Shown here in pieces: positions 1-64,000 of a stretch of DNA of 64,000 bases. A program made the translations under genes and the position numbers. Source of the DNA: Solibacillus sp. R5-41. GTDB lineage: Bacteria > Bacillota > Bacilli > Bacillales_A > Planococcaceae. The notes under the pieces were generated by a model that was not told where the DNA came from, did no database searches, and saw only the letters and a list, made by a program, of their open reading frames with translations. The stretch covers positions 1,108,001 through 1,172,000 of the forward strand of contig NZ_CP024123.1 in NCBI RefSeq assembly GCF_002736105.1. Direction: 5' to 3'. The stretch's first letter is position 1. Every line of letters starts with the position of its first letter.

Positions 1-2
1 TT

Positions 3-587
3 GCAGCGGGAGCTTTTCCAAATGCCACCGTAATTGCTTCAAAAGCGTTTGCGAATAATCCAAATAAAGAACACGACGTTCAACAAATTAAAAAATTTGA
101 TGCGCAATATTATCTTACGAGAAACTATTCGATTTATTACCCTACTGTTGATATGGTCATTGAAGAAGATGGGCAAAAGCTGGAACTAGCATCATTGACA
201 TTCATTTTTTATTTAGCTCCAGGGCATACGAATGATGGGTTATTTACGATTGTTGAGCAACAGGGTATCCTGCTAGCAGGAGATTATTTGTCTGATGTCG
301 AGTTTCCATTTATTTATAGTAGCTATGCTGATTATGTAGCGACTATGGAAAAAGCGGAAGGAATCTTTCACAAGCATGGCATTCATACGCTTGTTCCAGG
401 GCATGGGACTGTAACGACAAAGCCTTCAGAAATTGCTGAGCGCATAATGGCATCAAAAATGTACTTGCAAAGTTTAGTAAATCTAGATTCAAAACTTGAA
501 GGACATCTGCAAAAAAAATACCGATTTTTTGATGGGATGAAGGACGCTCACCATCGAAATCTCGACATGGTGAAAATGGAGGAATAA
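3..587 (+). CDS. MBL-fold metallo-hydrolase, 5' end outside window
   Basis: The reading frame is open from the window edge, so the start codon and the usual N-terminal HxHxDH metal motif lie upstream. What is visible is the C-terminal half of a metallo-beta-lactamase fold: a PGHTNDG segment (metal-binding His), then LLAGDYLSD (the conserved Asp that bridges the two metals) and LVPGHGT (a further metal His). These are the standard late motifs of the family. An internal ATG at 153 is not the start, because homologous-looking sequence continues upstream of it in frame. Substrate cannot be told from the fragment. The next gene begins about 50 bases downstream in the same direction. Confidence 0.8.
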   Translation, partial: AAGAFPNATVIASKAFANNPNKEHDVQQIKKFDAQYYLTRNYSIYYPTVDMVIEEDGQKLELASLTFIFYLAPGHTNDGLFTIVEQQGILLAGDYLSDVEFPFIYSSYADYVATMEKAEGIFHKHGIHTLVPGHGTVTTKPSEIAERIMASKMYLQSLVNLDSKLEGHLQKKYRFFDGMKDAHHRNLDMVKMEE

Positions 588-635
588 TGAAGCTTGAACG
601 CCGAAGTGTAAACGGTGTAAAGAAGGGGGATTACA

Positions 636-1049
636 TTGAATAGGTTGATGATTGGGATTGTGAGTTTGTCCATTTGTTTCCCCCTTCTAGTAGTACCCGC
701 TTTTGTCTATCATCAATTACGCCTCGGCGTAATTGTGTCAGGATTTTGAATTGTGCTTGCACAATTGGAAGTCCACTGAAAAAAGTTATACTTGCATTCA
801 TCTCGACGCCTATTGAGGTGGGAGTCTTCTGCTGAATGAAGAAAAAAGATTTCAGAATTTGAGCAACTTGTACTTGGGGAGTTATCACAATACCTCATAA
901 GTGAGGGTAAAGTTGTTCCCATTCAGGAATTTCAGATTGAAAAACCTTCTTTATTTTCAGGTTATGATGAATGGATTATTTATCATAAAACGACGAAAGA
1001 GCAGTACCGATATATTGCTGGTGAAATTGTGGAAATAAGAGGAAGTTGA
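636..1049 (+). pseudogene. small membrane-anchored protein gene interrupted by a dispersed repeat
   Basis: A TTG at 636 preceded by AGAAGGGGG opens a frame reading MNRLMIGIVSLSICFPLL and a few more residues, a typical signal anchor. The frame runs into a dispersed repeat at about 713 and stops inside it. Directly after the repeat, from about 842, the same frame resumes and encodes a coherent polar domain (ISEFEQLVLGELSQYL and onwards, about 67 residues) ending at TGA 1047-1049. The simplest reading is one gene of roughly 95 residues split by insertion of the 129-bp element. I do not recognise the family. It may have been cotranscribed with the upstream hydrolase. Confidence 0.7.
713..841 (+). 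repeat. dispersed palindrome-headed element, family 1 copy A
   Basis: Begins with an inverted repeat whose 10-base arm is CAATTACGCC (714-735) followed by GTCAGGATTTTGAATTGTG, and ends with TTCTGCTGAATGAAG. The same ends occur at 9627-9864, and diverged versions at 4113, 14321, 20171 and 44799. This is the shortest well-preserved copy, lacking the internal hairpin present in the longest copy. It interrupts a small gene. Confidence 0.85.
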
Positions 1050-1140
1050 GTTTTACCAGGTATCCTGTTTTCAGATAGCCATCTATGAAACTGCGTCAAC
1101 TAAAATTGAAGTAGGTTTTCAAGAATTAGTTGACGTTGAT

Positions 1141-1935
1141 TTATGCGGATAATCTTTCAATGATTCGACGTTTGCGATACAGCATCATTCCCGCCTCAGC
1201 AATATCCTCAATCATGGACTTATTAATAAATGCGCCAAACACCATCCCAGCAATCGGGATCATTTGTAAAAACTTCTTCATGCCGAAACTATCGCGGTAC
1301 GTATAAAACACCTCTTGCCAGCCTTGCATTTGGGACACCATATTTTCTGTTGACTTCGGTTCTGTATAATCTTTTGATAATTCCTTTAGAATAGATTCCT
1401 TACCAACAATGTCAGAAGAGGCGAACTGTAAGCATTTGACGATAAAAATACGTTCCATTTTATCATTCGGATCATAGCCGTGAATAAATGCAATTTCTTG
1501 CAATGTTTTAAGTGCCATCCCTAAGATAACAGGAATATCAATGGCAAGTGTAAAAATGCCTCCAAAGCCTGCCGATGCACCTTGGACTGTTGCCAGTTTT
1601 GCGCGATTCTTTTGGAGTTTTTCGCTTATTTCAATCATATCGGCAATCGGCATAGTTTGAATATCCTCAATGGACTCGATTGAATGCAATGTATGCTTTT
1701 GGATATGTTGGAGCATCGATTTTTCGCTCATTAAATATTTTCCACCAGTTTGAACATAGCTTACTAATTCGTCGATTAATAAGGATATCTTCTCCTGAAT
1801 GATTTTTGGTGTTAATTTATCAAGTATTTTAAATGGGATTCGACCAATTTTCTCCCAAAACCATAGCCCTTTTTGATCCTTTTCCCATTCTTCAATTATC
1901 GTTAAATGGTGTATTAATTGTTCTTTTGATTCCAC
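1141..1935 (-). CDS. EcsC family protein
   Basis: A 264-residue protein with the features of the EcsC family: a polar helical N-terminus (WEKDQKGLWFWEKIGRIPF), then a Gly/Ala-rich hydrophobic stretch around residues 128-150 (ASAGFGGIFTLAIDIPVILG) and a second one near residues 225-240 (PIAGMVFGAFINKS). EcsC-family proteins have no firmly established biochemical role. In Bacillus the founding member is linked to the Ecs ABC transporter operon, but no ecsAB is visible here. The start ATG follows a good AAAGGAGGC ribosome-binding site on the minus strand. It stands alone, facing the upstream genes. Confidence 0.75.
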   Translation of the reverse strand: MESKEQLIHHLTIIEEWEKDQKGLWFWEKIGRIPFKILDKLTPKIIQEKISLLIDELVSYVQTGGKYLMSEKSMLQHIQKHTLHSIESIEDIQTMPIADMIEISEKLQKNRAKLATVQGASAGFGGIFTLAIDIPVILGMALKTLQEIAFIHGYDPNDKMERIFIVKCLQFASSDIVGKESILKELSKDYTEPKSTENMVSQMQGWQEVFYTYRDSFGMKKFLQMIPIAGMVFGAFINKSMIEDIAEAGMMLYRKRRIIERLSA

Positions 1936-2084
1936 TAAGTTGCCTCCTTTTTACATGAACATCGTGTTATTTTCATATATTTACGAATTGAATGCCCGAA
2001 AAGTTTCGAATTCGATTATTTATTATTAAATTAAGGAAGAGCATTACTTGCTGGTGTATTTGTCAAAATAGGAGCACAAGTTTT

Positions 2085-2549
2085 CTATTCAAATTGTGTG
2101 AGCAAAGGGACTAAATCTTCTTTTAATTGCTCGTAAAATGAAATATCTAAATTTAGTAGCTGCCAGTAATTTTTTTGCTCCCATAGTAAATACATGGTGT
2201 TCAATTTTTCGGCATGAAAACGAAAATGATGATTGAAATGGTCACGCCTGCTTTCATCGCTTAAATGCATGTAGCCACGTATGATGAAATATAGTTGGTG
2301 ATACTTTTTGGTTGCTACTTGATAGGCTTCAGTGCTAAATGTTCCGAGAACGGTTGCAGGGTCCTCGAACTGACGGAAATGTTTTTGCGCTTCTAAGTAG
2401 GCCTCCAATTTTTGATTTGCTGAATACAAAATATGGTGATTGGCACGATGTTCGGGACATTCATGATGGATTAAAGCTTTTACGAGTTGAAAAGCTTTAT
2501 GGTATGTATCATGATCAGTTTTCGTTGATTCTTTTAACTGGAAAAACAT
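2085..2549 (-). CDS. hypothetical helical His-rich protein
   Basis: A 154-residue soluble protein, rich in His, Tyr and Leu and predicted mostly helical, with repeated HH and NHHFRFHAEKL segments. No signal peptide or membrane segment is seen. The start ATG has a GGGGGT ribosome-binding site in the right place. It lies just downstream of glyQS on the same strand, separated by an intrinsic terminator, so it probably has its own promoter or receives read-through. I do not recognise the family. The His clustering could mean metal binding, but no defined motif is present. Confidence 0.6.
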   Translation of the reverse strand: MFFQLKESTKTDHDTYHKAFQLVKALIHHECPEHRANHHILYSANQKLEAYLEAQKHFRQFEDPATVLGTFSTEAYQVATKKYHQLYFIIRGYMHLSDESRRDHFNHHFRFHAEKLNTMYLLWEQKNYWQLLNLDISFYEQLKEDLVPLLTQFE

Positions 2550-2642
2550 ATAAATACCCCCATTCTAATTACTTGTCAGAAAATTATAACTTATTTTCAG
2601 TTAATTTGCTTCTTAAGTTCTGGGGGACATCCAATGAAATAA

Positions 2643-2684
2643 GTAAAAAAAGACCGAAATGTTGTGTGTACAACATTTCGGTCT
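2643..2684 (-). terminator. intrinsic terminator of glyQS
   Basis: A perfect 16-base-pair stem (arm GACCGAAATGTTGT plus flanking bases) with a 4-base loop, followed on the minus strand by a run of seven T. It starts 12 bases after the glyQS stop codon. Confidence 0.9.
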
Positions 2685-2696
2685 TGATTATTTTGA

Positions 2697-4085
2697 TTAG
2701 AATTGTAAATGTTTTTCGATATATGCTTTTACATCAGCGATTGGCATACGCGTTTGTTCCATCGAATCGCGGTGACGCACTGTTACTTGACCATCCTCTT
2801 TTGAGTCAAAGTCATACGTAATACAGAATGGTGTACCGATTTCGTCTTGACGACGGTAACGTTTACCGATTGATTGTGATTCGTCGAAGTCTACTGGGAA
2901 GGCTTTACGTAAATCAGCCCAAACATCGCCAGCTTCTTCAGATAATTTTTTTGATAACGGTAATACAGCCGCTTTAAATGGTGCTAAAGCAGGGTGGAAG
3001 CGTAATACAGTACGTTTGTCATCGCCTTCTAACTGCTCTTCATCATATGCATCACATAAGAATGCTAATGTCACACGGTCTGCACCTAATGATGGCTCGA
3101 TGCAGTATGGTACGTAGCGTTCGTTTGTAATTGGATCAATGTAAGTGAAATCTTCACCTGAATGCTCCATATGTTGTTTTAGGTCGAAGTCTGTACGGTC
3201 TGCAATCCCCCATAGTTCACCCCAACCGAATGGGAAGCGGAATTCGATATCCGTTGTTGCGTTTGAATAGTGAGAAAGCTCATCATCTTCATGGTCACGT
3301 AAACGCATTGAATCTTGCTTCATACCAAGGTTTAATAACCAATCTTTACAGAAGTTTTTCCAGTATGAATGCCATTCAAGGTCTTCGCCTGGCTTACAGA
3401 AGAATTCCAATTCCATTTGTTCGAATTCACGTGTACGGAATGTGAAGTTACCTGGTGTGATTTCGTTACGGAATGATTTACCCACTTGTGCGATTCCGAA
3501 TGGCGTACGTTTACGCATCGAACGTTGAACATTTTTAAAGTTTACGAAAATCCCTTGTGCTGTTTCAGGACGTAAGAAAATTTCGTTTGATGAAGATTCA
3601 GTTACACCTTGATGCGTTTTGAACATTAAGTTGAATTGACGGATATCCGTGAAATCAACTTTACCGCAATCTGGACAAGCCACTTCAAGCTCTTCCATTT
3701 TTTCTTTCATTTGGTCAAAGCTCATACCATCCACGATAATTTCGTTTCCAGTTTTCTCTAATGAAGCATCTTCAATTAATTTATCTGCACGGTGGCGAGA
3801 TTTACATGCTTTACAGTCGATCATTGGGTCATTGAAGTTTCCTACGTGACCAGAAGCTATCCATGCTTTTGGGTTCATTAAAATGGCTGCATCAAGACCT
3901 ACATTGTGCTCAGATTCTTGAACGAATTTTTGCCACCAAGCTTTTTTAACGTTGTTTTTAAGTTCCACGCCTAGTGGACCGTAATCCCAAGTGTTTGCTA
4001 AACCACCGTAAATTTCAGATCCAGGGAATACAAATCCACGATGTTTTGCTAAAGATACGATTGTTTCCATTGATTTTTGTGTCAT
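2697..4085 (-). CDS. glyQS: glycyl-tRNA synthetase, class II homodimeric type
   Basis: Charges tRNA-Gly with glycine in the cytoplasm. The 462-residue length and single chain identify the alpha2 (eukaryote-like) class II enzyme used by Bacillales, not the alpha2beta2 form. Visible: N-terminal [18 protein letters not shown], a CysX2Cys pair region ([12 protein letters not shown] and ACPDCGK) typical of the insertion domain, motif 2 ([20 protein letters not shown]) and a C-terminal anticodon-binding domain. The ATG has an AGGAGG site 7 bases upstream. Expression is controlled by the T-box leader on the same strand; a dispersed repeat sits between leader terminator and start codon. Confidence 0.97.
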
Positions 4086-4112
4086 GAAAAATTCCTCCTA
4101 ATGTAAAATGTA

Positions 4113-4304
4113 ATCAATTATGCCTCGACGAAATTGCGTCCAGATTTTGAATTGTGAGGTCAGCACTATGCAGGTCAGTTAGCCGTTGTCACATAGACGC
4201 GAAGAATTTAGGCTAACCTCCTCAATTAAATTCTGTTCAAAATCTGTGACATTCACCTAGGCTAATTTTTATTCAGTGGATATTTGAATACCCACTGAAT
4301 GAAA
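4113..4304 (-). repeat. dispersed element, family 1 copy B, inside the glyQS leader
   Basis: Diverged copy of the element found at 713 and 9627, oriented as + strand: the head palindrome is imperfect (TCAATTATGCCTCGACG), followed by GCGTCCAGATTTTGAATTGTG, then the internal ATGCAGGTCAGTTAGCCG block shared with the 9627 copy, and a terminal hairpin with arm ATTCAGTGG. It occupies almost the whole space between the T-box terminator and the glyQS ribosome-binding site. Confidence 0.8.
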
Positions 4305-4307
4305 ATA

Positions 4308-4640
4308 ATAAAAGCACCCGTCTCCGGGCACAGTAACTATGCCCGGGGACGAGTGCATCATAAGTGATATACCCGCGGTTCCACCCCGCTTGTTTTCTAA
4401 ATTATGTAAACTGCATCAGCCGTTTGAGGAAAAATTCTCCACTATGAGTACGAAGATTGTACTAAAAACATAATTAAAAAACCTCTTTTAAAAAAGCTCA
4501 GGGTGCCGTTTCTCAATTTGAATATAGGCTTACACTATCCCTACTCGCTGCTAGTTAAATTGATACTTATTAATCCCATCATCGCTGTATTATAAAGTTG
4601 TTTAGAAAGAACAATATGAACAATATCGTTCTATGCTCAT
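4308..4640 (-). promoter_or_regulatory. T-box riboswitch leader of glyQS
   Basis: On the minus strand the leader carries the diagnostic T-box sequence GGGTGGAACCGCGG (complement near 4372-4386), which pairs with the acceptor end of uncharged tRNA to form the antiterminator. It is followed by a strong competing terminator (arm GCACTCGTCCCCGGGCA, about 4312-4358) and a short T run. Upstream lies stem I sequence. A candidate glycine specifier triplet GGC is complementary to 4505-4507, but I assign it without folding the stem. Known role: uncharged tRNA-Gly accumulation permits read-through into glyQS. Confidence 0.92.
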
Positions 4641-4669
4641 ATTGTAGCATGTGATTGTTTTCTTCGCAA
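4641..4669 (-). promoter_or_regulatory. SigA-type promoter of the glyQS T-box leader
   Basis: On the minus strand TTGCGA (complement 4664-4669) and TACAAT (complement 4641-4646) are separated by exactly 17 bases, a near-consensus vegetative promoter. Transcription would begin around 4633, just before the T-box stem I. Confidence 0.75.
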
Positions 4670-4726
4670 TATTGAACGAAATAGTATATAATAATTAAGA
4701 TAAAAGTATAACATTATTTGAAGCGG

Positions 4727-5365
4727 GTGAGTCTAATAGAACTCAATAAACGTCAAGATGCTATCTTGCAAATTGTTAAAGAGAACGGACCAATCACAGG
4801 AGAGCATATCGCAGAGCGTCTTGGATTAACGCGTGCAACGTTGCGCCCTGATTTGGCCATTTTAACGATGGCTGGATTTTTAGATGCACGACCACGTGTA
4901 GGCTATTTTTATGCTGGAAAGAAATCCACTGTGGCAATTACAGAGTCTATGCTGAATTTAAAAGTGAAGGATTTCCAATCTGCACCAGTAGTTGTTTCTG
5001 AAGGTATGACAGTTTACGACGCAATATGTCATATGTTTTTAGAAGATGTTGGAACGTTATTTGTATTGGATAAAGATGATTTTTTACAAGGGGTTTTATC
5101 ACGCAAAGACTTATTAAGATCGAGTATAGGTACACAAGACTTAAATAAAATACCGGTACATATTATTATGACGAGAATGCCAAATATTGCGTATTGCTTA
5201 CAGTCAGATTCCTTAGTTTTAACAGCGAAAAAATTAATAGAACGCGAAATTGATTCGATGCCTGTTGTAAAGGAAACTGAAAATGGAGTTGAAGTAATTG
5301 GACGCTTAACAAAAACAAGTATTACGCGTGCCTTCATCTCTTTAGCTGAAACGCATGATTTATAG
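4727..5365 (+). CDS. ccpN: CcpN-type transcriptional repressor with CBS domains
   Basis: Represses gluconeogenic genes in Bacillus. The protein has an N-terminal winged helix-turn-helix (about residues 5-60, with GPITGEHIAERLGLTRATLRPDL) followed by two CBS repeats (about 75-130 and 140-205) that sense adenine nucleotides in this family. I chose the GTG at 4727, giving MSLIELNKRQ, because it matches the CcpN N-terminus; a TTG at 4718 would add three residues. Stop and next start are 9 bases apart, forming a ccpN-yqfL unit as in Bacillus subtilis, where both products act on the gluconeogenesis/glycolysis switch. Confidence 0.93.
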   Translation: MSLIELNKRQDAILQIVKENGPITGEHIAERLGLTRATLRPDLAILTMAGFLDARPRVGYFYAGKKSTVAITESMLNLKVKDFQSAPVVVSEGMTVYDAICHMFLEDVGTLFVLDKDDFLQGVLSRKDLLRSSIGTQDLNKIPVHIIMTRMPNIAYCLQSDSLVLTAKKLIEREIDSMPVVKETENGVEVIGRLTKTSITRAFISLAETHDL

Positions 5366-5374
5366 GTGGGCACA

Positions 5375-6187
5375 ATGAAAAATTTAACAATTTTTGTCGT
5401 TTCAGATTCAGTTGGTGAAACAGGTGAGAATGCGGTAAAGGCAGTTGTCAGCCAATTTCGGCCAAATTTTGACAAAGTGAGAATACGCAAATTTCCCAGA
5501 ATAAATGATGTTGAGCTCATTGAAAAAATAGTACAAATCGCGGTGAACCAACAAGCTGCAATAGTTTTCACATTAGTAGAAAAAGAAATGCGAAAAGCAC
5601 TTTATAATTTAGCAGTAGAAAATAATGTACCGACAGTTGATTTACTAGGTTCAATGATGGATTTAATTGAACTTTCATTTGATGAGCCTCCGTTACAAAA
5701 GCCGGGCCTTGTCCATCGACTAGATGATGATTATTTTAAAAAAATTGAAGCGATTGAATTTGCCGTAAAGTATGACGATGGCCAAGATCCAAGAGGAATA
5801 TTATTAGCGGATATTGTATTAATTGGGGTGTCACGAACTTCAAAAACACCGCTTTCGCAATATTTAGCACATAAAAGCTATAAAGTAGCGAATGTGCCAC
5901 TTGTTCCTGAGGTGGAGCCACCAATTGAGTTAATGAAAATTGACCCCCAAAAATGCTTTGGTTTAGTCATTTCTACTGAAAAATTAAATAATATTCGTAA
6001 AGAACGTCTGATCGCACTTGGATTAACGGAAAATGCTTCTTATGCACAGCAACAACGAATTGAGCAGGAAATTCGCTATTTCAACCAAATAGCTGATAGA
6101 ATAGGATGTCGGGTTATTGATGTAACAAATCGGGCAGTCGAAGAAACTGCAAATAAGATTTTAGACATGCTAGAAGGCGAAAAATAA
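5375..6187 (+). CDS. yqfL: PEP synthase/PPDK regulatory protein (DUF299 kinase/phosphorylase)
   Basis: Bifunctional serine/threonine kinase and pyrophosphorylase family that switches pyruvate,phosphate dikinase or PEP synthase off and on. The 270-residue protein shows the family N-terminus (VSDSVGETGENAVKAVVSQF) and the P-loop-like motif GVSRTSKTPLS near residue 150 that binds the nucleotide. The ATG at 5375 is chosen because AGGTGG lies 5-6 bases upstream; the earlier in-frame GTG at 5366 overlaps that site. In Bacillus subtilis YqfL modulates CcpN activity, which agrees with this pairing. Confidence 0.93.
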   Translation: MKNLTIFVVSDSVGETGENAVKAVVSQFRPNFDKVRIRKFPRINDVELIEKIVQIAVNQQAAIVFTLVEKEMRKALYNLAVENNVPTVDLLGSMMDLIELSFDEPPLQKPGLVHRLDDDYFKKIEAIEFAVKYDDGQDPRGILLADIVLIGVSRTSKTPLSQYLAHKSYKVANVPLVPEVEPPIELMKIDPQKCFGLVISTEKLNNIRKERLIALGLTENASYAQQQRIEQEIRYFNQIADRIGCRVIDVTNRAVEETANKILDMLEGEK

Positions 6188-6195
6188 TAGCCCAC

Positions 6196-6229
6196 ATAAG
6201 CCACCTCAGTGAAAAGAGGCGGTTTTTTG
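6196..6229 (+). terminator. intrinsic terminator after yqfL
   Basis: Stem formed by GCCACCTC and GAGGCGGT (one G-U pair) followed by TTTTTT. Confidence 0.75.
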
Positions 6230-6490
6230 GTCGTAAACCATCATATGAAAAGCGATCCTTCAAAAAAAAACTACTTTTTTTTCTATTTTTAGTAGGAAAT
6301 ATAGTTGATAACACAGAAATAGTAAAAAATAGATAGCAACAAGCGGTTTTTTGTTTTATAATAATAAAATTGTGGTAAAAATATTACGAATGAGTAGTTC
6401 AATAAAAAAATCTTAAATTTTGTCGTATTTTAGAGGGTTTTTTTATTTCTTCTCGAATTATGTAGATAGTAATAGTAGATGGTGATAAAG

Positions 6491-8317
6491 ATGGCTGGGA
6501 AAATACCTGAACATGTGATTGAGCAGATTCGTTCGCAGTCTGATATAGTCGATGTGATTAGCGATTATATGCAGTTAACGAAAAGAGGGCGCAACTGGTT
6601 TGGATTATGTCCATTTCACGGAGAGCAAACACCCTCTTTTTCCGTGTCTCAAGAAAAACAAATCTTCCATTGCTTTGGTTGTGGAGCTGGGGGAAATGCA
6701 ATAACTTTTGTAATGGATATCGAGCATATCGCATTCCCGGATGCATTAATCAAGCTGGGAGATCGTGCAGGTATTCCATTAGACGTTCAAGTGCAATCAG
6801 AGCTAACGACGTCGAATACTTCTTATTCAAAAAAAGAAGAAATGATGCGAGAAGGACATGCAGTTGCTGCCGAATTTTATCATCATTTGTTGATGAATAC
6901 AGAAGATGGAGAATTAGCATTAAATTATTTACTAGAAAGAGGATTTACGCGTGAACAAATCGAAACTCATCAAATAGGATGGGCGTTACCGAATTGGGAT
7001 ACACTTTCGATATTATTAGAGCGTAAAGGTTTTCTTTTAGAAGTAATGGCAGAATGTGGGCTCATCATTCAAAAAGAGAGTGACCAAACATTTTTCGATC
7101 GTTTCCGTGGAAGAATTATGTTTCCGATTCGAGATGAAAATGGTAAAGCTGTTGCTTTTTCAGGGAGAATCCTTAACAAAAATGCAGATGAAGCAAAGTA
7201 TTTAAATAGTCCAGAAACACCTATTTTCCATAAAAGTCAGGTGCTTTACAATTTGGACAAGGCTCGTGCGTCGATTAGAAAAACACGTCACGCAGTCTTA
7301 ATGGAAGGGTTTGTTGATGTACTTGCTGCCAATCGAGCAGGTGTATATAATGCAGTCGCAACGATGGGTACGTCGCTTACACCCCAGCATATTACAAAGC
7401 TCAAACGCTTAGTTCAGCAAATTACGATTTGCTATGATGGTGATAATGCTGGTTTTGAAGCGGCGAAACGTGCTTCACAAATGTTACATGAAGAACGAAT
7501 TAAAGTTGAAGTGGCTGTTTTACCAAACAAGCTTGACCCAGATGATTACATCCAAAATTATGGTCAAGAAGCGTTTAAAAATCAAATAATCGAAAAACCG
7601 CACGCTTATATCGCATTTATGATGATGCATGCGAAGCGCGGCAAAAACTTTCAATTTGAAAATGACACATTACAATACATTCAAGAAGTTCTCGAAACGT
7701 TGAAAGATAATTCTTCACCGACAGAACGAGATTTATACATTCGTCAGCTTTCAAATGAGACAAATATTTCTCAAGAAGCGATTAGTGCGCAGTTACGAAA
7801 AGTTGTAGCAGATGGTGCTAAAGAACAAAAACGTAATCAAAATGCATTAAAGCAACCTATTGAATTGGTTCAGCAAAAGCTACCAAAAACGGCGACGGAT
7901 CGAGCAGAGCGATTATTACTTGCCCATATGTTGCATGATGTGAATGTGGTGAATAAAGTTTTGAAACTAGGAAACACCGCGCCATTTATTCATGAAGAAT
8001 ATTTATCCGTATTTGTCCGTCTAGTGGGTTTTTATGAAGAATATGAAATGGCAGATTTTCAACGTTTTGTAGAAGTTTTAAATGACAATGAATTGCGTAA
8101 AATAGTTATGGAAGCAGCATATATCGATCGTGATCCAGAAAATGGTGAAGCGGAAATTAGTGATTGTTTAAAGCATATTGAAAAACACCGTATCGAAATA
8201 GAAATAGAAAAATTAACGCATAATCAAAAAGAAGCAGAAAAGATGCACGAACATAGGCGAGCTCTTGAAATAGCCCAACAGATTATCCAGTTAAGAAGAT
8301 CGGTAAAGGGAATTTAA
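6491..8317 (+). CDS. dnaG: DNA primase
   Basis: Synthesises RNA primers at the replication fork. Order of domains: CHC2-type zinc ribbon (residues about 36-65, [13 protein letters not shown] then HCFGCG), catalytic core with TOPRIM motifs [10 protein letters not shown] (Glu) and CYDGDNAG (Asp-x-Asp), and a C-terminal helicase-binding domain. I chose ATG 6491, giving MAGKIPEHV, as it aligns with other DnaG N-termini and has GGTGAT upstream; an ATG four codons earlier is also possible. It forms the conserved macromolecular synthesis pair with sigA, 31 bases downstream. Confidence 0.96.
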
Positions 8318-8348
8318 GGCGATTTGTTTTTTAGAAGGAGGAAGGTTT

Positions 8349-9476
8349 ATGACGGAAAAGTCAAAACATTCAAAAGAGACAGTAGTAAATGGGCTTACAT
8401 TAGAAGAAGTAAAGAAAAAGCTTTTACAAAAGGCAAAGCAAGTTGGAGAAATGTCAATGAAGGAAATTTCTGAAACGCTCGCTTTTTTTGAAGTAGAGAA
8501 TGAAGAAGTTTTTAACTTTGCTGATGAAGTGGAAAAAAATGATGTAACAGTTGAAGGAAAAGAAGAGTTTGAAGAAGAAGCGCTTTCTAAACAAGAAGCA
8601 AGCGAAGAAACTTTCGATTTAAACGATTTAAGTGTTCCTCCTGGCGTAAAAATTAATGACCCGGTTCGTATGTATTTAAAAGAAATTGGTCGTGTTGACT
8701 TACTTTCTGCAGCTGAAGAAGTTCGTCTTGCAGAGCGTATCGAAGAAGGTGACGAGGAAGCACGTAAGCGATTAGCAGAAGCAAACTTACGTCTAGTAGT
8801 ATCGATTGCCAAACGTTATGTTGGGCGCGGTATGCTATTCTTAGACTTAATTCAAGAAGGGAATATGGGTCTTATTAAGGCGGTTGAAAAGTTCGACCAC
8901 CGCAAAGGATTTAAATTCTCGACTTATGCAACATGGTGGATTCGCCAAGCGATTACACGTGCGATTGCTGACCAAGCACGTACAATCCGTATTCCAGTAC
9001 ACATGGTAGAAACAATTAACAAATTAATTCGTGTACAGCGTCAATTATTGCAAGATTTAGGTCGCGAACCGTCTCCAGAAGAAATTGGAGAAGAAATGGA
9101 CTTAACACCTGAAAAAGTACGTGAAATTTTAAAAATTGCACAAGAGCCTGTATCACTTGAAACGCCAATTGGTGAAGAGGATGATTCGCACTTAGGAGAC
9201 TTTATCGAGGACTCAGAAGCACAATCACCTTCAGACCATGCAGCATATGAGCTTTTAAAAGAGCAATTAGAGGATGTCCTAGATACATTAACAGATCGTG
9301 AAGAAAATGTACTACGTCTACGCTTTGGCTTAGATGATGGCCGTACACGTACATTAGAAGAAGTAGGAAAAGTATTCGGTGTAACACGTGAGCGTATTCG
9401 TCAAATCGAAGCAAAAGCACTTCGTAAATTACGTCACCCATCTCGTTCAAAACGCCTGAAAGATTTCTTAGAATAA
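8349..9476 (+). CDS. sigA: RNA polymerase primary sigma factor SigA
   Basis: Directs RNA polymerase to vegetative promoters. The 375-residue protein has a short acidic region 1.1, region 2 ([11 protein letters not shown], then [17 protein letters not shown] for -10 recognition and melting), region 3 and region 4.2 ([20 protein letters not shown] helix-turn-helix for -35 contact) and the family C-terminus [15 protein letters not shown]. The ATG has a strong AGAAGGAGG site. Codon use is more regular than in surrounding genes, as expected for high expression. Cotranscribed with dnaG and closed by a terminator. Confidence 0.98.
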
Positions 9477-9489
9477 AAGGATATGTAAG

Positions 9490-9528
9490 AGGTGAAGAAA
9501 ATTGAATTATTTTCTTCACCTTTTTTTC
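9490..9528 (+). terminator. intrinsic terminator after sigA
   Basis: AGGTGAAGAAAA / TTTTCTTCACCT, a perfect 12-base-pair stem with an 8-base loop, followed by seven T. Confidence 0.9.
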
Positions 9529-9626
9529 ATGTTATTATTTAGCTAAAAAGTATGCCATAAAAAAGAAAAGATTGTTACTTTTTACTGATGTACGCACCCT
9601 TACAAATACTTACAATAGTAATAGGT

Positions 9627-9864
9627 TCAATTACGCCTCGGCGTAATTGCGTCAGGATTTTGAATTGTGTTTAGGCCTGCATGGTGCAGGTCAGTTAGCC
9701 GTTTGTCGCATAGATGCGACGACATAGGCTAACAACCTTATATTCATTCCTTTCATCCGCCGGGGGCTTATCTTCATTCAGTTGGCGTAAGGACGCTCAC
9801 TGAAAAGGCTATACTTTCATTCATCCTGCCACCTATAGAAGCAGGAGTCATTTGCTGAATGAAG
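9627..9864 (+). repeat. dispersed palindrome-headed element, family 1 copy C (longest)
   Basis: The most complete copy, 238 bp. Head: inverted repeat with arm CAATTACGCC (9628-9649), then GCGTCAGGATTTTGAATTGTG. Middle: CCTGCATGGTGCAGG hairpin, AGTTAGCCG ... AGGCTAAC stem and a TTCATTCAGT block. Tail: a hairpin with CCTGCCACCTATAGAAGCAGG, then TTGCTGAATGAAG. It lies between the sigA terminator and a membrane-protein gene whose start codon is about 30 bases past its end. Confidence 0.9.
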
Positions 9865-9896
9865 ATCAATACATAAAGTAGATTTGGGGAATTTAC

Positions 9897-10448
9897 ATGT
9901 CAAATCCAAAAAAACAAATTATTATGAATGAAATTACTTTTTGGAAGCAAAATAAATTGCTACCAGAGCATTACTGTGATTTTTTAATGACGCTTTATTC
10001 AGAAGGAAATAATAATGAAGAAATTTCAGGGAATGCGAAAAAAGCGATTAACCCTGTAATTAAAAGAAGAAAATGGAGCATTGCATCGATCTTTCCGGTC
10101 ATTGCACTATTGTTTACAGTGCTATTATTTACAATTCAATATGAATGGGTAGTCGTGGCCATTGCGGGTATTTTTGCCGCAAGCTGCTTAGTGGGGGCGT
10201 TTTATTTTGCAAAAAGAAATAAATTATTAGCGACTATGCTTCAACTGGCAGTAGCCCTATTAATGCTAGGAATTTCAGTTAAAATAAGTATGACTTATTT
10301 TGCTGGGAATAATAATATGCTTTTTGCCTTATTAATTACAAACTGTATTTTATGGCTCATTAGTGGGATTATGCTGAAAATCACATACTTTACAATTTCC
10401 GGAGTCATCGGTTTTTGTATTATTATTGGCGCTTGGTTTTACATATGA
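9897..10448 (+). CDS. hypothetical membrane protein, five predicted TM segments
   Basis: A 183-residue protein with a cytosolic-looking N-terminal 55 residues (PKKQIIMNEITFWKQNKLLPEHYCDFL) and then five hydrophobic segments at about residues 60-80, 82-105, 108-132, 136-158 and 162-182. The start ATG follows TTGGGGAA at a suitable distance. No catalytic motif is visible and I do not recognise the family beyond the N-terminal element, which resembles the membrane-associated leader of several uncharacterised Bacillus proteins. The upstream region is entirely made of a dispersed repeat, so any promoter is inside or next to it. Confidence 0.65.
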   Translation: MSNPKKQIIMNEITFWKQNKLLPEHYCDFLMTLYSEGNNNEEISGNAKKAINPVIKRRKWSIASIFPVIALLFTVLLFTIQYEWVVVAIAGIFAASCLVGAFYFAKRNKLLATMLQLAVALLMLGISVKISMTYFAGNNNMLFALLITNCILWLISGIMLKITYFTISGVIGFCIIIGAWFYI

Positions 10449-10449
10449 T

Positions 10450-10644
10450 ATTTTTATTAAAGCTAATGATAGAACTATCGAATTTACCAATTCAACAACT
10501 GCCAAAACTTAAATATGATTGTATACCTTGATCGAAAAATATCCAGGCAACATGTAAATAGCCAACTATCCATGATAAAATTCAGATAGTTGGCTATTCG
10601 TCGTGCGAACCGGAATGTGCACAAATTTTTTGATTCGGATTTAC
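10450..10644 (+). mobile_element. IS66-family right-end remnant 1
   Basis: Translates in frame as a decayed TnpC C-terminus (LKLMIELSNLPIQQLPKL) with the terminal ProTrp-like motif disrupted by a TGA in place of Trp. Beyond the coding relic are about 110 bases with a hairpin (TAGCCAACTATC / GATAGTTGGCTA) and a terminal sequence that reads GTAAATCCGAATCAAAAAA on the other strand; GTAA is the usual start of IS66 terminal repeats. Its closest relative in the window is at 12240-12529, same orientation. Confidence 0.7.
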
Positions 10645-10649
10645 AGATA

Positions 10650-10684
10650 AAAAAACTACTAACAGTTGTTTACCGTTAGTAGTT
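10650..10684 (-). terminator. intrinsic terminator of purA
   Basis: On the minus strand AACTACTAAC and GTTAGTAGTT form a 10-base-pair stem followed by TTTTTTT, starting six bases after the purA stop. Confidence 0.85.
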
Positions 10685-10690
10685 CCAATC

Positions 10691-11977
10691 TTATTCCCAG
10701 ATAGCTTTAACGACGTTTGTCTGCTCACGAGCTGGCCCTACTGAGAAAGTCATTAAGTTTATTCCTGTTAGCTCTACAACACGTTCTACGTATTTACGAG
10801 CATTTTCTGGGAGTTCTTCTAATGTACGAATTCCAGTAATGTCTTCTGTCCAGCCTGGAAGTTCTTCATACATTGGTTCACAAGCTTCAATGATGTTTAA
10901 GCTTGCTGGATACTCGGTAATCACTTCACCGTTGTATTTATAAGCTGTACAGATTTTAACTGTATCTAAACCAGATAAAACGTCAATAGAGTTTAATGCT
11001 AAATCTGTAATCCCACTCACACGACGAGAGTGGCGAACTACTACTGAGTCAAACCAACCTACACGTCGTGGGCGCCCTGTCGTTGTTCCATATTCCCGAC
11101 CAACTTCACGGATTTGATGACCAACTTCATCGAATAGTTCCGTTGGAAATGGACCGTCACCTACACGAGAAGTGTATGCTTTACATACTCCAACAACACG
11201 AGAAACATGAGAGGGACCAATACCAGTACCAGTTGTTACACCACCTGCAACAGGATTTGAAGATGTAACAAATGGATAAGTTCCATGGTCAACATCTAAC
11301 ATAACTCCTTGTGCACCCTCAAATAACACACGGCCACCTTCATCTAAAACGTCATTTAATACTTTAGAAGTATCTGTTACGTATTTCGCGAGCTCTTGGC
11401 CATAGCCGTAGAATTCTTCGAAGATATCTTCAAATTTTAAGGCTTCCACTTCGTAGAATTTTTCGAAAAGACGGTTTTTCTTCTCTAAATTATCACGCAG
11501 TTTTTGTTCAAACACTTCACGATCAAGTAGGTCTGCAATACGGATTCCTATACGTGCAATTTTATCTTGATAGCACGGACCAATCCCTTTACAAGTTGTC
11601 CCAATTTTATTATCCCCAAGAGAAGCTTCGTCCACTTTATCTTGATAAATATGATATGGAAGAATTACATGAGCACGGTTTGAAATACGTAAGTTTGTTG
11701 TAACAATCCCACGTTCTTCCAAACCTTTTAGTTCTGATACGAGAGATTTTGGGTTGATAACCATCCCATTCCCCATCACTGAAGTTTTTTCTTTATAAAA
11801 GATACCTGATGGAATTAAATGTAATTTGTAAGTTTCATCGCCAATTTTGATTGTATGACCTGCGTTATCGCCGCCTGAAAATCGAGCGATTACATCTGCC
11901 TTTTTAGAAAGGAAGTCCGTAATTTTCCCTTTACCTTCGTCTCCCCATTGTGTTCCTACAACTACAACTGATGTCAT
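10691..11977 (-). CDS. purA: adenylosuccinate synthetase
   Basis: Converts IMP, aspartate and GTP to adenylosuccinate, the first step from IMP to AMP. The 428-residue length is standard. The N-terminal GTP-binding loop [11 protein letters not shown] (residues 8-18) with catalytic Asp and the later signature GIGPCYQDK and [11 protein letters not shown] are all present. The ATG has GGAGGTGC upstream. It is a single-gene unit with PurBox-like operator, SigA promoter and its own terminator; the two ends of the unit are bracketed by IS66 relics. Confidence 0.97.
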
Positions 11978-12132
11978 ATCAGCACCTCCGTTAGTCTCAA
12001 TTTTATTTATTCTTCTCCTTAATTGAGCGAAATATCCAATTATTTAAAAATGAATAACTCGTACAATGATCTTTTTAATTACGTATTAGTGTCTATTTAC
12101 TCAATAAATGTATCATTATATCGAATAGCGTT

Positions 12133-12162
12133 ATTGTAGCAGTGATTAACAGTAGAAGTCAA
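12133..12162 (-). promoter_or_regulatory. SigA-type promoter of purA
   Basis: On the minus strand TTGACT (complement 12157-12162) and TACAAT (complement 12133-12138) with an 18-base spacer, about 155 bases upstream of the purA start. Confidence 0.7.
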
Positions 12163-12175
12163 TGGAAAACAAGTT

Positions 12176-12222
12176 AAAACACGAACGAAATTATAAAATG
12201 GATAATTATCGTTCGTGTTATG
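12176..12222 (-). promoter_or_regulatory. PurR operator (two inverted PurBoxes) upstream of purA
   Basis: Two CGAACG-cored half sites, ACACGAACGAAAT at 12180-12192 and its inverse ATCGTTCGTGTTAT at 12208-12221, lie in divergent orientation just upstream of the purA -35 box. CGAAC-cored inverted PurBoxes upstream of the promoter are the known binding pattern of Bacillus PurR. Confidence 0.75.
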
Positions 12223-12239
12223 GTGGGAGGTAAATTAAG

Positions 12240-12529
12240 CGATTACTTGCATATAATGTTGCGAACCGTTGAATTCCTTTTTTATTTTCAAATGCGTGGT
12301 TTAACGCAACGGTCGGTAAATCGTATCGATACTTAGTGAAGCTACTGACAGAGCTACCGAATTTATCAATTCAACAACAGCCAGAACTTATAAATGATTT
12401 ATAGGCTGGGTTGGATGTAACAAATCCAGTCAACATGTGAAAAGTAGCGAACTAACCGAAAAAAATTTAGATAGCTAGCTATTCGCTTTGCCCACCGAAA
12501 AGAACGCATATTTTTTGTTTTGGGCTTAC
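12240..12529 (+). mobile_element. IS66-family right-end remnant 2
   Basis: From 12300 the frame reads FNATVGKSYRYLVKLLTELP and NLSIQQQPELINDL before a TAG, which matches the pattern of an IS66 TnpC C-terminus (YL..LLE.LPN....PE.L..LLPW). Non-coding right-end sequence follows with an imperfect hairpin around 12440-12480 and a terminal GTAAGCCCAAAACAAAAAA on the opposite strand, alignable with the end of the remnant at 10450-10644. The left part of the element is missing. Confidence 0.72.
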
Positions 12530-12645
12530 AATCGGATTGTTGATTTGTATATAAATTCTCTTTAAAACTTAATTTTTCTGTAAAAATACATATATTTCGT
12601 ATAGAATGAAAGGTGATACATGAGTGGGAGAAAGGGTGGGGTGAC

Positions 12646-13788
12646 ATGAATTTTGACTTAACAGCGGAACAACAAATGTTGCAAAAAATGATGCGGGAAT
12701 TTTCAGATGAAGTTGTAGCACCAGGGGCAATTGAGCGTGATAAGACAAAAGAATTTCCATTACCTATTTTTAAGGAATTATCAAAAATGGGGATAATGGG
12801 CTTACCATTTCCAGAAGCTTACGGGGGTGCGGGGGCAGATACCATTAGTTTTGCAATTGTTACGGAACAGTTAAGCCGTGTTTGTGCTTCTACGGGCATT
12901 ACGTATTCTGCACATATTTCTTTAGGTGGGGCACCACTTTATTTATTTGGGACAGAGGAGCAAAAGCAAAAGTATCTTGTCCCGATTTGTACGGGAGAAT
13001 CCTTTGGAGCATTTGGTTTAACAGAGCCGAATGCTGGATCTGATGCAGGTGGCACGGAAACAACGGCTGTTTTAGAAAATGGGCAGTATACGATTAATGG
13101 CTCCAAAGTGTTTATTACAAATGCAAGCTATGCCAAACATTTAGCGTTAACAGCAATTACGAATCGACAAAATAATGAAAAAGAAATTAGTGCGATTATC
13201 GTGCCAACCGATGTAGCAGGTTTCCAAATTAAATCCGATTATGAAAAAATGGGCTTAAATGCTTCGAATACAACGGAGCTGCTACTTCAAAATGTGACAG
13301 TGCAAGAAGAAAATCTTTTAGGCAAGCGTGGAAACGGCTTTAAGCAATTTTTAACGACATTGGATGGTGGGCGCATCGGAATTGCGGCGATGGCGGTTGG
13401 TATTGCGCAAGGTGCTTTAAATAAAGCTGTTCAATATGCAAAAGTACGCAAACAATTTGGCAAAACTTTGTCACAGTTTCAAGCGACGCAGTTTAAATTA
13501 GCTGATATGGAAGTGAAAATTGAAATCGCGAGAAATTATGTTTATAAAGCGGCTTGGTTAAAAGATCAAGGACGTCCATTTGGCAAGGAAGCGGCGATTG
13601 CCAAATACTATGCATCTGAAATGGCGATGGAAGTGTGCGATGAAGCAATCCAAATTCATGGAGGATATGGGTATATGAAAGAGTATGAAGTGGAACGTTA
13701 TATGCGTGATGCTAAATTATTAGAGATAGGAGAGGGAACTTCAGAAGTCCAAAAAATGGTTATTGCAAGACATATATTGCAACGTTAA
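12646..13788 (+). CDS. acyl-CoA dehydrogenase (short/branched-chain type)
   Basis: FAD enzyme of acyl-CoA alpha,beta-dehydrogenation. The 380-residue chain has the family signature GAFGLTEPNAGSDAGG near residue 125, the flavin-contact region, and the catalytic glutamate in LLEIGEGTSEVQ near residue 365; the FAD motif QIHGGYGYMKEYEVER precedes it. The ATG at 12646 is preferred because GGGTGGGG sits directly upstream; a longer frame from 12613 would bury that site. No electron-transfer flavoprotein or beta-oxidation gene is adjacent, so substrate (butyryl or branched chain) is not determined. Confidence 0.92.
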   Translation: MNFDLTAEQQMLQKMMREFSDEVVAPGAIERDKTKEFPLPIFKELSKMGIMGLPFPEAYGGAGADTISFAIVTEQLSRVCASTGITYSAHISLGGAPLYLFGTEEQKQKYLVPICTGESFGAFGLTEPNAGSDAGGTETTAVLENGQYTINGSKVFITNASYAKHLALTAITNRQNNEKEISAIIVPTDVAGFQIKSDYEKMGLNASNTTELLLQNVTVQEENLLGKRGNGFKQFLTTLDGGRIGIAAMAVGIAQGALNKAVQYAKVRKQFGKTLSQFQATQFKLADMEVKIEIARNYVYKAAWLKDQGRPFGKEAAIAKYYASEMAMEVCDEAIQIHGGYGYMKEYEVERYMRDAKLLEIGEGTSEVQKMVIARHILQR

Positions 13789-13932
13789 TGGTAATTTGTC
13801 GTAATTGTTACAAACATAGTAAAACTTAGGGAATAGGGCTTTTCGTTTTCCAGAATATACAGTACAATTATTAGTGTTTACTAGGTTCTATTTCAGATAG
13901 AATGAGAATAACTAATGAGGGAGGGGAACGCA

Positions 13933-14271
13933 ATGAGAAACAATCCACTTATTCCTTACGTACTTATCATGACATTCGGTATTGGACTAATTTTCTTCAT
14001 GTCATTTGAAGGTGCAGCAAATAAGAATAGTGCTGAAGGGGATACTTCAGGTGAAACGGTTGAATTAAGCGGTGAAGAAATCGCTCAAAAGAACTGTATT
14101 TCATGTCACGGTGGTGACTTAAAAGGTAGCATGGGTCCTTCAATCGTTGGATTAGATGCTGAGCACATTAAAGATGTTGCTTTAAATGGTACTGAAAGCG
14201 GTGGCATGCCTGCAATTCTTAAAACAGAAGAAGAGGCAAAAGCTGTAGCAGAGTACATTTCTGGTCTATAA
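13933..14271 (+). CDS. cccA: membrane-anchored cytochrome c550
   Basis: Small c-type cytochrome of the respiratory chain. The 112-residue protein has one N-terminal membrane anchor (PLIPYVLIMTFGIGLIFFMS), a short Ser/Glu-rich linker and a haem domain with the CISCH attachment motif near residue 58 and the axial Met in SGGMPAIL. The ATG at 13933 follows GAGGGGAA; an ATG six codons upstream overlaps that site. Position next to sigA and trmK is the conserved one for cccA in Bacillus. A terminator follows. Confidence 0.93.
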   Translation: MRNNPLIPYVLIMTFGIGLIFFMSFEGAANKNSAEGDTSGETVELSGEEIAQKNCISCHGGDLKGSMGPSIVGLDAEHIKDVALNGTESGGMPAILKTEEEAKAVAEYISGL

Positions 14272-14284
14272 TATTGAAAATCGA

Positions 14285-14325
14285 AGCATAGGTACTAGAG
14301 CAATCTAGTGTCTATGCTTTTAACT
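14285..14325 (+). terminator. intrinsic terminator after cccA
   Basis: AGCATAGGTACTAGA and TCTAGTGTCTATGCT form a stem with a small bulge and a 4-base loop, followed by TTTT. Confidence 0.75.
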
Positions 14326-14452
14326 TATTTCAGCGGGTTTCCAAACACCCGCTGAAATAAGTTAAGCCTCCGGCGGATGTCACAGATTTTTAGAGGATTT
14401 TTTTAAGCAAGCTCGAAAAAATTCTGGACGCAATTACTCCGAGGTGTAATTG
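14321..14452 (-). repeat. dispersed element, family 1 copy D (inverted)
   Basis: Minus-strand copy. Its head is the palindrome with arm CAATTACACC (14431-14452), followed by GCGTCCAGAATTTTTT, and its tail is a perfect hairpin with arm AACTTATTTCAGCGGGT (14322-14363). The TGTGACATCCGCC block in the middle matches copy B. It fills the space between the cccA terminator and the trmK leader. Confidence 0.75.
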
Positions 14453-14517
14453 ATCTTATTTCAGTCGAAAGTAACTAGCGTCTAATTTGACCTTAGTTAT
14501 GTCCTTCTCAATGCATT

Positions 14518-14557
14518 AACCTCTCAACTACAAGACGAATGAGAGGTTTTTTTATAT
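14518..14557 (+). terminator. terminator-like hairpin upstream of trmK
   Basis: AACCTCTCA and TGAGAGGTT form a 9-base-pair stem with a 16-base loop followed by TTTTTTT. It lies about 40 bases before trmK, with no gene of its own upstream other than cccA, so it may be a second terminator or a leader attenuator. Confidence 0.6.
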
Positions 14558-14598
14558 AATAAGGGTACATTGTAAAATAGAAAAGAGGAAATTGAAAT

Positions 14599-15294
14599 AT
14601 GAATGCACAAAAGCTCTCAAAACGTTTAGAAATGGTCGCATCATTTGTTCCAACGGGTGCGGTTGTTGCAGATATCGGGAGTGACCATGCGTATTTACCA
14701 TGCTATTTAGTACACAAAGGGATTGCTTCACGCGCCGTAGCAGGAGAAGTTGTAAAAGGTCCTTTCGAATCTGCTGTACGCCAAGTACGTACAGAAGGCT
14801 TAACAAATAAAATTACCGTTCGCATGGCAGATGGGTTAGCGGCAGTTGAAGAAACGGACCAAATTGATACTGTGACAATTGCTGGGATGGGCGGTCCACT
14901 CATTGTTTCGATTTTAGAAAAGCATCCACAAGCTTTAAAATCGGTGACGCGTCTTATTTTACAGCCAAATATTCATGCAAAAGCAATTCGCGAATGGGCA
15001 CTTCTTAATCGTTGGGCATTACAAGATGAAGTTATTTTAGAAGAGGACGGCAAAGTGTATGAAGTTCTTGTATTGCAACGAGGACAGATGGAATTAACAC
15101 AAGCTGAAATATTATTAGGTCCAAAATTAATTGCAACGAAATCGCCTGTATTTGTTGAAAAATGGTCACGTGAAGTGGCTAATTGGCAACGCGTACAGCA
15201 AGCGATTGAAAAAGCTGAAAAAACCGCTGATAACGAAGCGAAATTTACAGAGCTGGCACAACTTGTTGAGATGGTACAGGAGGTTATTCAGTGA
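14599..15294 (+). CDS. trmK: tRNA (adenine22-N1)-methyltransferase
   Basis: Methylates N1 of A22 in tRNA using S-adenosylmethionine. The 231-residue protein opens with a short RLEMVASFVP helix and the SAM-binding motif I GAVVADIGSDHAYLPC (residues 20-35), followed by DTVTIAGMGGPLI (about 93-105), the family's motif IV region, and a helical C-terminus. The ATG has AGAGGAA upstream. It overlaps the next gene by four bases (stop TGA within GTGA), a translational-coupling arrangement conserved with yqfO in Bacillus. Confidence 0.94.
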   Translation: MNAQKLSKRLEMVASFVPTGAVVADIGSDHAYLPCYLVHKGIASRAVAGEVVKGPFESAVRQVRTEGLTNKITVRMADGLAAVEETDQIDTVTIAGMGGPLIVSILEKHPQALKSVTRLILQPNIHAKAIREWALLNRWALQDEVILEEDGKVYEVLVLQRGQMELTQAEILLGPKLIATKSPVFVEKWSREVANWQRVQQAIEKAEKTADNEAKFTELAQLVEMVQEVIQ

Positions 15295-16412
15295 AAAAAG
15301 TCAATGGGCAAGAAATCATTCAGTTATTTGAGTCTTGGTCACCGAAAAAATTCGCCTGTATGCCAAATGATCCGATTGGTTTAGCGATTGGGACATTGAA
15401 TAAAGAAGTTTCAAAGGTACTTGTGACACTAGATGTGACGCATGAAGTAGTAAATGAAGCGATTGAACAAGGCTGTGAGCTTATTATTGCACACCATCCA
15501 CCTATTTTTATGAAGCTTTCCAATTTGCGCACAGACAATCCACAAGGTGCTTTATATGAAAAATGCATTAAAAATAATATTGCGGTGTATGCGGCACATA
15601 CGAATTTAGATGTGGCACCAGGTGGGGTCAATGATTTATTAGCAGCTGCTTTGCAATTAACAAACTGTGAAATTTTAGAACAGACGTATCATGAGAATTT
15701 AATGAAATTAGCAGTTTATGTCCCGCAAAACCAAACGGATGAGATGCGCGCAGCTTTAGCTAAAGCAGGGGCAGGACAACTAGGCGATTATGATTCATGC
15801 AGTTTTTCTACAGATGGACAAGGGCGCTTTAAGGCATTAGACGGCGCAAATCCGACAATTGGCGCAATCGGCCAATTGGAAGTAGTGAGCGAACAGAAAA
15901 TTGAAGTCGTGTTCCCGCAGTCGTTAAAAAATCGTGTGTTAAAAGCAATGCTCAATGCACATCCATATGAGGAACCGGCGTATGATGTATGGACGACGGA
16001 AGTATCATCAAATGAGCAAGGCCTCGGCCGAATTGGCTTATTAAATAAACCGATGACGTTAAAGGAATTTGCACAATTCGTCAAAGTTCAATTGGACGTG
16101 CCATTTGTACGTGTTGTCGGTCCAGTAGACGGACTTGTTCATAAAGTCGCAGTCGTTGGTGGCGACGGCAATAAATATATTCGAACAGCTAAATTTGCAG
16201 GTGCAGATGTATTCGTAACGGGAGATATTGGTTTCCATATGGCACAAGATGCCGAGCAGCAAGGCTTAAGCATTGTTGACCCAGGACATCATGTTGAAAA
16301 GGTAATGATTCAAGGGGTTGCACAGAAGATGACTCAATTATGTGACGCGAAGAAATTACCCGTGCAGTTTATTCAATCCATAATTCATACAGAGCCGTTT
16401 ACGTTTGTTTAA
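15291..16412 (+). CDS. yqfO: Nif3-like dinuclear metal centre protein (YqfO family)
   Basis: Conserved hexameric metal-binding protein, proposed GTP cyclohydrolase I type 2-like. The metal ligands are visible in IAHHPPIFMK (HH pair), AAHTNLDVAPGG and, near the C-terminus, TGDIGFHMAQDA and DPGHHVEK. The 373-residue length includes the extra central domain (about residues 130-235) typical of Bacillus YqfO and absent in short Nif3 proteins. GTG start at 15291 overlaps the trmK stop; AGGAGG in the trmK end serves as the binding site. A terminator follows. Confidence 0.93.
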   Translation: MKKVNGQEIIQLFESWSPKKFACMPNDPIGLAIGTLNKEVSKVLVTLDVTHEVVNEAIEQGCELIIAHHPPIFMKLSNLRTDNPQGALYEKCIKNNIAVYAAHTNLDVAPGGVNDLLAAALQLTNCEILEQTYHENLMKLAVYVPQNQTDEMRAALAKAGAGQLGDYDSCSFSTDGQGRFKALDGANPTIGAIGQLEVVSEQKIEVVFPQSLKNRVLKAMLNAHPYEEPAYDVWTTEVSSNEQGLGRIGLLNKPMTLKEFAQFVKVQLDVPFVRVVGPVDGLVHKVAVVGGDGNKYIRTAKFAGADVFVTGDIGFHMAQDAEQQGLSIVDPGHHVEKVMIQGVAQKMTQLCDAKKLPVQFIQSIIHTEPFTFV

Positions 16413-16445
16413 ATGTTTCGGTGAAATAAGAAATATCAATGTTTC

Positions 16446-16484
16446 TAACGTCTTTCTACAAGTTGTAGGAGACGTTTTTTATTT
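16446..16484 (+). terminator. intrinsic terminator after yqfO
   Basis: AACGTCTTTCTACAA and TTGTAGGAGACGTT form a stem with one mismatch, followed by TTTTTT. Confidence 0.8.
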
Positions 16485-16840
16485 AACTAAAAAACTTTAG
16501 TTTAAGAAGAAATTGAACTTTTTCAGAATCACGATCGAACACATTCTCCCGTTTTCCCCGACATCTCCACAGATTTTCCACCCGTCAGTTCCAAACGTAT
16601 CCTAGATTTCGCGCTGGTCTTCAATAATGTAGATAAATATACCATTAAAAATAAAATATAATATAATCTATTTCATGATTTATAAGGACTAGTTTTAATA
16701 ATCAAAACTTAGATATGCAAAAGAGGATTATCAGTATTCACTTTAAACGGATTAATTTTCTAATAATTTTAACTATTGAATAAATTTCGCTATTTATATA
16801 TAATCTTTTATATTAATAATATATTTCATAGAGGTGCAGG
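16485..16840. other. AT-rich intergenic stretch without gene
   Basis: No convincing coding frame. The first 130 bases are relatively GC-rich (CCCGTTTTCCCCGACATC) and do not match the repeats elsewhere in the window; the remainder is very AT-rich and contains the presumed promoter of the following transporter gene. Nothing further is recognisable. Confidence 0.5.
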
Positions 16841-17818
16841 ATGAAAATTTTAGAACGATTTAGTCAGTTTGTTAGCAGTACATTTGCTATTTGGGTGCTC
16901 CTTTTTGCAGCACTTGCCTTTTTTGTTCCAAATGGATTTTCTTGGATTGGAGCGTATATCACGATATTACTAGGTATTGTTATGTTTGGTATGGGATTAA
17001 CAATAACTGTTGCGGACTTTAAAGAAGTATTAACTAGACCAAAAGATGTGGCAGTTGGTGTAGTTGGTCAATTTGTGATTATGCCAAGTTTAGCCTTTTT
17101 ATTGGTGAAAATATTCAACCTCCCACCTGAAATTGCAATCGGTGTTATTTTAGTAGGTTGTTGCCCAGGGGGGACATCTTCAAACGTTATGACGTTTCTT
17201 TCCAAAGGTGATGTGGCATTATCGGTGACGATTACCTCCATCACAACTTTATTAGCTCCGATCGTTACACCTGGACTAATTTATTTATTTGCAAGTGAGT
17301 ACATTGATGTTGCTCCTAGTGCACTCTTTATGTCGATTATCAAAGTAATTATTATTCCGATTGCATTAGGATTTATTGTACAGAAGCTCTTTAACAAGCA
17401 AGCGACAGCAAGTGTGAAGGTGATGCCTCTCGTTTCCGTAGTAGCGATCGTTGCTATTGTAACTGCGGTTGTTGCGGGTAATCAACAAAAGATTGCTGAA
17501 ACTGGTTTGATTATCTTTGCTGTTGTTGTTTTACACAACTGTTTAGGATACTTAATCGGGTATTTATTCGCAAAGATGTTCGGTATGAACTTAGCGAAAA
17601 AGAAAGCTATTGCAATTGAAGTAGGAATGCAAAATTCGGGCCTAGGTGCATCATTAGCCGTTGCACATTTTTCTCCATTAGCAGCTGTACCAAGTGCGAT
17701 TTTTAGTGTATGGCACAATATATCAGGTCCAATATTAGCAACCATTTTTAGTCGTATGGAAGAAAAGAATGAGGAGAAATTAAAAAATCCAAAGTTTTTA
17801 CTTTCTAATGAAAAGTAA
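16841..17818 (+). CDS. bile acid:sodium symporter (BASS) family transporter
   Basis: A 325-residue protein with about ten hydrophobic segments filling the chain. Family hallmarks are the GMGLTITVADFKEV motif near residue 50 and CCPGGTSSNVMTFLSKGD near residue 107, which carries the crossing helix and sodium-site residues, plus EVGMQNSGLGASLA near residue 262. Bacterial members move organic anions with sodium (for example pantoate, pyruvate or sulphur compounds); the substrate here is not evident. The ATG has AGAGGTG upstream. It is monocistronic with its own terminator. Confidence 0.9.
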   Translation: MKILERFSQFVSSTFAIWVLLFAALAFFVPNGFSWIGAYITILLGIVMFGMGLTITVADFKEVLTRPKDVAVGVVGQFVIMPSLAFLLVKIFNLPPEIAIGVILVGCCPGGTSSNVMTFLSKGDVALSVTITSITTLLAPIVTPGLIYLFASEYIDVAPSALFMSIIKVIIIPIALGFIVQKLFNKQATASVKVMPLVSVVAIVAIVTAVVAGNQQKIAETGLIIFAVVVLHNCLGYLIGYLFAKMFGMNLAKKKAIAIEVGMQNSGLGASLAVAHFSPLAAVPSAIFSVWHNISGPILATIFSRMEEKNEEKLKNPKFLLSNEK

Positions 17819-17858
17819 TTTTTACTTTCTACAAAACTGATCTATTTTCAATCAGATG

Positions 17859-17900
17859 AAAAGAAATGAGATGAGGAATTCCTCATCTCATTTCTTTTGA
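17859..17900 (+). terminator. intrinsic terminator after BASS transporter
   Basis: A perfect 20-base-pair inverted repeat (arm AAAAGAAATGAGATGAGGAA, no loop bases left over) followed downstream by a T run at 17904-17910. Confidence 0.8.
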
Positions 17901-17910
17901 GCGTTTTTTT

Positions 17911-18360
17911 AATGACTACGTCCATCATCCACTTGTTTTCCATTTTCTCCTTTTATAACCAGATGTAATTTTCAATCGTTATAGGTTGATAGTCTTGATT
18001 AACAATCTGTGTATGTAATATTTCATTAATTCGTACTCTCAGATGGATAACCCATCTTCAAAACGTCATTTTGTGCAATTTAAAACAGCTGAATAAGAAA
18101 AGGGTATTAGCAATATTGAAGGCTATGTCCTTTTAGCTTGTTATTTATTATTTTTGTTCATGAACCTATTATGATTAATGGTATTTAGATTGTATGAATG
18201 TATAACTTTTGTTGGCTTGAAAGGAAGATTGCTCTATTTTAAGGATTAGTTGTTGTGTTAACGGTTTTAGATCATAAGATTAGAAAAGCAGTATAATTAA
18301 TCGTCTATCAAATTGTGCTCAATGGTAATTGAATGGGAAGAAGTGAAAAAATTAAATAAG
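17911..18360. other. intergenic stretch without gene
   Basis: About 450 AT-rich bases between convergent genes. Only very short frames are present and none has a ribosome-binding site with a plausible product. I see no match to the dispersed elements. Confidence 0.5.
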
Positions 18361-18361
18361 A

Positions 18362-18397
18362 AGAAAAAAAGGCTACGAAATGTAGCCTTTTTTTATA
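18362..18397 (-). terminator. bidirectional terminator after dctP
   Basis: AAAAAAAGGCTAC and GTAGCCTTTTTTT form a symmetric A/T-flanked hairpin that can terminate from either side; it lies 15 bases after the dctP stop on the minus strand. Confidence 0.85.
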
Positions 18398-18411
18398 TTT
18401 ACTTACTTATA

Positions 18412-19665
18412 TTATCCTTTTACAGGCATTGCTTTTGCGGCCATTTCCTCATCAAAGTCATTCTCTGATTTAGAAACAACGACACATGCAACCCCGTTAC
18501 CGATTAAGTTTGTTACAGCACGGGCCTCGGACATGAATCGGTCAACCCCGATTAAAAGGGCAATTCCTTCAACTGGCACCATTGGGAATGCAGCTAATGT
18601 TGCAGCCAGTGTGATGAAACCAGAACCTGTTACACCTGCAGCTCCTTTAGATGTAATCATTAATACCCCAAGAAGTGTGGCAATTTCAAGCCATGTTAAA
18701 TCGACACCATACGCCTGTGCGATAAATAACGCAGCCATTGATAAATAAATGGACGTACCATCTAAGTTAAATGAATAGCCTGTTGGTACGACTAAACCAA
18801 CAACTTGCTTTCCACAGCCTAAATTTTCTAATTTACGCATCAATGATGGCAATGCCGATTCAGAAGAAGATGTACCAATAACGATGAAAATTTCATCTTT
18901 AATGTATGCAATAAAACGGAAAATATTGAAGCCGAAGTATTTAGCGATTGAGCCTAATACAAATACAATGAACAAGAACATCGTAACGTATACCGCAACC
19001 ATTAATAAGCCTAATGATTTTAGTGAACCTAAACCGAAGTAACCGATTGTATACGCCATCGCACCGAAAGCACCAATTGGCGAAATTTTCATGACCATTC
19101 CAACAATTTTGAAGAAAATTTCTGAAATTTGTTCGAAAAATGTAATGACAGGTCGCGTTTTCTCCCCTAAAGAAGCAGTTGCGATACCGAATAATATCGC
19201 TGAAAATAATGTTGGAAGCAAAGCACCTGATGCGATTGCACCGACAAAGTTCTCTGGAATGATGTCATAGATGAAGCCACCTAAACCACCTTCACCAGAA
19301 GCTTCAGCTGCAGATGTATATTTCGAAATGTCAGCGTCGGCAGCTTTAGAAGTATCAAAACCAGCACCAGCATTGATTACGACTGCAACCATAATACCGA
19401 TTGCAAGGGCAATTGTTGAAACGATTTCGAAGTAAAGTAAGGCTTTACCACCAATCTTACCAACCTTTTTCATGTCACCCATACCGCCAATTCCAATAAC
19501 AACGGTTAAGAAGATAATAGGAGCGATTAACATTTTTATTAACTTAATGAATAAATCAGCTAGTATTTTTAAGCTTGCACCAAATTCAGGCCAAATCGCA
19601 CCTACGATAATACCTAAAATGATGGCGATAATTACTTGGACTGTTAAGTTTTTTAGTAATTTCAT
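18412..19665 (-). CDS. dctP: dicarboxylate/cation symporter (DAACS family)
   Basis: Imports C4-dicarboxylates (or glutamate) with H+ or Na+. The 417-residue chain has the family arrangement: eight membrane helices with the re-entrant hairpin motif TSSSESALPSL near residue 275 and GYSFNLDGTSIYLSM near residue 305, then GAAGVTGSGFI near residue 345 and the DRFMSEARAVTNLIGN substrate-binding helix near 377. ATG preceded by AGGGGG. The adjacent divergent dctS remnant and dctR suggest it is a DctP-type succinate/fumarate/malate transporter, though GltP-like transport is also possible. Confidence 0.9.
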   Translation of the reverse strand: MKLLKNLTVQVIIAIILGIIVGAIWPEFGASLKILADLFIKLIKMLIAPIIFLTVVIGIGGMGDMKKVGKIGGKALLYFEIVSTIALAIGIMVAVVINAGAGFDTSKAADADISKYTSAAEASGEGGLGGFIYDIIPENFVGAIASGALLPTLFSAILFGIATASLGEKTRPVITFFEQISEIFFKIVGMVMKISPIGAFGAMAYTIGYFGLGSLKSLGLLMVAVYVTMFLFIVFVLGSIAKYFGFNIFRFIAYIKDEIFIVIGTSSSESALPSLMRKLENLGCGKQVVGLVVPTGYSFNLDGTSIYLSMAALFIAQAYGVDLTWLEIATLLGVLMITSKGAAGVTGSGFITLAATLAAFPMVPVEGIALLIGVDRFMSEARAVTNLIGNGVACVVVSKSENDFDEEMAAKAMPVKG

Positions 19666-19682
19666 GAGGCAACCCCCTGTAT

Positions 19683-20171
19683 AAAGTCCAGCATGAACAA
19701 GTGACGAAGTTTTTAAATGAACGCATTTACAATGAAAATATATCTGGGCTATTATTAAGCAAGATTAGTCGCGGAAAAGAGCTCGGCATTCAAGTGTTGA
19801 TTGATGAAGAAAGTAAATTGACGCGTTTTCCCGAGTATCTGGACCATCATGATTTTGTTGTTTTATTTGGGAATTTAATCGAAAATGCATTTGATGCACT
19901 AATTGCAGTCGAACGAGAGCAAAAAGAAGTAACGATTTCAATTGATGATAATGATGGCATTCTAGCTATTTTAGTAGCAGATAACGGTGTAGGTATTCCA
20001 TCAAATGATGTAGAAAAGATTTTTGAAAATGGATTTTCGACGAAGCATAGCGAAAATCGAGGAATTGGTCTCTATTTAATCCAAGAAATTATCACTAAAG
20101 GAAATGGCACAATTGAGATAGCGAGTGAAGAAAATAAGGGGACGACCTTTATTTTGACATTTGAGCTTTAA
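19683..20171 (+). pseudogene. dctS: truncated DctS-type sensor histidine kinase (ATPase domain only)
   Basis: The open frame starts at a breakpoint around 19,680, within 20 bases of the dctP start, and encodes only the C-terminal part of a CitA/DctS-type kinase: residues corresponding to LLSKISRGKELG, then the HATPase N box (NLIENAFDALIAV), G1 box (VADNGVGIP), F box region and G2 box (NRGIGLYLIQEI). Missing are the membrane sensor (PDC), PAS and the His phosphorylation site, about 370 residues in the family. A GTG at 19701 has no good ribosome-binding site. It is probably not functional as a sensor. Confidence 0.85.
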
Positions 20172-20262
20172 CTTGTTTCAGCAGAAGTTTTTTACTTGTA
20201 AAATGGGAGGAAACCCAGGTTGAAGAGGGAAACTCTGTACAAAAGTTAGCCGAGGCGTAATG
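20171..20262 (-). repeat. dispersed element, family 1 copy E (inverted, degraded)
   Basis: Read on the minus strand the segment begins TTACGCCTCGGCTAAC and ends CTTCTGCTGAAACAAG, matching the head and tail of the family 1 element. The interior is diverged. It lies exactly between the truncated dctS and dctR, where the two genes would normally abut. Confidence 0.6.
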
Positions 20263-20280
20263 GATAGGGAGAGTTTAATT

Positions 20281-20985
20281 GTGAAAACAATCCGAGTGTT
20301 ACTAGTAGAAGATGATCCGATGGTACGTGAGGTAAATCGTCAATTTATTGAGCGTGTTGAAGGATTTGAAGTCATTGATATGGCGGCAAATGGTATTAAA
20401 GGAATTGAAAAAATAAAAGAGTTATCACCAGATTTAGTCATTATGGATATTTTTATGCCGGAACAGGGTGGCATTGAGTCATTGCGCCAAATTCGTTATA
20501 ACAATTTAGAGGTAGATTGTTTTATGGTAACAGCAGCTAATGATGTACAAACAATCCAGCAAATTCTCCATTTAGGTGTGTATGATTATATTATGAAGCC
20601 CTTTACATTTGAACGAATCGAGCAAACATTGCTAAATTATCGTTTGTTCAAAGAAAAGATGGAGTCCGCAGAAGATGTAACCCAGCAGGAATTAGATGAG
20701 ATAATGGGACAAACAAAACATATGAATTTAGAGCCAGAGCCTGTGCAGACATTTTCACAGGAGCTGCCAAAAGGGTTTAACCGGTCTACGCTAGCAAAAG
20801 TTTTGCAGTATTTAAAGCAATTGGATGATGGTGCCTCAGCAGATGATGTGGCAGCGGGCATCGGCGTAGCCAGAGTAACAGCCAGACGCTACTTAGATTT
20901 TATGGAGAAAAATCAGATGATTCATGTTGATATTCTGTACGGAAGTGTAGGGCGACCGGTTAATCAATATTTTTTTGAAGAGTGA
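20281..20985 (+). CDS. dctR: DctR-type response regulator
   Basis: Two-component response regulator of the CitB/DctR class controlling C4-dicarboxylate transport. Receiver domain at about residues 3-120 with the acidic pair VEDDP, phosphoacceptor in LVIMDIFMPEQGG, and Lys in YDYIMKPF. The C-terminal part (about 165-230) is the class HTH: STLAKVLQYLKQLDDGASADDV... AGIGVARVTARRYLDF. GTG at 20281 is chosen because GGGAGAG precedes it; ATG 20260 would add seven residues and lacks a site. Its partner kinase is truncated, so activation must be lost, cross-talk based or constitutive. Confidence 0.92.
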   Translation: MKTIRVLLVEDDPMVREVNRQFIERVEGFEVIDMAANGIKGIEKIKELSPDLVIMDIFMPEQGGIESLRQIRYNNLEVDCFMVTAANDVQTIQQILHLGVYDYIMKPFTFERIEQTLLNYRLFKEKMESAEDVTQQELDEIMGQTKHMNLEPEPVQTFSQELPKGFNRSTLAKVLQYLKQLDDGASADDVAAGIGVARVTARRYLDFMEKNQMIHVDILYGSVGRPVNQYFFEE

Positions 20986-21026
20986 AAAAGAAGCAGTAGC
21001 GCGTATGGAATGTGCTACTGCTTTTA
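20986..21026. terminator. bidirectional terminator between dctR and ispH
   Basis: AGCAGTAGC and GCTACTGCT form a 9-base-pair stem flanked by AAAAAG on one side and TTTT on the other, serving the convergent dctR and ispH. Confidence 0.75.
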
Positions 21027-21029
21027 CGT

Positions 21030-21998
21030 TTAGTAAGGCATAATTTTATCGACTGGTTTTGGTGTTTTAATTTTTGGTAGAATTTTGTCGAGCGTTACAG
21101 AACGGACAATTTCATGTGTTGCTGGATCATTTTTATCAAATTGATCTAAAAATGCAATGACCTCTTTCACAATTGGTGTTGGGGTAGATGCCCCTGCTGT
21201 AACGGCAACCGTTTCAACATTTTCTAACCACTCCAATTTAAGCTCAGAAATATCTGAAATACGGTAGGACGGTGTACCAGCAATTTCAACCGATACTTGT
21301 GTAAGTCGATTTGAGTTATTAGATTTTGGATCGCCCACGACGATTAATAAATCCGAAACGCCTGCCTGCTCAGCAACGGCTTCTTGACGAACTTGTGTTG
21401 CTAAACAAATTTCTTTATGCACTTCAACATGAGGGAATTTTTCCTTTAAGCTGTCCATTAAGAAGGAAACATCCCATTGACTCATTGTCGTTTGATTGGT
21501 TACTAATATTTTTTCGTTCTCAAATTGAAGATTTTCAATATCTTTCATCGATTGCACAAGGTGAACATGATCTGGTGAAACACCAATTGCTCCCTCAGGC
21601 TCTGGATGTCCCTTTTTACCGATGTAAATAATTTCATAGCCTTCTGCCGTTTTTTCACGAATTAAATCATGTGTAACGGTAACATCTGGGCAAGTTGCAT
21701 CAATGGAAACAAGCCCTTTGCGTCTCGCGATTTCACGAATTTCAGGTGAAACCCCATGTGCAGTGAAAATGACTGTTCCTTCATTTACTTGCTCAATAAT
21801 CTCTTTACGATTTTCTCCATCTAGCGTAATGATACCATCTTGTTCAAATGCATCTGTTACATGTTTATTATGCACAATCATACCTAAAATGTAGATTGGT
21901 CTTGGTAATGATGTATCAAGCGCAGCATTGCGTGCAATAACCATTGCATCAACTACCCCATAACAATAGCCGCGTGGATTGATTTTAATGACTTTCAT
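21030..21998 (-). CDS. ispH: 4-hydroxy-3-methylbut-2-enyl diphosphate reductase
   Basis: Last step of the MEP isoprenoid pathway, an iron-sulphur enzyme giving IPP and DMAPP. The 322-residue protein has the three conserved cluster cysteines in NPRGYCYGV (residue about 12), DATCPDVT (about 105) and, later, the region around [10 protein letters not shown]; further signatures are FTAHGVSPE and [12 protein letters not shown] chose ATG 21998 ([12 protein letters not shown]) with AAAGGGG upstream, instead of the six-codon longer frame. Conserved neighbour of trmK/yqfO in Bacillus, here displaced. Confidence 0.95.
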
Positions 21999-22176
21999 TG
22001 TGCAAACCCCTTTCAAAACTCAGTATGTCTATTATAGCTGACTAAGAAGTTTAATTCAAAACTTCGTTGCTGGGAGTATGATTATAGATTTGTAAGGGGG
22101 GAATTGGTAGAAGGATGCACATGGTTTTGGTAGTTTTATGGTAAAATCCAGGTAATGAAGAGGTGGAGGGGAACGG

Positions 22177-23007
22177 ATGCAAACGGTACATATTATTTTT
22201 GGTGAATCTGCCTATGGATCTTTACGCTTTGCAATGAAAGGAAAGCTGGAAACAATCATTGCTTTTCCGAGTTTTTTTGGCGAAGGACCTGTTCAAGATA
22301 TACATACAAAAAACGGTTTAAAAAATCGGTTGCAATGGCTTGAAAATAATTATTTATTCGACGTGGAAGACAGTGAGCGTTATAAACAATTATTTGAATT
22401 AGGACTTCAGCAAGTAGAGCAAATAACAGAAGGCACGAAAATCATTATTTGGACATGTGAAAACGCAGCAGAACAGTTTGGTTTACGTTTTGTTACGAAA
22501 ATACTCGCAAAGAAAAAGGTTACTTGCTATACATGTAATACCTTTTTCAATATGCTCGAACTTTATAAAGGTAAAGATACATGGACGGAAATCCGGCGTT
22601 CAGGTGAAATGGGCGCGGAGGAAATGAAGAAATTTATGGGAAACGAGTGGATGGAGCTTGTGACGGATGAGCTGTTCGCTACTTATCAAAAAGAAGCGGA
22701 ACAGTTATTGGCAAATGATTGTTCCGTGCGTACTTGGCGACATGGGAAAATGCATTATGAGGATGAAAACCGCGATGATGCCTTTATTATTAAGCTGGCA
22801 AAAATGCTTCATAGTGAAATACAGGACGAAAAAACGTGGCTCAATGCAGCGCGGTTAATCGGGCAAGTATTAGGGGGAAGTGAGCATGATATTTCCGATT
22901 CATGGATTAACTACCGTGTACACAAACTAATTGAACAAGGTTTTTTCCAGTATGAAGGGGATTTAAGTGAAATTCGTAAGTATAAAGTGAAGTTAAATGA
23001 TATGTAA
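22177..23007 (+). CDS. DUF1835/DUF3658 domain protein
   Basis: A 276-residue soluble protein. The first 125 residues fit DUF1835 (VHIIFGESAYGSLRFAMK... IAFPSFFGEGPV... IIIWTCENAAEQFGLRFV), and the last 90 fit the DUF3658 winged-helix-like domain (DAFIIKLAKMLHSEI... ARLIGQVLGG...VHKLIEQGFFQYEGDL). Function of these domains is unknown; the second looks like a wHTH fold. The ATG is preceded by GGTGGAGGGGA. It is isolated between ispH and a dispersed repeat. Confidence 0.8.
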   Translation: MQTVHIIFGESAYGSLRFAMKGKLETIIAFPSFFGEGPVQDIHTKNGLKNRLQWLENNYLFDVEDSERYKQLFELGLQQVEQITEGTKIIIWTCENAAEQFGLRFVTKILAKKKVTCYTCNTFFNMLELYKGKDTWTEIRRSGEMGAEEMKKFMGNEWMELVTDELFATYQKEAEQLLANDCSVRTWRHGKMHYEDENRDDAFIIKLAKMLHSEIQDEKTWLNAARLIGQVLGGSEHDISDSWINYRVHKLIEQGFFQYEGDLSEIRKYKVKLNDM

Positions 23008-23040
23008 GTTAAAAAGTGTTTATTTTTTGTGACGATATAT

Positions 23041-23193
23041 AACTTGAACATATGAAGCCTACTTAATATTGGAGAATGGGAATCTAATTAAGAATCCGTC
23101 GCCTCCCACGGTAGCGGCCAAACAAGCGCAGACTTTATCAGAATCCTTAAGTAGAAGGATTTCATTAGCGGGCGGGATTCTTTAGTTCAACTT
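23041..23193 (+). repeat. dispersed element, family 2 copy 1
   Basis: Contains AACTTGAACATATGAAGCC, the CGCCTCCCACGGTAGCGGC hairpin, AAACAAGCGCAGACTTTATC then AGAATCC, and ends in TTTAGTTCAACTTA. The same blocks recur at 34661-34745, 43096-43180 (inverted) and 54651-54850. No coding capacity. Confidence 0.8.
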
Positions 23194-23289
23194 ATATTTA
23201 TCAATGGATTAAAGTGTACCCAACTCGTTCGAACGAATCATTGTGTATAATAAGGAACAAGGAAAATTATACATAATGGGGGAGAGCAT

Positions 23290-23565
23290 TTGGTTTTTTC
23301 ATTTTTTAAAAAGAAAAAAGAGGGAACGGTACTTAAAAATCAGGTAGAATTTTGCATGACGAACTTATCATTAGGCGCTGCGGACGTGTATGATGTGCTC
23401 ATCGAACTCGATGATGTAGAAATTACTGAATCCGGCTGTACTTCCAATTGCGAAATTTGCGAATGCCATTTATTTGCCATCGTCAATGGTGAAATGGTGC
23501 TTGGAGATGATGCGGATACATTACTCCAAAACGTGCAACAGGAGCTAGAGGTAAATTCAGTTTAA
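23290..23565 (+). CDS. DUF1450 (YuzB-like) family protein
   Basis: A 91-residue protein whose core fits DUF1450: VEFCMTNLSLGAADVYDVL, then the cysteine cluster SGCTSNCEICECHLFAIVNGE and a D-rich C-terminus. Four cysteines in GCTSNCEICEC suggest metal or redox binding, as in YuzB-type proteins, whose role is unknown. TTG start at 23290 is preceded by GGGGGAGAG. The N-terminus (FSFFKKKKEG) is a short basic extension not usual in the family. Confidence 0.8.
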   Translation: MVFSFFKKKKEGTVLKNQVEFCMTNLSLGAADVYDVLIELDDVEITESGCTSNCEICECHLFAIVNGEMVLGDDADTLLQNVQQELEVNSV

Positions 23566-23639
23566 CTAATTCTAGCGCGGTGCATTTGTCTTTCACATTG
23601 TACCGAAAATTAGTTAAAATAGTCGGTAGAGGTGAGGAA

Positions 23640-24389
23640 ATGATTTTTGTATTTGATTTAGATGGAACCATTTGCTTTCAAGGACAACCCCTTGATGAGG
23701 AAATAACAGATGCATTGAAATTTTGTGAAGAACTTGGTCACGAAATTATTTTTGCGTCTGCTCGTCCAATTCGTGATATGTTACCGGTCATACCAAAGGA
23801 CTTTCATTCATGTCGTATGATTGGGAGTAATGGGGCTTTTACATTTGTTGAGGGAAAAATCGAGGTAGAGTTTTTAAAGGCATCGATTCAAACGCAAATT
23901 ATGGAACTGATTACGCAGCATCAATTAGCGTATTTAGCTGACAGCGATTGGGATTATGCTTATTCAGGTAGTGAGGACCATCCGATGTACCGTGGGATAA
24001 ATAGTGAGAAAAAAGCAAAACGCTTAGCGATTGAACAATTAAATGGATTTTCAAAAGTATTATTATTTGATCCACCGTCCCATGTAAAGGAATTTATACA
24101 TACATTACCCGTCACGATTTTTGAATATAAAGAAGAAAAAATTATCGATATCTGCTCAAATCATTTAAATAAAGTTAAAGGTTTAAATCGTTTAGGCATC
24201 CAACAATACATCGCTTTTGGAAATGATGTGAATGATTTATTAATGTTCCAACAGGCACAGCACAGCGTTTGTGTCGGGATGCATGAGGTAGGGAATTATG
24301 CAGCAGAGCGGGTAGAACAAAAGGAAGTCGCACTTAAAATTAAGAATCTTGCGCAACATTGGGCAAGCAATACTGTTTTCACCAACTAG
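23640..24389 (+). CDS. HAD-superfamily (Cof-type) hydrolase
   Basis: A 249-residue HAD phosphatase of the IIB/Cof subfamily. Motif I FDLDGTI (residues 5-11), motif II FASAR (about 39), motif III Lys region and motif IV AFGNDVNDLLMF (about 200-211) are all present. Such enzymes dephosphorylate sugar phosphates or nucleotides; the substrate is not apparent. The ATG at 23640 follows AGAGGTGAGG; a longer frame from 23580 overlaps this site and lacks HAD sequence. Closed by a strong terminator. Confidence 0.9.
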   Translation: MIFVFDLDGTICFQGQPLDEEITDALKFCEELGHEIIFASARPIRDMLPVIPKDFHSCRMIGSNGAFTFVEGKIEVEFLKASIQTQIMELITQHQLAYLADSDWDYAYSGSEDHPMYRGINSEKKAKRLAIEQLNGFSKVLLFDPPSHVKEFIHTLPVTIFEYKEEKIIDICSNHLNKVKGLNRLGIQQYIAFGNDVNDLLMFQQAQHSVCVGMHEVGNYAAERVEQKEVALKIKNLAQHWASNTVFTN

Positions 24390-24397
24390 CTCAAAAC

Positions 24398-24446
24398 ATA
24401 GGGACTGTCACGAAAGAATTCACTCTTTTGTGGCAGTCCCTCTATT
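24398..24446 (+). terminator. intrinsic terminator after HAD gene
   Basis: AGGGACTGTCAC and GTGGCAGTCCCT form a 12-base stem with an 18-base loop, followed by CTATTTT. Confidence 0.8.
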
Positions 24447-24484
24447 TTCATGTGAATTTTGTACCGGAAATTCTTTTTAAGAGG

Positions 24485-25081
24485 TTAAAAGTCATATGGC
24501 GGCTGAAAGATCTTCGGTACGGATGGTCGCGAAGTTGGTGGTACGGATGGTCGTGAAGTTTCTGGCGCGGTCGGTTGTCTTTGAGTGCTTCTTTGTTCTG
24601 TTGGAGCAAGGGCTGTCGACTCGAAAATGTCTCGAGCCAAGTCAGCAGACGTATCTGGTTCTCCTTTAAAGCCTTTATACATTCTCCATAATGCAGGCAG
24701 ATTTTTGAACATAGGAGCAGCCTGCTGAACGTACGGTGTAAACTTTTGGGCATTTGAAAACAAGGAATTTGCTCCCGCTAAAAAACTGTCTAAGCGCGGG
24801 GCACTACTTGCGGCTGCGGCTGCTCCGGCTACTTCTGCTGCCCCTGCTGCGCCCGCTAGACCAGCTACTTCTGCTCCAGCTCCAGCTAAACCTGCTCCTG
24901 CCAATCCCGCTCCAGCCAAACCTGCCCCCGCGGATTGGAACGGTATTTGGCGCGGCATGGGCATTTGTGAAAACATTGGACCTCGCATCATATAAGGTGC
25001 ATACATCGGATAGCGCATCGGCATTTGCATAGGCATAGAGTTCATGAAAAAACCATTTGGATAATAAAACGGAGGACGCAT
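24485..25081 (-). CDS. yqfQ: YqfQ/VrrA-like protein with Ala-Gly repeat region
   Basis: A 198-residue protein: a Met/Pro/Tyr-rich start (PNGFFMNSMPMQMPMRYPMYA), a low-complexity block of AGAGL repeats and Ala runs at about residues 50-92, a short helical domain (FLAGANSLFSNAQKFTP... LWRMYKGFKGEPDTS) at about 97-145, and a tail with TSRPSVP repeats. This plan fits the YqfQ (VrrA) proteins encoded next to cshB in Bacillus, whose repeat length varies between strains. ATG has AAGGAG upstream. It is oriented opposite to cshB. Function unknown. Confidence 0.75.
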   Translation of the reverse strand: MRPPFYYPNGFFMNSMPMQMPMRYPMYAPYMMRGPMFSQMPMPRQIPFQSAGAGLAGAGLAGAGLAGAGAEVAGLAGAAGAAEVAGAAAAASSAPRLDSFLAGANSLFSNAQKFTPYVQQAAPMFKNLPALWRMYKGFKGEPDTSADLARDIFESTALAPTEQRSTQRQPTAPETSRPSVPPTSRPSVPKIFQPPYDF

Positions 25082-25260
25082 AATAAGCTCCTTTCTTTAA
25101 TTCAGCATTATTTTGCTAAAATGGACAATTAATTCGCATTTTTTTTCCCTATTCCCTCATTCCTGTTTGACGACAAAACTATTTATCGTTATGATATGCA
25201 GATGGTCACTTAAATGTACGAAACATGGTACAATAGGACAGATGTTAGGAGGTACGAAAC

Positions 25261-26562
25261 ATGTCAAAATATACTGATTATAATTTCAAGCCATTTTTGC
25301 AGGACGCCATTGCAAAGCTTGGATTTACAGAGCCGACACCGATTCAAAAAGAAATTATTCCACTCGTACTAAAGGGGAAAAGTGCGATTGGACAAGCACA
25401 TACTGGTACAGGGAAAACGCATAGTTTTTTATTACCAATTGTGGAACGTATTCAAGAGGAAAAACAAGAGGTGCAAGCAGTTATCACATCTCCAACACGT
25501 GAGCTTGCGCAACAAATTTTTGATGCGTTAAACCAGTTAACAGAAGGCACGGAAATTACTTCAAAATTATTTATCGGCGGAACAGATAAACAGCGTTCAA
25601 TCGACCGATTAAAAACACAACCTCAAATTGTTGTAGGTACACCAGGTCGTATTCGCGATTTAGTAAAAGAAAACGCCTTACTAGTACACACTGCGCCAAT
25701 TTTAGTTATTGATGAGGCAGATTTAGCCTTTGATATGGGCTTTATCGAGGAAATCGATGGCTTTGCTTCAAGCATGCCAGAAAAGCTAGAAATGTTCGTA
25801 TTTTCAGCGACAATTCCAGAAAAATTAAAGCCGTTCTTAAAGAAATATATGGATGCACCAACACATGTGCATATGAATGATAAACGCCCTGTTGCGGAAG
25901 GCCTTGATTTTGTATTAGTACCTGTACGTTCAAAATCACGTAACTCACGTTTATTGGATGTCATGAAAGGGATCAATCCATTTTTAGCAGTCGTATTTTG
26001 TAACACACGTAAAAATGCAGAGTCTGTTGCGACATTTTTAGCAGAGCAAGGCATTCGTGTAGGACAAATTCATGGGGATTTATCACCACGTGACCGTAAA
26101 AAAATGATGAAGCAAGTTCGTGATTTAGAATTCCAATACATCGTAGCAACTGACCTTGCAGCGCGTGGAATTGATATTCAAGGGATTTCACACGTAATTA
26201 ACTATGAGCTTCCAGAAGACTTAGAGTTTTTCGTCCACCGTGTAGGTCGTACCGCTCGTGCTGGCACAAAAGGAACAGCGATTACATTGTTCCAGCCAGA
26301 AGATGAAGATGCAATTGTTCGTATCGAAAAAATGGGTATTCCATTTGTACAAAAAGATGTGAAAAATGGTGAATGGTCAGAACTGAAAGAGCGTCACTCA
26401 CGAAAAAACCGTGTGAAGCAAGCAGACGAAATCGACTTAAAAGCGAAAGCCCTTGTTCGAAAACCGAAAAAGGTAAAACCAGGGTATAAACGTAATATGA
26501 AGTGGGAAATGGAAAAAGTTAAAAAACGCGAACGTCGTATTAAACGTCGTACAAATAAATAG
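25261..26562 (+). CDS. cshB: DEAD-box ATP-dependent RNA helicase CshB
   Basis: ATP-dependent RNA helicase linked to cold growth and ribosome assembly. The 433-residue chain has all core motifs in order: Q motif (FTEPTPIQ), I (AHTGTGKT), Ia (PTRELAQQ), II (VIDEADL, where the D-E-A-D form is complete), III (SAT), IV, V (ATDLAARGID) and VI (HRVGRTARAG), followed by a short Lys/Arg-rich tail (KKRERRIKRRTNK) that would contact RNA. ATG preceded by TTAGGAGG. nfo follows 12 bases later, the same order as in Bacillus. Confidence 0.95.
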   Translation: MSKYTDYNFKPFLQDAIAKLGFTEPTPIQKEIIPLVLKGKSAIGQAHTGTGKTHSFLLPIVERIQEEKQEVQAVITSPTRELAQQIFDALNQLTEGTEITSKLFIGGTDKQRSIDRLKTQPQIVVGTPGRIRDLVKENALLVHTAPILVIDEADLAFDMGFIEEIDGFASSMPEKLEMFVFSATIPEKLKPFLKKYMDAPTHVHMNDKRPVAEGLDFVLVPVRSKSRNSRLLDVMKGINPFLAVVFCNTRKNAESVATFLAEQGIRVGQIHGDLSPRDRKKMMKQVRDLEFQYIVATDLAARGIDIQGISHVINYELPEDLEFFVHRVGRTARAGTKGTAITLFQPEDEDAIVRIEKMGIPFVQKDVKNGEWSELKERHSRKNRVKQADEIDLKAKALVRKPKKVKPGYKRNMKWEMEKVKKRERRIKRRTNK

Positions 26563-26574
26563 GGGGGAATATTG

Positions 26575-27462
26575 ATGTTGCTAGGTTCTCACGTATCCAT
26601 GAGCGGTAAGAAAATGTTACTTGGTGCAAGTGAAGAGGCACTTTCTTATGGAGCGAATACATTCATGATTTATACAGGTGCGCCGCAAAATACGCGCCGT
26701 AAGCCAATTGAAGAATTGAATATTGCGAAAGGTCTTATGCATATGCAAGAACATGGCATGAGCAATATTGTCGTCCACGCGCCATATATTATTAATCTTG
26801 GAAATACGACAAAACCCGAAACGTTTGAGCTTGGTGTAAATTTCCTGCAAGAAGAAATTAAACGTACTGCAGCACTAGAAGCAAAACAAATTGTCTTGCA
26901 TCCAGGTGCGCATGTCGGTGCAGGAGTAGACGCTGGGATTGCGAGAATTGTGGAAGGGTTAAATGAAGTACTTTCACAAGATTATCCAGTTCAAATTGCA
27001 CTGGAAACGATGGCTGGCAAAGGCACTGAAATCGGCCGCAATTTTGAAGAGCTTGCGCGTATTTTTGATGGTGTAACGAATAACGAACGATTATCCGTTT
27101 GTTTCGATACATGTCATACACATGACGCAGGCTATGATGTCGTAAATGATTTTGATGGTGTATTAAATGAATTCGACAAAATTATTGGCTTAGATCGATT
27201 AAAAGTACTGCACATTAATGATTCCAAAAACGTACGTGGTGCTGGGAAAGACCGTCACGAAAACATTGGTTTTGGTGAGCTTGGTTTTGAGGCGATGAAC
27301 TATATTGTGCATCACCCACAGTTAATGCACGTACCGAAAATTTTAGAAACGCCATTTGTAGGGGCAGACGCGAAAAATAAGCAAGCGCCTTATAAAGAAG
27401 AAATCGCCATGCTGCGAGATGGCAAGTTCCAACCAGAGCTAATCGACGCAATGCGCGGGTAG
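26575..27462 (+). CDS. nfo: endonuclease IV
   Basis: AP endonuclease of base-excision repair, a TIM-barrel with three zinc ions. The 295-residue sequence shows the family signatures [54 protein letters not shown] and [22 protein letters not shown], which contain the zinc His, Glu and Asp ligands. I chose ATG 26575 (MLLGSHVSM) with AGGGGGG upstream; a TTG one codon before is also possible. Ends the cshB-nfo operon with a strong terminator. Confidence 0.95.
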
Positions 27463-27487
27463 TTTTGGTGGAGGAATTTCAATAGCT

Positions 27488-27531
27488 AGCAAAAAGGTCT
27501 ATCAAATTACAATTTGATAGACCTTTTTGTT
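27488..27531 (+). terminator. intrinsic terminator after nfo
   Basis: AAAAAGGTCTATCAAA and TTTGATAGACCTTTTT form a perfect stem with a short loop and T-rich tail. Confidence 0.9.
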
Positions 27532-27906
27532 TTGATTTAAAATGAGTAAATCCTATATAGACACCTAGAATTATTAGCAGGGCGGCAATTCTGATATCTG
27601 GTAACTTATCATAACGATAAGCGCGTGGGAAACCTTTCCCACCTCAAATATTTTTTAGTTAAATCACTATATCTATATTCAGTTTATCAGGTGTTTTTCT
27701 GGAAAAGACAGATAGTGTAAATTGGCTCAAAATTGGGTTGCGATATACTAACGTAGAAATTCATTATATTTCTCATAAATAAAAAAACGTCCTTACCTTA
27801 AATAGATTTCTGTAAATCTGTTTAACAGTAAAGGACGTTTTTATTTATATATCTTCAAGAGGATTTTTTCTGAGGATTAAATACAATAAAATATTTTCTT
27901 TCCTAC
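27532..27906. other. intergenic stretch with a second terminator
   Basis: No gene recognised. At 27782-27843 AAAAACGTCCTTAC and GTAAAGGACGTTTTT form a long-looped hairpin flanked by A and T runs, which can terminate the minus-strand qox operon about 60 bases after qoxD. The 250 bases between the two terminators hold only short frames. Confidence 0.6.
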
Positions 27907-28194
27907 CTATAAATAGCCCCAAATCATACATAATATTGTACCGAAAATTGTTACGAGCGCAATTATTAATGCATAATAGATATTTGTATAGATGGCAGAT
28001 TTATCTTCTGTTTCACCAGCATGCATAAAGACGACCAATTGTAGGCCAGCCTGAATAAATGCTGTAACCAATAAAATCGTCATAATAATTGGAAATGATA
28101 CGCCATCTATAAAATACACACAAGCAGCAATGATGGTAAGAATGATTGATAATGCAAACCCCATTACTTGTTTAAGTGGAAATAAATCACTCAT
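27907..28194 (-). CDS. qoxD: cytochrome aa3 quinol oxidase subunit IV
   Basis: Small accessory membrane subunit of the proton-pumping menaquinol oxidase. The 95-residue protein has three hydrophobic segments (residues about 9-30, 33-55 and 70-94) and the family sequence QVMGFALSIILT with QAGLQLVVFMHAGE, characteristic of CyoD/QoxD. Its start lies one base after the qoxC stop. Final gene of qoxABCD. Confidence 0.92.
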   Translation of the reverse strand: MSDLFPLKQVMGFALSIILTIIAACVYFIDGVSFPIIMTILLVTAFIQAGLQLVVFMHAGETEDKSAIYTNIYYALIIALVTIFGTILCMIWGYL

Positions 28195-28195
28195 T

Positions 28196-28792
28196 TTATA
28201 CCATTCCTTTCAAGTAGATGAAACTGAAGATAAAGATCCATACAACATCTAAAAAGTGCCAGTATAAAGAGAAGATGAATGATTTATTGGCTGTTTCAGG
28301 TGTTAATCCACGTTTTATCAGCTGGTAGACGATGAGCAGCCCCCAAAACACACCAAATGTGACGTGAGCACCATGTGTTCCTAGTGTTGTTAATAGAGCA
28401 GCGGTAAAGGCACTAGTCTGTAATCCCGCACCAACATGAACATAATGAATAAACTCGTAAACTTCGAAACCAAGGAATGCTACACCGAGTAATAGCGTGA
28501 TTACATAGAATGTTATCATAGCTTTCGTATAGCCCTTTCTCATTGCGTGGATACCTAGGCCAATTGTAAAGCTACTCGTTAAGAGAATAAAAGTTTCAAA
28601 TAAAACAGGTGTGATTTCAAAAATTTCTGCTCCTGTAGGGCCATTTCCTACACGGTCTCCTAATACAAAGTAAGCTGCAAAAAGTGTTCCAAAGAGCATA
28701 ATTTCAGCACCGATAAAAACCCAGAAGCCTAATATATTCATTTGATTTTGCTGTGTACTATATTCTAGCGGCAGCGATCGATCAACCTTCAT
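28196..28792 (-). CDS. qoxC: cytochrome aa3 quinol oxidase subunit III
   Basis: Subunit III of the haem-copper quinol oxidase. The 198-residue protein has five predicted membrane helices and the family motifs MNILGFWVFIGAEIMLFGTLFAAY and GTHGAHVTFGVFW with the conserved His, then YWHFLDVVWIFIF. Its start codon overlaps the qoxB stop by one base, indicating coupled translation. Confidence 0.94.
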   Translation of the reverse strand: MKVDRSLPLEYSTQQNQMNILGFWVFIGAEIMLFGTLFAAYFVLGDRVGNGPTGAEIFEITPVLFETFILLTSSFTIGLGIHAMRKGYTKAMITFYVITLLLGVAFLGFEVYEFIHYVHVGAGLQTSAFTAALLTTLGTHGAHVTFGVFWGLLIVYQLIKRGLTPETANKSFIFSLYWHFLDVVWIFIFSFIYLKGMV

Positions 28793-30738
28793 TATTGAAC
28801 ACCTCGCATTTTCTTTTCAGTTGCTTTAATTTCTTCTACAGAAACATAATGTCCTGGATCTTTTTCCAACGAACGGAGAGCCATGCAAATAAAAATACCA
28901 ATAGTTGTGAGAATAGCTGGAATCCACATACTAAATACAAATGAGAAGCCCCAGGCGAAGAAAATGCAACCTAATATGAAAGGCACACCGCTATTATTTG
29001 GCATATGAATTTTTTCATATTTCTCTGGGAACAACTCATGCTGATTGTATTTTGCGTCCCATAAAGCCTCTGTTGAAATAACATGAGGGACCTTTGCAAA
29101 ATTGTAATAAGGCACAGGACTTGGCGTAGCCCACTCTAATGTGCGTGCATCCCATGGATCTGAACCGATGTTTCTTGGTGAGTAACGAATACTGTAGTAC
29201 ACGTTGTAAACAATTAGTGCAAACCCAATTGCAAATCCAATTGCACCAATGAAAGAAATCATATTCCAGATGCCAAAACCAGTAGACTCAGTATAAGTGT
29301 ACATGCGACGTGCTTGTCCATCTAAGCCTGAAAAGAACATAGGCATAAAGGCTAGAAGTGTACTGATTGCTATAATCCATGCTGTCAATTTACCGATTTT
29401 TTCATTCAACATAAAACCAAACATTTTTGGGAAGTAGTAATGTAAGCCTGCTAACATCGCAAATACAACACCTGGAATAATCACCATATGGAAGTGGGCG
29501 ACAAGGAACATTGTATTATGATATTGATAGTCAGCTGCTGACATTCCAAGCATTACTCCAGTTACACCACCAATTGTAAAAGTAGGTATAAATAACATGG
29601 AGTAAAGCATTGGAGTTGTAAATACAATCTTCCCTTTCCAAAGGGTAAACAACCAGTTAAAAATTTTTACCCCTGTTGGAATGGCAATTGCCATTGTAGT
29701 AATCGAAAATATACTGTTAGTTAAAGCGCCTTGTCCCATCGTAAAGAAATGGTGTGTCCATACTAAAAATGATAGGAAGGAGATGATCACCATTGAGCCG
29801 ACCATCGATTTATAGCCATAAAGATTCCGTCCAGAGAAAGTAGAAATAATCTCACTGTAAATACCGAATGCTGGCAATATCAGTATATATACTTCAGGAT
29901 GTCCCCAGACCCAGAAGAAATTCGCCCACAGCATATCCATACCACCGTCGGATGTTGTGAAGAAATTTGTGGCAAGTAATCGGTCAAAAGTCCCCATAGT
30001 CAAAGCTACAGTTAAAACGGGGAATGCGAAAACGATAATCACATTTGCAACAAATGAAGACCAAGTAAACATTGGCATTTTCATTAATGTCATGCCCGGA
30101 GCCCTCATTTTGAGAATTGTTACAATCATATTAATACCGGTAATTAATGTACCGAGACCTGAAATCTGTAGAGCAAATAAATAATAGTTAGTTCCTACTG
30201 ATGGACTAAATTCGTTATTAGCGAGTGGGAAATAATTTGTCCATCCAGAATCAGGCGAGCCACCTATAACAAAAGAAATGTTTAGTAGCATTGCCCCCAT
30301 GAAGAACAACCAAAAACTTAAAGCATTCAAACGTGGGAATGCAACGTCTCTAGCTCCAATTTGTAATGGCACAATGTAGTTCATAAATGCCATAATAAAT
30401 GGCATTGCCATAAAAATAATCATTACTGTTCCATGTGTTGTGAATACTTCATTATAATGCTGAGCATCTAGTAACTTATTGTCAGGGACAGCCATTTGAG
30501 CACGCATCATAATAGCATCCGCGCCCCCTCGGAAAAGCATGAGGATAGCAGAAATTAAATACATAATACCGATCCGTTTATGATCAACGGTCGTTAACCA
30601 TTCACGCCATAGGTAGCCCCATTTTTTAAAATAAGTTAATCCAACAATGATTGCTATCACGGTAAGACCAATTGCTACCATCGATGCATAAATTGCAGGA
30701 CTTGGATGGGGTATAGCAAATCGTTCAAAGTAATCCAT
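28792..30738 (-). CDS. qoxB: cytochrome aa3 quinol oxidase subunit I
   Basis: Catalytic subunit carrying low-spin haem and the haem-Cu(B) site. The 648-residue protein has about 14-15 membrane helices. Visible ligands and channels: FTTHGTVMIIFMAMP (haem His), WVWGHPEVYILILPAFG (Cu(B) His cross-linked to Tyr), THHFFTMG (two Cu(B) His) and VAHFHMVIIPG (haem ligands). Length and the extra N- and C-terminal helices match quinol oxidases. ATG has AAAGGAGT upstream. Confidence 0.97.
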   Translation of the reverse strand: MDYFERFAIPHPSPAIYASMVAIGLTVIAIIVGLTYFKKWGYLWREWLTTVDHKRIGIMYLISAILMLFRGGADAIMMRAQMAVPDNKLLDAQHYNEVFTTHGTVMIIFMAMPFIMAFMNYIVPLQIGARDVAFPRLNALSFWLFFMGAMLLNISFVIGGSPDSGWTNYFPLANNEFSPSVGTNYYLFALQISGLGTLITGINMIVTILKMRAPGMTLMKMPMFTWSSFVANVIIVFAFPVLTVALTMGTFDRLLATNFFTTSDGGMDMLWANFFWVWGHPEVYILILPAFGIYSEIISTFSGRNLYGYKSMVGSMVIISFLSFLVWTHHFFTMGQGALTNSIFSITTMAIAIPTGVKIFNWLFTLWKGKIVFTTPMLYSMLFIPTFTIGGVTGVMLGMSAADYQYHNTMFLVAHFHMVIIPGVVFAMLAGLHYYFPKMFGFMLNEKIGKLTAWIIAISTLLAFMPMFFSGLDGQARRMYTYTESTGFGIWNMISFIGAIGFAIGFALIVYNVYYSIRYSPRNIGSDPWDARTLEWATPSPVPYYNFAKVPHVISTEALWDAKYNQHELFPEKYEKIHMPNNSGVPFILGCIFFAWGFSFVFSMWIPAILTTIGIFICMALRSLEKDPGHYVSVEEIKATEKKMRGVQ

Positions 30739-30794
30739 ATTACTATGACTCCTTTCAATGTAAACATTTTAGTAAATTAGGTAATTTCGATAAT

Positions 30795-31685
30795 TTAATG
30801 ATTGTTTTGTAGAGATTTATTATCTTTAGATTCAGCTTTCTCATGTTGATGTCCGCCGTGTTCACCCTCTGGTGGTGGTAAGAAAGTTAAATGCGTTCCA
30901 TTAAATGTTGATTGACCAACATGTCCAGGTTCTAGCAATGTATTAAATTTTTCTTCAGTTAACATATCAGCCGTTTCCTTTACTTCCTTAACCCAATTAT
31001 CATATTCAGCTTGTTGAACCGCTGTAACGTTGAACGTATTCTCAGCGAATCCTTTCCCGTTAAAGTTTGCATTTCTCCCCATATACTCTCCTGGCATATC
31101 AGCAGCTAAATGCAACGTATTCACCATATCGGCCATTGCATATTTCTGGCCACCTAATTGAGGAATCCAAAAACTTGTAATTGGTCCATATGAGTAAAGT
31201 TTAAACTCAATTGGGCGCCCAACAGGAATATATAAATAATTCACTGTTTCAATATCTTCCTCTGGATAACTAAAATGCCATTTCCAATTAGATGTTGAAG
31301 CATAAACCACGAGTGGCTCTTCATTTTTGTATTTTTCTGGAGGTGATTCCACCTTATAATTACTTTCAACTGAAATTATTGAAAGGTAGGCGACAATTAA
31401 GACCGGGATTCCGACGCAAATTACCTCAACCATTATGCTCCCTTTAATATGGGGAGGTTTGTAATTTGGACTTTGTTTAGAAGCCCTAAATTTGATTAGC
31501 ATATAAGCTAAAATTACAAAAACAATAAGTACGATAAAGGACATAATTCCTATCGATAGCATAATGTCTTTGGCTTGTACTTGAGCTTGAGGTCCTTTTG
31601 GGTCCAAGACTAACAATGGGTCACAACCAGTTAGCATAGTGACAATAGTGAAAAAACCGATTAACTTGATCCATCTATTTTTCAT
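30795..31685 (-). CDS. qoxA: cytochrome aa3 quinol oxidase subunit II, lipoprotein
   Basis: Periplasm-facing subunit II of the quinol oxidase. The 296-residue chain has a lipoprotein signal (IVTMLTGC, lipobox Cys at about 22), two membrane helices (45-70, 85-110) and a cupredoxin-like domain lacking the Cu(A) cysteines, as expected for a quinol oxidase. The C-terminus is His-rich (EGEHGGHQHEKAE). I chose ATG 31685 with AAAGGGG upstream rather than the upstream TTG. First gene of qoxABCD, divergent from a MocR-type regulator. Confidence 0.93.
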   Translation of the reverse strand: MKNRWIKLIGFFTIVTMLTGCDPLLVLDPKGPQAQVQAKDIMLSIGIMSFIVLIVFVILAYMLIKFRASKQSPNYKPPHIKGSIMVEVICVGIPVLIVAYLSIISVESNYKVESPPEKYKNEEPLVVYASTSNWKWHFSYPEEDIETVNYLYIPVGRPIEFKLYSYGPITSFWIPQLGGQKYAMADMVNTLHLAADMPGEYMGRNANFNGKGFAENTFNVTAVQQAEYDNWVKEVKETADMLTEEKFNTLLEPGHVGQSTFNGTHLTFLPPPEGEHGGHQHEKAESKDNKSLQNNH

Positions 31686-31917
31686 AAACAAACCCCTTTT
31701 AATTATTATTTAAAGTGTTTTAGGCTACTATGGGTTTGAGTGGAATTTGATTCACAATTGATTTTTATGATAGTTGCACAAAATTTTAAAAACAAGGAGT
31801 TTTGAAAGATAACACAAAATGTTCTAAAACCAAAAAAATAATTTTAGTATAATTTTGATGTGATGAACATACGTCAAACTGGGGTTTTTATATGAAAATG
31901 TAAATTGAAATTTTAAA

Positions 31918-31950
31918 TGGATGGTAATGATAAACTAAAAGTGGATGGTC
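31918..31950 (+). promoter_or_regulatory. direct-repeat operator-like site upstream of MocR-type gene
   Basis: TGGATGGTA at 31918 and TGGATGGTC at 31942 are spaced exactly 24 bases apart in the qoxA/mocR intergenic region. MocR-family regulators (for example PdxR, GabR) are known to bind paired direct repeats. A nearly identical pair with the same spacing occurs at 33572-33604. Confidence 0.6.
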
Positions 31951-32058
31951 AATTTTAGACGGATATATATTAATATTTATTATTTTGATTGTCTGACAAT
32001 GGCAGAAAATAAAAGGAATATTTTAATAAGTTTGGTAGAAATAATGAGGTGAATATAT

Positions 32059-33489
32059 ATGGATTGGAAACCCGATAGAAAAGCAAAAAAGGCGATCTAT
32101 AAGCAACTCGCAGAATATATTGAAAAAGGAATTGCCGATGGTACATTTCCACCTGATAAACCATTGCCATCAGAGAGAAGTTTGGCCAATGACTTGAATA
32201 TAAATAGAAGCACTGTAGTAAATGCATATGACGAATTAGAATCGATGGGGCTAATTGAAAGAAATAGAGGCAGTGGTACTACTATTAGTAAAGATATTTG
32301 GGGTATAACAAAAAAACGGATACCTAGTTGGAATAGGTATATTGTGGCGGGCTCCTTTTTACCTAACTTACCTGTAACACAAAAAATAAGAAAAGAAACT
32401 GTTGATCATCAATTAATAAATTTAGCTACTGGTGAATTGTCAGAAGACCTTTTCCCGAAAAGTTTTTTAAGAGAGATAACTTCGACACGTTCTTTTATTG
32501 GAAGCCTAGGTTACGATCATCCGCAGGGGAGTGAAATACTTAGAACAACCCTTACGAAACACATGAAAAAAAGTCGGGGAATCGAAACTCATCCTACTTC
32601 AATACTTATAACATCAGGAGCCCAACAAGCATTGCATTTAATTGTACAATGTTTGTTAAAGCCTGGAGATGCAATAGCAATAGAAGATCCTTCTTACAAC
32701 TATAATCTGACAATTTTTAAATCAGCAGGTATACAAATTCATTATCTACCTGTCGATCGGGATGGAATTAACCCTGAAGATTTGCAGTCATTATATAAGA
32801 AACACCGGATTAAAATGATTTTTTTGAATCCAGATTTTCAAAATCCAACGGGTTCTTTATTGAATGAAAAGAAAAGAAAAGCTATTTTGGACATATCCTC
32901 AAAGCTTGGTATACCCGTAGTGGAGGACGATCCTTATAGTTTAACAGCTTTTTCTGGGGAGAAAATACCAACCCTTAAATCACTAGATAAGAACGGAAAC
33001 GTATTATATATTAGTTCTCTATCTAAAATTGTTGCTTCAGGATTGAGAATAGGGTGGATTATTGGCCCAACATCGGTAATAGAAAGATTGTCCGATGCAA
33101 AGCAACAAATCGACTTTGGCCATTCTAGCTATACACAATGGATTGCGAATGATTTTTTAGAATCAACTAATTTCAATGTTCATATGGAAAATTTAATAAA
33201 AGAGTTAGAAAAAAGGCGAAATAAAATTATTAAAAGTCTTAATATATATTTAAAAGACCAGGTGGAGTATTCTATTCCTAACGGTGGTATTCATATATGG
33301 TGTAAAATCCTTAAAAATTATGATGAAATTGAATTACTTGAAGAGTCCATTAAAAGAGGTGTCATGTATGTACCAGGTTCTACAATGGGATCTAAAAATG
33401 GATTTGTTCGTTTTACTTTCGCGAAAGAAGATGAAGATTCAATTGATGAAGGAATCAAAAGATTTGCCGAAGCTCTTAATTGTTTTTAA
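32059..33489 (+). CDS. MocR-family transcriptional regulator (GntR HTH fused to aminotransferase domain)
   Basis: A 476-residue PLP-binding regulator. Residues about 10-75 are a GntR-type winged helix (IYKQLAEYIEKGIADGTF, LPSERSLANDLNINRSTV). A linker leads to a fold-type I aminotransferase domain with LITSGAQQALHL, NPDFQNPTG, EDDPYSLTAF and the PLP lysine in SSLSKIVASGLRIGW (about residue 323). Such proteins control vitamin B6, GABA, taurine or antibiotic-related genes. The target is not given by the neighbours; qoxA is divergent. ATG preceded by GAGGTGA. Confidence 0.9.
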   Translation: MDWKPDRKAKKAIYKQLAEYIEKGIADGTFPPDKPLPSERSLANDLNINRSTVVNAYDELESMGLIERNRGSGTTISKDIWGITKKRIPSWNRYIVAGSFLPNLPVTQKIRKETVDHQLINLATGELSEDLFPKSFLREITSTRSFIGSLGYDHPQGSEILRTTLTKHMKKSRGIETHPTSILITSGAQQALHLIVQCLLKPGDAIAIEDPSYNYNLTIFKSAGIQIHYLPVDRDGINPEDLQSLYKKHRIKMIFLNPDFQNPTGSLLNEKKRKAILDISSKLGIPVVEDDPYSLTAFSGEKIPTLKSLDKNGNVLYISSLSKIVASGLRIGWIIGPTSVIERLSDAKQQIDFGHSSYTQWIANDFLESTNFNVHMENLIKELEKRRNKIIKSLNIYLKDQVEYSIPNGGIHIWCKILKNYDEIELLEESIKRGVMYVPGSTMGSKNGFVRFTFAKEDEDSIDEGIKRFAEALNCF

Positions 33490-33571
33490 ACATATACTTT
33501 TGAAAAAGCACCTTTTATATTTGAAGAATTAAGGTTTGATAACTATTCCTATTTTGTTAATTTTTTGTCAT

Positions 33572-33604
33572 TGGATGGTCGAAAAAGTTTTCGAGTGGAG
33601 GGTT
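33572..33604 (+). promoter_or_regulatory. second direct-repeat operator-like site, downstream of MocR-type gene
   Basis: TGGATGGTC at 33572 and TGGAGGGTT at 33596, spaced 24 bases exactly as in the 31918 pair. Downstream is a promoter-like AT-rich segment but no intact gene for more than 1.2 kb. Confidence 0.55.
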
Positions 33605-34257
33605 TAAAATACTTTTAAATTATTTATGATAGTGACATGGATAAAACAATCCATTTAGGCTACTTAATATCATTGAAGTGTGGGTTGATTCACAATTATC
33701 TCCACAGGCAATGAAATATTTATATTTAGGGAAGGTGATAAACTAATTCAGATTATAATTATAGTGAAATAAAAAGATTAAGAGGTAATTTCTACTGATT
33801 AGTAGTGTTTCAATTGTTATTTGAAAAGGTTGGTATTTAAAATAATGCTTCGCTTTAGAGAGATATCGTAATTATGACCAACTAAACATATACTCTAACA
33901 GTCTTTTATAACATTTGCTGCTGTTAAGAAAAAATCAGGGCAATTTGCCTTTAAGTATATTTTAAACTGAGTTATTTAAATAATTTAGAGCTTTTCCGGC
34001 TCTAAATTATTTAAATGACAAGAAAAAGAGCGTTATCCCAAATCATTAAGATGGAGAAATACTCTTTTTTATACAACAAGAAAACAAGGGTCTTATCAGA
34101 GGGACTCTATCAAGCGGTTCCCATTTGTCCCAGACGATAATTTTACATTTTTTACGATCAAATGAGTATGAAGGGGAAAAACAAAAAAGTATGAATTAAA
34201 GAAACAACGGGCAATGAAGGTTAAAGAATTCCTCAGTCAAGAAATATATGAAAAAGT
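33605..34257. other. gene-poor stretch with short coding relics
   Basis: No intact gene. In frame from about 33645 a 31-residue open stretch (33672-33746 reads IEVWVDSQLSPQAMKYLYLG) resembles the beginning of DUF5615 PIN-like proteins (.VDAQLSP), too short to call. A 41-residue frame at 34015-34140 (MTRKRALSQIIKMEKYSFLY) has no ribosome-binding site. A self-complementary AATTTAGAGC / GCTCTAAATT hairpin is at 33983-34010. The region looks like eroded DNA left after gene loss. Confidence 0.45.
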
Positions 34258-34480
34258 ATGGACCTACTATCCCTCCAAACGCAAAATACCCTACATTTCA
34301 ACCGTTCCATTAAATTATCAAATGATGGCGGCGCACTTTCTTTGGATACAGGAGAATTGATTTTTCGTGAATTTGATGAAAAATTAGGTTTCTCAAAATA
34401 ATCGCCGAACATCTCCAATGGTGTCATAGATTTTATGCGCTCACTCATGCAATAATCTAACGAAGCGTTTCCCGTAAAAG
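34258..34480 (+). mobile_element. IS1380-family transposase N-terminal remnant
   Basis: ATG 34258 opens MDLLSLQTQNTLHFNRSIKL followed by SNDGGALSLDTGELIFREFD and EKLGFSK before TAA 34399-34401. The SNDGGALS.DTGELLFREFDEKLGF signature is that of IS1380-family transposase N-termini. One base offset restores IIAEHLQW directly after the stop, consistent with a single-base frameshift, and further decayed sequence follows to about 34480. More than 350 residues of the usual protein are missing. Confidence 0.7.
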
Positions 34481-34660
34481 CATAAAGGGGATCCAAATCC
34501 AAACGATTCGAATGCGTCTAATATAAAGTGGCAAGTAAATTAGGGAAGTCTGCCCAAAAATCAGTGTATTCCTAAGACTCGCTTCTTCCCTCCTCCTATT
34601 CGGCTATTTTTCTCTGCCGAAGAAACTCTCATATCAAAAATCTACTTACATTTATAAATG

Positions 34661-34745
34661 CTTAGCCAGTCTAACAAGCACATACTTTATCAGAATCCAT
34701 AATGGTAAGTTTACATCAACAGGAAAAATCCTTTAGTTCAACTTA
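34661..34745 (+). repeat. dispersed element, family 2 copy 2 (partial)
   Basis: Contains the CTAACAAGCACATACTTTAT / CAGAATCC block and the terminal CTTTAGTTCAACTTA shared with the copy at 23041-23193; the CCTCCCACGGTAGCGGC head is missing. It lies directly upstream of the LexA boxes of the polymerase operon. Confidence 0.7.
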
Positions 34746-34789
34746 AATTCTCTATTTAAATTAAAGGATAAAATTAACACTTGTAAAAA

Positions 34790-34830
34790 CGAACAATTGT
34801 TCTTAAAATAAAAAAGAGAACATACGTTTT
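34790..34830 (+). promoter_or_regulatory. two LexA (SOS) boxes upstream of Y-family polymerase operon
   Basis: CGAACAATTGTTCT at 34790-34803 and AGAACATACGTTTT at 34817-34830 both match most positions of the Gram-positive LexA consensus CGAACRNRYGTTYG. They end 16 bases before the polymerase start codon, where repression would be direct. DNA-damage induction of the operon is therefore expected. Confidence 0.8.
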
Positions 34831-34846
34831 ATTTGGGGGTGTTTTT

Positions 34847-36103
34847 ATGATGGACAGTCCGTTGCCGAATCGTTCAATTATTTGTATTGATATGCAGTGC
34901 TTTTATGCAAGTTGTATTGCGATGTTGGAGGGGCTGGATGTCATGAAAGTACCGATTGCAGTGATTGGTAATTTTCAGCAGCCTGGAAGTGTCGTACTAG
35001 CGGCATCTCCACCTATGAAAGAAAGATTTCGTATTAAAACAGGAAATAGACGTTATGAAATTCCCAATCATCCTGACATCCGTTTATTTGAGCCTAAGAT
35101 GTCATTTTTTTTAGATATGTCGATGGCGATAACAAAGCTCATTGCACAGTTCGTTCCACGTGAGGCGATTCATGTGTATAGCGTTGATGAGAGTTTTATT
35201 GATTTGACAGGTAGCGAGACGCTATGGGGGTCTCCCGAAAAAATGGCAAAGGCGATTCAGCAAGCGATTTTTCAGCAATTTCATATTCGTTCTGCCATTG
35301 GGTTAGGTCCGAATATGTTAATGGCCAAGTTGGCACTTGATTTAGAGGCCAAAAAAGCGGGCTTTGTAAAATGGACGTATGAGGATGTGCCGAAAAAATT
35401 GTGGCCAGTTCGCCCGCTCTCTAAAATGTGGGGAATCGGTCATCGGATGGAAGTAAACTTGAATAACATGGGGATTTTTACGGTCGGGGGTTTAGCTAAT
35501 ATGAACCTAGAGGCGCTTGAGCAACGATTTGGTGTAATGGGCAATCAGCTCTATTATCATGCCCACGGGATTGATTATTCGACCTTTGGTGAGCCGATTG
35601 TTAGTGGGCAAATTAGTTTCGGAAAAGGGCAGATGCTGATGCGTGATTATGCTACACGCGCTGAAATTTGTGTGGTTCTGCTTGAAATGTGTGAGGACGT
35701 GGCAAGGCGTACACGTACAGCTGGTTATGTAGGACGTACCATTTCACTTGGGCTGTCTTATAGTAAAGCCGCGATGACGAAAGGTTTTTACCGTTCGAAA
35801 ACGATAACGGAACCGACAAATGAAACGTTGGCGATTTATAAGACGTGTAAAGAATTACTCGATACACATTTTGCTGGGGAACCGGCGCGTCAGCTGTCAG
35901 TACGGATTTCTAATGTAGAACAAGAGCGTAGTATTCAACTTGATTTATTTGATACAGGCAAAGAGCAGCGTTTGCTTTTAGGGCATACTGTAGACAGCAT
36001 ACGAGAGCGATTTGGTGCGACATCGGTTTTACGTGCCGTTTCTTTTACGAAACCAGGCACAGCGATTTCACGCGAACGTTTAATTGGAGGGCATCTTGCG
36101 TAA
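34847..36103 (+). CDS. Y-family translesion DNA polymerase (YqjW/UvrX type)
   Basis: Error-prone lesion-bypass polymerase of the group found in Bacillus as YqjW and UvrX. The 418-residue chain has the catalytic Asp in IICIDMQCFYASC (residues 11-23), the second acidic motif YSVDESFIDLTG (about 112-123), a helix-hairpin-helix region WGIGHRMEVNLNNMGI and a little-finger domain. The C-terminus lacks an obvious QL..F clamp motif but has IQLDLFD, a plausible beta-clamp-binding peptide. ATG preceded by GGGGGTG. First gene of an SOS operon with YolD-like and a small third gene. Confidence 0.9.
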   Translation: MMDSPLPNRSIICIDMQCFYASCIAMLEGLDVMKVPIAVIGNFQQPGSVVLAASPPMKERFRIKTGNRRYEIPNHPDIRLFEPKMSFFLDMSMAITKLIAQFVPREAIHVYSVDESFIDLTGSETLWGSPEKMAKAIQQAIFQQFHIRSAIGLGPNMLMAKLALDLEAKKAGFVKWTYEDVPKKLWPVRPLSKMWGIGHRMEVNLNNMGIFTVGGLANMNLEALEQRFGVMGNQLYYHAHGIDYSTFGEPIVSGQISFGKGQMLMRDYATRAEICVVLLEMCEDVARRTRTAGYVGRTISLGLSYSKAAMTKGFYRSKTITEPTNETLAIYKTCKELLDTHFAGEPARQLSVRISNVEQERSIQLDLFDTGKEQRLLLGHTVDSIRERFGATSVLRAVSFTKPGTAISRERLIGGHLA

Positions 36104-36120
36104 AGGAGCGTAGAAGGAAA

Positions 36121-36459
36121 ATGAACAAAGACCGAGGTACGATAAAATGGACGGCAATGATGTTACCAGAGCATATTCAGCGTTTGCGTGATTGGGAAAA
36201 AGAACTAGCGTACACATCACCAAAAGAAAAAACAGAATGGGAACTAGAAGATTTGCAGCAAACAATTGAACAAGCATATAAGCAAAAGCTAGCGGTTACT
36301 TTTTCAATTTTTAAGCAGGGGACATGGTCTGTGGAATTCGGGGTGATTACAGCCCTCCATTTGGCCAAAAAGCAGCTGTTAGTTGAAACAGAAACGGCTG
36401 TAAAGAAGCTTGATTTTGCAATGATTCAAGCAGCACAAGTAGTTGATGGCTATGATTAG
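36121..36459 (+). CDS. YolD-like family protein
   Basis: A 112-residue protein whose N-terminus RGTIKWTAMMLPEHIQRLRDWEKE is the YolD-like signature. YolD-like proteins are encoded immediately downstream of Y-family polymerases in Bacillus and its phages and are predicted to be functional relatives of UmuD, without a protease domain. Here the gene follows the polymerase by 17 bases with AAGGAGCG as binding site. Its end overlaps the third gene. Confidence 0.88.
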   Translation: MNKDRGTIKWTAMMLPEHIQRLRDWEKELAYTSPKEKTEWELEDLQQTIEQAYKQKLAVTFSIFKQGTWSVEFGVITALHLAKKQLLVETETAVKKLDFAMIQAAQVVDGYD

Positions 36460-36796
36460 TTTAGAGGATCGACCGATTGTGCATGAGTTTATTGTGCTTG
36501 ATCTGGCCATCCGCTCTCTTCAGCAAGACTATACAAAGCTGGAGGGTTTGAAGATGCATGCATTTTATAGTCGTTGGACGGATTTGTTAATGAAGAATCT
36601 TAATGAGGCGTATATTGTGCAAAAAAGACAGCTAGCGAACAAGCGTATACGTATTGTTCGGTGGATGAAAATTGATGCATATTTTAGTGATGTAATTATA
36701 GCTACGGCTGGTGAAGATATAGTGCTTCGCTATGCAAACCAAGCGTTAAAAACGGAAGTAGAGCAATTGCTCATACAAAAGGCAACTTCAGTATAA
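36452..36796 (+). CDS. hypothetical protein of the SOS polymerase operon
   Basis: A 114-residue mostly helical protein (ISLEDRPIVHEFIVLDLAIRSLQ, then WMKIDAYFSDVIIATAGEDI). The start is taken at ATG 36452, which overlaps the YolD stop (ATGATTAG); ATG 36446 and TTG 36443 are in frame and also possible, and none has a clear ribosome-binding site, so translation is probably coupled. Its position as third gene of polymerase-YolD operons matches small unnamed genes in other Bacillales. I cannot assign a function. Confidence 0.7.
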   Translation: MISLEDRPIVHEFIVLDLAIRSLQQDYTKLEGLKMHAFYSRWTDLLMKNLNEAYIVQKRQLANKRIRIVRWMKIDAYFSDVIIATAGEDIVLRYANQALKTEVEQLLIQKATSV

Positions 36797-37618
36797 ATCT
36801 TTTAATCAAATATCGAATTTCAATAAAAACAGGCAGTAATAACAAAGGCTAAACCTTTAATCGTTACTGCCTAATTCAGGCGTTATGTCTACTAAAGGTG
36901 AATAACATGACTATTAAAGCTCTTTAACTTCGTTATACCCGTTTTCCATCATCGTAATCTTTCCTTTAATTAATTCTTCCTGCAGATTATATGATTTTGA
37001 CGTTTTATTTTCCATCCCTAGGGATGACGAATGAAAGGAACTACAAGAGAAGATAAAAAAATCGTCAGGTACTTATGTATTAAGGCTTATAATATAAACA
37101 TTTTCATTTTGAACAAAGCCAGTTGCTTAATTTACTCGCCCAAACTTTTTTCGAAAATTTACCTGCAATCTCACAGACAGCCGTATGTAGAGTAACAAAC
37201 CGGGTCACAATATAGAGCTCTTGAGCAAACTTTATAAAGTTTGCTCAAGAGCTCTATTTAATCAGCGACTTTTATAATTGGATAGTAGTGATAAGTAATT
37301 TAATTATTCTGATAAAAATTAAAATTCTGATATACGACTTTTAAAGAGGGTATTTAATTAGTTAATTATGCATGGTTCACGAAGGAGTTAAAATAATAAA
37401 GTAATAATCAAGGGTAATTGGACCTATATAAAATATGTATATTATGGTTTTTTAAAGTAATAAGTGACTATATGCACTCAAAAAATAATAGGTTTAATGG
37501 TATAGTATATAATCATTAGAATTATATGGATATATTTTTAGGTAGTAGGTAAAAAAATGAAATAGAGTTAAATAAAATAAAGATTAAAAAATTTATTATA
37601 AAATATAGGAGGAAAAAA
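36797..37618. other. long intergenic region before the chemoreceptor
   Basis: No gene longer than about 35 residues. At 36830-36872 AGGCAGTAA and TTACTGCCT form a weak terminator after the SOS operon. On the minus strand a 33-residue frame, 36914-37015 (MENKTSKSYNLQEELIKGKI), has no ribosome-binding site. A perfect 21-base inverted repeat lies at 37212-37257. The last 250 bases are strongly AT-rich and end in AGGAGG before the receptor gene. Confidence 0.5.
37212..37257. repeat. perfect 21-bp inverted repeat
   Basis: Arms ATAGAGCTCTTGAGCAAACTT and its exact complement separated by TATA. A short T-rich tail (TTTAATC) follows. No coding gene is directly upstream, so it is either the terminator of an unrecognised transcript or a structural element. 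Confidence 0.85.
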
Positions 37619-39364
37619 ATGTTTCGTAACCTTAAATTTTTTACAAAAAATATACTAGTTACTATTTTAAGTATTTTGATTGTAGGTGTAATTCTTATTG
37701 GAGTAAGTTATTTTATACAAGGTAGTTTATTAAAGGAACAACTTAGAGATCAAACAAGAGGAATTTCAGAATCATGGTACGAAAAAATTGAAGGTAACGA
37801 AGTTGAAAAATTAATGCAAGATGAAGATACTCAAAGTGAAATACATAAAAAATATACAGATATGTTCAACAAAATGAGTGAATACAACCCTATTGTAGCT
37901 CAAGGTTATATTTATGGTGTTGAATTAAGTGGTGAAAAAAAGAATGAAACGTCTTTAATTTCTTTTGATGATGCAATTTGGGAAATGTTTAAAGGGGAAG
38001 GTTTTGAACCTGGTGTTTTATATGAGCAGCCTGAAGTAGTCGTACAAGCTTTAGAAGTATTAAAAGAAACAGGTAAACCGGAATTCACAGAAATATACAA
38101 AGATGATTATGGTACATGGCTAACATTTATGTATCCAATTTTTAATGCGCAAAAGGATTTAATTGCCTATTATGCAATTGATGTAGATGCCTCAAGTGTT
38201 GGTGAAGGGCAAGCAGGACTATTAAAATGGTCTTCTATTTTATTAGTTGTATTATTAATGTTGGTTATAATCCTGCAGTATTTTATCGTTAAATCTCAAT
38301 TAAAACCTTTAAACTATTTATTAAAAGGAATTAATAAAGCAAGTAAAGGTGAGTTAATAGCTAATTTACCAGAAGGAAGAGATGAATTAGGTACTGTTAA
38401 TGCAAGATTTAATGAAATGATCACATCTTTAAGTAATATGGTTAATGGTGTAACGAATACGGCCATAAAGGTAAAAGATGATTCAAGACAATTAGAAAAA
38501 GCATTCAAGTCAACGTATGATTCTTCTGAAAAAATTACGAATTCTATTAATGGTATGAAGACGAACTTAAAAGGGCAAGAAACTTCGATTGAAGAAGCGG
38601 CTCGTTCGATGGAAGATATGTCTATTCAAGTCCAGAACATTGCTACAGATGTAGCGGAAGTTTATAAATATGCCGAAGAAGTTACTTCATATTCAGAAAA
38701 TGGTAACGATATCACGTCTGAGGTTGCGAATCGAATGGAGTCTATCGTTGATGATGTAGCAAATTCAAATAAAAATATTGAGAATTTAGTGGAATTATCG
38801 GATGAAATTGGTCAAATTTTAGAAGTTATTACTGATATTTCGAGTGCTACGAATTTATTAGCTTTAAATGCGAGTATTGAAGCGGCTCGAGCAGGAGAGC
38901 ATGGTAAAGGCTTTGCTGTAGTAGCGCAAGAAGTCAAAAAACTTTCAGAGCAGTCTGCTAAATCTACTGAAGGTATTCGCGAGCTTGTCAGCCGTGTTCG
39001 AGAAGCGGTAAAAGAAGCGGAATCCTTTATGGAGAATATTAAAAAGGGTGTTGATGGCGGTAAAGCATCCACTCAAAAAACAAATGAAATGTTTAATAAA
39101 ATTTATGAATTCAACAAAGAGATTAATATGAAATTACAATCCGTGTCGTTAGCAACGGAAGAGATTTCTGCAGGCGTAGAAGAATCAGCTGCTATGATTA
39201 TTACATTATCTTCAAATGCTAAAGAAATTGTAGATGGGTATCAAGGCATTGTAGATAATGTTGAAAATCAGCAAAGTACTTTAAGTGACATCAATAGTAT
39301 GTCTGAGCATTTAAATATGACATCTGAAGAATTAGAAGAGGTAGTGAAAAAGTTTAAAAATTAG
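37619..39364 (+). CDS. methyl-accepting chemotaxis protein
   Basis: A 581-residue transmembrane chemoreceptor. Layout: TM1 (about residues 12-33), an extracellular sensor of about 170 residues ([16 protein letters not shown] through [12 protein letters not shown], sCache/PAS-like in length), TM2 (about 206-225), HAMP (226-280), then a long coiled-coil signalling domain with the conserved tip [16 protein letters not shown] (about 413-428) and [18 protein letters not shown] 8 bases upstream of ATG. It is 39 bases upstream of the A-T-R reductase gene on the same strand with no terminator between, so they are probably cotranscribed. Confidence 0.92.
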
Positions 39365-39403
39365 CACGGTTATTTTGATTATTTGGAAGAGGTTAAAAAT
39401 TAA

Positions 39404-42361
39404 ATGGAAACTATTTTAAGTAAATTTAAACAAGTTGTTTCAAAGCAAGGAAATTCTATTGCATTAAAAGAAAGAAATCGACAATTAACTTATTTGGATT
39501 TAGATAGTGAATCGAATAAAATTGCTAACTATTTAATTTCAAATGGTCTTAAAACTGGAGATTTTGTTGCAATCTATTTAAAAAGAAGTATTGATACGGT
39601 CATTTCATTACTAGGAATTATAAAGGCTGGGGGAGTTTATGTTTCTTTAGATCCTACACATCCAAATGATCGAAATAACTATATCATTGAAGATATTAAT
39701 ACTTCATTTATTATAAGCAACATGGATTCGTTACAAAAAACAAAAGGGTTACAGTTAAAAACTTCGATTAATATTTTACTTTTAGAAGATTTAAAGACGA
39801 ATTTTGTACCAGAACGCTTTGAATATGTAAGTGACAGTATAGATGATGTATGCTATACAATCTTTACATCAGGTACTACTGGTAAGCCAAAAGGTACGCT
39901 AATTCGCCAACAAGGTGTTGTTAATTTAGTTCATTACATGCAAGAAAATTGGCAAGTAAATGAGCACGATAAAATTTTACAATTTGCTACCTATAGTTTT
40001 GATGCATCTGTATTAGATACTTTTCTGTCACTTTTGACAGGTTCTTTATTGTATTTAATTGATGATGAAGAAAGAATGGCTGAAAGTAATTTTTTAGATG
40101 TTGTGAAAAATGAAGAAATAACAGTGATTCCAGTACTGCCAACAGTTTTTTTTAATCGAATTGTAAATCATCTAACTGAAGATAACTCGAATTTATTCGC
40201 CTCTGTCAAACTAGTTGGTGTAGGTGGAGAATTATTAACGGGTGATTTAGCGAGAAAGTTTAAATCGAGTTTTTGTGGTGAGACGAGATTCTTTAATTTA
40301 TATGGACCAACTGAAATCACAGTAATGGCAACTGCATATGAAGTACCTAAAGATTTGCCTAGTGATGTATATAGTGTTCCAATCGGGAAGCAACTACCTG
40401 GGAACAAAATTTACATAGTGAATGAAGACGGCAAAGCATGTGAAGAAAATGAAGTAGGAGAACTTTGGATAGCATCTGTCGGTATTTCTTTAGGTTATTT
40501 AAATAATAGCGAAAAAACGGAAGAAGTATTTATCAAAAATCCATTTGATCCTGATCTTTATGAGGGAATTGTATATAGATCAGGGGACCTCGTGAAAAAA
40601 TTAAAAGATGGTAATGTTGAATTTGTTTCTAGAATGGATACTCAAGTGAAAATTCGTGGGCATCGCATTGAAATTGCTGAAATTGAAACAAAAATGAATG
40701 AAATTGAAAGCGTTGAAAATGTGGTTGTTGTAGTAGAAAAAGAGGACGGCGACCAAATTTTGAAAGCCTTTTTTACATCAAACAAACAAGTTGACCTTAC
40801 TTCGATAATCGATGCCTTGAAAACAGATTTACCTAGTTACATGCTGCCTACAAAATTGCGACAACTAGCTGACATTCCTTTTGCCCCGACTGGTAAAGTA
40901 GATAGAAAGGCTTTAGAAAAAATCGAAGCTGAACGTGTGTCACTTTCGCGGTCGGAACAATTCATTGCGCCACGTAATAAGGTGGAAGAAGATATTGTAG
41001 ATGTTTGGAAAAAAGTACTGAAAATTGATGAGATTAGTGTCATTGATAATCTATTTGAAATTGGTGGTCACTCTTTAAAAGTGATTGAAATTTTATCGCA
41101 CTTAAAACAAACGTACCCAGCTTTAACGATTAAAGATTTCTTCGATTTGAAAACGGTAGAAAATTTAGCAAATAAGGTTTTAAACTCGTCAGATGTATTA
41201 GAAGAACAGTTTAATGGTGAGTTTACACATTTGGCCGAATACCCAAAAATGCCAGTGAATGAAGAATTACTAGAAGCACAAACAATTTTTGTAACGGGCT
41301 CGACAGGTTTCTTAGGTAGTCATATAGCGAATAAATTGATTGAAGAAGGAAAAAACGTCATTTTGCTTGTACGGGGGGAAACTGCAGAAAACCGTATAAA
41401 AGATACGATGACCAACTATTTTAATAAAGAATTAAGTACAAAAATTACGATTGTAAATGGTGATTTGACGAAGGCGTATTTTGGTCTTCCAAAAGAAGCA
41501 TTTATGCAATTAGCAAGAAAAATTGATGCGATTATTCATTCAGCAGCTGATGTAAGGCATTTCGGTGATAGAGAACATTTTGAAAAAGTGAATGTTCAAG
41601 GAACGAAAAATATTTTTGAGTTAGTCGATTTTAATTCGAAAATTGCCTTCCACCATATTTCTACTGTGGGCGTTATACAAGATTTATTAGCAGAGGGAAA
41701 ATGGAATTTATTAAAGGAAGCGACTGAAATACCTGAACATTTACAGCTAGAGAGTGTTTATACAGATACAAAAATGTTAGCTGAAAAATGGATATTAGAT
41801 AAAGCAAAAGAAGGTAAACAAGTTTTCATTTACCGAATGGGTAATTTAACAGGTCGATATAGCGACGGGCGTTTCCAAAGTAATATTAATGAAAATTCAT
41901 TTTATCGAATGATGAAGCTGATGATCATGGTTAATAAAGCACCTAAAGTACAATGGATGGTGGACTTCACACCAATTGATTTTGCAGCAGAAGTCGTTGT
42001 GAAATCTTTACTGACAGCAAAGCATTTTGGGCGTGTCTATCATGTATGTCACCCAAACCCTATTACGTTTGAGCAGTTTATTTCAATTTTAAATAAGTTG
42101 GATTTAGATATAGAAATGGTAGAAAAAGCATATTATGATGAATATGTTTTAAGTGGAAACGTGAATGAAGAAATAAAGAACCTAGCGGTTGCTCAGCTAG
42201 ATGGTGATGGTGCTATTGATTCACCTGCTATATTTGATAGTAAAAATACGATGAAGCATTTAGGCATGAGTCAATTACCTCTATTAGAAAAAGAGTATAT
42301 TAGAAAGTTAATTGATTATGCAATTACAGAAGGCTTTATTAAAGTAGCAGTTAAAATGTAA
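39404..42361 (+). CDS. NRPS-like adenylation-thiolation-reductase (A-T-R) enzyme
   Basis: A 985-residue stand-alone carboxylic acid reductase of NRPS type. Adenylation domain: A3 TSGTTGKPKG (155-164), A4 FDASV with Asp200, A5 NLYGPTE (298-304), A8 GHRIEIAEIE (419-428), A10 PTGKVDRKAL (495-504, Lys498). Thiolation: DNLFEIGGHSLK, carrier Ser557. Reductase: NAD(P) motif TGSTGFLG (631-638), HISTVG and the YTDTK catalytic Tyr786/Lys790. It would activate an acid, load it on phosphopantetheine and release aldehyde (or alcohol). Asp200 suggests an alpha-amino acid substrate. No condensation domain. Confidence 0.93.
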   Translation: METILSKFKQVVSKQGNSIALKERNRQLTYLDLDSESNKIANYLISNGLKTGDFVAIYLKRSIDTVISLLGIIKAGGVYVSLDPTHPNDRNNYIIEDINTSFIISNMDSLQKTKGLQLKTSINILLLEDLKTNFVPERFEYVSDSIDDVCYTIFTSGTTGKPKGTLIRQQGVVNLVHYMQENWQVNEHDKILQFATYSFDASVLDTFLSLLTGSLLYLIDDEERMAESNFLDVVKNEEITVIPVLPTVFFNRIVNHLTEDNSNLFASVKLVGVGGELLTGDLARKFKSSFCGETRFFNLYGPTEITVMATAYEVPKDLPSDVYSVPIGKQLPGNKIYIVNEDGKACEENEVGELWIASVGISLGYLNNSEKTEEVFIKNPFDPDLYEGIVYRSGDLVKKLKDGNVEFVSRMDTQVKIRGHRIEIAEIETKMNEIESVENVVVVVEKEDGDQILKAFFTSNKQVDLTSIIDALKTDLPSYMLPTKLRQLADIPFAPTGKVDRKALEKIEAERVSLSRSEQFIAPRNKVEEDIVDVWKKVLKIDEISVIDNLFEIGGHSLKVIEILSHLKQTYPALTIKDFFDLKTVENLANKVLNSSDVLEEQFNGEFTHLAEYPKMPVNEELLEAQTIFVTGSTGFLGSHIANKLIEEGKNVILLVRGETAENRIKDTMTNYFNKELSTKITIVNGDLTKAYFGLPKEAFMQLARKIDAIIHSAADVRHFGDREHFEKVNVQGTKNIFELVDFNSKIAFHHISTVGVIQDLLAEGKWNLLKEATEIPEHLQLESVYTDTKMLAEKWILDKAKEGKQVFIYRMGNLTGRYSDGRFQSNINENSFYRMMKLMIMVNKAPKVQWMVDFTPIDFAAEVVVKSLLTAKHFGRVYHVCHPNPITFEQFISILNKLDLDIEMVEKAYYDEYVLSGNVNEEIKNLAVAQLDGDGAIDSPAIFDSKNTMKHLGMSQLPLLEKEYIRKLIDYAITEGFIKVAVKM

Positions 42362-42369
42362 AAAATGAG

Positions 42370-42402
42370 GTAAGGATATATTTTTATATCCTTGCTTTTT
42401 TT
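42370..42402 (+). terminator. terminator or attenuator between A-T-R gene and transferase gene
   Basis: AAGGATATA and TATATCCTT form a 9-base-pair stem with a 4-base loop, followed by GCTTTTTTT. It sits 9 bases after the A-T-R stop and before the transferase ribosome-binding site, so the transferase would depend on read-through or an own start. Confidence 0.75.
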
Positions 42403-42418
42403 ATAGGAGAAATTATTT

Positions 42419-42925
42419 TTGGTGAAATTATATGTAGTGAAAAATTGGTTGGAAAAAGTGAATAGGAATGAACCTAGAGCAAATTGGTCGATTATTTTAA
42501 TAAAAAAAATAATGGGAAATATGGATATACAAAAATATGCAAGCGGTAAGCCATTTATTTTGAATGAAAAGCAATTTATCAATTGGTCTCATACAGATGA
42601 ATATTTAGTCATTGCGTTAAGTGAATTAGGTCAGGTTGGCGTAGACATAGAAATTAGTCATTTAGCATATGACGAGCAGCTATACGGTTGGGTTTTACAT
42701 AAAGAAGAAAAAAGTAAAATAGAGCAAGGTCGATTGTTTTCTGAAGTTTGGACTAGAAAAGAAGCCATTTTAAAATATACTGGTGAAGGAATTAGCGACA
42801 ATATGTGTGAGTTAAACAGTTATAAGATGATGGATTTGAATGTTACTACTATGTTTTTTAGTGGATTATGTATAAGTGTATGTAGCGAGTATCAAGAAAG
42901 TATTAAGCTCTTTCAAATTTCATAA
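42419..42925 (+). CDS. Sfp-type 4'-phosphopantetheinyl transferase (short)
   Basis: Transfers phosphopantetheine from CoA to the carrier Ser of the adjacent A-T-R enzyme. The 168-residue protein retains the core motifs: SGKPF (about 42-46), NWSHTDEYLVIALS (about 55-68), the Mg site GVDIE (about 74-78) and WTRKEAILKYTGEGI (about 110-124). It is shorter than Sfp (about 220 residues), mainly in the N- and C-terminal parts. TTG 42419 has AGGAG upstream; GTG 42422 is an alternative. Location next to the only carrier-protein gene in the window makes the pairing likely. Confidence 0.85.
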   Translation: MVKLYVVKNWLEKVNRNEPRANWSIILIKKIMGNMDIQKYASGKPFILNEKQFINWSHTDEYLVIALSELGQVGVDIEISHLAYDEQLYGWVLHKEEKSKIEQGRLFSEVWTRKEAILKYTGEGISDNMCELNSYKMMDLNVTTMFFSGLCISVCSEYQESIKLFQIS

Positions 42926-43095
42926 GTGGCAACATGATTTCACACGTACGTTACACTACAAGTGCCTATTTTACAATTTACCACCAGTAATTGCGGGGAT
43001 GTATTATTCTAGTTACAATAATGGTGGCGGCAGGAGCAGCTTTTATAAAAAATGTACTTGTAAAAAAATCAGCTCTTTCCCAAACATGAGCATGT

Positions 43096-43180
43096 ATAGA
43101 TTCTGATAAAGTATGTGCTTGTTTCGCTGGCTGAGCCCATGTGGCACACAGGCAATGCTAGTACAAATCTGTATAGTGAC
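43096..43180 (-). repeat. dispersed element, family 2 copy 3 (inverted)
   Basis: On the minus strand reads CTATACAGATTTGTACTAGC ... AACAAGCACATACTTTATC then AGAATC, matching blocks of the 54651-54850 and 34661-34745 copies. Confidence 0.7.
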
Positions 43181-43185
43181 TAATA

Positions 43186-43260
43186 AATAGCAATCCCCAC
43201 TAAGTTTCGAAAAGAAATTAGTGGGGAATTTTAGCGTATATTTTATAGGTTTCTTAATCA
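43186..43260 (+). repeat. 75-bp direct repeat, left copy
   Basis: Carries a terminator-like hairpin with arm TCCCCACTA and the block TATTTTATAGGTTTCTT. About 85% identical by eye to 49195-49269, same orientation, about 6.0 kb away. Confidence 0.8.
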
Positions 43261-43315
43261 AAATTGCAGTGTCCACTTTTGTGGGTCTTGACTACGGATA
43301 CCAAAAATTCAATTT

Positions 43316-44173
43316 TCACCCATGATACCAACCAGTTTTTGGATTAATCGATACTACCCGGTACCACTGGCCAACACCGTCATATTGTACATAAAATTCT
43401 AGTGAGCCAACACCATTAAATGCGCCCGCTTCAACTAGTTTGAATTTGTCGCTTTTACCGACAAATTCTTTTTTTAGTTGGTTTAACGTGTTGTCTTTTA
43501 TGCCTGGTACCCAGTTGTACGGGTTTTGGAATGATAAATTATGAGTCGCCACCCAACCTGTTAAACCCTCATATTGTATTTTCGACCAGCCGTACATTTC
43601 ATAGCTGTACCAATCTTCTTGATCGTAACCAGTTGGTACACCTCCTACAACTTTTACGTTTGCGCCGTCTGAAATGACACCAATTGTATCATAGATTTCA
43701 CCAGGTGAAGATTTGATGTCGATTGTATCCAGTGCAAATGCGCTATCAAACTCGCCTGCGTTAACAATAATTGTTTTATCGTCTGCCGTTAAAATAGCCG
43801 TTTCTTCTTTTGCGTTCCAGGTAGTTTTTACGCCAAATGATTCACTAATAAAGCGCAATGGTACTAATGTCGAACCGTTATACACTTGCGCAGGCACGTC
43901 AATTGTAACCGCTTTGTTGTTAATTTTCGTTGTTTTTGAGCCAACCTCTAACCAAATTGTCGTTTGCCCTTTTTTTGCTGTAATTGTTTTATCTTTTTGA
44001 TTCCATTGAACTGTCGTGCCTAATTCTTCAAAAATAGCTCGTAATGGTACGAGGGTACGGTTGTTGACTACTTTACCGCCGTCTAATGTGACCGTTGTAC
44101 TCGCACTTGCCGTTTCCCAGCTAGTGCCGCTTAACATTAAAATTATTAATAATACCGTTAAAAACTTTTTCAT
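43316..44173 (-). CDS. secreted protein with copper-amine-oxidase N-domain and SH3-like domain
   Basis: A 285-residue exported protein. A signal peptide (FLTVLLIILMLSGTSWETASA) leads to a tandem stalk domain of the CuAO-N type at about residues 28-125 (VVNNRTLVPLRAIFEELGTTVQWN and STLVPLRFISESFGVKTTWN). Residues about 145-215 resemble an SH3b domain (IDIKSSPGEIYDTIGVI ... GWSKIQYEGLTGWVATHNL). The rest is unassigned. ATG 44173 is chosen since GGATGGAGG lies just upstream. Such proteins are wall-associated in Bacillales; a role in wall binding is inferred, not shown. Confidence 0.85.
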   Translation of the reverse strand: MKKFLTVLLIILMLSGTSWETASASTTVTLDGGKVVNNRTLVPLRAIFEELGTTVQWNQKDKTITAKKGQTTIWLEVGSKTTKINNKAVTIDVPAQVYNGSTLVPLRFISESFGVKTTWNAKEETAILTADDKTIIVNAGEFDSAFALDTIDIKSSPGEIYDTIGVISDGANVKVVGGVPTGYDQEDWYSYEMYGWSKIQYEGLTGWVATHNLSFQNPYNWVPGIKDNTLNQLKKEFVGKSDKFKLVEAGAFNGVGSLEFYVQYDGVGQWYRVVSINPKTGWYHG

Positions 44174-44798
44174 TTCCTCCATCCTTTCCGATGAAACATA
44201 TCACTATATTACCATAAAAAGGTTTTAATTTTTACTGATTTTAATATGATATTTGTAATATTATAGGTTGTGGAAAGTACTATTTACGAACATACAGTAT
44301 TTTCATAAGAGATGTATTAAGTATGAAATTTTTGTATTTTTTACTTTAATAATGAGCGCATTTAAATTTTAAAAACGTTAATTTTGATACAGGGGAAGTA
44401 TAAGCTCATTAAAAGAAGATTTATGAAATTGATTCAGACAAGTAAATAGACAAAAACTATAGGGATAAGCCTGCTCAAACGTTGAATTGAGCAGGTTTTT
44501 AAATTTGTCCTCGTGTGCAATCATTTCGCAAGGGATGACTGATTTTAGCACCTAGTATTCCACCGTTCACTGAGCGTCCAATGCGATAATGCCATAGTTA
44601 TTTGTGAAGTTAAAATAAGGTTGTTTAAAAGTCATTTGAAATCAAGGGAGAGTAAAATAGAATTTTATTCCATTTCCTTCTCGGTCTCTGTATAATAATA
44701 TTTAGAATATTTAGACATTATTTTTATGGAAACTAAAGAACGAACAAGAAGGGAGCAAGGCAAGGGGAGAAAGTTTTCGCTCCAAAAGCGGACAGCAA
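44174..44798. other. intergenic stretch with isolated terminator hairpin
   Basis: No gene found. CCTGCTCAA and TTGAGCAGG with TTTTT at 44480-44508 form a plus-strand terminator that has no recognisable gene upstream, perhaps ending a short transcript from the AT-rich stretch before it. The rest shows no match except that the dispersed-element relic begins at 44799. Confidence 0.5.
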
Positions 44799-44842
44799 TT
44801 CCTCCTCCACGTATAGAAGTGGGAGTATCCTTGCTGAATTAG
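44799..44842 (+). repeat. family 1 relic (tail only) abutting ABC transporter start
   Basis: Reads CTCCACGTATAGAAGTGGGAG ... TTGCTGAATTAG, the tail hairpin and end of the element seen at 713-841 and 9627-9864. It ends at the base before the ATG of the first ABC gene. Confidence 0.6.
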
Positions 44843-46606
44843 ATGAAAAATATAAACTCTAAGGAAATAAGTTTGATTAAAATTTATATATGGGCTATTT
44901 CCTTTATAAGGCCTTATTTAAGTAAAGTTTTACTATTAATCATTTGTGGATTAATTATCTCTGTAAGCGAACTAATAATTCCAAAAATGTTTGGATATTT
45001 TATAGACGATGTTTTAAAAAATAAGAATATAAAATTATTTGCTTATTGTTTGTTCGCTATATTTTTAATATTATTACTAAAATTAATCGCTACAGCTTCG
45101 AAAGAATATTTGCAACGATACATTCAGGAAAATAGTGTGAGAGATTTACAGTGGAGTATTGTAACAAAATTACGAACTCTTGGTGTTAGTTATCTTGAAA
45201 AGAACTCTACTGGGAGAATACTCGCCCTAGTGAACACTGAAGTTGCAGCATTACAAGAATTATATAGAAGATATTTCCCTGAAATAATACAACATATTTT
45301 ATTTGTTTCAATTTCTGTTTATTTCATGTTAGATATTAGTCTTTATTTAAGTGTAGCTATAATACCTTGCTTTTCCCTCTACTATTTATTTGGTCCAAAG
45401 ATTGAAAAGAAAGCTTCGAATATTGCAAAAAAACTAGCGGATAGTCAAATAAATTTAGGACAAAAATATTATGAAAGTGTCTCTTTACTCAAAGAATTGA
45501 ATGTGTTTAATAGCTTTGAATGGGATTTAAATAAAACATTAAAAGAGGTAGAGAATAATACAAATTTATTTACAAAGCGGTATTGGTATGCCTATTTAAG
45601 AGGATCGATTCGTCGTTTTACTTATTACTTTGGAGCTATTATTCTAATTTTATTAGGTTGTTTATTAATAAAAGAAGAAACGATATCTGCAGGGGAATTT
45701 GTTTCATTTTTACTATTATATTTAGTTACAATGCATAAATTAACATCAATAATTACTCTTTTAACGGAGCAAAAAATGCTAATGTTTCAAGCGAGTAAAC
45801 TATATGAATTTACCCATTTAGAACCAACTATTATTGAACAGGAAGGTGCTGTACATTTAAATAAGATAGAAGGAAATATCAATTTTGAAAATGTCTCCTT
45901 TTGTTATACTCCTGATAATCCTATATTAAAAAATTTAAGTTTTAATATTAAGTCTGGTGAGAAAATAGCATTTGTTGGAGAGTCAGGATGTGGGAAATCG
46001 ACAATTACCAAGTTGATTACACGTTTTTATGATTGTAATAGTGGGGAAATTTCAATTGATAGCAATCCAATTAACTCCCTGAGTTTGGGTACAATTAGAC
46101 AATCAATTGGCATTGTCTTTCAAGATGTTTATATTTTTGGATCTACCATTAAAGAGAATATCTTATTTGGAAATCCATTCGCATCAGAAGAAGAGATAAT
46201 TGAAGCATCAAAAGCAGCTCACCTGCATGACTATATTATGGAATTACCTGATCAATATAATACTAAAGTTGATGAAAAAGGGGTAACTTTATCAGGTGGA
46301 CTCAAACAACGCGTGGGTTTGGCAAGACTATTTATAATGAATCCATCAATAGTATTATTGGATGAACCAACATCTGCTTTAGATAATATAACTGAAAATC
46401 ATATTCAAAAATCTTTAGATAATTTTCTAATGGGTAAGACTGTAATAACCATTGCTCACAGATTAAGTACGATTCGAAATTATGATCATATATACGTACT
46501 TGATAATGGCAAGATTACTGAATCTGGTTCACATGAGCATTTACTAGCAAAGAATGGTCTTTATAAGAAATTTATAATACAAACGAAAGAAGCTGGGCTC
46601 TTATGA
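44843..46606 (+). CDS. ABC exporter half-transporter, first of pair
   Basis: A 587-residue TMD-NBD half exporter (type IV fold). Six membrane helices occupy about residues 15-310; the ATPase domain has Walker A GESGCGKST (about 378), Q loop FQDVYIF, signature LSGGLKQR (about 482), Walker B VLLDEPTSALD and H-loop IAHRLSTI. The signature has L in place of the usual Q/E after LSGG. No peptidase C39 domain is fused. Start ATG sits immediately after a repeat relic and lacks a good ribosome-binding site. Overlaps the second half-transporter gene by four bases, suggesting a heterodimer. Confidence 0.92.
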   Translation: MKNINSKEISLIKIYIWAISFIRPYLSKVLLLIICGLIISVSELIIPKMFGYFIDDVLKNKNIKLFAYCLFAIFLILLLKLIATASKEYLQRYIQENSVRDLQWSIVTKLRTLGVSYLEKNSTGRILALVNTEVAALQELYRRYFPEIIQHILFVSISVYFMLDISLYLSVAIIPCFSLYYLFGPKIEKKASNIAKKLADSQINLGQKYYESVSLLKELNVFNSFEWDLNKTLKEVENNTNLFTKRYWYAYLRGSIRRFTYYFGAIILILLGCLLIKEETISAGEFVSFLLLYLVTMHKLTSIITLLTEQKMLMFQASKLYEFTHLEPTIIEQEGAVHLNKIEGNINFENVSFCYTPDNPILKNLSFNIKSGEKIAFVGESGCGKSTITKLITRFYDCNSGEISIDSNPINSLSLGTIRQSIGIVFQDVYIFGSTIKENILFGNPFASEEEIIEASKAAHLHDYIMELPDQYNTKVDEKGVTLSGGLKQRVGLARLFIMNPSIVLLDEPTSALDNITENHIQKSLDNFLMGKTVITIAHRLSTIRNYDHIYVLDNGKITESGSHEHLLAKNGLYKKFIIQTKEAGLL

Positions 46607-48327
46607 AGAATATGTATTGGATTTGGTATTATATTAAAAATCAAAAGTTATTATATTTTTCTTCTATTTTTTTATTAATAATTGAATCAATAAGCTTTGT
46701 TTATTCAATCACTTTGCAACAATATATTATTGATCAAATAATTATGGGGTCAGATTTTGGTGGTATTTGGATATATGTAATATTAATAGCTTTATGTTAT
46801 TTAATATTCATAATATTATTTGTTGTTAATCCTTATATTCAAAGTAAAATTCATGGTCGTGTTAAATATCAATTAGTTGAGCAAGGTTTATCGACTTTAT
46901 ATAGTACACCAATCAATATAGTTCAGAAAGAACGAAATGCTCGCTATGTGCATTTTTTTTCGAATGAAATACCTATTGTAGCAAGATTAATAGGAGAAGA
47001 TATTTCGGATATTATAAAACACTTAGTAAGTACTATTATTATTTGTGTTTTATTTTTAAAGGCATCTCCTATACTTTTCTTATCGATTCTTACTTTGTCT
47101 CTTTTCTATATAAAATCGGGAAAAAAACTATCAAATAAGCAAAAAAAAGTTTGGAAAGATATTCAAGATAAAAAATCTTCACTACTAATTGTATTAGAAG
47201 AATGTATAACTTCTACTCGTGATGTGATAGCAAATAATCGAGGTGATTGGGAAAACACGAGATATCAAAACAGTTTTATTAAATACTTTAAAAGTGTCAT
47301 GTTGGAAGGAAAGCTAAAAATAAAAATGGTATTCTCACTAGAATCTATAACTTCCATTGCGCAGATTATTGTAATTGGCTATGGTGGATACCTTGTCGTT
47401 AAAGGGTCCATGACAATTGGTTTATTAGTTGTTATTTACCAACTTACATTAGAACTGCTCCATTCATTTGTAAAAGTATACAATTTAATATTTTCATTTT
47501 CAGGCAAGATGGCTTCAGTTGAAAATATTAGCAATTGGTTTAATACAAAACCAAATAAAACAAAGAATACTAAAACGATTTCCTCAATTGAATCATTAAA
47601 AATTAATAATATTTCTTTTCGGTATAATTCAGGTGAAAAATTTATATTAAGAAATTTTTCTTTAGATATACCAATTGGAAAGAAAATAGCTATAGTTGGA
47701 CCTAGTGGTAGTGGGAAGTCAACTATTGGAAGTTTACTTGAAAGTTTATATGAGGTTGAGGAGGGGAGTATTCAGTCAAATAATATTAATATTACTGATA
47801 TTTCAAAAGATATTTGGAAATCGAAAGTCAGTATTGTTTTTCAAGATCCATACATATTTCCAGGTACTATAAGGGATAATTTATTACTGGGATATAAACA
47901 AATTACTGATACTCAAATGATCAGTTTAGCCAAAGCAATGTGTATTGATGATATGATTCAAAAATTGCCAGATAAGTATGATAGTTCACTAGGGGAGCGT
48001 GGAATAACGATTTCAGGCGGTGAAAAACAAAGGTTAGCAATAGTTCGTGCTTTAATTAGAGATCCAGAGGTATTAATTTTAGATGAGTCTACATCGGCAT
48101 TAGATGTAAACACAGAAAAAATAATTCAAAAAAATCTTGCCATGATTAGAGAAAATAAAACGACAATTATTATTGCTCATCGACTTTCTACCATTAAAGA
48201 TTCAGACATCATCTTTGTTATCGATAAGGGGAAAATTGTAGAACAAGGTTGTCATTCTGAATTATTACAAAATAAATCATTGTATTATGAATTAGTGATG
48301 AATGAGATGAAAGATACTGATTATTGA
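46603..48327 (+). CDS. ABC exporter half-transporter, second of pair
   Basis: A 574-residue partner of the preceding half-transporter, with six membrane helices and an NBD containing Walker A GPSGSGKST (about 365), signature ISGGEKQRLAI (about 469), Walker B VLILDESTSALD and H-loop IAHRLSTIKD. Catalytic Glu is present in both partners, so neither site is overtly degenerate. ATG 46603 lies inside the end of the upstream gene, implying coupled translation. Heterodimeric exporters of this type move drugs, lipids or peptides; no precursor peptide gene was found nearby. Confidence 0.92.
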   Translation: MKNMYWIWYYIKNQKLLYFSSIFLLIIESISFVYSITLQQYIIDQIIMGSDFGGIWIYVILIALCYLIFIILFVVNPYIQSKIHGRVKYQLVEQGLSTLYSTPINIVQKERNARYVHFFSNEIPIVARLIGEDISDIIKHLVSTIIICVLFLKASPILFLSILTLSLFYIKSGKKLSNKQKKVWKDIQDKKSSLLIVLEECITSTRDVIANNRGDWENTRYQNSFIKYFKSVMLEGKLKIKMVFSLESITSIAQIIVIGYGGYLVVKGSMTIGLLVVIYQLTLELLHSFVKVYNLIFSFSGKMASVENISNWFNTKPNKTKNTKTISSIESLKINNISFRYNSGEKFILRNFSLDIPIGKKIAIVGPSGSGKSTIGSLLESLYEVEEGSIQSNNINITDISKDIWKSKVSIVFQDPYIFPGTIRDNLLLGYKQITDTQMISLAKAMCIDDMIQKLPDKYDSSLGERGITISGGEKQRLAIVRALIRDPEVLILDESTSALDVNTEKIIQKNLAMIRENKTTIIIAHRLSTIKDSDIIFVIDKGKIVEQGCHSELLQNKSLYYELVMNEMKDTDY

Positions 48328-48409
48328 ATCATGCAAAACCGTGTATAGACAGTAACCCATTTTTTTTAAGCGAATATCTTATTGATAAAGCCTTTTTATG
48401 GGGGAACAT

Positions 48410-49195
48410 ATGGGATACTTTGTTAATGTGGAACCAGGAGTAAATTTATTTGTGGAAGATATAAACCCTGGGGGTAGCAAGACAATCGTTTTTATACATG
48501 GCTGGCCATTAAGTCATAAGCAGTTTGAGTATCAATTTGATTTTCTTTCTGCAAAGGGATATCGCTGTATAGGAATTGACTGGAGAGGATTCGGTAATTC
48601 GGATAAGCCAATGAGTGGCTACAATTATAACCGATTGGCGGACGACATCCGTACTGTAGTTAGTACACTTCAACTAACTAATTTCACACTCGTTGGTCAT
48701 TCAACGGGTGGGTCAATCGCGATTCGGTATATGTCGCGATACAATGGTCACGGTGTATCGAAATTGGTCCTTGTAGACGCTGCTGCTCCTGTAGGTTTTA
48801 CAACAGAGACGGCGAATACATTTCTTAACGAGGCGTTAAATGACCGCCCTAAGATGATGCAGAATGTAATAGACACCTTTTTCTTTCAGTATATAACAGG
48901 CCCATTCTCAGACTGGTTTTTTCAAATGGGATTACAGGCGGCAGGGTGGTCAACCGCGGCAGTCATCGTTCTACTAAAAGATGAGCAACTATATACGGAT
49001 CTTCAACAAATAGCAGCCCCTACTTTAATAGTTCACGGTATTCACGACAAAGTGATTCCATTTACACAAGCACAGGAACTAAATCAAAAAATTGCTAACT
49101 CACAGCTTGTTCCTTTTCAGTACAGTGGGCATGGTCTATTCTGGGAAGAACGAGAAAAATTTAACGAGCTTTTGATACAGTTTATCGGTATATGA
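48410..49195 (+). CDS. alpha/beta hydrolase (haloperoxidase/esterase-like)
   Basis: A 261-residue alpha/beta hydrolase. HGWPLSHKQFEYQ supplies the oxyanion loop, GHSTGG (about residue 97-102) the nucleophile elbow with Ser, HGIHDKVIPF (about 215) the acid and GHGLFWEE (about 243) the His. The pattern is that of non-haem chloroperoxidase/arylesterase-like members. I chose ATG 48410, a few bases after GGGGGAAC; ATG 48398 has that site behind it. It follows the ABC pair in the same direction and its stop overlaps the right copy of the 75-bp direct repeat, which supplies a terminator. Confidence 0.88.
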   Translation: MGYFVNVEPGVNLFVEDINPGGSKTIVFIHGWPLSHKQFEYQFDFLSAKGYRCIGIDWRGFGNSDKPMSGYNYNRLADDIRTVVSTLQLTNFTLVGHSTGGSIAIRYMSRYNGHGVSKLVLVDAAAPVGFTTETANTFLNEALNDRPKMMQNVIDTFFFQYITGPFSDWFFQMGLQAAGWSTAAVIVLLKDEQLYTDLQQIAAPTLIVHGIHDKVIPFTQAQELNQKIANSQLVPFQYSGHGLFWEEREKFNELLIQFIGI

Positions 49196-49269
49196 ATAGC
49201 AGTCCCCACTAGGTTTCTAAAAGAAAATAGTGGGGACTTTTAAAATATATTTTATAGGTTTCTTGATCA
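49195..49269 (+). repeat. 75-bp direct repeat, right copy (terminator of hydrolase gene)
   Basis: GTCCCCACTA / TAGTGGGGAC stem followed by TTTTA, then TATTTTATAGGTTTCTTGATCA. Direct-repeat partner of 43186-43260. Starts at the last base of the hydrolase stop codon. Confidence 0.8.
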
Positions 49270-49296
49270 CTTCTTTTAATAGGGGAAAGGCAATAG

Positions 49297-50001
49297 TTAA
49301 GTATCTATTTTATTTAAAAAATCTTTTATAGAAATGATAAATTTATTGTAGTCAGGAACCCATAACTCATGACCTGAGTTAGTGAATTCTATTAATTCAA
49401 CATGCTTCAAGTTGCTTTTATATTTTTCAGCAGCGTCTTTTTTTAGTAAAGCCTTCTCTGTTCCACCCTTAATAACTAATACAGGACACTTAATTTCTTT
49501 TAATTCTTCCCATAAAATTATTTCCTTTGAATCTTTTTGAATTTCTTTGACTACATGTTGTCTATTTTCCTGAACGAATTTCTGTGCGCTTTCTACCCAT
49601 TGTTCTGGAATTCTAGGGTATTTTGCAGGATAATCACATAATATTAATCCCTTTACTTCACTAGGGTTTGAAGTAGCATATCTTATTGCATAAGGAACAC
49701 CCATAGAATATGCCATTAAACAATAAGCGCTAAGATTACTTTTTTTAATAACTGAAGAAATATCCAGTATATGTTCTTCAAAAGTATATCCTTTTAGTGG
49801 AGCATCACTTTTCCCTCTACCTCTTAGACTCATAGAAATACAATGTCTAGGAAAAAAAGATTTCGTTTCTTCAATGAATTGTTCAGCATTCCCCAAGGCT
49901 CCAGGAATATATACAAGAGATAGTAAATTATAAACATAGTCGTTTGTTTCAATATAATGCATATTAATGTCGGTATTTATGAATCTATCAGTATAATTCA
50001 T
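49297..50001 (-). CDS. alpha/beta hydrolase
   Basis: A 234-residue hydrolase with an oxyanion segment YIPGALGNAEQF, the strand-turn CISMSLRGRGKSDAP, nucleophile AYSMG (about residue 99-103), acid region VIKGGTEKALL and terminal His in TNSGHELW. Substrate unknown. It overlaps the end of the upstream P-loop kinase gene by four bases (ATGA type), so the two are translationally coupled and may act together. Confidence 0.85.
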   Translation of the reverse strand: MNYTDRFINTDINMHYIETNDYVYNLLSLVYIPGALGNAEQFIEETKSFFPRHCISMSLRGRGKSDAPLKGYTFEEHILDISSVIKKSNLSAYCLMAYSMGVPYAIRYATSNPSEVKGLILCDYPAKYPRIPEQWVESAQKFVQENRQHVVKEIQKDSKEIILWEELKEIKCPVLVIKGGTEKALLKKDAAEKYKSNLKHVELIEFTNSGHELWVPDYNKFIISIKDFLNKIDT

Positions 50002-50558
50002 ATACGGAGCTCCATTTTTATATTTTGAATGATGTTTGTTATTAACTTTAGCTGGTCAGTATTTTCATCTACAGTAAAAATTAGTTCAGCCTCATCATTG
50101 GAAGGCGGATTGATTGCGTTGTATTGTCTATCCAATAGTTGTTCAAAGCTAAATGAGGTGTCTCTAAAAATATTCGTTTCCCGTGTACTTTTTTTCACCC
50201 GTTTCAACAGGATTTCATCGTTTACATTGAAGTAAATAAGAACACGAATAAATTGCGTTTTTGGGAAGTATGAATTTAACAACTCAACACGGTCGATTTT
50301 TTCTGAATTTGAATTACATAAAATGATGTGAAGGTTTGTTTGTTGAATGGCATAGTTCAAAATATACGTTGAAAGTCCAAACTTTAAAATATTGGGACCG
50401 CTAGTCGGAAGGAGTTTTTGGTAATACGAATTGATAAATGCGGCATGATTGTCTTGATCGAGTATAACTGAATTTGGAAGATTTGCTTCTAATAATTTTG
50501 CAAAAGTTGATTTTCCGCTATGGGTTTTTCCAATTGTCAAAATCGCAATCCTTTTCAT
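49998..50558 (-). CDS. P-loop kinase-like ATP-binding protein (AAA_33 type)
   Basis: A 186-residue soluble protein with Walker A GKTHSGKST (residues 10-18), a substrate-side motif DQDNHAAF, a Walker B-like strand HIILCN near 80 and a lid Arg-rich segment (KRVKKSTRETNIF). It fits small AAA_33/zeta-like kinases that phosphorylate small molecules or RNA, but no specific substrate. ATG preceded by AGAGAGG. It is first in a two-gene unit with the alpha/beta hydrolase. Confidence 0.8.
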   Translation of the reverse strand: MKRIAILTIGKTHSGKSTFAKLLEANLPNSVILDQDNHAAFINSYYQKLLPTSGPNILKFGLSTYILNYAIQQTNLHIILCNSNSEKIDRVELLNSYFPKTQFIRVLIYFNVNDEILLKRVKKSTRETNIFRDTSFSFEQLLDRQYNAINPPSNDEAELIFTVDENTDQLKLITNIIQNIKMELRI

Positions 50559-50658
50559 AACAATACCTCTCTCTAAAATTAATTTAACTAAATTCTAGCA
50601 TAATTTGTAAAATATCAACATCCCATGAATGTTTAGGGGAAGGATTTTTTTATTTTAC

Positions 50659-51483
50659 TTAAGCAATCAAGTTTGCAAACCAAGCGACATAATGTGCCCC
50701 TGGAATAAATAACAGTTGAGCTAATAAAGTGCCCAAAAATCGAGAGGCCATCATCATGACAGAAACTCTTTTTAAATCCAAATAGCTCCCTCGTTTATTT
50801 AGCACATCATCAGCTAGAATTGAAATCTTAGGGTCAACAAATATAATCAAGAGGATCGTAGCCATACCATTAATTAACCCTGAAGCCATCGCAGCTGTCG
50901 TTTCATGCTCTGGGACTAGTAAAGCCGCATAGAGAGAAGATAAAACCCCAATTGTATAAATCGCTGTGATAAATATATTGATTACAAATAGTTTAATGGG
51001 AATTTCTTTTATACGAATGCCTTTTATAAAAGTAAAACTAGGTTTACGAATGTGTTTCACGCCACGTCTTATATATTCAAACGTAAAACCCCTTTTCATT
51101 AAAGCGGGGATGTCCCCCCTTTCTTCAGCTAAAAGAATGATTGCTCTTGAAAATAGGGCAATAAAAGTAGGGAGAAGAAGAATCCCGATTAAGGTACCAA
51201 TAGATGCTGCACCAATAATTATACGAAATTGATTTTCTACATAGATAAATGCATTTTCTGTTGGTGCATTATCCACTAAACTTCCTGTAAATGGTTGTTG
51301 CATCATATTCGCTAATCTTGAAACCATGACCATCACATTGAATAGAGATAAAGCGGATGCAAGTAACTTTACACGAGCACCTGATAAACGTACGGCATAA
51401 GCTAACGTTTCGATTGAATGAATAATTAATATGAAAAGTGCGATTATGATTAATTTATCGGTGAACAATTCGATTATAAACAA
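50659..51483 (-). CDS. amj: lipid II flippase Amj
   Basis: Alternate lipid II flippase able to replace MurJ in Bacillus subtilis, where it is induced when MurJ fails. The 274-residue protein has about six to seven membrane helices and the family sequence HSIETLAYAVRLSGARVKLLASALSLFNVMVMVSRLANMMQQPF in the first third, plus FIYVENQFRIIIGAASIGTLIG and a final ASRFLGTLLAQLLFIPGAHYVAWF. Start is close to the AT-rich promoter region; CCCTAA precedes. Single gene. Confidence 0.9.
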   Translation of the reverse strand: MFIIELFTDKLIIIALFILIIHSIETLAYAVRLSGARVKLLASALSLFNVMVMVSRLANMMQQPFTGSLVDNAPTENAFIYVENQFRIIIGAASIGTLIGILLLPTFIALFSRAIILLAEERGDIPALMKRGFTFEYIRRGVKHIRKPSFTFIKGIRIKEIPIKLFVINIFITAIYTIGVLSSLYAALLVPEHETTAAMASGLINGMATILLIIFVDPKISILADDVLNKRGSYLDLKRVSVMMMASRFLGTLLAQLLFIPGAHYVAWFANLIA

Positions 51484-51590
51484 CCCCTAAATAATTTTAT
51501 AGTTGTTAGTGTAGACGATTTTATAGTAAGTTAGTTCTTGTTTTGGTAAAATATTTAAAATATACAGAAAAATACTAGAGGAGAGGGGAA

Positions 51591-52208
51591 ATGATGGGTT
51601 CGAGAATTATGCATTTAATCATTGCGAATAAAATTGCAAAGAGTATAGCTATACAAGATCGAACTTCTTTTTTACTTGGTGGTATTGCAGCAGATGCCGC
51701 TTCGAATAAAGATTTATCACATTTTTTTACAGGTAGTGCTCATGATTATTCTAGAAGTGTGGATTATAACAGTTTTTTACATAAATATCGTCTACAAGCT
51801 GAAAATGATTTTGTTTTAGGCTATTTTACACATTTAATCGCCGATGATATTTGGCTTAAAGGGTTTTACCTACCTTGGCTAAAAAATAGAATGGAATCGA
51901 ATGAAGAAATGATAAATTTATATCACAATGACTTTCGATTACTGAACGGAAAATTACTAGAATACTATGGCTACACTGAAGAATTACAAGAATTATTAGA
52001 AGGCCCAGCAACAATCGTTGAATTAGAAGAGGTTAAGCTTGAGGATTTTAAAAAGTTCATTCCATATGTAATAGAGGATATGAATTGCAATGAAAGTGAA
52101 ATCAATGAAAAGCTTAAAGTATTTACGTTTGATCAAATAGTTGGCTATGTCGAGACATCTGTGGAAATGGGGCTATTTTGGATCAATCAAAAGCGGGATT
52201 CCATTTGA
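51591..52208 (+). CDS. zinc-dependent phospholipase C-like protein
   Basis: A 205-residue soluble protein with the Zn_dep_PLPC pattern: SRIMHLIIANKIAKSI, GGIAADAASNKDLSHFF (first metal Asp/His), LGYFTHLIADDIW (HxxxD metal motif near residue 80) and an acidic C-terminus. No signal peptide, so it may be an intracellular phosphohydrolase-like enzyme rather than a toxin-like phospholipase. ATG follows GAGGAGAGGGGA. The partial nucleoside phosphorylase gene follows directly. Confidence 0.8.
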   Translation: MMGSRIMHLIIANKIAKSIAIQDRTSFLLGGIAADAASNKDLSHFFTGSAHDYSRSVDYNSFLHKYRLQAENDFVLGYFTHLIADDIWLKGFYLPWLKNRMESNEEMINLYHNDFRLLNGKLLEYYGYTEELQELLEGPATIVELEEVKLEDFKKFIPYVIEDMNCNESEINEKLKVFTFDQIVGYVETSVEMGLFWINQKRDSI

Positions 52209-52222
52209 AAAGGGGACAATAG

Positions 52223-52792
52223 CCATTTCTGAATCGTATAGGCTTTGCTAACGTTTATGGTGGTCCTAGTGCAGCCCTAATTACACATCAATTTGCTTCT
52301 GCAGGAACCAATCAGTTCATTCAAACTGGATATTGTGGAGGATTAACCTTAGAAATAAACTATGGAGATATCCTAATTGTTTCTGAAGCAGAAATGCAAG
52401 ATGGCACTTCTCATTGGTATATACCTAATGAGAAAAAAGTTGATTCTGATAAGGATTTAGTTTCTGCGGCTGTAGATTATTGCAATAAAAAAGGCTATTC
52501 ATATGTAGTAGGAAGTGTTATTTCTACAAGCGCTATGCTACTTGAAACGCATGAAATAATTAATAGATGGGCTATGAAAGGTCATTTGGGTGTAGACATG
52601 GAAACAGCAACAACTTTAGCAGTAGCGAAAAAATTCAATAAAAAGGCTATTAGTTTATTAAACATTTCAGATCATTTAATTGAAGGGGATACACTCTATT
52701 CTTATACAAAAGAAAGAGAGTTAATTGAATCAGAAACAGATGAAAAAATTAGAGATTTAGCACTTTATTTATCTTCACTATCGTTTAATTGA
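52223..52792 (+). pseudogene. 5'-truncated nucleoside phosphorylase
   Basis: From 52223 the frame is coding-like at once (NRIGFANVYGGPSAALITHQ, then QTGYCGGL) and continues to TAA 52790-52792, covering the purine/uridine phosphorylase core: the GYCGGL loop and the MET motif GVDMETATTLAVAKKF. The N-terminal 70-90 residues of the family, including phosphate-binding Arg/Gly, are missing; a TAG stop precedes at 52220. An internal ATG (52394) would lose the core. It is a remnant. Confidence 0.75.
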
Positions 52793-52806
52793 AAAGAGGA
52801 ACCTCA

Positions 52807-53352
52807 ATGTATACAGATAAAGAACTTGTCATTCGACCAGTGGCAGAAACAGATTTAGTTCGTCTATGGGAGTTAATCTACAAGGACGAGCAACCAGAAT
52901 GGAAAAAATGGGATGCACCATATTTTCCACATAAGGCAATGAGTTATGAAGCATTTTTACCAATAGGTTCAAAATGGGTTGGTGTAGACAATTTTTGGGC
53001 TATTGAAGTAGACGGAGTTATAAGAGGGATTGTTTCTTATTACTGGGAACATCAACCTTCCCAATGGCTAGAGGTAGGCATTGTTTTTCACGAAAGTGGC
53101 TCATGGGGCAAAGGTTTAGGAACCCGCGTGTTAACTTTATGGATCGACCATTTATTCAATACGCTGCCGTTAGTTCGGGTAGGTTTTACGACTTGGTCAG
53201 GTAATGAACGAATGATTCGTGTCGGAGAAAAGCTAGGCATGCAAATGGAAGCAAGGATTCGAAAAGTGCGATATTACGAAGGGCATTATTATGATTCAAT
53301 TCGTATGGGAATATTAAGAGAAGAATGGGAAGAAAAGAATAATCTACACTGA
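52807..53352 (+). CDS. GNAT N-acetyltransferase (RimJ/RimL-like)
   Basis: A 181-residue acetyltransferase: LVIRPVAETDLVRLWEL at the N-terminus, then WLEVGIVFHESGSWGKGLGTRVLTLWIDHLF, with the acetyl-CoA pyrophosphate loop SWGKGLG (about residues 100-106), and ERMIRVGEKLGMQMEARIRKVRYYEG near the C-terminus. This arrangement is of the RimJ/RimL or spermidine acetyltransferase-like class. ATG 52807 has AAGAGGA upstream; the longer frame from 52789 covers that site. Followed by a terminator. Confidence 0.9.
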   Translation: MYTDKELVIRPVAETDLVRLWELIYKDEQPEWKKWDAPYFPHKAMSYEAFLPIGSKWVGVDNFWAIEVDGVIRGIVSYYWEHQPSQWLEVGIVFHESGSWGKGLGTRVLTLWIDHLFNTLPLVRVGFTTWSGNERMIRVGEKLGMQMEARIRKVRYYEGHYYDSIRMGILREEWEEKNNLH

Positions 53353-53356
53353 AAAA

Positions 53357-53399
53357 ACAAAAGCTTCTAATCCAATAATAACGGTTAGAAGCTTTTTAT
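53357..53399 (+). terminator. intrinsic terminator after GNAT gene
   Basis: AAAAGCTTCTAA and TTAGAAGCTTTTT form a 12-base stem with a T-rich tail. Confidence 0.85.
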
Positions 53400-53427
53400 T
53401 ATGTTACAGGACAAATTTTACTCAATA

Positions 53428-54138
53428 TCAACACATGTATGGACTTTTAAATAGATAAAAAAACTGCTGGACAATTGCTGAGGCAATCATATCAGACATA
53501 GCCAATGCCTCTGCCTGAATTTCATCAAAAATTGCAACAGCTGCCTTATAATCTTTTTGAATCATTGTCACGGCTTCATTTTTCGTTAACTCTAAATGTT
53601 TGTAAAACATTTTTTGTAAAGCTTCTTTTGATAAATATGGATTGATGCTACTTAAAAATAAAACAATGTCATCTGCATTTTTATACCATGCTTTTTCTTT
53701 AGTAACTACTGTAGTTGCATCGCCTTTTACAGCTGCCGTAACGAGCTCGGCAGCAATAACTAGATGTTCTTCAATCAACTTAGCATAATGATTCGCTATT
53801 TGGTCTCCATAAAAAGGACGAAGACTATTACCTAAATCGGTTGCATTTCGTAAAAGGCGTTGCTGTACAAATGGTAAATCTGGTAATTGGAAGACAATGC
53901 TAATAATCGTCATTCGAGTCCAGTAAACATGCTCCAACCACAGTAATCGATTCATCGCCATGTAATCGGCCTCTTTCTGACTTATACAACGCTGCTGATT
54001 GTAGCTTTGTTGTTGGGGCAAAAAATTCCGAATAGGTGACGTATATTGCGCGTATGGTTGTTGGTAGGAAGCACTTAGTGGATACGCGAAAAAATCATTT
54101 GAGTAATAAGCGGACACTTTTCCATCATTCCTTTCCAT
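53428..54138 (-). CDS. hypothetical helical protein, Bacillales-conserved type
   Basis: A 236-residue protein with an N-terminal Tyr/Gln/Ser-rich segment (residues 10-50, SASYQQPYAQYTSPIRNF) and then a helical domain beginning LLWLEHVYWTRMTIISIV and containing RLLRNATDLGNSLRPFYG, EEHLVIAAELV and INPYLSKEALQKMF. This pattern occurs in uncharacterised Bacillales proteins often mislabelled acetylglutamate kinase; no kinase motif is visible here. The first ATG is taken, but a GTG seven codons later (54117) has AAGGA nearby and is an alternative start. Confidence 0.65.
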   Translation of the reverse strand: MERNDGKVSAYYSNDFFAYPLSASYQQPYAQYTSPIRNFLPQQQSYNQQRCISQKEADYMAMNRLLWLEHVYWTRMTIISIVFQLPDLPFVQQRLLRNATDLGNSLRPFYGDQIANHYAKLIEEHLVIAAELVTAAVKGDATTVVTKEKAWYKNADDIVLFLSSINPYLSKEALQKMFYKHLELTKNEAVTMIQKDYKAAVAIFDEIQAEALAMSDMIASAIVQQFFYLFKSPYMC

Positions 54139-54313
54139 GCCTCAATGGACGGCTAGATGTAATATGATTGGGCTATTCTACTAGCATATTCAATTCTGGA
54201 TGTAAGTGTGCAATTCAAATAAAATTCAAAAATGTCCAAATTTAATTTTGTATAAATTAAATAAAGCAAAACAAACTAATGAAGCAATCTAAAATAAATG
54301 CGGAGGTTAACTG

Positions 54314-54556
54314 ATGGAAAATCAAAAACGGCAAAATTTCAATGGCAAGGCAACCAATGCACTCAGTGTTGGAAGGATGATTAAAAATACGAAGAAGAAT
54401 ATAGAAGAGGCAGAAATAGGTATGGAGTTTGCGATGCCTGAGGAACTAGAGCACTTACAGGAAAAAAATGCGCGGCGTAAACATTCCATCGAAATTATGG
54501 AAAAGCAAATGAGGGACAAAGCAGCATTTAAAGCTAGGAAAAAAAGCTTTGAATAA
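54314..54556 (+). CDS. tlp: small acid-soluble spore protein Tlp
   Basis: An 80-residue basic, helical protein with the Tlp pattern: a polar N-terminus, NTKKNIEEAEIGMEFAMPEE, then LQEKNARRKHSIEIME and a charged end. Tlp is a minor spore-core protein made in the developing spore under sigma-G in Bacillus, so its presence argues for a sporulating host. ATG preceded by CGGAGG. Terminated by a strong GC-rich hairpin. Confidence 0.85.
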   Translation: MENQKRQNFNGKATNALSVGRMIKNTKKNIEEAEIGMEFAMPEELEHLQEKNARRKHSIEIMEKQMRDKAAFKARKKSFE

Positions 54557-54568
54557 GCAGGTTTAATG

Positions 54569-54606
54569 AAAATCCCCCCGCAAAATTTTAAATGCGGGGG
54601 GATTTG
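54569..54606 (+). terminator. intrinsic terminator after tlp
   Basis: AATCCCCCCGCA and TGCGGGGGGATTT stem with an AT-rich loop. Confidence 0.9.
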
Positions 54607-54650
54607 TTTGGGTAATTATGGTGTTTTATGTGAGGATGAAAATATAAAAG

Positions 54651-54850
54651 TAACTTATATAAATTGAACATATGAAATCCGCCGCCTCCCACGGTAGCGG
54701 CGTAATCTATGCAGAAAATTTCAGAAGTCCAAACTTTTATATAGGCTGGCCTTACACAAAGCACACAGTGAGTCGTACAGATTTGTGCAACAAAGTGTTG
54801 CGGCTCATGTGCTTAGTCAGCCTAAACAAACACACCATAATTAGAATCTC
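54651..54850 (+). repeat. dispersed element, family 2 copy 4
   Basis: Starts AACTTATATAAATTGAACAT, holds the CGCCTCCCACGGTAGCGGC hairpin shared with 23041-23193, then an internal ACAGATTTGTGCAAC ... AACAAACACACC segment shared in diverged form with 43096-43180, ending in AATTAGAATCTC. No gene is present between tlp and the carboxypeptidase apart from this. Confidence 0.75.
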
Positions 54851-54978
54851 AATTAGAAAATTTATATTTGCAAAAGCTTTTTTCGCATTTAAATCGGAAA
54901 ATCACTATTCAAATTTGCTATAATTATCTTACATTTAAAATACTGAAAATTCTATGAGTTGAACGGAGGGAAAAATAT

Positions 54979-56397
54979 TTGAAAAAAGTCGTTTCTTTTA
55001 TTTTGTTAATCACATTATGCGTTGCGCTTCCACTGCAATCTTTCGCTTCCATTAGTGATGCAGTTACGAAAAATTTAGGGAATGGTAATGTAGCTGTGAC
55101 AATTCGTGATAAGCAAACAGGGAAGATAATTTATGAGCACAATGGCGAAAAATTGATGCGTCCTGCCTCCAATATGAAATTATTAACTGGTGCAGCTGCG
55201 CTTGATATTTTAGGAGAAGATTATCGTTTTTCAACGGAATTATATATTGACGGGGTAATCATTAATAAAGAACTAAATGGCAATCTATACATAAAAGGGA
55301 CGGGTGATCCGACATTAAATAAGGATGATTTTCTAGCATTTGCAAAGGCATTAAAAAATCAAGGTATTTCCAAAATTAATGGAAATATCATTGGTGATGA
55401 TACGTACTTTTCTGGTAATACTTTGCCACCGGGTGTAGATAAAATTGATGAATCCTACTACTTTGGAGCGCGGACGTCAGCGATTACGATGTCACAAAAT
55501 CTAGACTTTGATGCAAGTACCGTCATTATTACAGCAACACCTGGTAAAGTTGGAACGAAGCCAAGCTATGAAATTATCCCGAATCTAAGTGGAATGACCA
55601 TTGCGAATGAAGCCAAAACTGTTTCAAAAGGGCAAAAAAATACGATAAAAATTGAGCGCTCATATAATACGAATCGCATAATTATTTCGGGTAATTTACC
55701 ACAGGGAAGTAGTAAAAAGGAATGGGTAACCCTGCAAGACCCAACTAAAAATACGCTACAAGCAATCCAATTAACACTTCAAGGTGCAGGCATTCAATTT
55801 GCAAAAAATACGCAAATTAAGACAGCACAGGTACCAGCCGATGCAAAATTTATTCATATGAAAAAATCTCGTACATTGTCGGCGATTTTCCCTGCCTTTA
55901 TGAAGCTAAGTAATAATAGTATTGCGGATATTTTGGTGAAATCAATGGGACAGCAACAACAAGCGAAAGGGAGCTTAACGGCTGGTTTACAAGTAATGCA
56001 GGAATATGGGAAAGCGTTAAATATTTCAATGGGAACTTGGATATTGGCTGATGGTTCGGGCTTATCTGATCGAAATCGTTTGACAGCGAATGGCTTGTCT
56101 TCATTATTATATGAGGTGCAGCAAAAATCGTATTTCCAAACATTTTATCAATCACTTCCCGTAGCAGGTCATGAGGAGCGTCTCGTTGGTGGGACGTTGC
56201 GAAAACGCTTTAAAACAAGTGATGTAAAGGGAAAAATAAATGCGAAAACGGGTTATATTCCGAATGTGAATACGTTAGCAGGCTATGTAACGGGGAAAAG
56301 TGGTAAAACGTATATTTTCACTATCTTATTGGAAAACCGTTCAAATGGAACCGTGCATATGGATCGTATGATGGCTGATATCATGAAAAATTTATAA
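54979..56397 (+). CDS. D-alanyl-D-alanine carboxypeptidase/endopeptidase (PBP4/DacC type)
   Basis: Exported class C penicillin-binding protein trimming peptidoglycan. The 472-residue chain has a signal peptide (KVVSFILLITLCVALPLQSFA), the SxxK motif in PASNMKL (nucleophile about residue 62), the SxN motif as KLSNNSIADIL (about 312-315), and the KTG motif NAKTGYIPN (about 418). The insert between SxxK and SxN is large (about 250 residues), typical of the PBP4 type. TTG start, preceded by CGGAGGG. pcp follows 21 bases later. Confidence 0.92.
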   Translation: MKKVVSFILLITLCVALPLQSFASISDAVTKNLGNGNVAVTIRDKQTGKIIYEHNGEKLMRPASNMKLLTGAAALDILGEDYRFSTELYIDGVIINKELNGNLYIKGTGDPTLNKDDFLAFAKALKNQGISKINGNIIGDDTYFSGNTLPPGVDKIDESYYFGARTSAITMSQNLDFDASTVIITATPGKVGTKPSYEIIPNLSGMTIANEAKTVSKGQKNTIKIERSYNTNRIIISGNLPQGSSKKEWVTLQDPTKNTLQAIQLTLQGAGIQFAKNTQIKTAQVPADAKFIHMKKSRTLSAIFPAFMKLSNNSIADILVKSMGQQQQAKGSLTAGLQVMQEYGKALNISMGTWILADGSGLSDRNRLTANGLSSLLYEVQQKSYFQTFYQSLPVAGHEERLVGGTLRKRFKTSDVKGKINAKTGYIPNVNTLAGYVTGKSGKTYIFTILLENRSNGTVHMDRMMADIMKNL

Positions 56398-56418
56398 AAT
56401 CTAATGGAGGAAAAGTAA

Positions 56419-57042
56419 ATGAAAAAAATTTTATTAACGGGTTTTGAGCCATTTTTATCAAACCCAATCAATCCAACAATGGAAATTGTGAAGGCGCTAC
56501 ATGAAAAAGTAATATTGGGCTATCAAGTGGAGGGGCGTATTTTAAGTGTGGACTTTGAAAAATCGCCGCCACAATTTTTGAAATATGTAGAAGAAGTGCA
56601 GCCAAGTATCATTATTTCTCTTGGGCTAGCAGCAGGACGTACGAAAATTACGCCGGAAAGAATCGCAATTAATATAAAAGATGGGGAACCAGATAATGCA
56701 GGGGTGGCGCTAGTAGATGAACCGATTCATGCTGGTGGAAATGCGGCCTATTTTTCAACATTGCCAATTCGCGCAATGGTCAACCGCTTAAATGAAGCGG
56801 GTTTGCCTGCAACCATTTCTGATACAGCGGGCACGTATTTATGTAATAACATCATGTATGAAGGTTTACACTATGCGAGTAAGCAAGCGAATGTTCAGGC
56901 AGGATTTATTCATATCCCAGCATCATTTGAACTCTCAATTGCACATGGAAAGCTACCAGGATGGGCCCAACGTGATTTACTAGCAAGTATCGAGCTTTGT
57001 ATCGAAGAATGTGTGAAAAGTAAAAATGATTCTATTAGGTAA
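56419..57042 (+). CDS. pcp: pyrrolidone-carboxylate peptidase
   Basis: Removes N-terminal pyroglutamate from peptides. The 207-residue cysteine peptidase shows GFEPFLSNPINPT at the start, the Glu region of VALVDEPIHAGGNAAYFSTLP, the nucleophile Cys in SDTAGTYLCNNIMYEGLH (about residue 144) and the catalytic His in FIHIPA (about 166). ATG preceded by AATGGAGG, so it is probably cotranscribed with the upstream carboxypeptidase gene. A terminator follows. Confidence 0.95.
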   Translation: MKKILLTGFEPFLSNPINPTMEIVKALHEKVILGYQVEGRILSVDFEKSPPQFLKYVEEVQPSIIISLGLAAGRTKITPERIAINIKDGEPDNAGVALVDEPIHAGGNAAYFSTLPIRAMVNRLNEAGLPATISDTAGTYLCNNIMYEGLHYASKQANVQAGFIHIPASFELSIAHGKLPGWAQRDLLASIELCIEECVKSKNDSIR

Positions 57043-57069
57043 TAATATAAACTGATTTAATAATAGAAT

Positions 57070-57113
57070 GAGAGTATGGAAAACTTATTTACTCGTTTTC
57101 CATACTCTTTTTC
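57070..57113 (+). terminator. intrinsic terminator after pcp
   Basis: GAGTATGGAAAAC and GTTTTCCATACTC form a 13-base stem with an 8-base loop followed by TTTTT. It also lies within 20 bases of the yqfT-like minus-strand stop. Confidence 0.85.
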
Positions 57114-57131
57114 AATGTATAAAAAAATTAA

Positions 57132-57371
57132 TCATACTCCAATTATTTTTCTTAATTTCTTTAACCGTTTTTCTCCGATTAGTGATTCTGCTTTTTTTAA
57201 TTCAGCGGCGGGTATACCAGAGAAAAGCCAAGTTAATGAAGCATTTTGAAAAATGAGACGTAGCTGTTGGATTTCCTCTATTGAAAATTTTAAATCCTCT
57301 TTTTTAGCAAATTTTTGTAACGCACGATCATCCATACTTTGGAAGTTTTCAAACCACTCTAATTTGTTCAT
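57132..57371 (-). CDS. YqfT-like (DUF2624) protein
   Basis: A 79-residue helical protein (NKLEWFENFQSMDDRALQKF, then a KFSIEEIQQLRLIFQNASLT helix and KKLRKIIGV at the end) resembling DUF2624 proteins such as Bacillus YqfT, encoded near nfo and zur there. The resemblance is weak and by pattern. ATG 57371 is chosen, with AAAGGA 10 bases upstream; a TTG six codons earlier overlaps that site. Function unknown. Confidence 0.6.
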   Translation of the reverse strand: MNKLEWFENFQSMDDRALQKFAKKEDLKFSIEEIQQLRLIFQNASLTWLFSGIPAAELKKAESLIGEKRLKKLRKIIGV

Positions 57372-57437
57372 AACATGCAGTCCTTTCAATATGAATCTCT
57401 TTACATCTGGTAAAAAGTCAATTATACTAACAACTTG

Positions 57438-57460
57438 TAAATCGTAATGATTTTGAATTA
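57438..57460 (+). promoter_or_regulatory. Zur box upstream of znuC
   Basis: The left half TAAATCGTAAT (57438-57448) is identical to the left half of the Bacillus Zur operator, TAAATCGTAATNATTACGATTTA, and the right half ATTTTGAATTA matches it at about two thirds of positions. It lies 17 bases before the znuC start, within reach to block the promoter. Confidence 0.7.
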
Positions 57461-57476
57461 GAAAGAAGCGAAAAAA

Positions 57477-58223
57477 ATGAAAAAACCTTTAATCGAAATG
57501 AAAAACGTCTCGTTTCAATACGAATATACGCAAGTGTTAAAAAATATCTCTTTACGCGTGGAGGAAGGAGATTTTTTAGCTCTACTTGGTCAAAATGGCT
57601 CAGGAAAATCAACTTTATTAAAACTAATTTTAGGCTTATTAAAGCCAATGACGGGTGAAATTGAATTGTTTGGTGAAAATGCGAATTCTTTTAAACATCG
57701 TGAATGGATTGGCTATGTTTCGCAAAAATCCAACGCGTTTAACTCGGGATTTCCAGCAACTGTGCAAGAAGTTGTGAAAAGTGGCTTGGCGAAAAAGACA
57801 GGATTATTTAAGCGTTTACCGAAAAATGCAGATGAACTCATTAATCGTGCATTAGCCGATGTGGGAATGGAGTCATTTGCGAAACGAAACATTGGGCAAC
57901 TATCTGGCGGTCAACAACAGCGGGTCTTTATTGCACGTGCACTCGTAGCACAGCCAAAGCTTTTAATTTTGGATGAGCCAACTGTTGGAATCGATCATGA
58001 AAATGTGCAGGCATTTTATGATATGCTCGCTCATTTAAATGTTCAACACCAAATGACAATGATTTTAGTAACACATGATGTCGATACTGTGTCAGACCGT
58101 ATTAGCCATGTGGCCTGCTTAAATCAAACGATTCATTTCCATGGTTATAAAAACGATTTTGATACGATTTCGCAAGAGCAGAGAGATACATGGTACGGTC
58201 ATTCTGTGCGAAAGATTCATTAA
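57477..58223 (+). CDS. znuC: zinc ABC transporter ATP-binding protein
   Basis: Energises zinc uptake. The 248-residue ATPase shows Walker A GQNGSGKSTL (residues about 37-46), Q loop YVSQKS, signature LSGGQQQRVFIARAL (about 142), Walker B LLILDEPTVGID and H-loop LVTHDVD. It is the first gene of the znuC-znuB-zur operon. No znuA (substrate-binding lipoprotein) gene is present upstream or downstream in the window, so the binding protein must be elsewhere. Confidence 0.9.
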   Translation: MKKPLIEMKNVSFQYEYTQVLKNISLRVEEGDFLALLGQNGSGKSTLLKLILGLLKPMTGEIELFGENANSFKHREWIGYVSQKSNAFNSGFPATVQEVVKSGLAKKTGLFKRLPKNADELINRALADVGMESFAKRNIGQLSGGQQQRVFIARALVAQPKLLILDEPTVGIDHENVQAFYDMLAHLNVQHQMTMILVTHDVDTVSDRISHVACLNQTIHFHGYKNDFDTISQEQRDTWYGHSVRKIH

Positions 58224-58238
58224 GAGGAGCAGGCGTAG

Positions 58239-59105
58239 ATGATTGAAGCGATTATAAACTATGAATTTTTACAAAATGCCTTTTTCTCAGGGCTAATTAT
58301 TGGGATTATTGCGCCATTACTTGGGGTATTTATTGTTGTACGAAGGCTATCACTTATTGCCGATGCGCTTTCACATGTGACGCTTGCAGGAATTGCAGGT
58401 AGTCTTTATTTAAGTCAATCGGTGGCGGCATTGGCGTTATTAAATCCGATTTATTTGGGCATTGTGGCATCGGTTAGTGGGTCGATTTTAATTGAGCGAT
58501 TGCGTCGATTATATAAGCATTACGAAGAACTTGCGATCCCGATCATCATGTCGGGTGGTATTGGGATAAGCGCCATATTAATTTCACTGGCGAGTGGTTT
58601 TAGCACGGATTTAATGAGTTATTTATTCGGTTCGGTATCGGCTGTATCGAGACAAGATTTGTATATTGTAATGGCAATTGCAATTATTGTAATCTTATTT
58701 TTACGCTTATTTTTCAAGGAATTATTCGTCCTTTCATTTGATGAAGAGTATGCGAAGGCAAGCGGTTTGCCAGCGAAATGGGTGCATCTATTATTTATGA
58801 TAGTTGTCGCGCTTGTTATAGCTGCAAGTATGCGTATTGTTGGTATATTACTCGTTTCAAGCTTAATGACGTTACCAGTAGCGGCAGCAATGCGATTAGC
58901 TCGCGGCTTTAAAGAAGCAATCATATACTCGATCATATTTGGTGAACTAGCTGTCATTATTGGGTTAGTATCGGCCTTCTATTTAAATCTAGCACCAGGT
59001 GGAACAATTGTTGTCACATCGATTTTCATTTTATTGATCGTGATTATGTTGAAAAAATTGACTTTAAAAATGGCATCCAAAACGAAAGGGGAAGAATTAC
59101 TGTGA
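58239..59105 (+). CDS. znuB: zinc ABC transporter permease
   Basis: Membrane channel for zinc uptake. The 288-residue ABC-3 family permease has eight to nine hydrophobic segments, GIIAPLLGVFIVVRRLSLIADALSHVTLAG near the start (family signature with the DALSH motif) and SYLFGSVSAVS and ASGLPAKW later. ATG follows AGAGGAGC; the gene starts 15 bases after znuC and overlaps zur by four bases. Confidence 0.92.
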   Translation: MIEAIINYEFLQNAFFSGLIIGIIAPLLGVFIVVRRLSLIADALSHVTLAGIAGSLYLSQSVAALALLNPIYLGIVASVSGSILIERLRRLYKHYEELAIPIIMSGGIGISAILISLASGFSTDLMSYLFGSVSAVSRQDLYIVMAIAIIVILFLRLFFKELFVLSFDEEYAKASGLPAKWVHLLFMIVVALVIAASMRIVGILLVSSLMTLPVAAAMRLARGFKEAIIYSIIFGELAVIIGLVSAFYLNLAPGGTIVVTSIFILLIVIMLKKLTLKMASKTKGEELL

Positions 59106-59518
59106 ATGAAACGCGCGCGTGGGAAATAATAAAGGACAATGGCTATAAAAAGACAGATAAACGAGCGTTAATCTTGGATATGTTTGCAGCTACGGACAAA
59201 TATTTAACTGCCCGTGATTTGTTGTCAGTATTAAAAAAAGACTCCCCAGGAATGAGCTTTGACACGATTTATCGCAACTTAGCTACTTTTGTTGAGTTAG
59301 ATATTTTAGAGGAAACCGAGCTAAATGGCGAACGTAATTTCCGTATGCACTGCGAATCAGATCACCATCATCATCATTTTATTTGTCGTGATTGTGGTAA
59401 TGTGAAGGAACTTTCGATATGCCCGATGGAAATGCTCGGTGAAAAGCTTCCCGGCTATAAGGTTGAAGCACATAAATTTGAAATTTACGGAAAATGTCCA
59501 CAATGTCAAATTGCTTAA
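59102..59518 (+). CDS. zur: zinc uptake regulator Zur (Fur family)
   Basis: Zinc-sensing repressor. The 138-residue protein has the Fur winged helix (AWEIIKDNGYKKTDKRALIL to FDTIYRNLATFVELDIL), the metal-site segment ESDHHHHHFICRDCGNVKEL and a second CPQC pair, forming the structural zinc site (CxxC twice). GTG start 59102 overlaps the znuB stop. The operon's own operator (57438) makes it autoregulated. In Bacillus subtilis zur is not in the transporter operon, so this arrangement differs. Confidence 0.93.
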   Translation: MNETRAWEIIKDNGYKKTDKRALILDMFAATDKYLTARDLLSVLKKDSPGMSFDTIYRNLATFVELDILEETELNGERNFRMHCESDHHHHHFICRDCGNVKELSICPMEMLGEKLPGYKVEAHKFEIYGKCPQCQIA

Positions 59519-60062
59519 AAAACTTCCTGTGCAATGTTCTATCTAATATTAGATTACAGGAATAGGAAGGTTTAAAAAAGCTTTATTTTTAGCTAAAAGC
59601 AGGATGGTTTGTTTGGTTTCAATATCATTAAAATGAGAAACCTTATCCAACTAACAGGTAACTTAAAGAAAACGTGAAAGTAAACAAGTTTAAAAAAAAT
59701 GGGTGCTACTTCATCAGTCCCTTTTCAATAAAATTACTTGTATTAGAAAATGCCAAAACGCTGTTAAATCAGCGTTTTGGCATTTTCTAATTTTATTTTG
59801 CAGAAGGGCTAAATTTATCAAATAGTCGATAAAGAACGAAGCCTAAATGCACCTCCACAATTGGGATGCAGTTCATATAGATGATCTGTTTTTTTGTCCA
59901 AAACATCAAGTGATTTTGGAGGATAATCTTGTAACCAACTCGTGGTTTATCAGCTTAACAGCATTAACGAATTAATGAATTAACTTTATTAATCGTTTGA
60001 GAAATTGGTACCTATTACGAATTGTTCCTTTAATCTCGAATTATTCAATGTGACGATAAAGC
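59519..60062. other. intergenic region with terminator hairpin
   Basis: No gene. At 59748-59792 GAAAATGCCAAAACGCTG and its complement form a very stable symmetric hairpin with T-rich flanks, able to terminate in either direction. At 59847-59884 an ATGCACCTCCACAATTG / GGGATGCAGTTC segment resembles the hairpin at 62443-62492, on the other side of the YhgE gene. Short plus-strand frames are not convincing. Confidence 0.5.
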
Positions 60063-62252
60063 TCAGTGAAATAATCCGGATTCTCGCGACTTTTTAAGAA
60101 GTAGTTTTGTTTTCCGGTTTATCTTTTCTTTTAAGAAGGTGCCGAATAGTAAAAATGCTAAACTAAATAGCAAAAGGAAGGAAGCATCTCGTAATGCTCT
60201 CTGCCAAACTATACCGCCTACAGCTTCACGCATAATATCTACTGCATACGTAAAAGGGAGTGCAGGGTTGATCAACTGAAAAAACTCTGGTAAAAGAACG
60301 ACTGGATAGGTTCCGCCTGCCCCTGCAATTTGCAAGACAAGCATAATGATTGCAAACGCTTTTCCTAAATCGCCAAATACGGATACAAGCGTATAAACAA
60401 TGGACATGAAAACGAAACTAATAAGAAATCCAAATATTATAAACCAGAAAGAATTTTTAACATCCACACCTAATAGTACTATGTCGCCAATTGTTACAAT
60501 TAATGCTTGGAAAAGACCAATAGCTGAGAATGTAAACAATCGACCGAAATATACCGCGCGTTCGCTAACATTATTTTCATGTTTAGCATCTGTAGCAAGA
60601 AGTGAGATAAGAAGCAAACAACCTACCCATATAGCTAGAACTGTATAAAAGGGAGTCATTCCTGTTCCATAATTTGCGATAGGAAAAAGTTTGTTTTCAT
60701 TCAAGACGATCGGCTCTTCAAAGAAGCTACGTTCCGCTTGTGGATCATTGCGGAGTAACTGGATTATTTCATTGAGATTTGTTTCCCCCTGAACTTTACG
60801 TAACGTATCTGCTAGCTCGTTCACTTTGTCATATACATATGGATATTGTGTCAATGCATGATCCAATGTTGTTTTTCCCTCTTTAATATGGGCGGCTGTG
60901 CTATTTAGAATACGTGTGACTTCCGGTAAAGTGGATTGTATACTGGACAGCATTTCTTTGGCATTTCCTAAAGTCTTTTTTGCATTGGCTACTTCGGAAA
61001 GAACAGTTGGTTCAATTGTGTTTTTGTATTCGTTTATAAAGGCATCCAGTTGGACGGATGTATTCTGAGCTATTTTTTGTAAATCAATCAATGTTTTTTG
61101 TATTTGTTGTTCTTTATCTTTTATAAGTGTATTGATTATTCGCGTATTCGTTTGTGTTTCTTGTAAAAAAACTTTCAATTTGTTCGTTTTATCAATTGCC
61201 TGATCTAGTTTTGTTTGTAGTTCTATGTTGTTTCCTTCCAAACTCGATTCATTTGAGCTATTGGATAAGTCCTTTAACCAATTAAGGTCCTTCCCGATCG
61301 AGTCGACTGTTTGGATATTGGAGGTTATTTTGTTGTCGAGGTCCTCCTTTACTCGATCCAAGTCGGTAAAATCCATTTTAACGTTTTGAACTTTTTGAAG
61401 AAATTCATTAGAACTTTTTGAAATTTTTGATACTTTATTCAAATCATTTTCAATTGTGGGGGCCAGTTCATTTAAACGATTTTGTGCTTTCGTCAAGAAA
61501 TCGATTGTTTTTTCAATTTGATTTAAACCTTCAGTCGTTATTTGTTCGGCACGAGGCACCATTAAATTAGCTTGAGTGATAATTTTCTGTACAGAAGAGG
61601 CATCTTTTTGGACACCAGTCAACAATTTGTGGATCGCTGGCAATTCTTGTTCCATTTTGAATACATAGTTTTCAAAGTTATGAATATCTGGTAGGTAGCT
61701 TTCTATTTCAATTCCTAAATCATTAAAGAATTCAAAAATGACGCCATTCACATTTGAGATGAATTGACTGCTAACATCTTGAACAATAACCGTTGCACCT
61801 TGTTCCGTTATTTTGGGCGCAATGGAGTTAATTTTTTCATTTACATAGTATTCGATATCTGCCTTTTGGGGGTTACCCGATACGATGGAAGCCAACTTTT
61901 CGGAAAAGTTTTCAGGGATAATGATGACTGCAAAATAATCACCATATTCAACTTTTTCCATCGCAATTTTTCGAGAAGTAAAAAACCACTTCATGTCTTG
62001 ATTGTTTTTTAATGTATCGATCAGTTCATTTCCAATGTTTAACTGTTCCCCCTGGACTTTTGCTCCTGCATCTTCGTTTACAATCGCTACAGGAATCTGA
62101 TCAGTTTTAGCATAAGGGTCCCAAGAAGCATAAATGTTAAGCCATGCATATAAAGAAGGCAGGAAGACTAAACCTCCTATAAGAATTGCAGCCACCCAAT
62201 TCCTACTTATATTTTGAATGTCTGTCTTGAAAATATTCCAACTATTTTTCAT
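60063..62252 (-). CDS. YhgE/Pip-type membrane protein (ABC-2-like)
   Basis: A 729-residue membrane protein with one N-terminal helix (about 20-42, NWVAAILIGGLVFLPSLYAWLN), a 500-residue extracytoplasmic coiled-coil region rich in NKI..., QIQKTLIDL and similar heptads, and five to six membrane helices from about 530 to 710 (TPFYTVLAIWVGCLLLISLLA onwards). This is the YhgE/Pip pattern: homologous proteins include phage infection protein and are linked to type VII secretion-like functions. PVAIVNEDAGA (about 52-62) is a family signature. Isolated gene. Confidence 0.88.
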   Translation of the reverse strand: MKNSWNIFKTDIQNISRNWVAAILIGGLVFLPSLYAWLNIYASWDPYAKTDQIPVAIVNEDAGAKVQGEQLNIGNELIDTLKNNQDMKWFFTSRKIAMEKVEYGDYFAVIIIPENFSEKLASIVSGNPQKADIEYYVNEKINSIAPKITEQGATVIVQDVSSQFISNVNGVIFEFFNDLGIEIESYLPDIHNFENYVFKMEQELPAIHKLLTGVQKDASSVQKIITQANLMVPRAEQITTEGLNQIEKTIDFLTKAQNRLNELAPTIENDLNKVSKISKSSNEFLQKVQNVKMDFTDLDRVKEDLDNKITSNIQTVDSIGKDLNWLKDLSNSSNESSLEGNNIELQTKLDQAIDKTNKLKVFLQETQTNTRIINTLIKDKEQQIQKTLIDLQKIAQNTSVQLDAFINEYKNTIEPTVLSEVANAKKTLGNAKEMLSSIQSTLPEVTRILNSTAAHIKEGKTTLDHALTQYPYVYDKVNELADTLRKVQGETNLNEIIQLLRNDPQAERSFFEEPIVLNENKLFPIANYGTGMTPFYTVLAIWVGCLLLISLLATDAKHENNVSERAVYFGRLFTFSAIGLFQALIVTIGDIVLLGVDVKNSFWFIIFGFLISFVFMSIVYTLVSVFGDLGKAFAIIMLVLQIAGAGGTYPVVLLPEFFQLINPALPFTYAVDIMREAVGGIVWQRALRDASFLLLFSLAFLLFGTFLKEKINRKTKLLLKKSRESGLFH

Positions 62253-62945
62253 AACTAGTCCACCCTACTATATTGAAGTTGATAGGTACTTAATGATTGT
62301 AGTATACCCCCAATAAATAATGGCTAACCAAATAAGGGCAAGGGGATAGAAAGACTAATTTTTGTAATGATCAACTATTATTTTAAATAAAGTAGGTTAA
62401 AATTGCCTGAAATTTAACACTGAACAATGTTTTGCCAAATAAACTGCACCTCCAATTGTTAGACGATTTCTAACAATTGAGATGTAGTACATTCTTTCAA
62501 AAGGGTTTAGAGTTAGGGAGTACCAATTTAAGTATTAAAACATAGCTTAGGAAATTATTTTTCTTAACTACCATTTTGACAATAACATGTAATGTGAGGC
62601 TATACCGATTCAAAAGATGTCTAAATTTATCGTTTTTCAGAAGGTGGAAACTAACAATGCTTGCCAAGTTGCAGATTCAAATTTAAGTTTTGTTTGAATG
62701 TAAAAGGCGATTCTTACTTGCCCTCACCGGTTATTTACTAAAATCCCCAAAATGAATTGGATATATGCTTGTCCTTTTTTTCTATTTCTTATAGGCTCGC
62801 GCAAAATCATCTGAATGACCAAGTCAAGCCATCTTCTACGTTTGAGATAACGGAGCAATTTGTGCAATAAAGGATGGTCTTTATTAAAGTGACCATGGTA
62901 AGATAATGGAAAACAAATAAAGAGCTAACGTCATGCATAGTAATT
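62253..62945. other. gene-poor region with hairpin and minus-strand open stretch
   Basis: Contains a 50-base hairpin (62443-62492, CTGCACCTCCAATTGTTAGA and the partially complementary TCTAACAATTGAGATGTAG). Between 62724 and 62924 the minus strand is open for 67 codons (HFNKDHPLLHKLLRYLKRRR, ... IQMILREPIRNRKKGQAYIQ) without any ATG, GTG or ribosome-binding site; it looks like a coding remnant I cannot name. The rest is AT-rich. Confidence 0.45.
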
Positions 62946-63212
62946 TTGGAAAATACAGGGTACCCGCTACACTCTAAAAGTTATTGGACTTACATACACC
63001 ATTTTCGATTCAAGGGCATATACACCTTGGATTTGGAGGAGTTGCAAAAATACCTTTATTCCGCATCTGTTGCTTCCCGACTTGCATTAATGAGGGAAAT
63101 TCAGCTTCATTATGTATCTCAAGACTACAAAGAACTGCATGAAATCGTAATGGGAGCAATGATTCATATGGGACTTACCACTGAAGCGAAACGATTATGT
63201 GGAGATGTTTAA
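62946..63212 (+). CDS. hypothetical protein, possibly a fragment
   Basis: An 88-residue frame beginning at a TTG without a clear ribosome-binding site; coding-like sequence starts near residue 15 (YIHHFRFKGIYTLDLEELQK) and continues through an amphipathic helical segment (SVASRLALMREIQLHYVSQ) to a stop at 63210-63212. It overlaps the next frame by a few bases, so a frameshift joining the two is possible. Not recognised. Confidence 0.45.
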   Translation: MENTGYPLHSKSYWTYIHHFRFKGIYTLDLEELQKYLYSASVASRLALMREIQLHYVSQDYKELHEIVMGAMIHMGLTTEAKRLCGDV

Positions 63213-63277
63213 TACAGCCGTCTTGTAAGGAATGTTTTATTACGGATCACTTGGAACAATCTCTTAGTAAAGGTTTT

Positions 63278-63971
63278 ATGGGAAATGTAGAAGAGAGGGT
63301 AAGGAGACAAAATAAATTAAAGGTCAATGAGTATGAATGGCGCCTACATGATTTGAAACGTTATTTTATTATGACTGCTCTTTTAAAAGAATCGCTTATG
63401 TTTAGTGAGAAAGTGGATGAATTATGGCATGAGATGCTCATGTTTACTCGTGAGAATGGGGATTTTTCTAAAAATTATTTAGGTGCGGCACTTCATCACA
63501 GTCTGAATGTAAATGTAGAGCCAGAGCCAGATTTACGCGGATTTTTTGATTGGCTGTATGCAGAACTTTTATCATAAGAAGGGAGAACATCCATCTTTAT
63601 AAAGGTTTTTTATATTTACTGTACAACCCAATAGAATTGATAAATTTAGAAATTTACCAGAAAATGAACTTATCGCGATGTATTTTAAAAGTGATACCAA
63701 ATCCATGCCCGTTGTCCTCTCGCTTATTTCTTCGATGAAAAAAACCGCAAATAGAGTAAAAGATTATGATAAACGCACCATTCAGCAATATTACAATGCA
63801 ATGGTCGTTCCTTTTTTATCGGTTTCCTATTTCCATTATGATGAATTTTTCAGTTACATGAAAGCAAGTAGCAGCAGTTCATCCAGTTGTACGAGTTGCT
63901 GATCGGCGAGCGTTTGTAGTTGTAGCTCGTCTGATAGTTCCTGCTCAAGCTGCGGTGGGGGTGGAGATTAA
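63278..63971 (+). pseudogene. decayed glycine-rich-domain-like protein with Ser/Cys tail
   Basis: ATG 63278 with AAAGG upstream encodes VEERVRRQNKLKVNEYEWRL ... KVDELWHEMLMFTRENGDF then LGAALHH, the pattern of glycine-rich-domain (GRDP-like) proteins (VDELWH..IL.T..Y...C...G.F.HH). Near 63566 the frame shifts to another phase, where FYHKKGEHPSL continues, then a TAA at 63600-63602, and the rest (RFFIFTVQPNRIDKF ... YFHYDEFFSYMKASSSSSSSC) runs into an in-frame TGA at 63900 before the tail CSCSSSDSSCSSCGGGGGD ends at 63971. At least one frameshift and two stops are present. Confidence 0.65.
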
Positions 63972-64000
63972 TAAGTAGGTTGTAAAGGAGGGGATGTAGG

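What the first reader, a model, noticed from the sequence alone, without database searches (positions are those of the whole stretch)
37619..42925. Chemoreceptor, stand-alone A-T-R reductase and private phosphopantetheinyl transferase in one cluster
Three same-strand genes form a compact unit: a two-TM chemotaxis receptor, a 985-residue adenylation-thiolation-thioester reductase enzyme (all motifs intact) and a short Sfp-type transferase. A-T-R enzymes make aldehydes or alcohols from acids, and a private transferase indicates a dedicated modification. Pairing with a chemoreceptor is unusual; the receptor might sense the substrate, the product or a related signal. From alignment to PheA by eye the A-domain pocket residues read approximately D-A-L-P-G-G-L-V-M-K, with the amino-group Asp present, so an alpha-amino acid is plausible but the code is not one I recognise.
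Basis: partly seen in the sequence, partly recalled or inferred. Interest (0 to 1): 0.75.

Follow-up and report, generated by a model that had tools for sequence, protein, structure and literature searches.

The report
Chemoreceptor paired with amino-acid reductase
Many soil bacteria related to Bacillus carry, side by side, a gene for a swimming-control receptor and a gene for an enzyme that turns an amino acid into a small compound, which suggests that the cells may steer by a chemical signal they make themselves.

Summary
In this Solibacillus window a two-TM chemoreceptor (37619-39364), a stand-alone A-T-R enzyme (39404-42361) and an Sfp-type transferase (42419-42925) lie in a row, motifs intact. 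The pairing is no local oddity: all 36 stand-alone A-T-R genes mapped from 200 family genomes have an MCP next door, and 33 of 35 in other Bacilli families have it directly upstream; 22 control NRPS/R-domain loci have none. The receptors form one family with a Cache-like sensor domain. Receptor and enzyme trees largely agree. Linked enzymes show 14 pocket codes. In three genomes without a strong enzyme match the receptor sits beside a PLP decarboxylase instead. Best reading: the enzyme makes a diffusible amino-acid-derived compound (amino aldehyde, then pyrazine, or amino alcohol) and the receptor steers cells by it: a synthase-chemoreceptor cassette. The pairing is shown; product and ligand are inferred, and sensing of the substrate amino acid is not excluded. 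The transferase is the genome's only Sfp-type one, but a terminator-like hairpin precedes it.

The parts
37619..39364 (+). Transmembrane chemoreceptor (MCP), 581 aa
   Evidence: member of the A-T-R-linked receptor family
37724..38227 (+). Extracytoplasmic Cache/PAS-like sensor domain (aa 36-203)
   Evidence: AlphaFold model of aa 1-255, mean pLDDT 84.9; matches WalK, KinD, CitA, DcuS, Tlp3 sensor domains; window sequence below the Pfam cut-off
39404..42361 (+). Stand-alone adenylation-thiolation-reductase (A-T-R) enzyme, 985 aa
39425..40501 (+). Adenylation domain core (aa 8-366); pocket D-A-L-P-G-G-L-V-M-K
40991..41173 (+). Thiolation domain (aa 530-590), GGHSL serine
41291..41995 (+). Thioester reductase domain (aa 630-864), NAD_binding_4
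42367..42398 (+). Terminator-like hairpin with T run between A-T-R and transferase
42419..42925 (+). Sfp-type 4'-phosphopantetheinyl transferase, 168 aa; TTG (42419) or GTG (42422) start

Best explanation
This is a conserved synthase-chemoreceptor cassette. The transferase loads phosphopantetheine on the T domain. The A domain activates one amino acid, probably with a hydrophobic side chain, and the R domain releases it as an amino aldehyde, or as an amino alcohol after a second reduction. The aldehyde may pair to a dihydropyrazine and then a pyrazine. The small product leaves the cell, and the adjacent MCP binds it (or a compound derived from it) in its Cache-like outer domain and passes the signal to CheA/CheW, so that cells move with respect to a compound that they and their kin make. 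Shown: gene order, intact motifs, linkage across families, largely shared history, presence of chemotaxis genes. Inferred: substrate, product, export, ligand, direction of taxis.
For: 36 of 36 mapped family loci, 4 of 4 further ones (L191-L194) and 33 of 35 other Bacilli loci have the MCP adjacent; 0 of 22 control loci. Over 398 Bacilli genomes 38 hold both the enzyme and the sensor domain, 2 the enzyme alone, 3 the sensor alone, 355 neither (lists, Fisher test, relatedness not corrected for). In 72,556 plasmid records the only two sensor-domain hits at 1e-8 lie directly upstream of the two best A-T-R hits. Trees of 32 pairs share 16 well-supported splits of 24 and 22, including groupings that cross families. 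Fourteen pocket codes among linked enzymes with the receptor kept. In 3 genomes without an enzyme match at 1e-180 the receptor sits tail-to-tail beside a PLP decarboxylase, so the common thread is an enzyme that changes an amino acid. The genome has four CheW-domain matches, one in a 692-aa frame of CheA size, and 26 MCP-signal matches, about 24 genes. Precedents: a lone A-T-R enzyme makes a pyrazine in Xenorhabdus (PMC7586950, first part of three read); pyrazines are described as autoinducers (PMC11480411, passages); E. coli shows taxis to self-made AI-2 (PMC5056481, abstract).
Against: No ligand or product is known. Sensor-domain divergence does not track the A domain beyond what the signalling domain does (partial r -0.23), and the test by pocket code is confounded with distance. 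Two stand-alone enzymes lack the receptor (L185, L187), as do a lower-scoring one (L189) and a long multi-module one (L087); the MCP near the two-module enzyme L184 is not of this receptor family; L188 and L251 have only weaker family members (122 and 124 bits) on the downstream side. Weaker relatives of the receptor stand without the enzyme. No exporter was identified beside the pair; most neighbours were not annotated. No sigma-D-type promoter signal above shuffles. The decarboxylase link also fits sensing of the substrate amino acid.
Confidence: 0.5

Rival explanations
1. The receptor senses the substrate amino acid (or another nutrient amino compound) outside the cell, and the enzyme is its downstream processing step, so cells gather where the precursor is plentiful.
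For: Cache-type domains often bind amino acids; fold matches include Tlp3 with isoleucine. Two of the three decarboxylase-linked relatives (L242, L243) also carry a sodium-dependent transporter, as expected for uptake and use of an amino acid.
Against: Amino-acid receptors in Bacilli are not usually fixed beside a biosynthetic enzyme (recalled); a private transferase and a reductive release step suit a dedicated product better than catabolism (inference). The sensor family is distinct from the other MCPs of the genome (window MCP 151 bits, next 38 bits).
Confidence: 0.25
2. The product is toxic or inhibitory (a reactive aldehyde or protease inhibitor), and the receptor lets producers keep away from harmful local levels or follow their own territory.
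For: Aldehydes released by R domains are electrophilic and often protease inhibitors (statement in PMC7586950). The sign of taxis is unknown.
Against: No immunity or detoxification gene was recognised beside the pair, though most neighbours were not annotated.
Confidence: 0.12
3. The receptor acts in a non-chemotactic way, for example steering aggregation or development through CheA, or the enzyme product feeds the receptor from inside the cell.
For: The enzyme probably works in the cytosol (inference; no secretion signal was looked for).
Against: Standard signalling tip, outer sensor domain, CheW/CheA-type proteins present.
Confidence: 0.08
4. Neighbourhood without functional link: the genes hitch-hike on one mobile or ancestral block.
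For: The two genes share much of their history, which a passive block could also show.
Against: Flanking genes differ between clades while the pair stays; the arrangement varies (divergent MCP in L083 and L084; transferase first in Paenibacillus cellulositrophicus; MCP downstream in L188 and L251), yet the pair persists, and in the window it is under purifying selection.
Confidence: 0.05

Closest known systems
ATRed of Xenorhabdus indica (stand-alone A-T-R NRPS making a pyrazine; PMC7586950, first part of three read)
   Same: Same three domains in one protein; pyrazine formation through an amino aldehyde is proposed there from the isolated product.
   Different: No chemoreceptor is mentioned in the part of the paper that I read; the substrate there is phenylalanine, the window pocket code differs.
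Pvf and mgo signalling clusters (PMC10194917 and PMC8473136, passages)
   Same: A small NRPS is needed to make an extracellular autoinducer; PMC7586950 cites a Pseudomonas virulence-factor enzyme as having the A-T-R order.
   Different: The pvf cluster carries an N-oxygenase and acts on gene expression; here no oxygenase is in the three-gene unit and the partner gene is an MCP.
AusA/AusB aureusimine system
   Same: Best NCBIfam match of the enzyme is the last module of AusA; the transferase matches AcpT (48.5 bits) and AusB (46.4 bits), both far below cut-off.
   Different: AusA is a two-module synthetase of about 2373 positions; here one module, 571.8 bits against a cut-off of 2500; no linked receptor in the aureusimine system as recalled.
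AI-2 chemotaxis of E. coli (PMC5056481, abstract)
   Same: Taxis to a self-produced molecule.
   Different: There synthase and chemoreceptor are not a gene pair (recalled); here a linked pair with diverse enzyme pockets.

Membership tests
Stand-alone A-T-R (ATRed) NRPS | A, T and R domains with catalytic motifs in one chain and no condensation domain | tested here: met
   four of five enzymes tested from other families keep a C-domain remnant above the Pfam cut-off and one below it; no Condensation match in the window enzyme
Stand-alone A-T-R (ATRed) NRPS | Makes an amino aldehyde or pyrazine | not testable with these tools
   needs enzyme assay
AusA aureusimine synthetase | Two-module A-T-C-A-T-R protein above the NCBIfam cut-off | tested here: not met
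   571.8 bits against 2500, only profile positions 1434-2367 of 2373
Transmembrane chemoreceptors (MCP) | Two TM segments, HAMP, MCP signalling domain | tested here: met
Transmembrane chemoreceptors (MCP) | Chemotaxis kinase and coupling proteins in the same genome | tested here: met
   four CheW-domain matches, one in a 692-aa frame of CheA size; a kinase domain itself was not searched
Cache-type sensor domain (Pfam dCache_1 and kin) | Match of the window sensor domain to a Pfam Cache family above its cut-off | tested here: not met
   dCache_1 15.1 bits against 45 for the window; 6 of 30 family members match dCache_1 at E up to 1 (best 0.0018), 2 of 30 match MCP-like_PDC_1 (best 4.2e-6)
Cache-type sensor domain (fold) | PAS-like Cache fold with long N-terminal helix | tested here: met
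Amine or amino-acid binding dCache_1 motif (dCache_1AM, dCache_1AA) | Conserved aromatic and Asp ligand contacts | tested here: inconclusive
   Y160 and D188 in 32 of 32 linked and 3 of 3 decarboxylase-linked receptors, but also in 12 and 13 of 15 other relatives; contacts Y177/D208 of McpX and D173 of PctA are named in PMC11245519 (passages); no superposition of pockets was possible
Sfp-type phosphopantetheinyl transferase | PF01648 match and GxDIE / KEA motifs | tested here: met
Quorum-sensing synthase/receptor pair | Signal synthase gene linked to its receptor gene across lineages | tested here: inconclusive
   linkage of enzyme and receptor genes is met; that the enzyme is the signal synthase is inferred
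Quorum-sensing synthase/receptor pair | Receptor binds the synthase product; density-dependent response | not testable with these tools
   needs binding and behaviour assays

The most novel reading that the evidence does not exclude
A Bacilli-wide class of chemotactic communication: each lineage makes its own amino-acid-derived signal with a dedicated A-T-R synthase (14 pocket codes seen, hence many dialects) and reads it with a co-inherited private chemoreceptor, so that cells navigate toward or away from kin. In one branch the synthase was exchanged for an amino-acid decarboxylase, and some genomes keep only the receptor and may eavesdrop.
Probability: 0.4. Interest if true: 0.92.

Novelty: new variant of a known kind. 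Interest (0 to 1): 0.8.

Why it matters
If the reading holds, chemotaxis in many soil Bacilli is partly social: a receptor tied by gene linkage to the enzyme that makes its ligand. It would also give a direct route to ligands of a receptor family that Pfam hardly assigns (the enzyme pocket predicts the ligand), to many small signals, and to a test of how synthase and receptor specificities change together. The pairing itself rests on comparative evidence and can be tested at the bench at once.

Tried and rejected
Sigma-D promoter scan (consensus recalled) upstream of 58 linked MCP genes: best scores no better than shuffled sequence, so co-regulation with motility is not shown. Excess co-variation of sensor domain with A domain: not found (partial r -0.23 given the signalling domain); the comparison by pocket code cannot be separated from overall distance, since in the distance bins used no same-code and different-code pairs overlap. 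PDB sequence search with the sensor profile: best E 0.13. The ABC transporter pair at 44843-48327 was considered as an exporter of the product; it is not beside the cassette in the nearest relative L030, so it was dropped. Association outside Bacilli: among 398 phylum genomes 12 match at E 1e-220 or better, 6 of them outside Bacilli with seven loci (frames 1440-1476 aa), and none of these seven has an MCP in the held 1.5-kb flanks. Literature: the ten searches listed no paper whose title or abstract start speaks of an MCP/A-T-R gene pair; only open-access PubMed Central text is covered, several lists were cut at 10-20 rows, and apart from the papers named only listings were seen.

Limits of the counts: one genus (g44) gives 16 of the 33 linked loci outside the family (genera read). 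G106 (locus L063) is 8% contaminated. Sensor-domain scoring covered up to 9 candidates per genome. The genome lists behind the Fisher test were read by hand, with cut-offs chosen after seeing the lists: at least 1189 bits and open frame up to 1310 aa for the enzyme (40 genomes), at least 179 bits for the sensor (41 genomes). The other 34 of the 74 genomes have lower-scoring or multi-module enzymes; I mapped only 11 of these (L184, L188, L189, L196-L201, L203, L251). Controls were chosen from what was held, with 1.5-kb flanks for 15 and longer ones for 7. Neighbour maps use ORFs of at least 90 aa and label only relatives of window proteins. The sensor profile contains the sequences that it scores; one search is the leave-out test. 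Names of genera other than Solibacillus and the Paenibacillus plasmids are not known, since G handles bear none.

Full report
WHAT IS THERE. The window lies in a 4.28-Mb single-contig genome. Two relatives in the same genus are named: contigs of Solibacillus merdavium and S. faecavium hold the enzyme at 75 and 74% identity, and their contig lengths equal those of handles G004 and G003, so the genus is taken as Solibacillus (family Caryophanaceae). The three genes are as described: MCP 37619-39364, A-T-R 39404-42361, transferase 42419-42925. The enzyme has no condensation-domain match. Key catalytic residues are invariant among 14 sequences. It is the only full A-T-R match in the genome; other matches cover the A part or the R part alone, at most 94.5 bits. 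Only two PF01648 proteins were found in the genome, an AcpS-size one (126-aa frame) and the one in the cassette, so the private-transferase claim holds here.

TRANSCRIPTION. The MCP/A-T-R gap is 39 bases, with no terminator-like site reported and a plausible ribosome site by eye. Between A-T-R and transferase lies a 14-pair hairpin followed by a T run. It is nearly identical in the 88% relative L030; other hairpins with a T run occupy the same gap in L031, L033, L034 and L035, and L032 has a long gap with several hairpins (by eye). In L031-L034 the MCP/A-T-R gap itself contains a hairpin without a clear T run (by eye). The transferase is thus probably read at a lower level or from its own start; this is inference.

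CONSERVATION IN THE FAMILY. Of 200 family genomes, 38 have a match at 1e-120 or better. I fetched neighbourhoods for 36 stand-alone enzymes including the window; the other two genomes (G135, not mapped; G169, locus L087 without MCP) have only long multi-module matches. In 36 of 36 an MCP is the neighbouring ORF on the upstream side: 34 on the same strand, 2 divergent (L083, L084), gaps 0-296 bases. Four further enzymes from the order search, L191-L194, also have it; a fifth (G201) was not mapped. A transferase was called downstream in 28 of 36; L083 has another recognised by eye. Genes beyond the cassette differ from clade to clade, though they are shared within some clades. Eight of the 16 genomes of the genus hold the enzyme, one of them at only 38% identity.

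CONSERVATION ACROSS BACILLI. With a profile of 14 enzymes, 74 of 398 Bacilli genomes match at 1e-180; 40 of them have a stand-alone enzyme of 1189 bits or more. For the 35 of these outside the family, an MCP lies directly upstream on the same strand in 33; L185 and L187 have none. The 33 come from 10 genera in 7 families, 16 of them from one genus (handles). Of the remaining lower-scoring or multi-module enzymes I mapped 11: L184 (two modules) has a divergent MCP that is not of this receptor family; L188 and L251 have a weaker family member downstream; L189, L196-L201 and L203 have none. Control: 22 other NRPS or R-domain loci, 0 with an MCP in the held flanks (the seven L196-L201 and L203 are among these 22). 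The genome gives 26 MCP-signal matches, about 24 genes, in 4.28 Mb, so chance adjacency is of the order of a percent (estimate). Independent, named records: in 72,556 plasmids the window sensor domain has two hits at 1e-8, and they are the records of the two best enzyme hits; in Paenibacillus cellulositrophicus NZ_CP045296.1 the annotated order is transferase, MCP, NRPS, and in P. cellulosilyticus NZ_CP054613.1, not annotated there, profiles find MCP then enzyme and no transferase in the 15 kb held.

ONE RECEPTOR FAMILY. A sensor-domain profile built without the seven Solibacillus sequences of this clade gives the window MCP 151 bits and the next MCP of the same genome 38 bits. Linked receptors listed score 174-222 bits on the full profile, which contains them. 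The model (mean pLDDT 84.9) is a PAS/Cache-like domain on a long helix, similar to WalK, KinD, CitA, DcuS and Tlp3 domains; the second sequence subtype (mean pLDDT 83.2) has the same order of elements (not searched against structures). Pfam sees it only weakly.

REVERSE SEARCH. The sensor profile finds 71 of 398 genomes at 1e-8. At 179 bits or more there are 41 genomes; 38 of them are among the 40 with the enzyme (Fisher p 4e-47; lists read by hand, relatedness not corrected for). The three exceptions, from three other families, have the receptor tail-to-tail with a 546-555-aa protein that matches PLP amino-acid decarboxylase models (Pfam Pyridoxal_deC for the one tested), two of them with a sodium-dependent transporter beyond it. 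In the receptor tree these three form one group nested among enzyme-linked receptors (node support not printed), so a single partner change is the simplest reading. In the family of one of them only 2 of 41 genomes have the sensor at 1e-30, and in that of another 1 of 2, so the decarboxylase link rests on three loci. Against exclusivity: second copies at 168-175 bits occur in the 16 genomes of genus g44, and the two that I mapped (L245, L246) stand without the enzyme, as do weaker relatives elsewhere.

JOINT HISTORY. For 32 dereplicated pairs, enzyme and receptor trees share 17 of 29 splits; of those supported at 0.9 or more (24 and 22) they share 16. Distances of A domain and MCP signalling domain correlate at 0.964. 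Both trees put the window clade with a genome of another family (L171) and apart from most other enzymes of its own family, and one Solibacillus genome (G008, L036) carries both genes of the other cassette type. The remaining conflicts lie mostly inside one clade and on deep branches (listed). The sensor domain shows no extra correlation with the A domain (partial r -0.23), a point against tight ligand co-evolution unless saturation hides it.

POCKETS. Fourteen nine-position codes occur among linked enzymes, two with one position unread; two enzymes (L182, L202) gave no code. They run from D-P-T-A-S-G-V-V-L to D-G-W-T-A-A-A-V-C, which resembles the phenylalanine code of PheA (recalled D-A-W-T-I-A-A-I-C). 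The window code keeps the amino-group Asp and is otherwise apolar, so a hydrophobic alpha-amino acid is likely; no predictor was available. Relatives in other families keep part of a condensation domain at the N terminus, which suggests descent from a C-A-T-R module.

HOW IT MAY WORK. A stand-alone A-T-R enzyme has been shown to yield a pyrazine, with an amino aldehyde as the proposed intermediate (PMC7586950, first part of three read). Pyrazines and related compounds are described as autoinducers (PMC11480411 passages); small NRPS clusters make autoinducers in Pseudomonas (PMC10194917 passages; PMC8473136 one passage). Taxis to a self-made signal is known for AI-2 (PMC5056481 abstract and outline). 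Joining these with the linkage, I hold that the receptor reads the enzyme's product or a compound derived from it. The decarboxylase partner is the most informative clue: an amine and an amino alcohol or aldehyde share the amino group and side chain of the amino acid. The invariant Y160 and D188 of the sensor recall the Tyr/Asp contacts of amine receptors (PMC11245519 passages), but they are also present in most distant relatives, so this is a lead only. Passages of PMC9040839 and PMC12415202 show that Cache domains bind amines, amino acids and carboxylates; they do not decide the ligand here. Substrate sensing remains the main rival.

VERDICT. A real and widespread gene pairing that the papers I could search do not describe in title or abstract; mechanism inferred. 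Parts known, combination new.

Noticed in passing
L242:3495-6970, L243:5940-9519, L244:3364-7655: Close relatives of the receptor sit tail-to-tail beside a PLP amino-acid decarboxylase instead of the reductase; L242 and L243 have a sodium-dependent transporter next to it.
   Followed up: partly
L245:4901-6667 and L246: A second copy of the receptor family, without enzyme neighbour, in genomes of genus g44 that also hold the cassette.
   Followed up: partly
L185:10489-13005 (-): An A-T-R enzyme without receptor lies next to a gene that looks like spoIIE (by eye, recalled); in L183 of the same genus the receptor lies between the two.
   Followed up: partly
N termini of the enzymes in L172, L175, L176, L177: Partial Condensation-domain match ahead of the A domain; absent from the window enzyme.
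   Followed up: partly
L031-L034, gap between MCP and A-T-R: Hairpins without clear T run between the two genes (by eye), perhaps setting unequal expression.
   Followed up: no
about 37400-37560: Short stretches upstream of the MCP look alike between the window and its 88% relative L030 (by eye), a possible control site.
   Followed up: no
44843-48327: Two adjacent ABC transporter half-genes followed by an alpha/beta hydrolase; not beside the cassette in the nearest relative.
   Followed up: partly
27570-27652 (-), 4160-4227 (-), 9676-9743 (-): Rfam matches: skipping-rope RNA and two Bacillaceae-1 RNAs.
   Followed up: no
L252:3858-7030: A distant relative of the receptor without enzyme is followed on the same strand by an amino-acid permease gene.
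   Followed up: no
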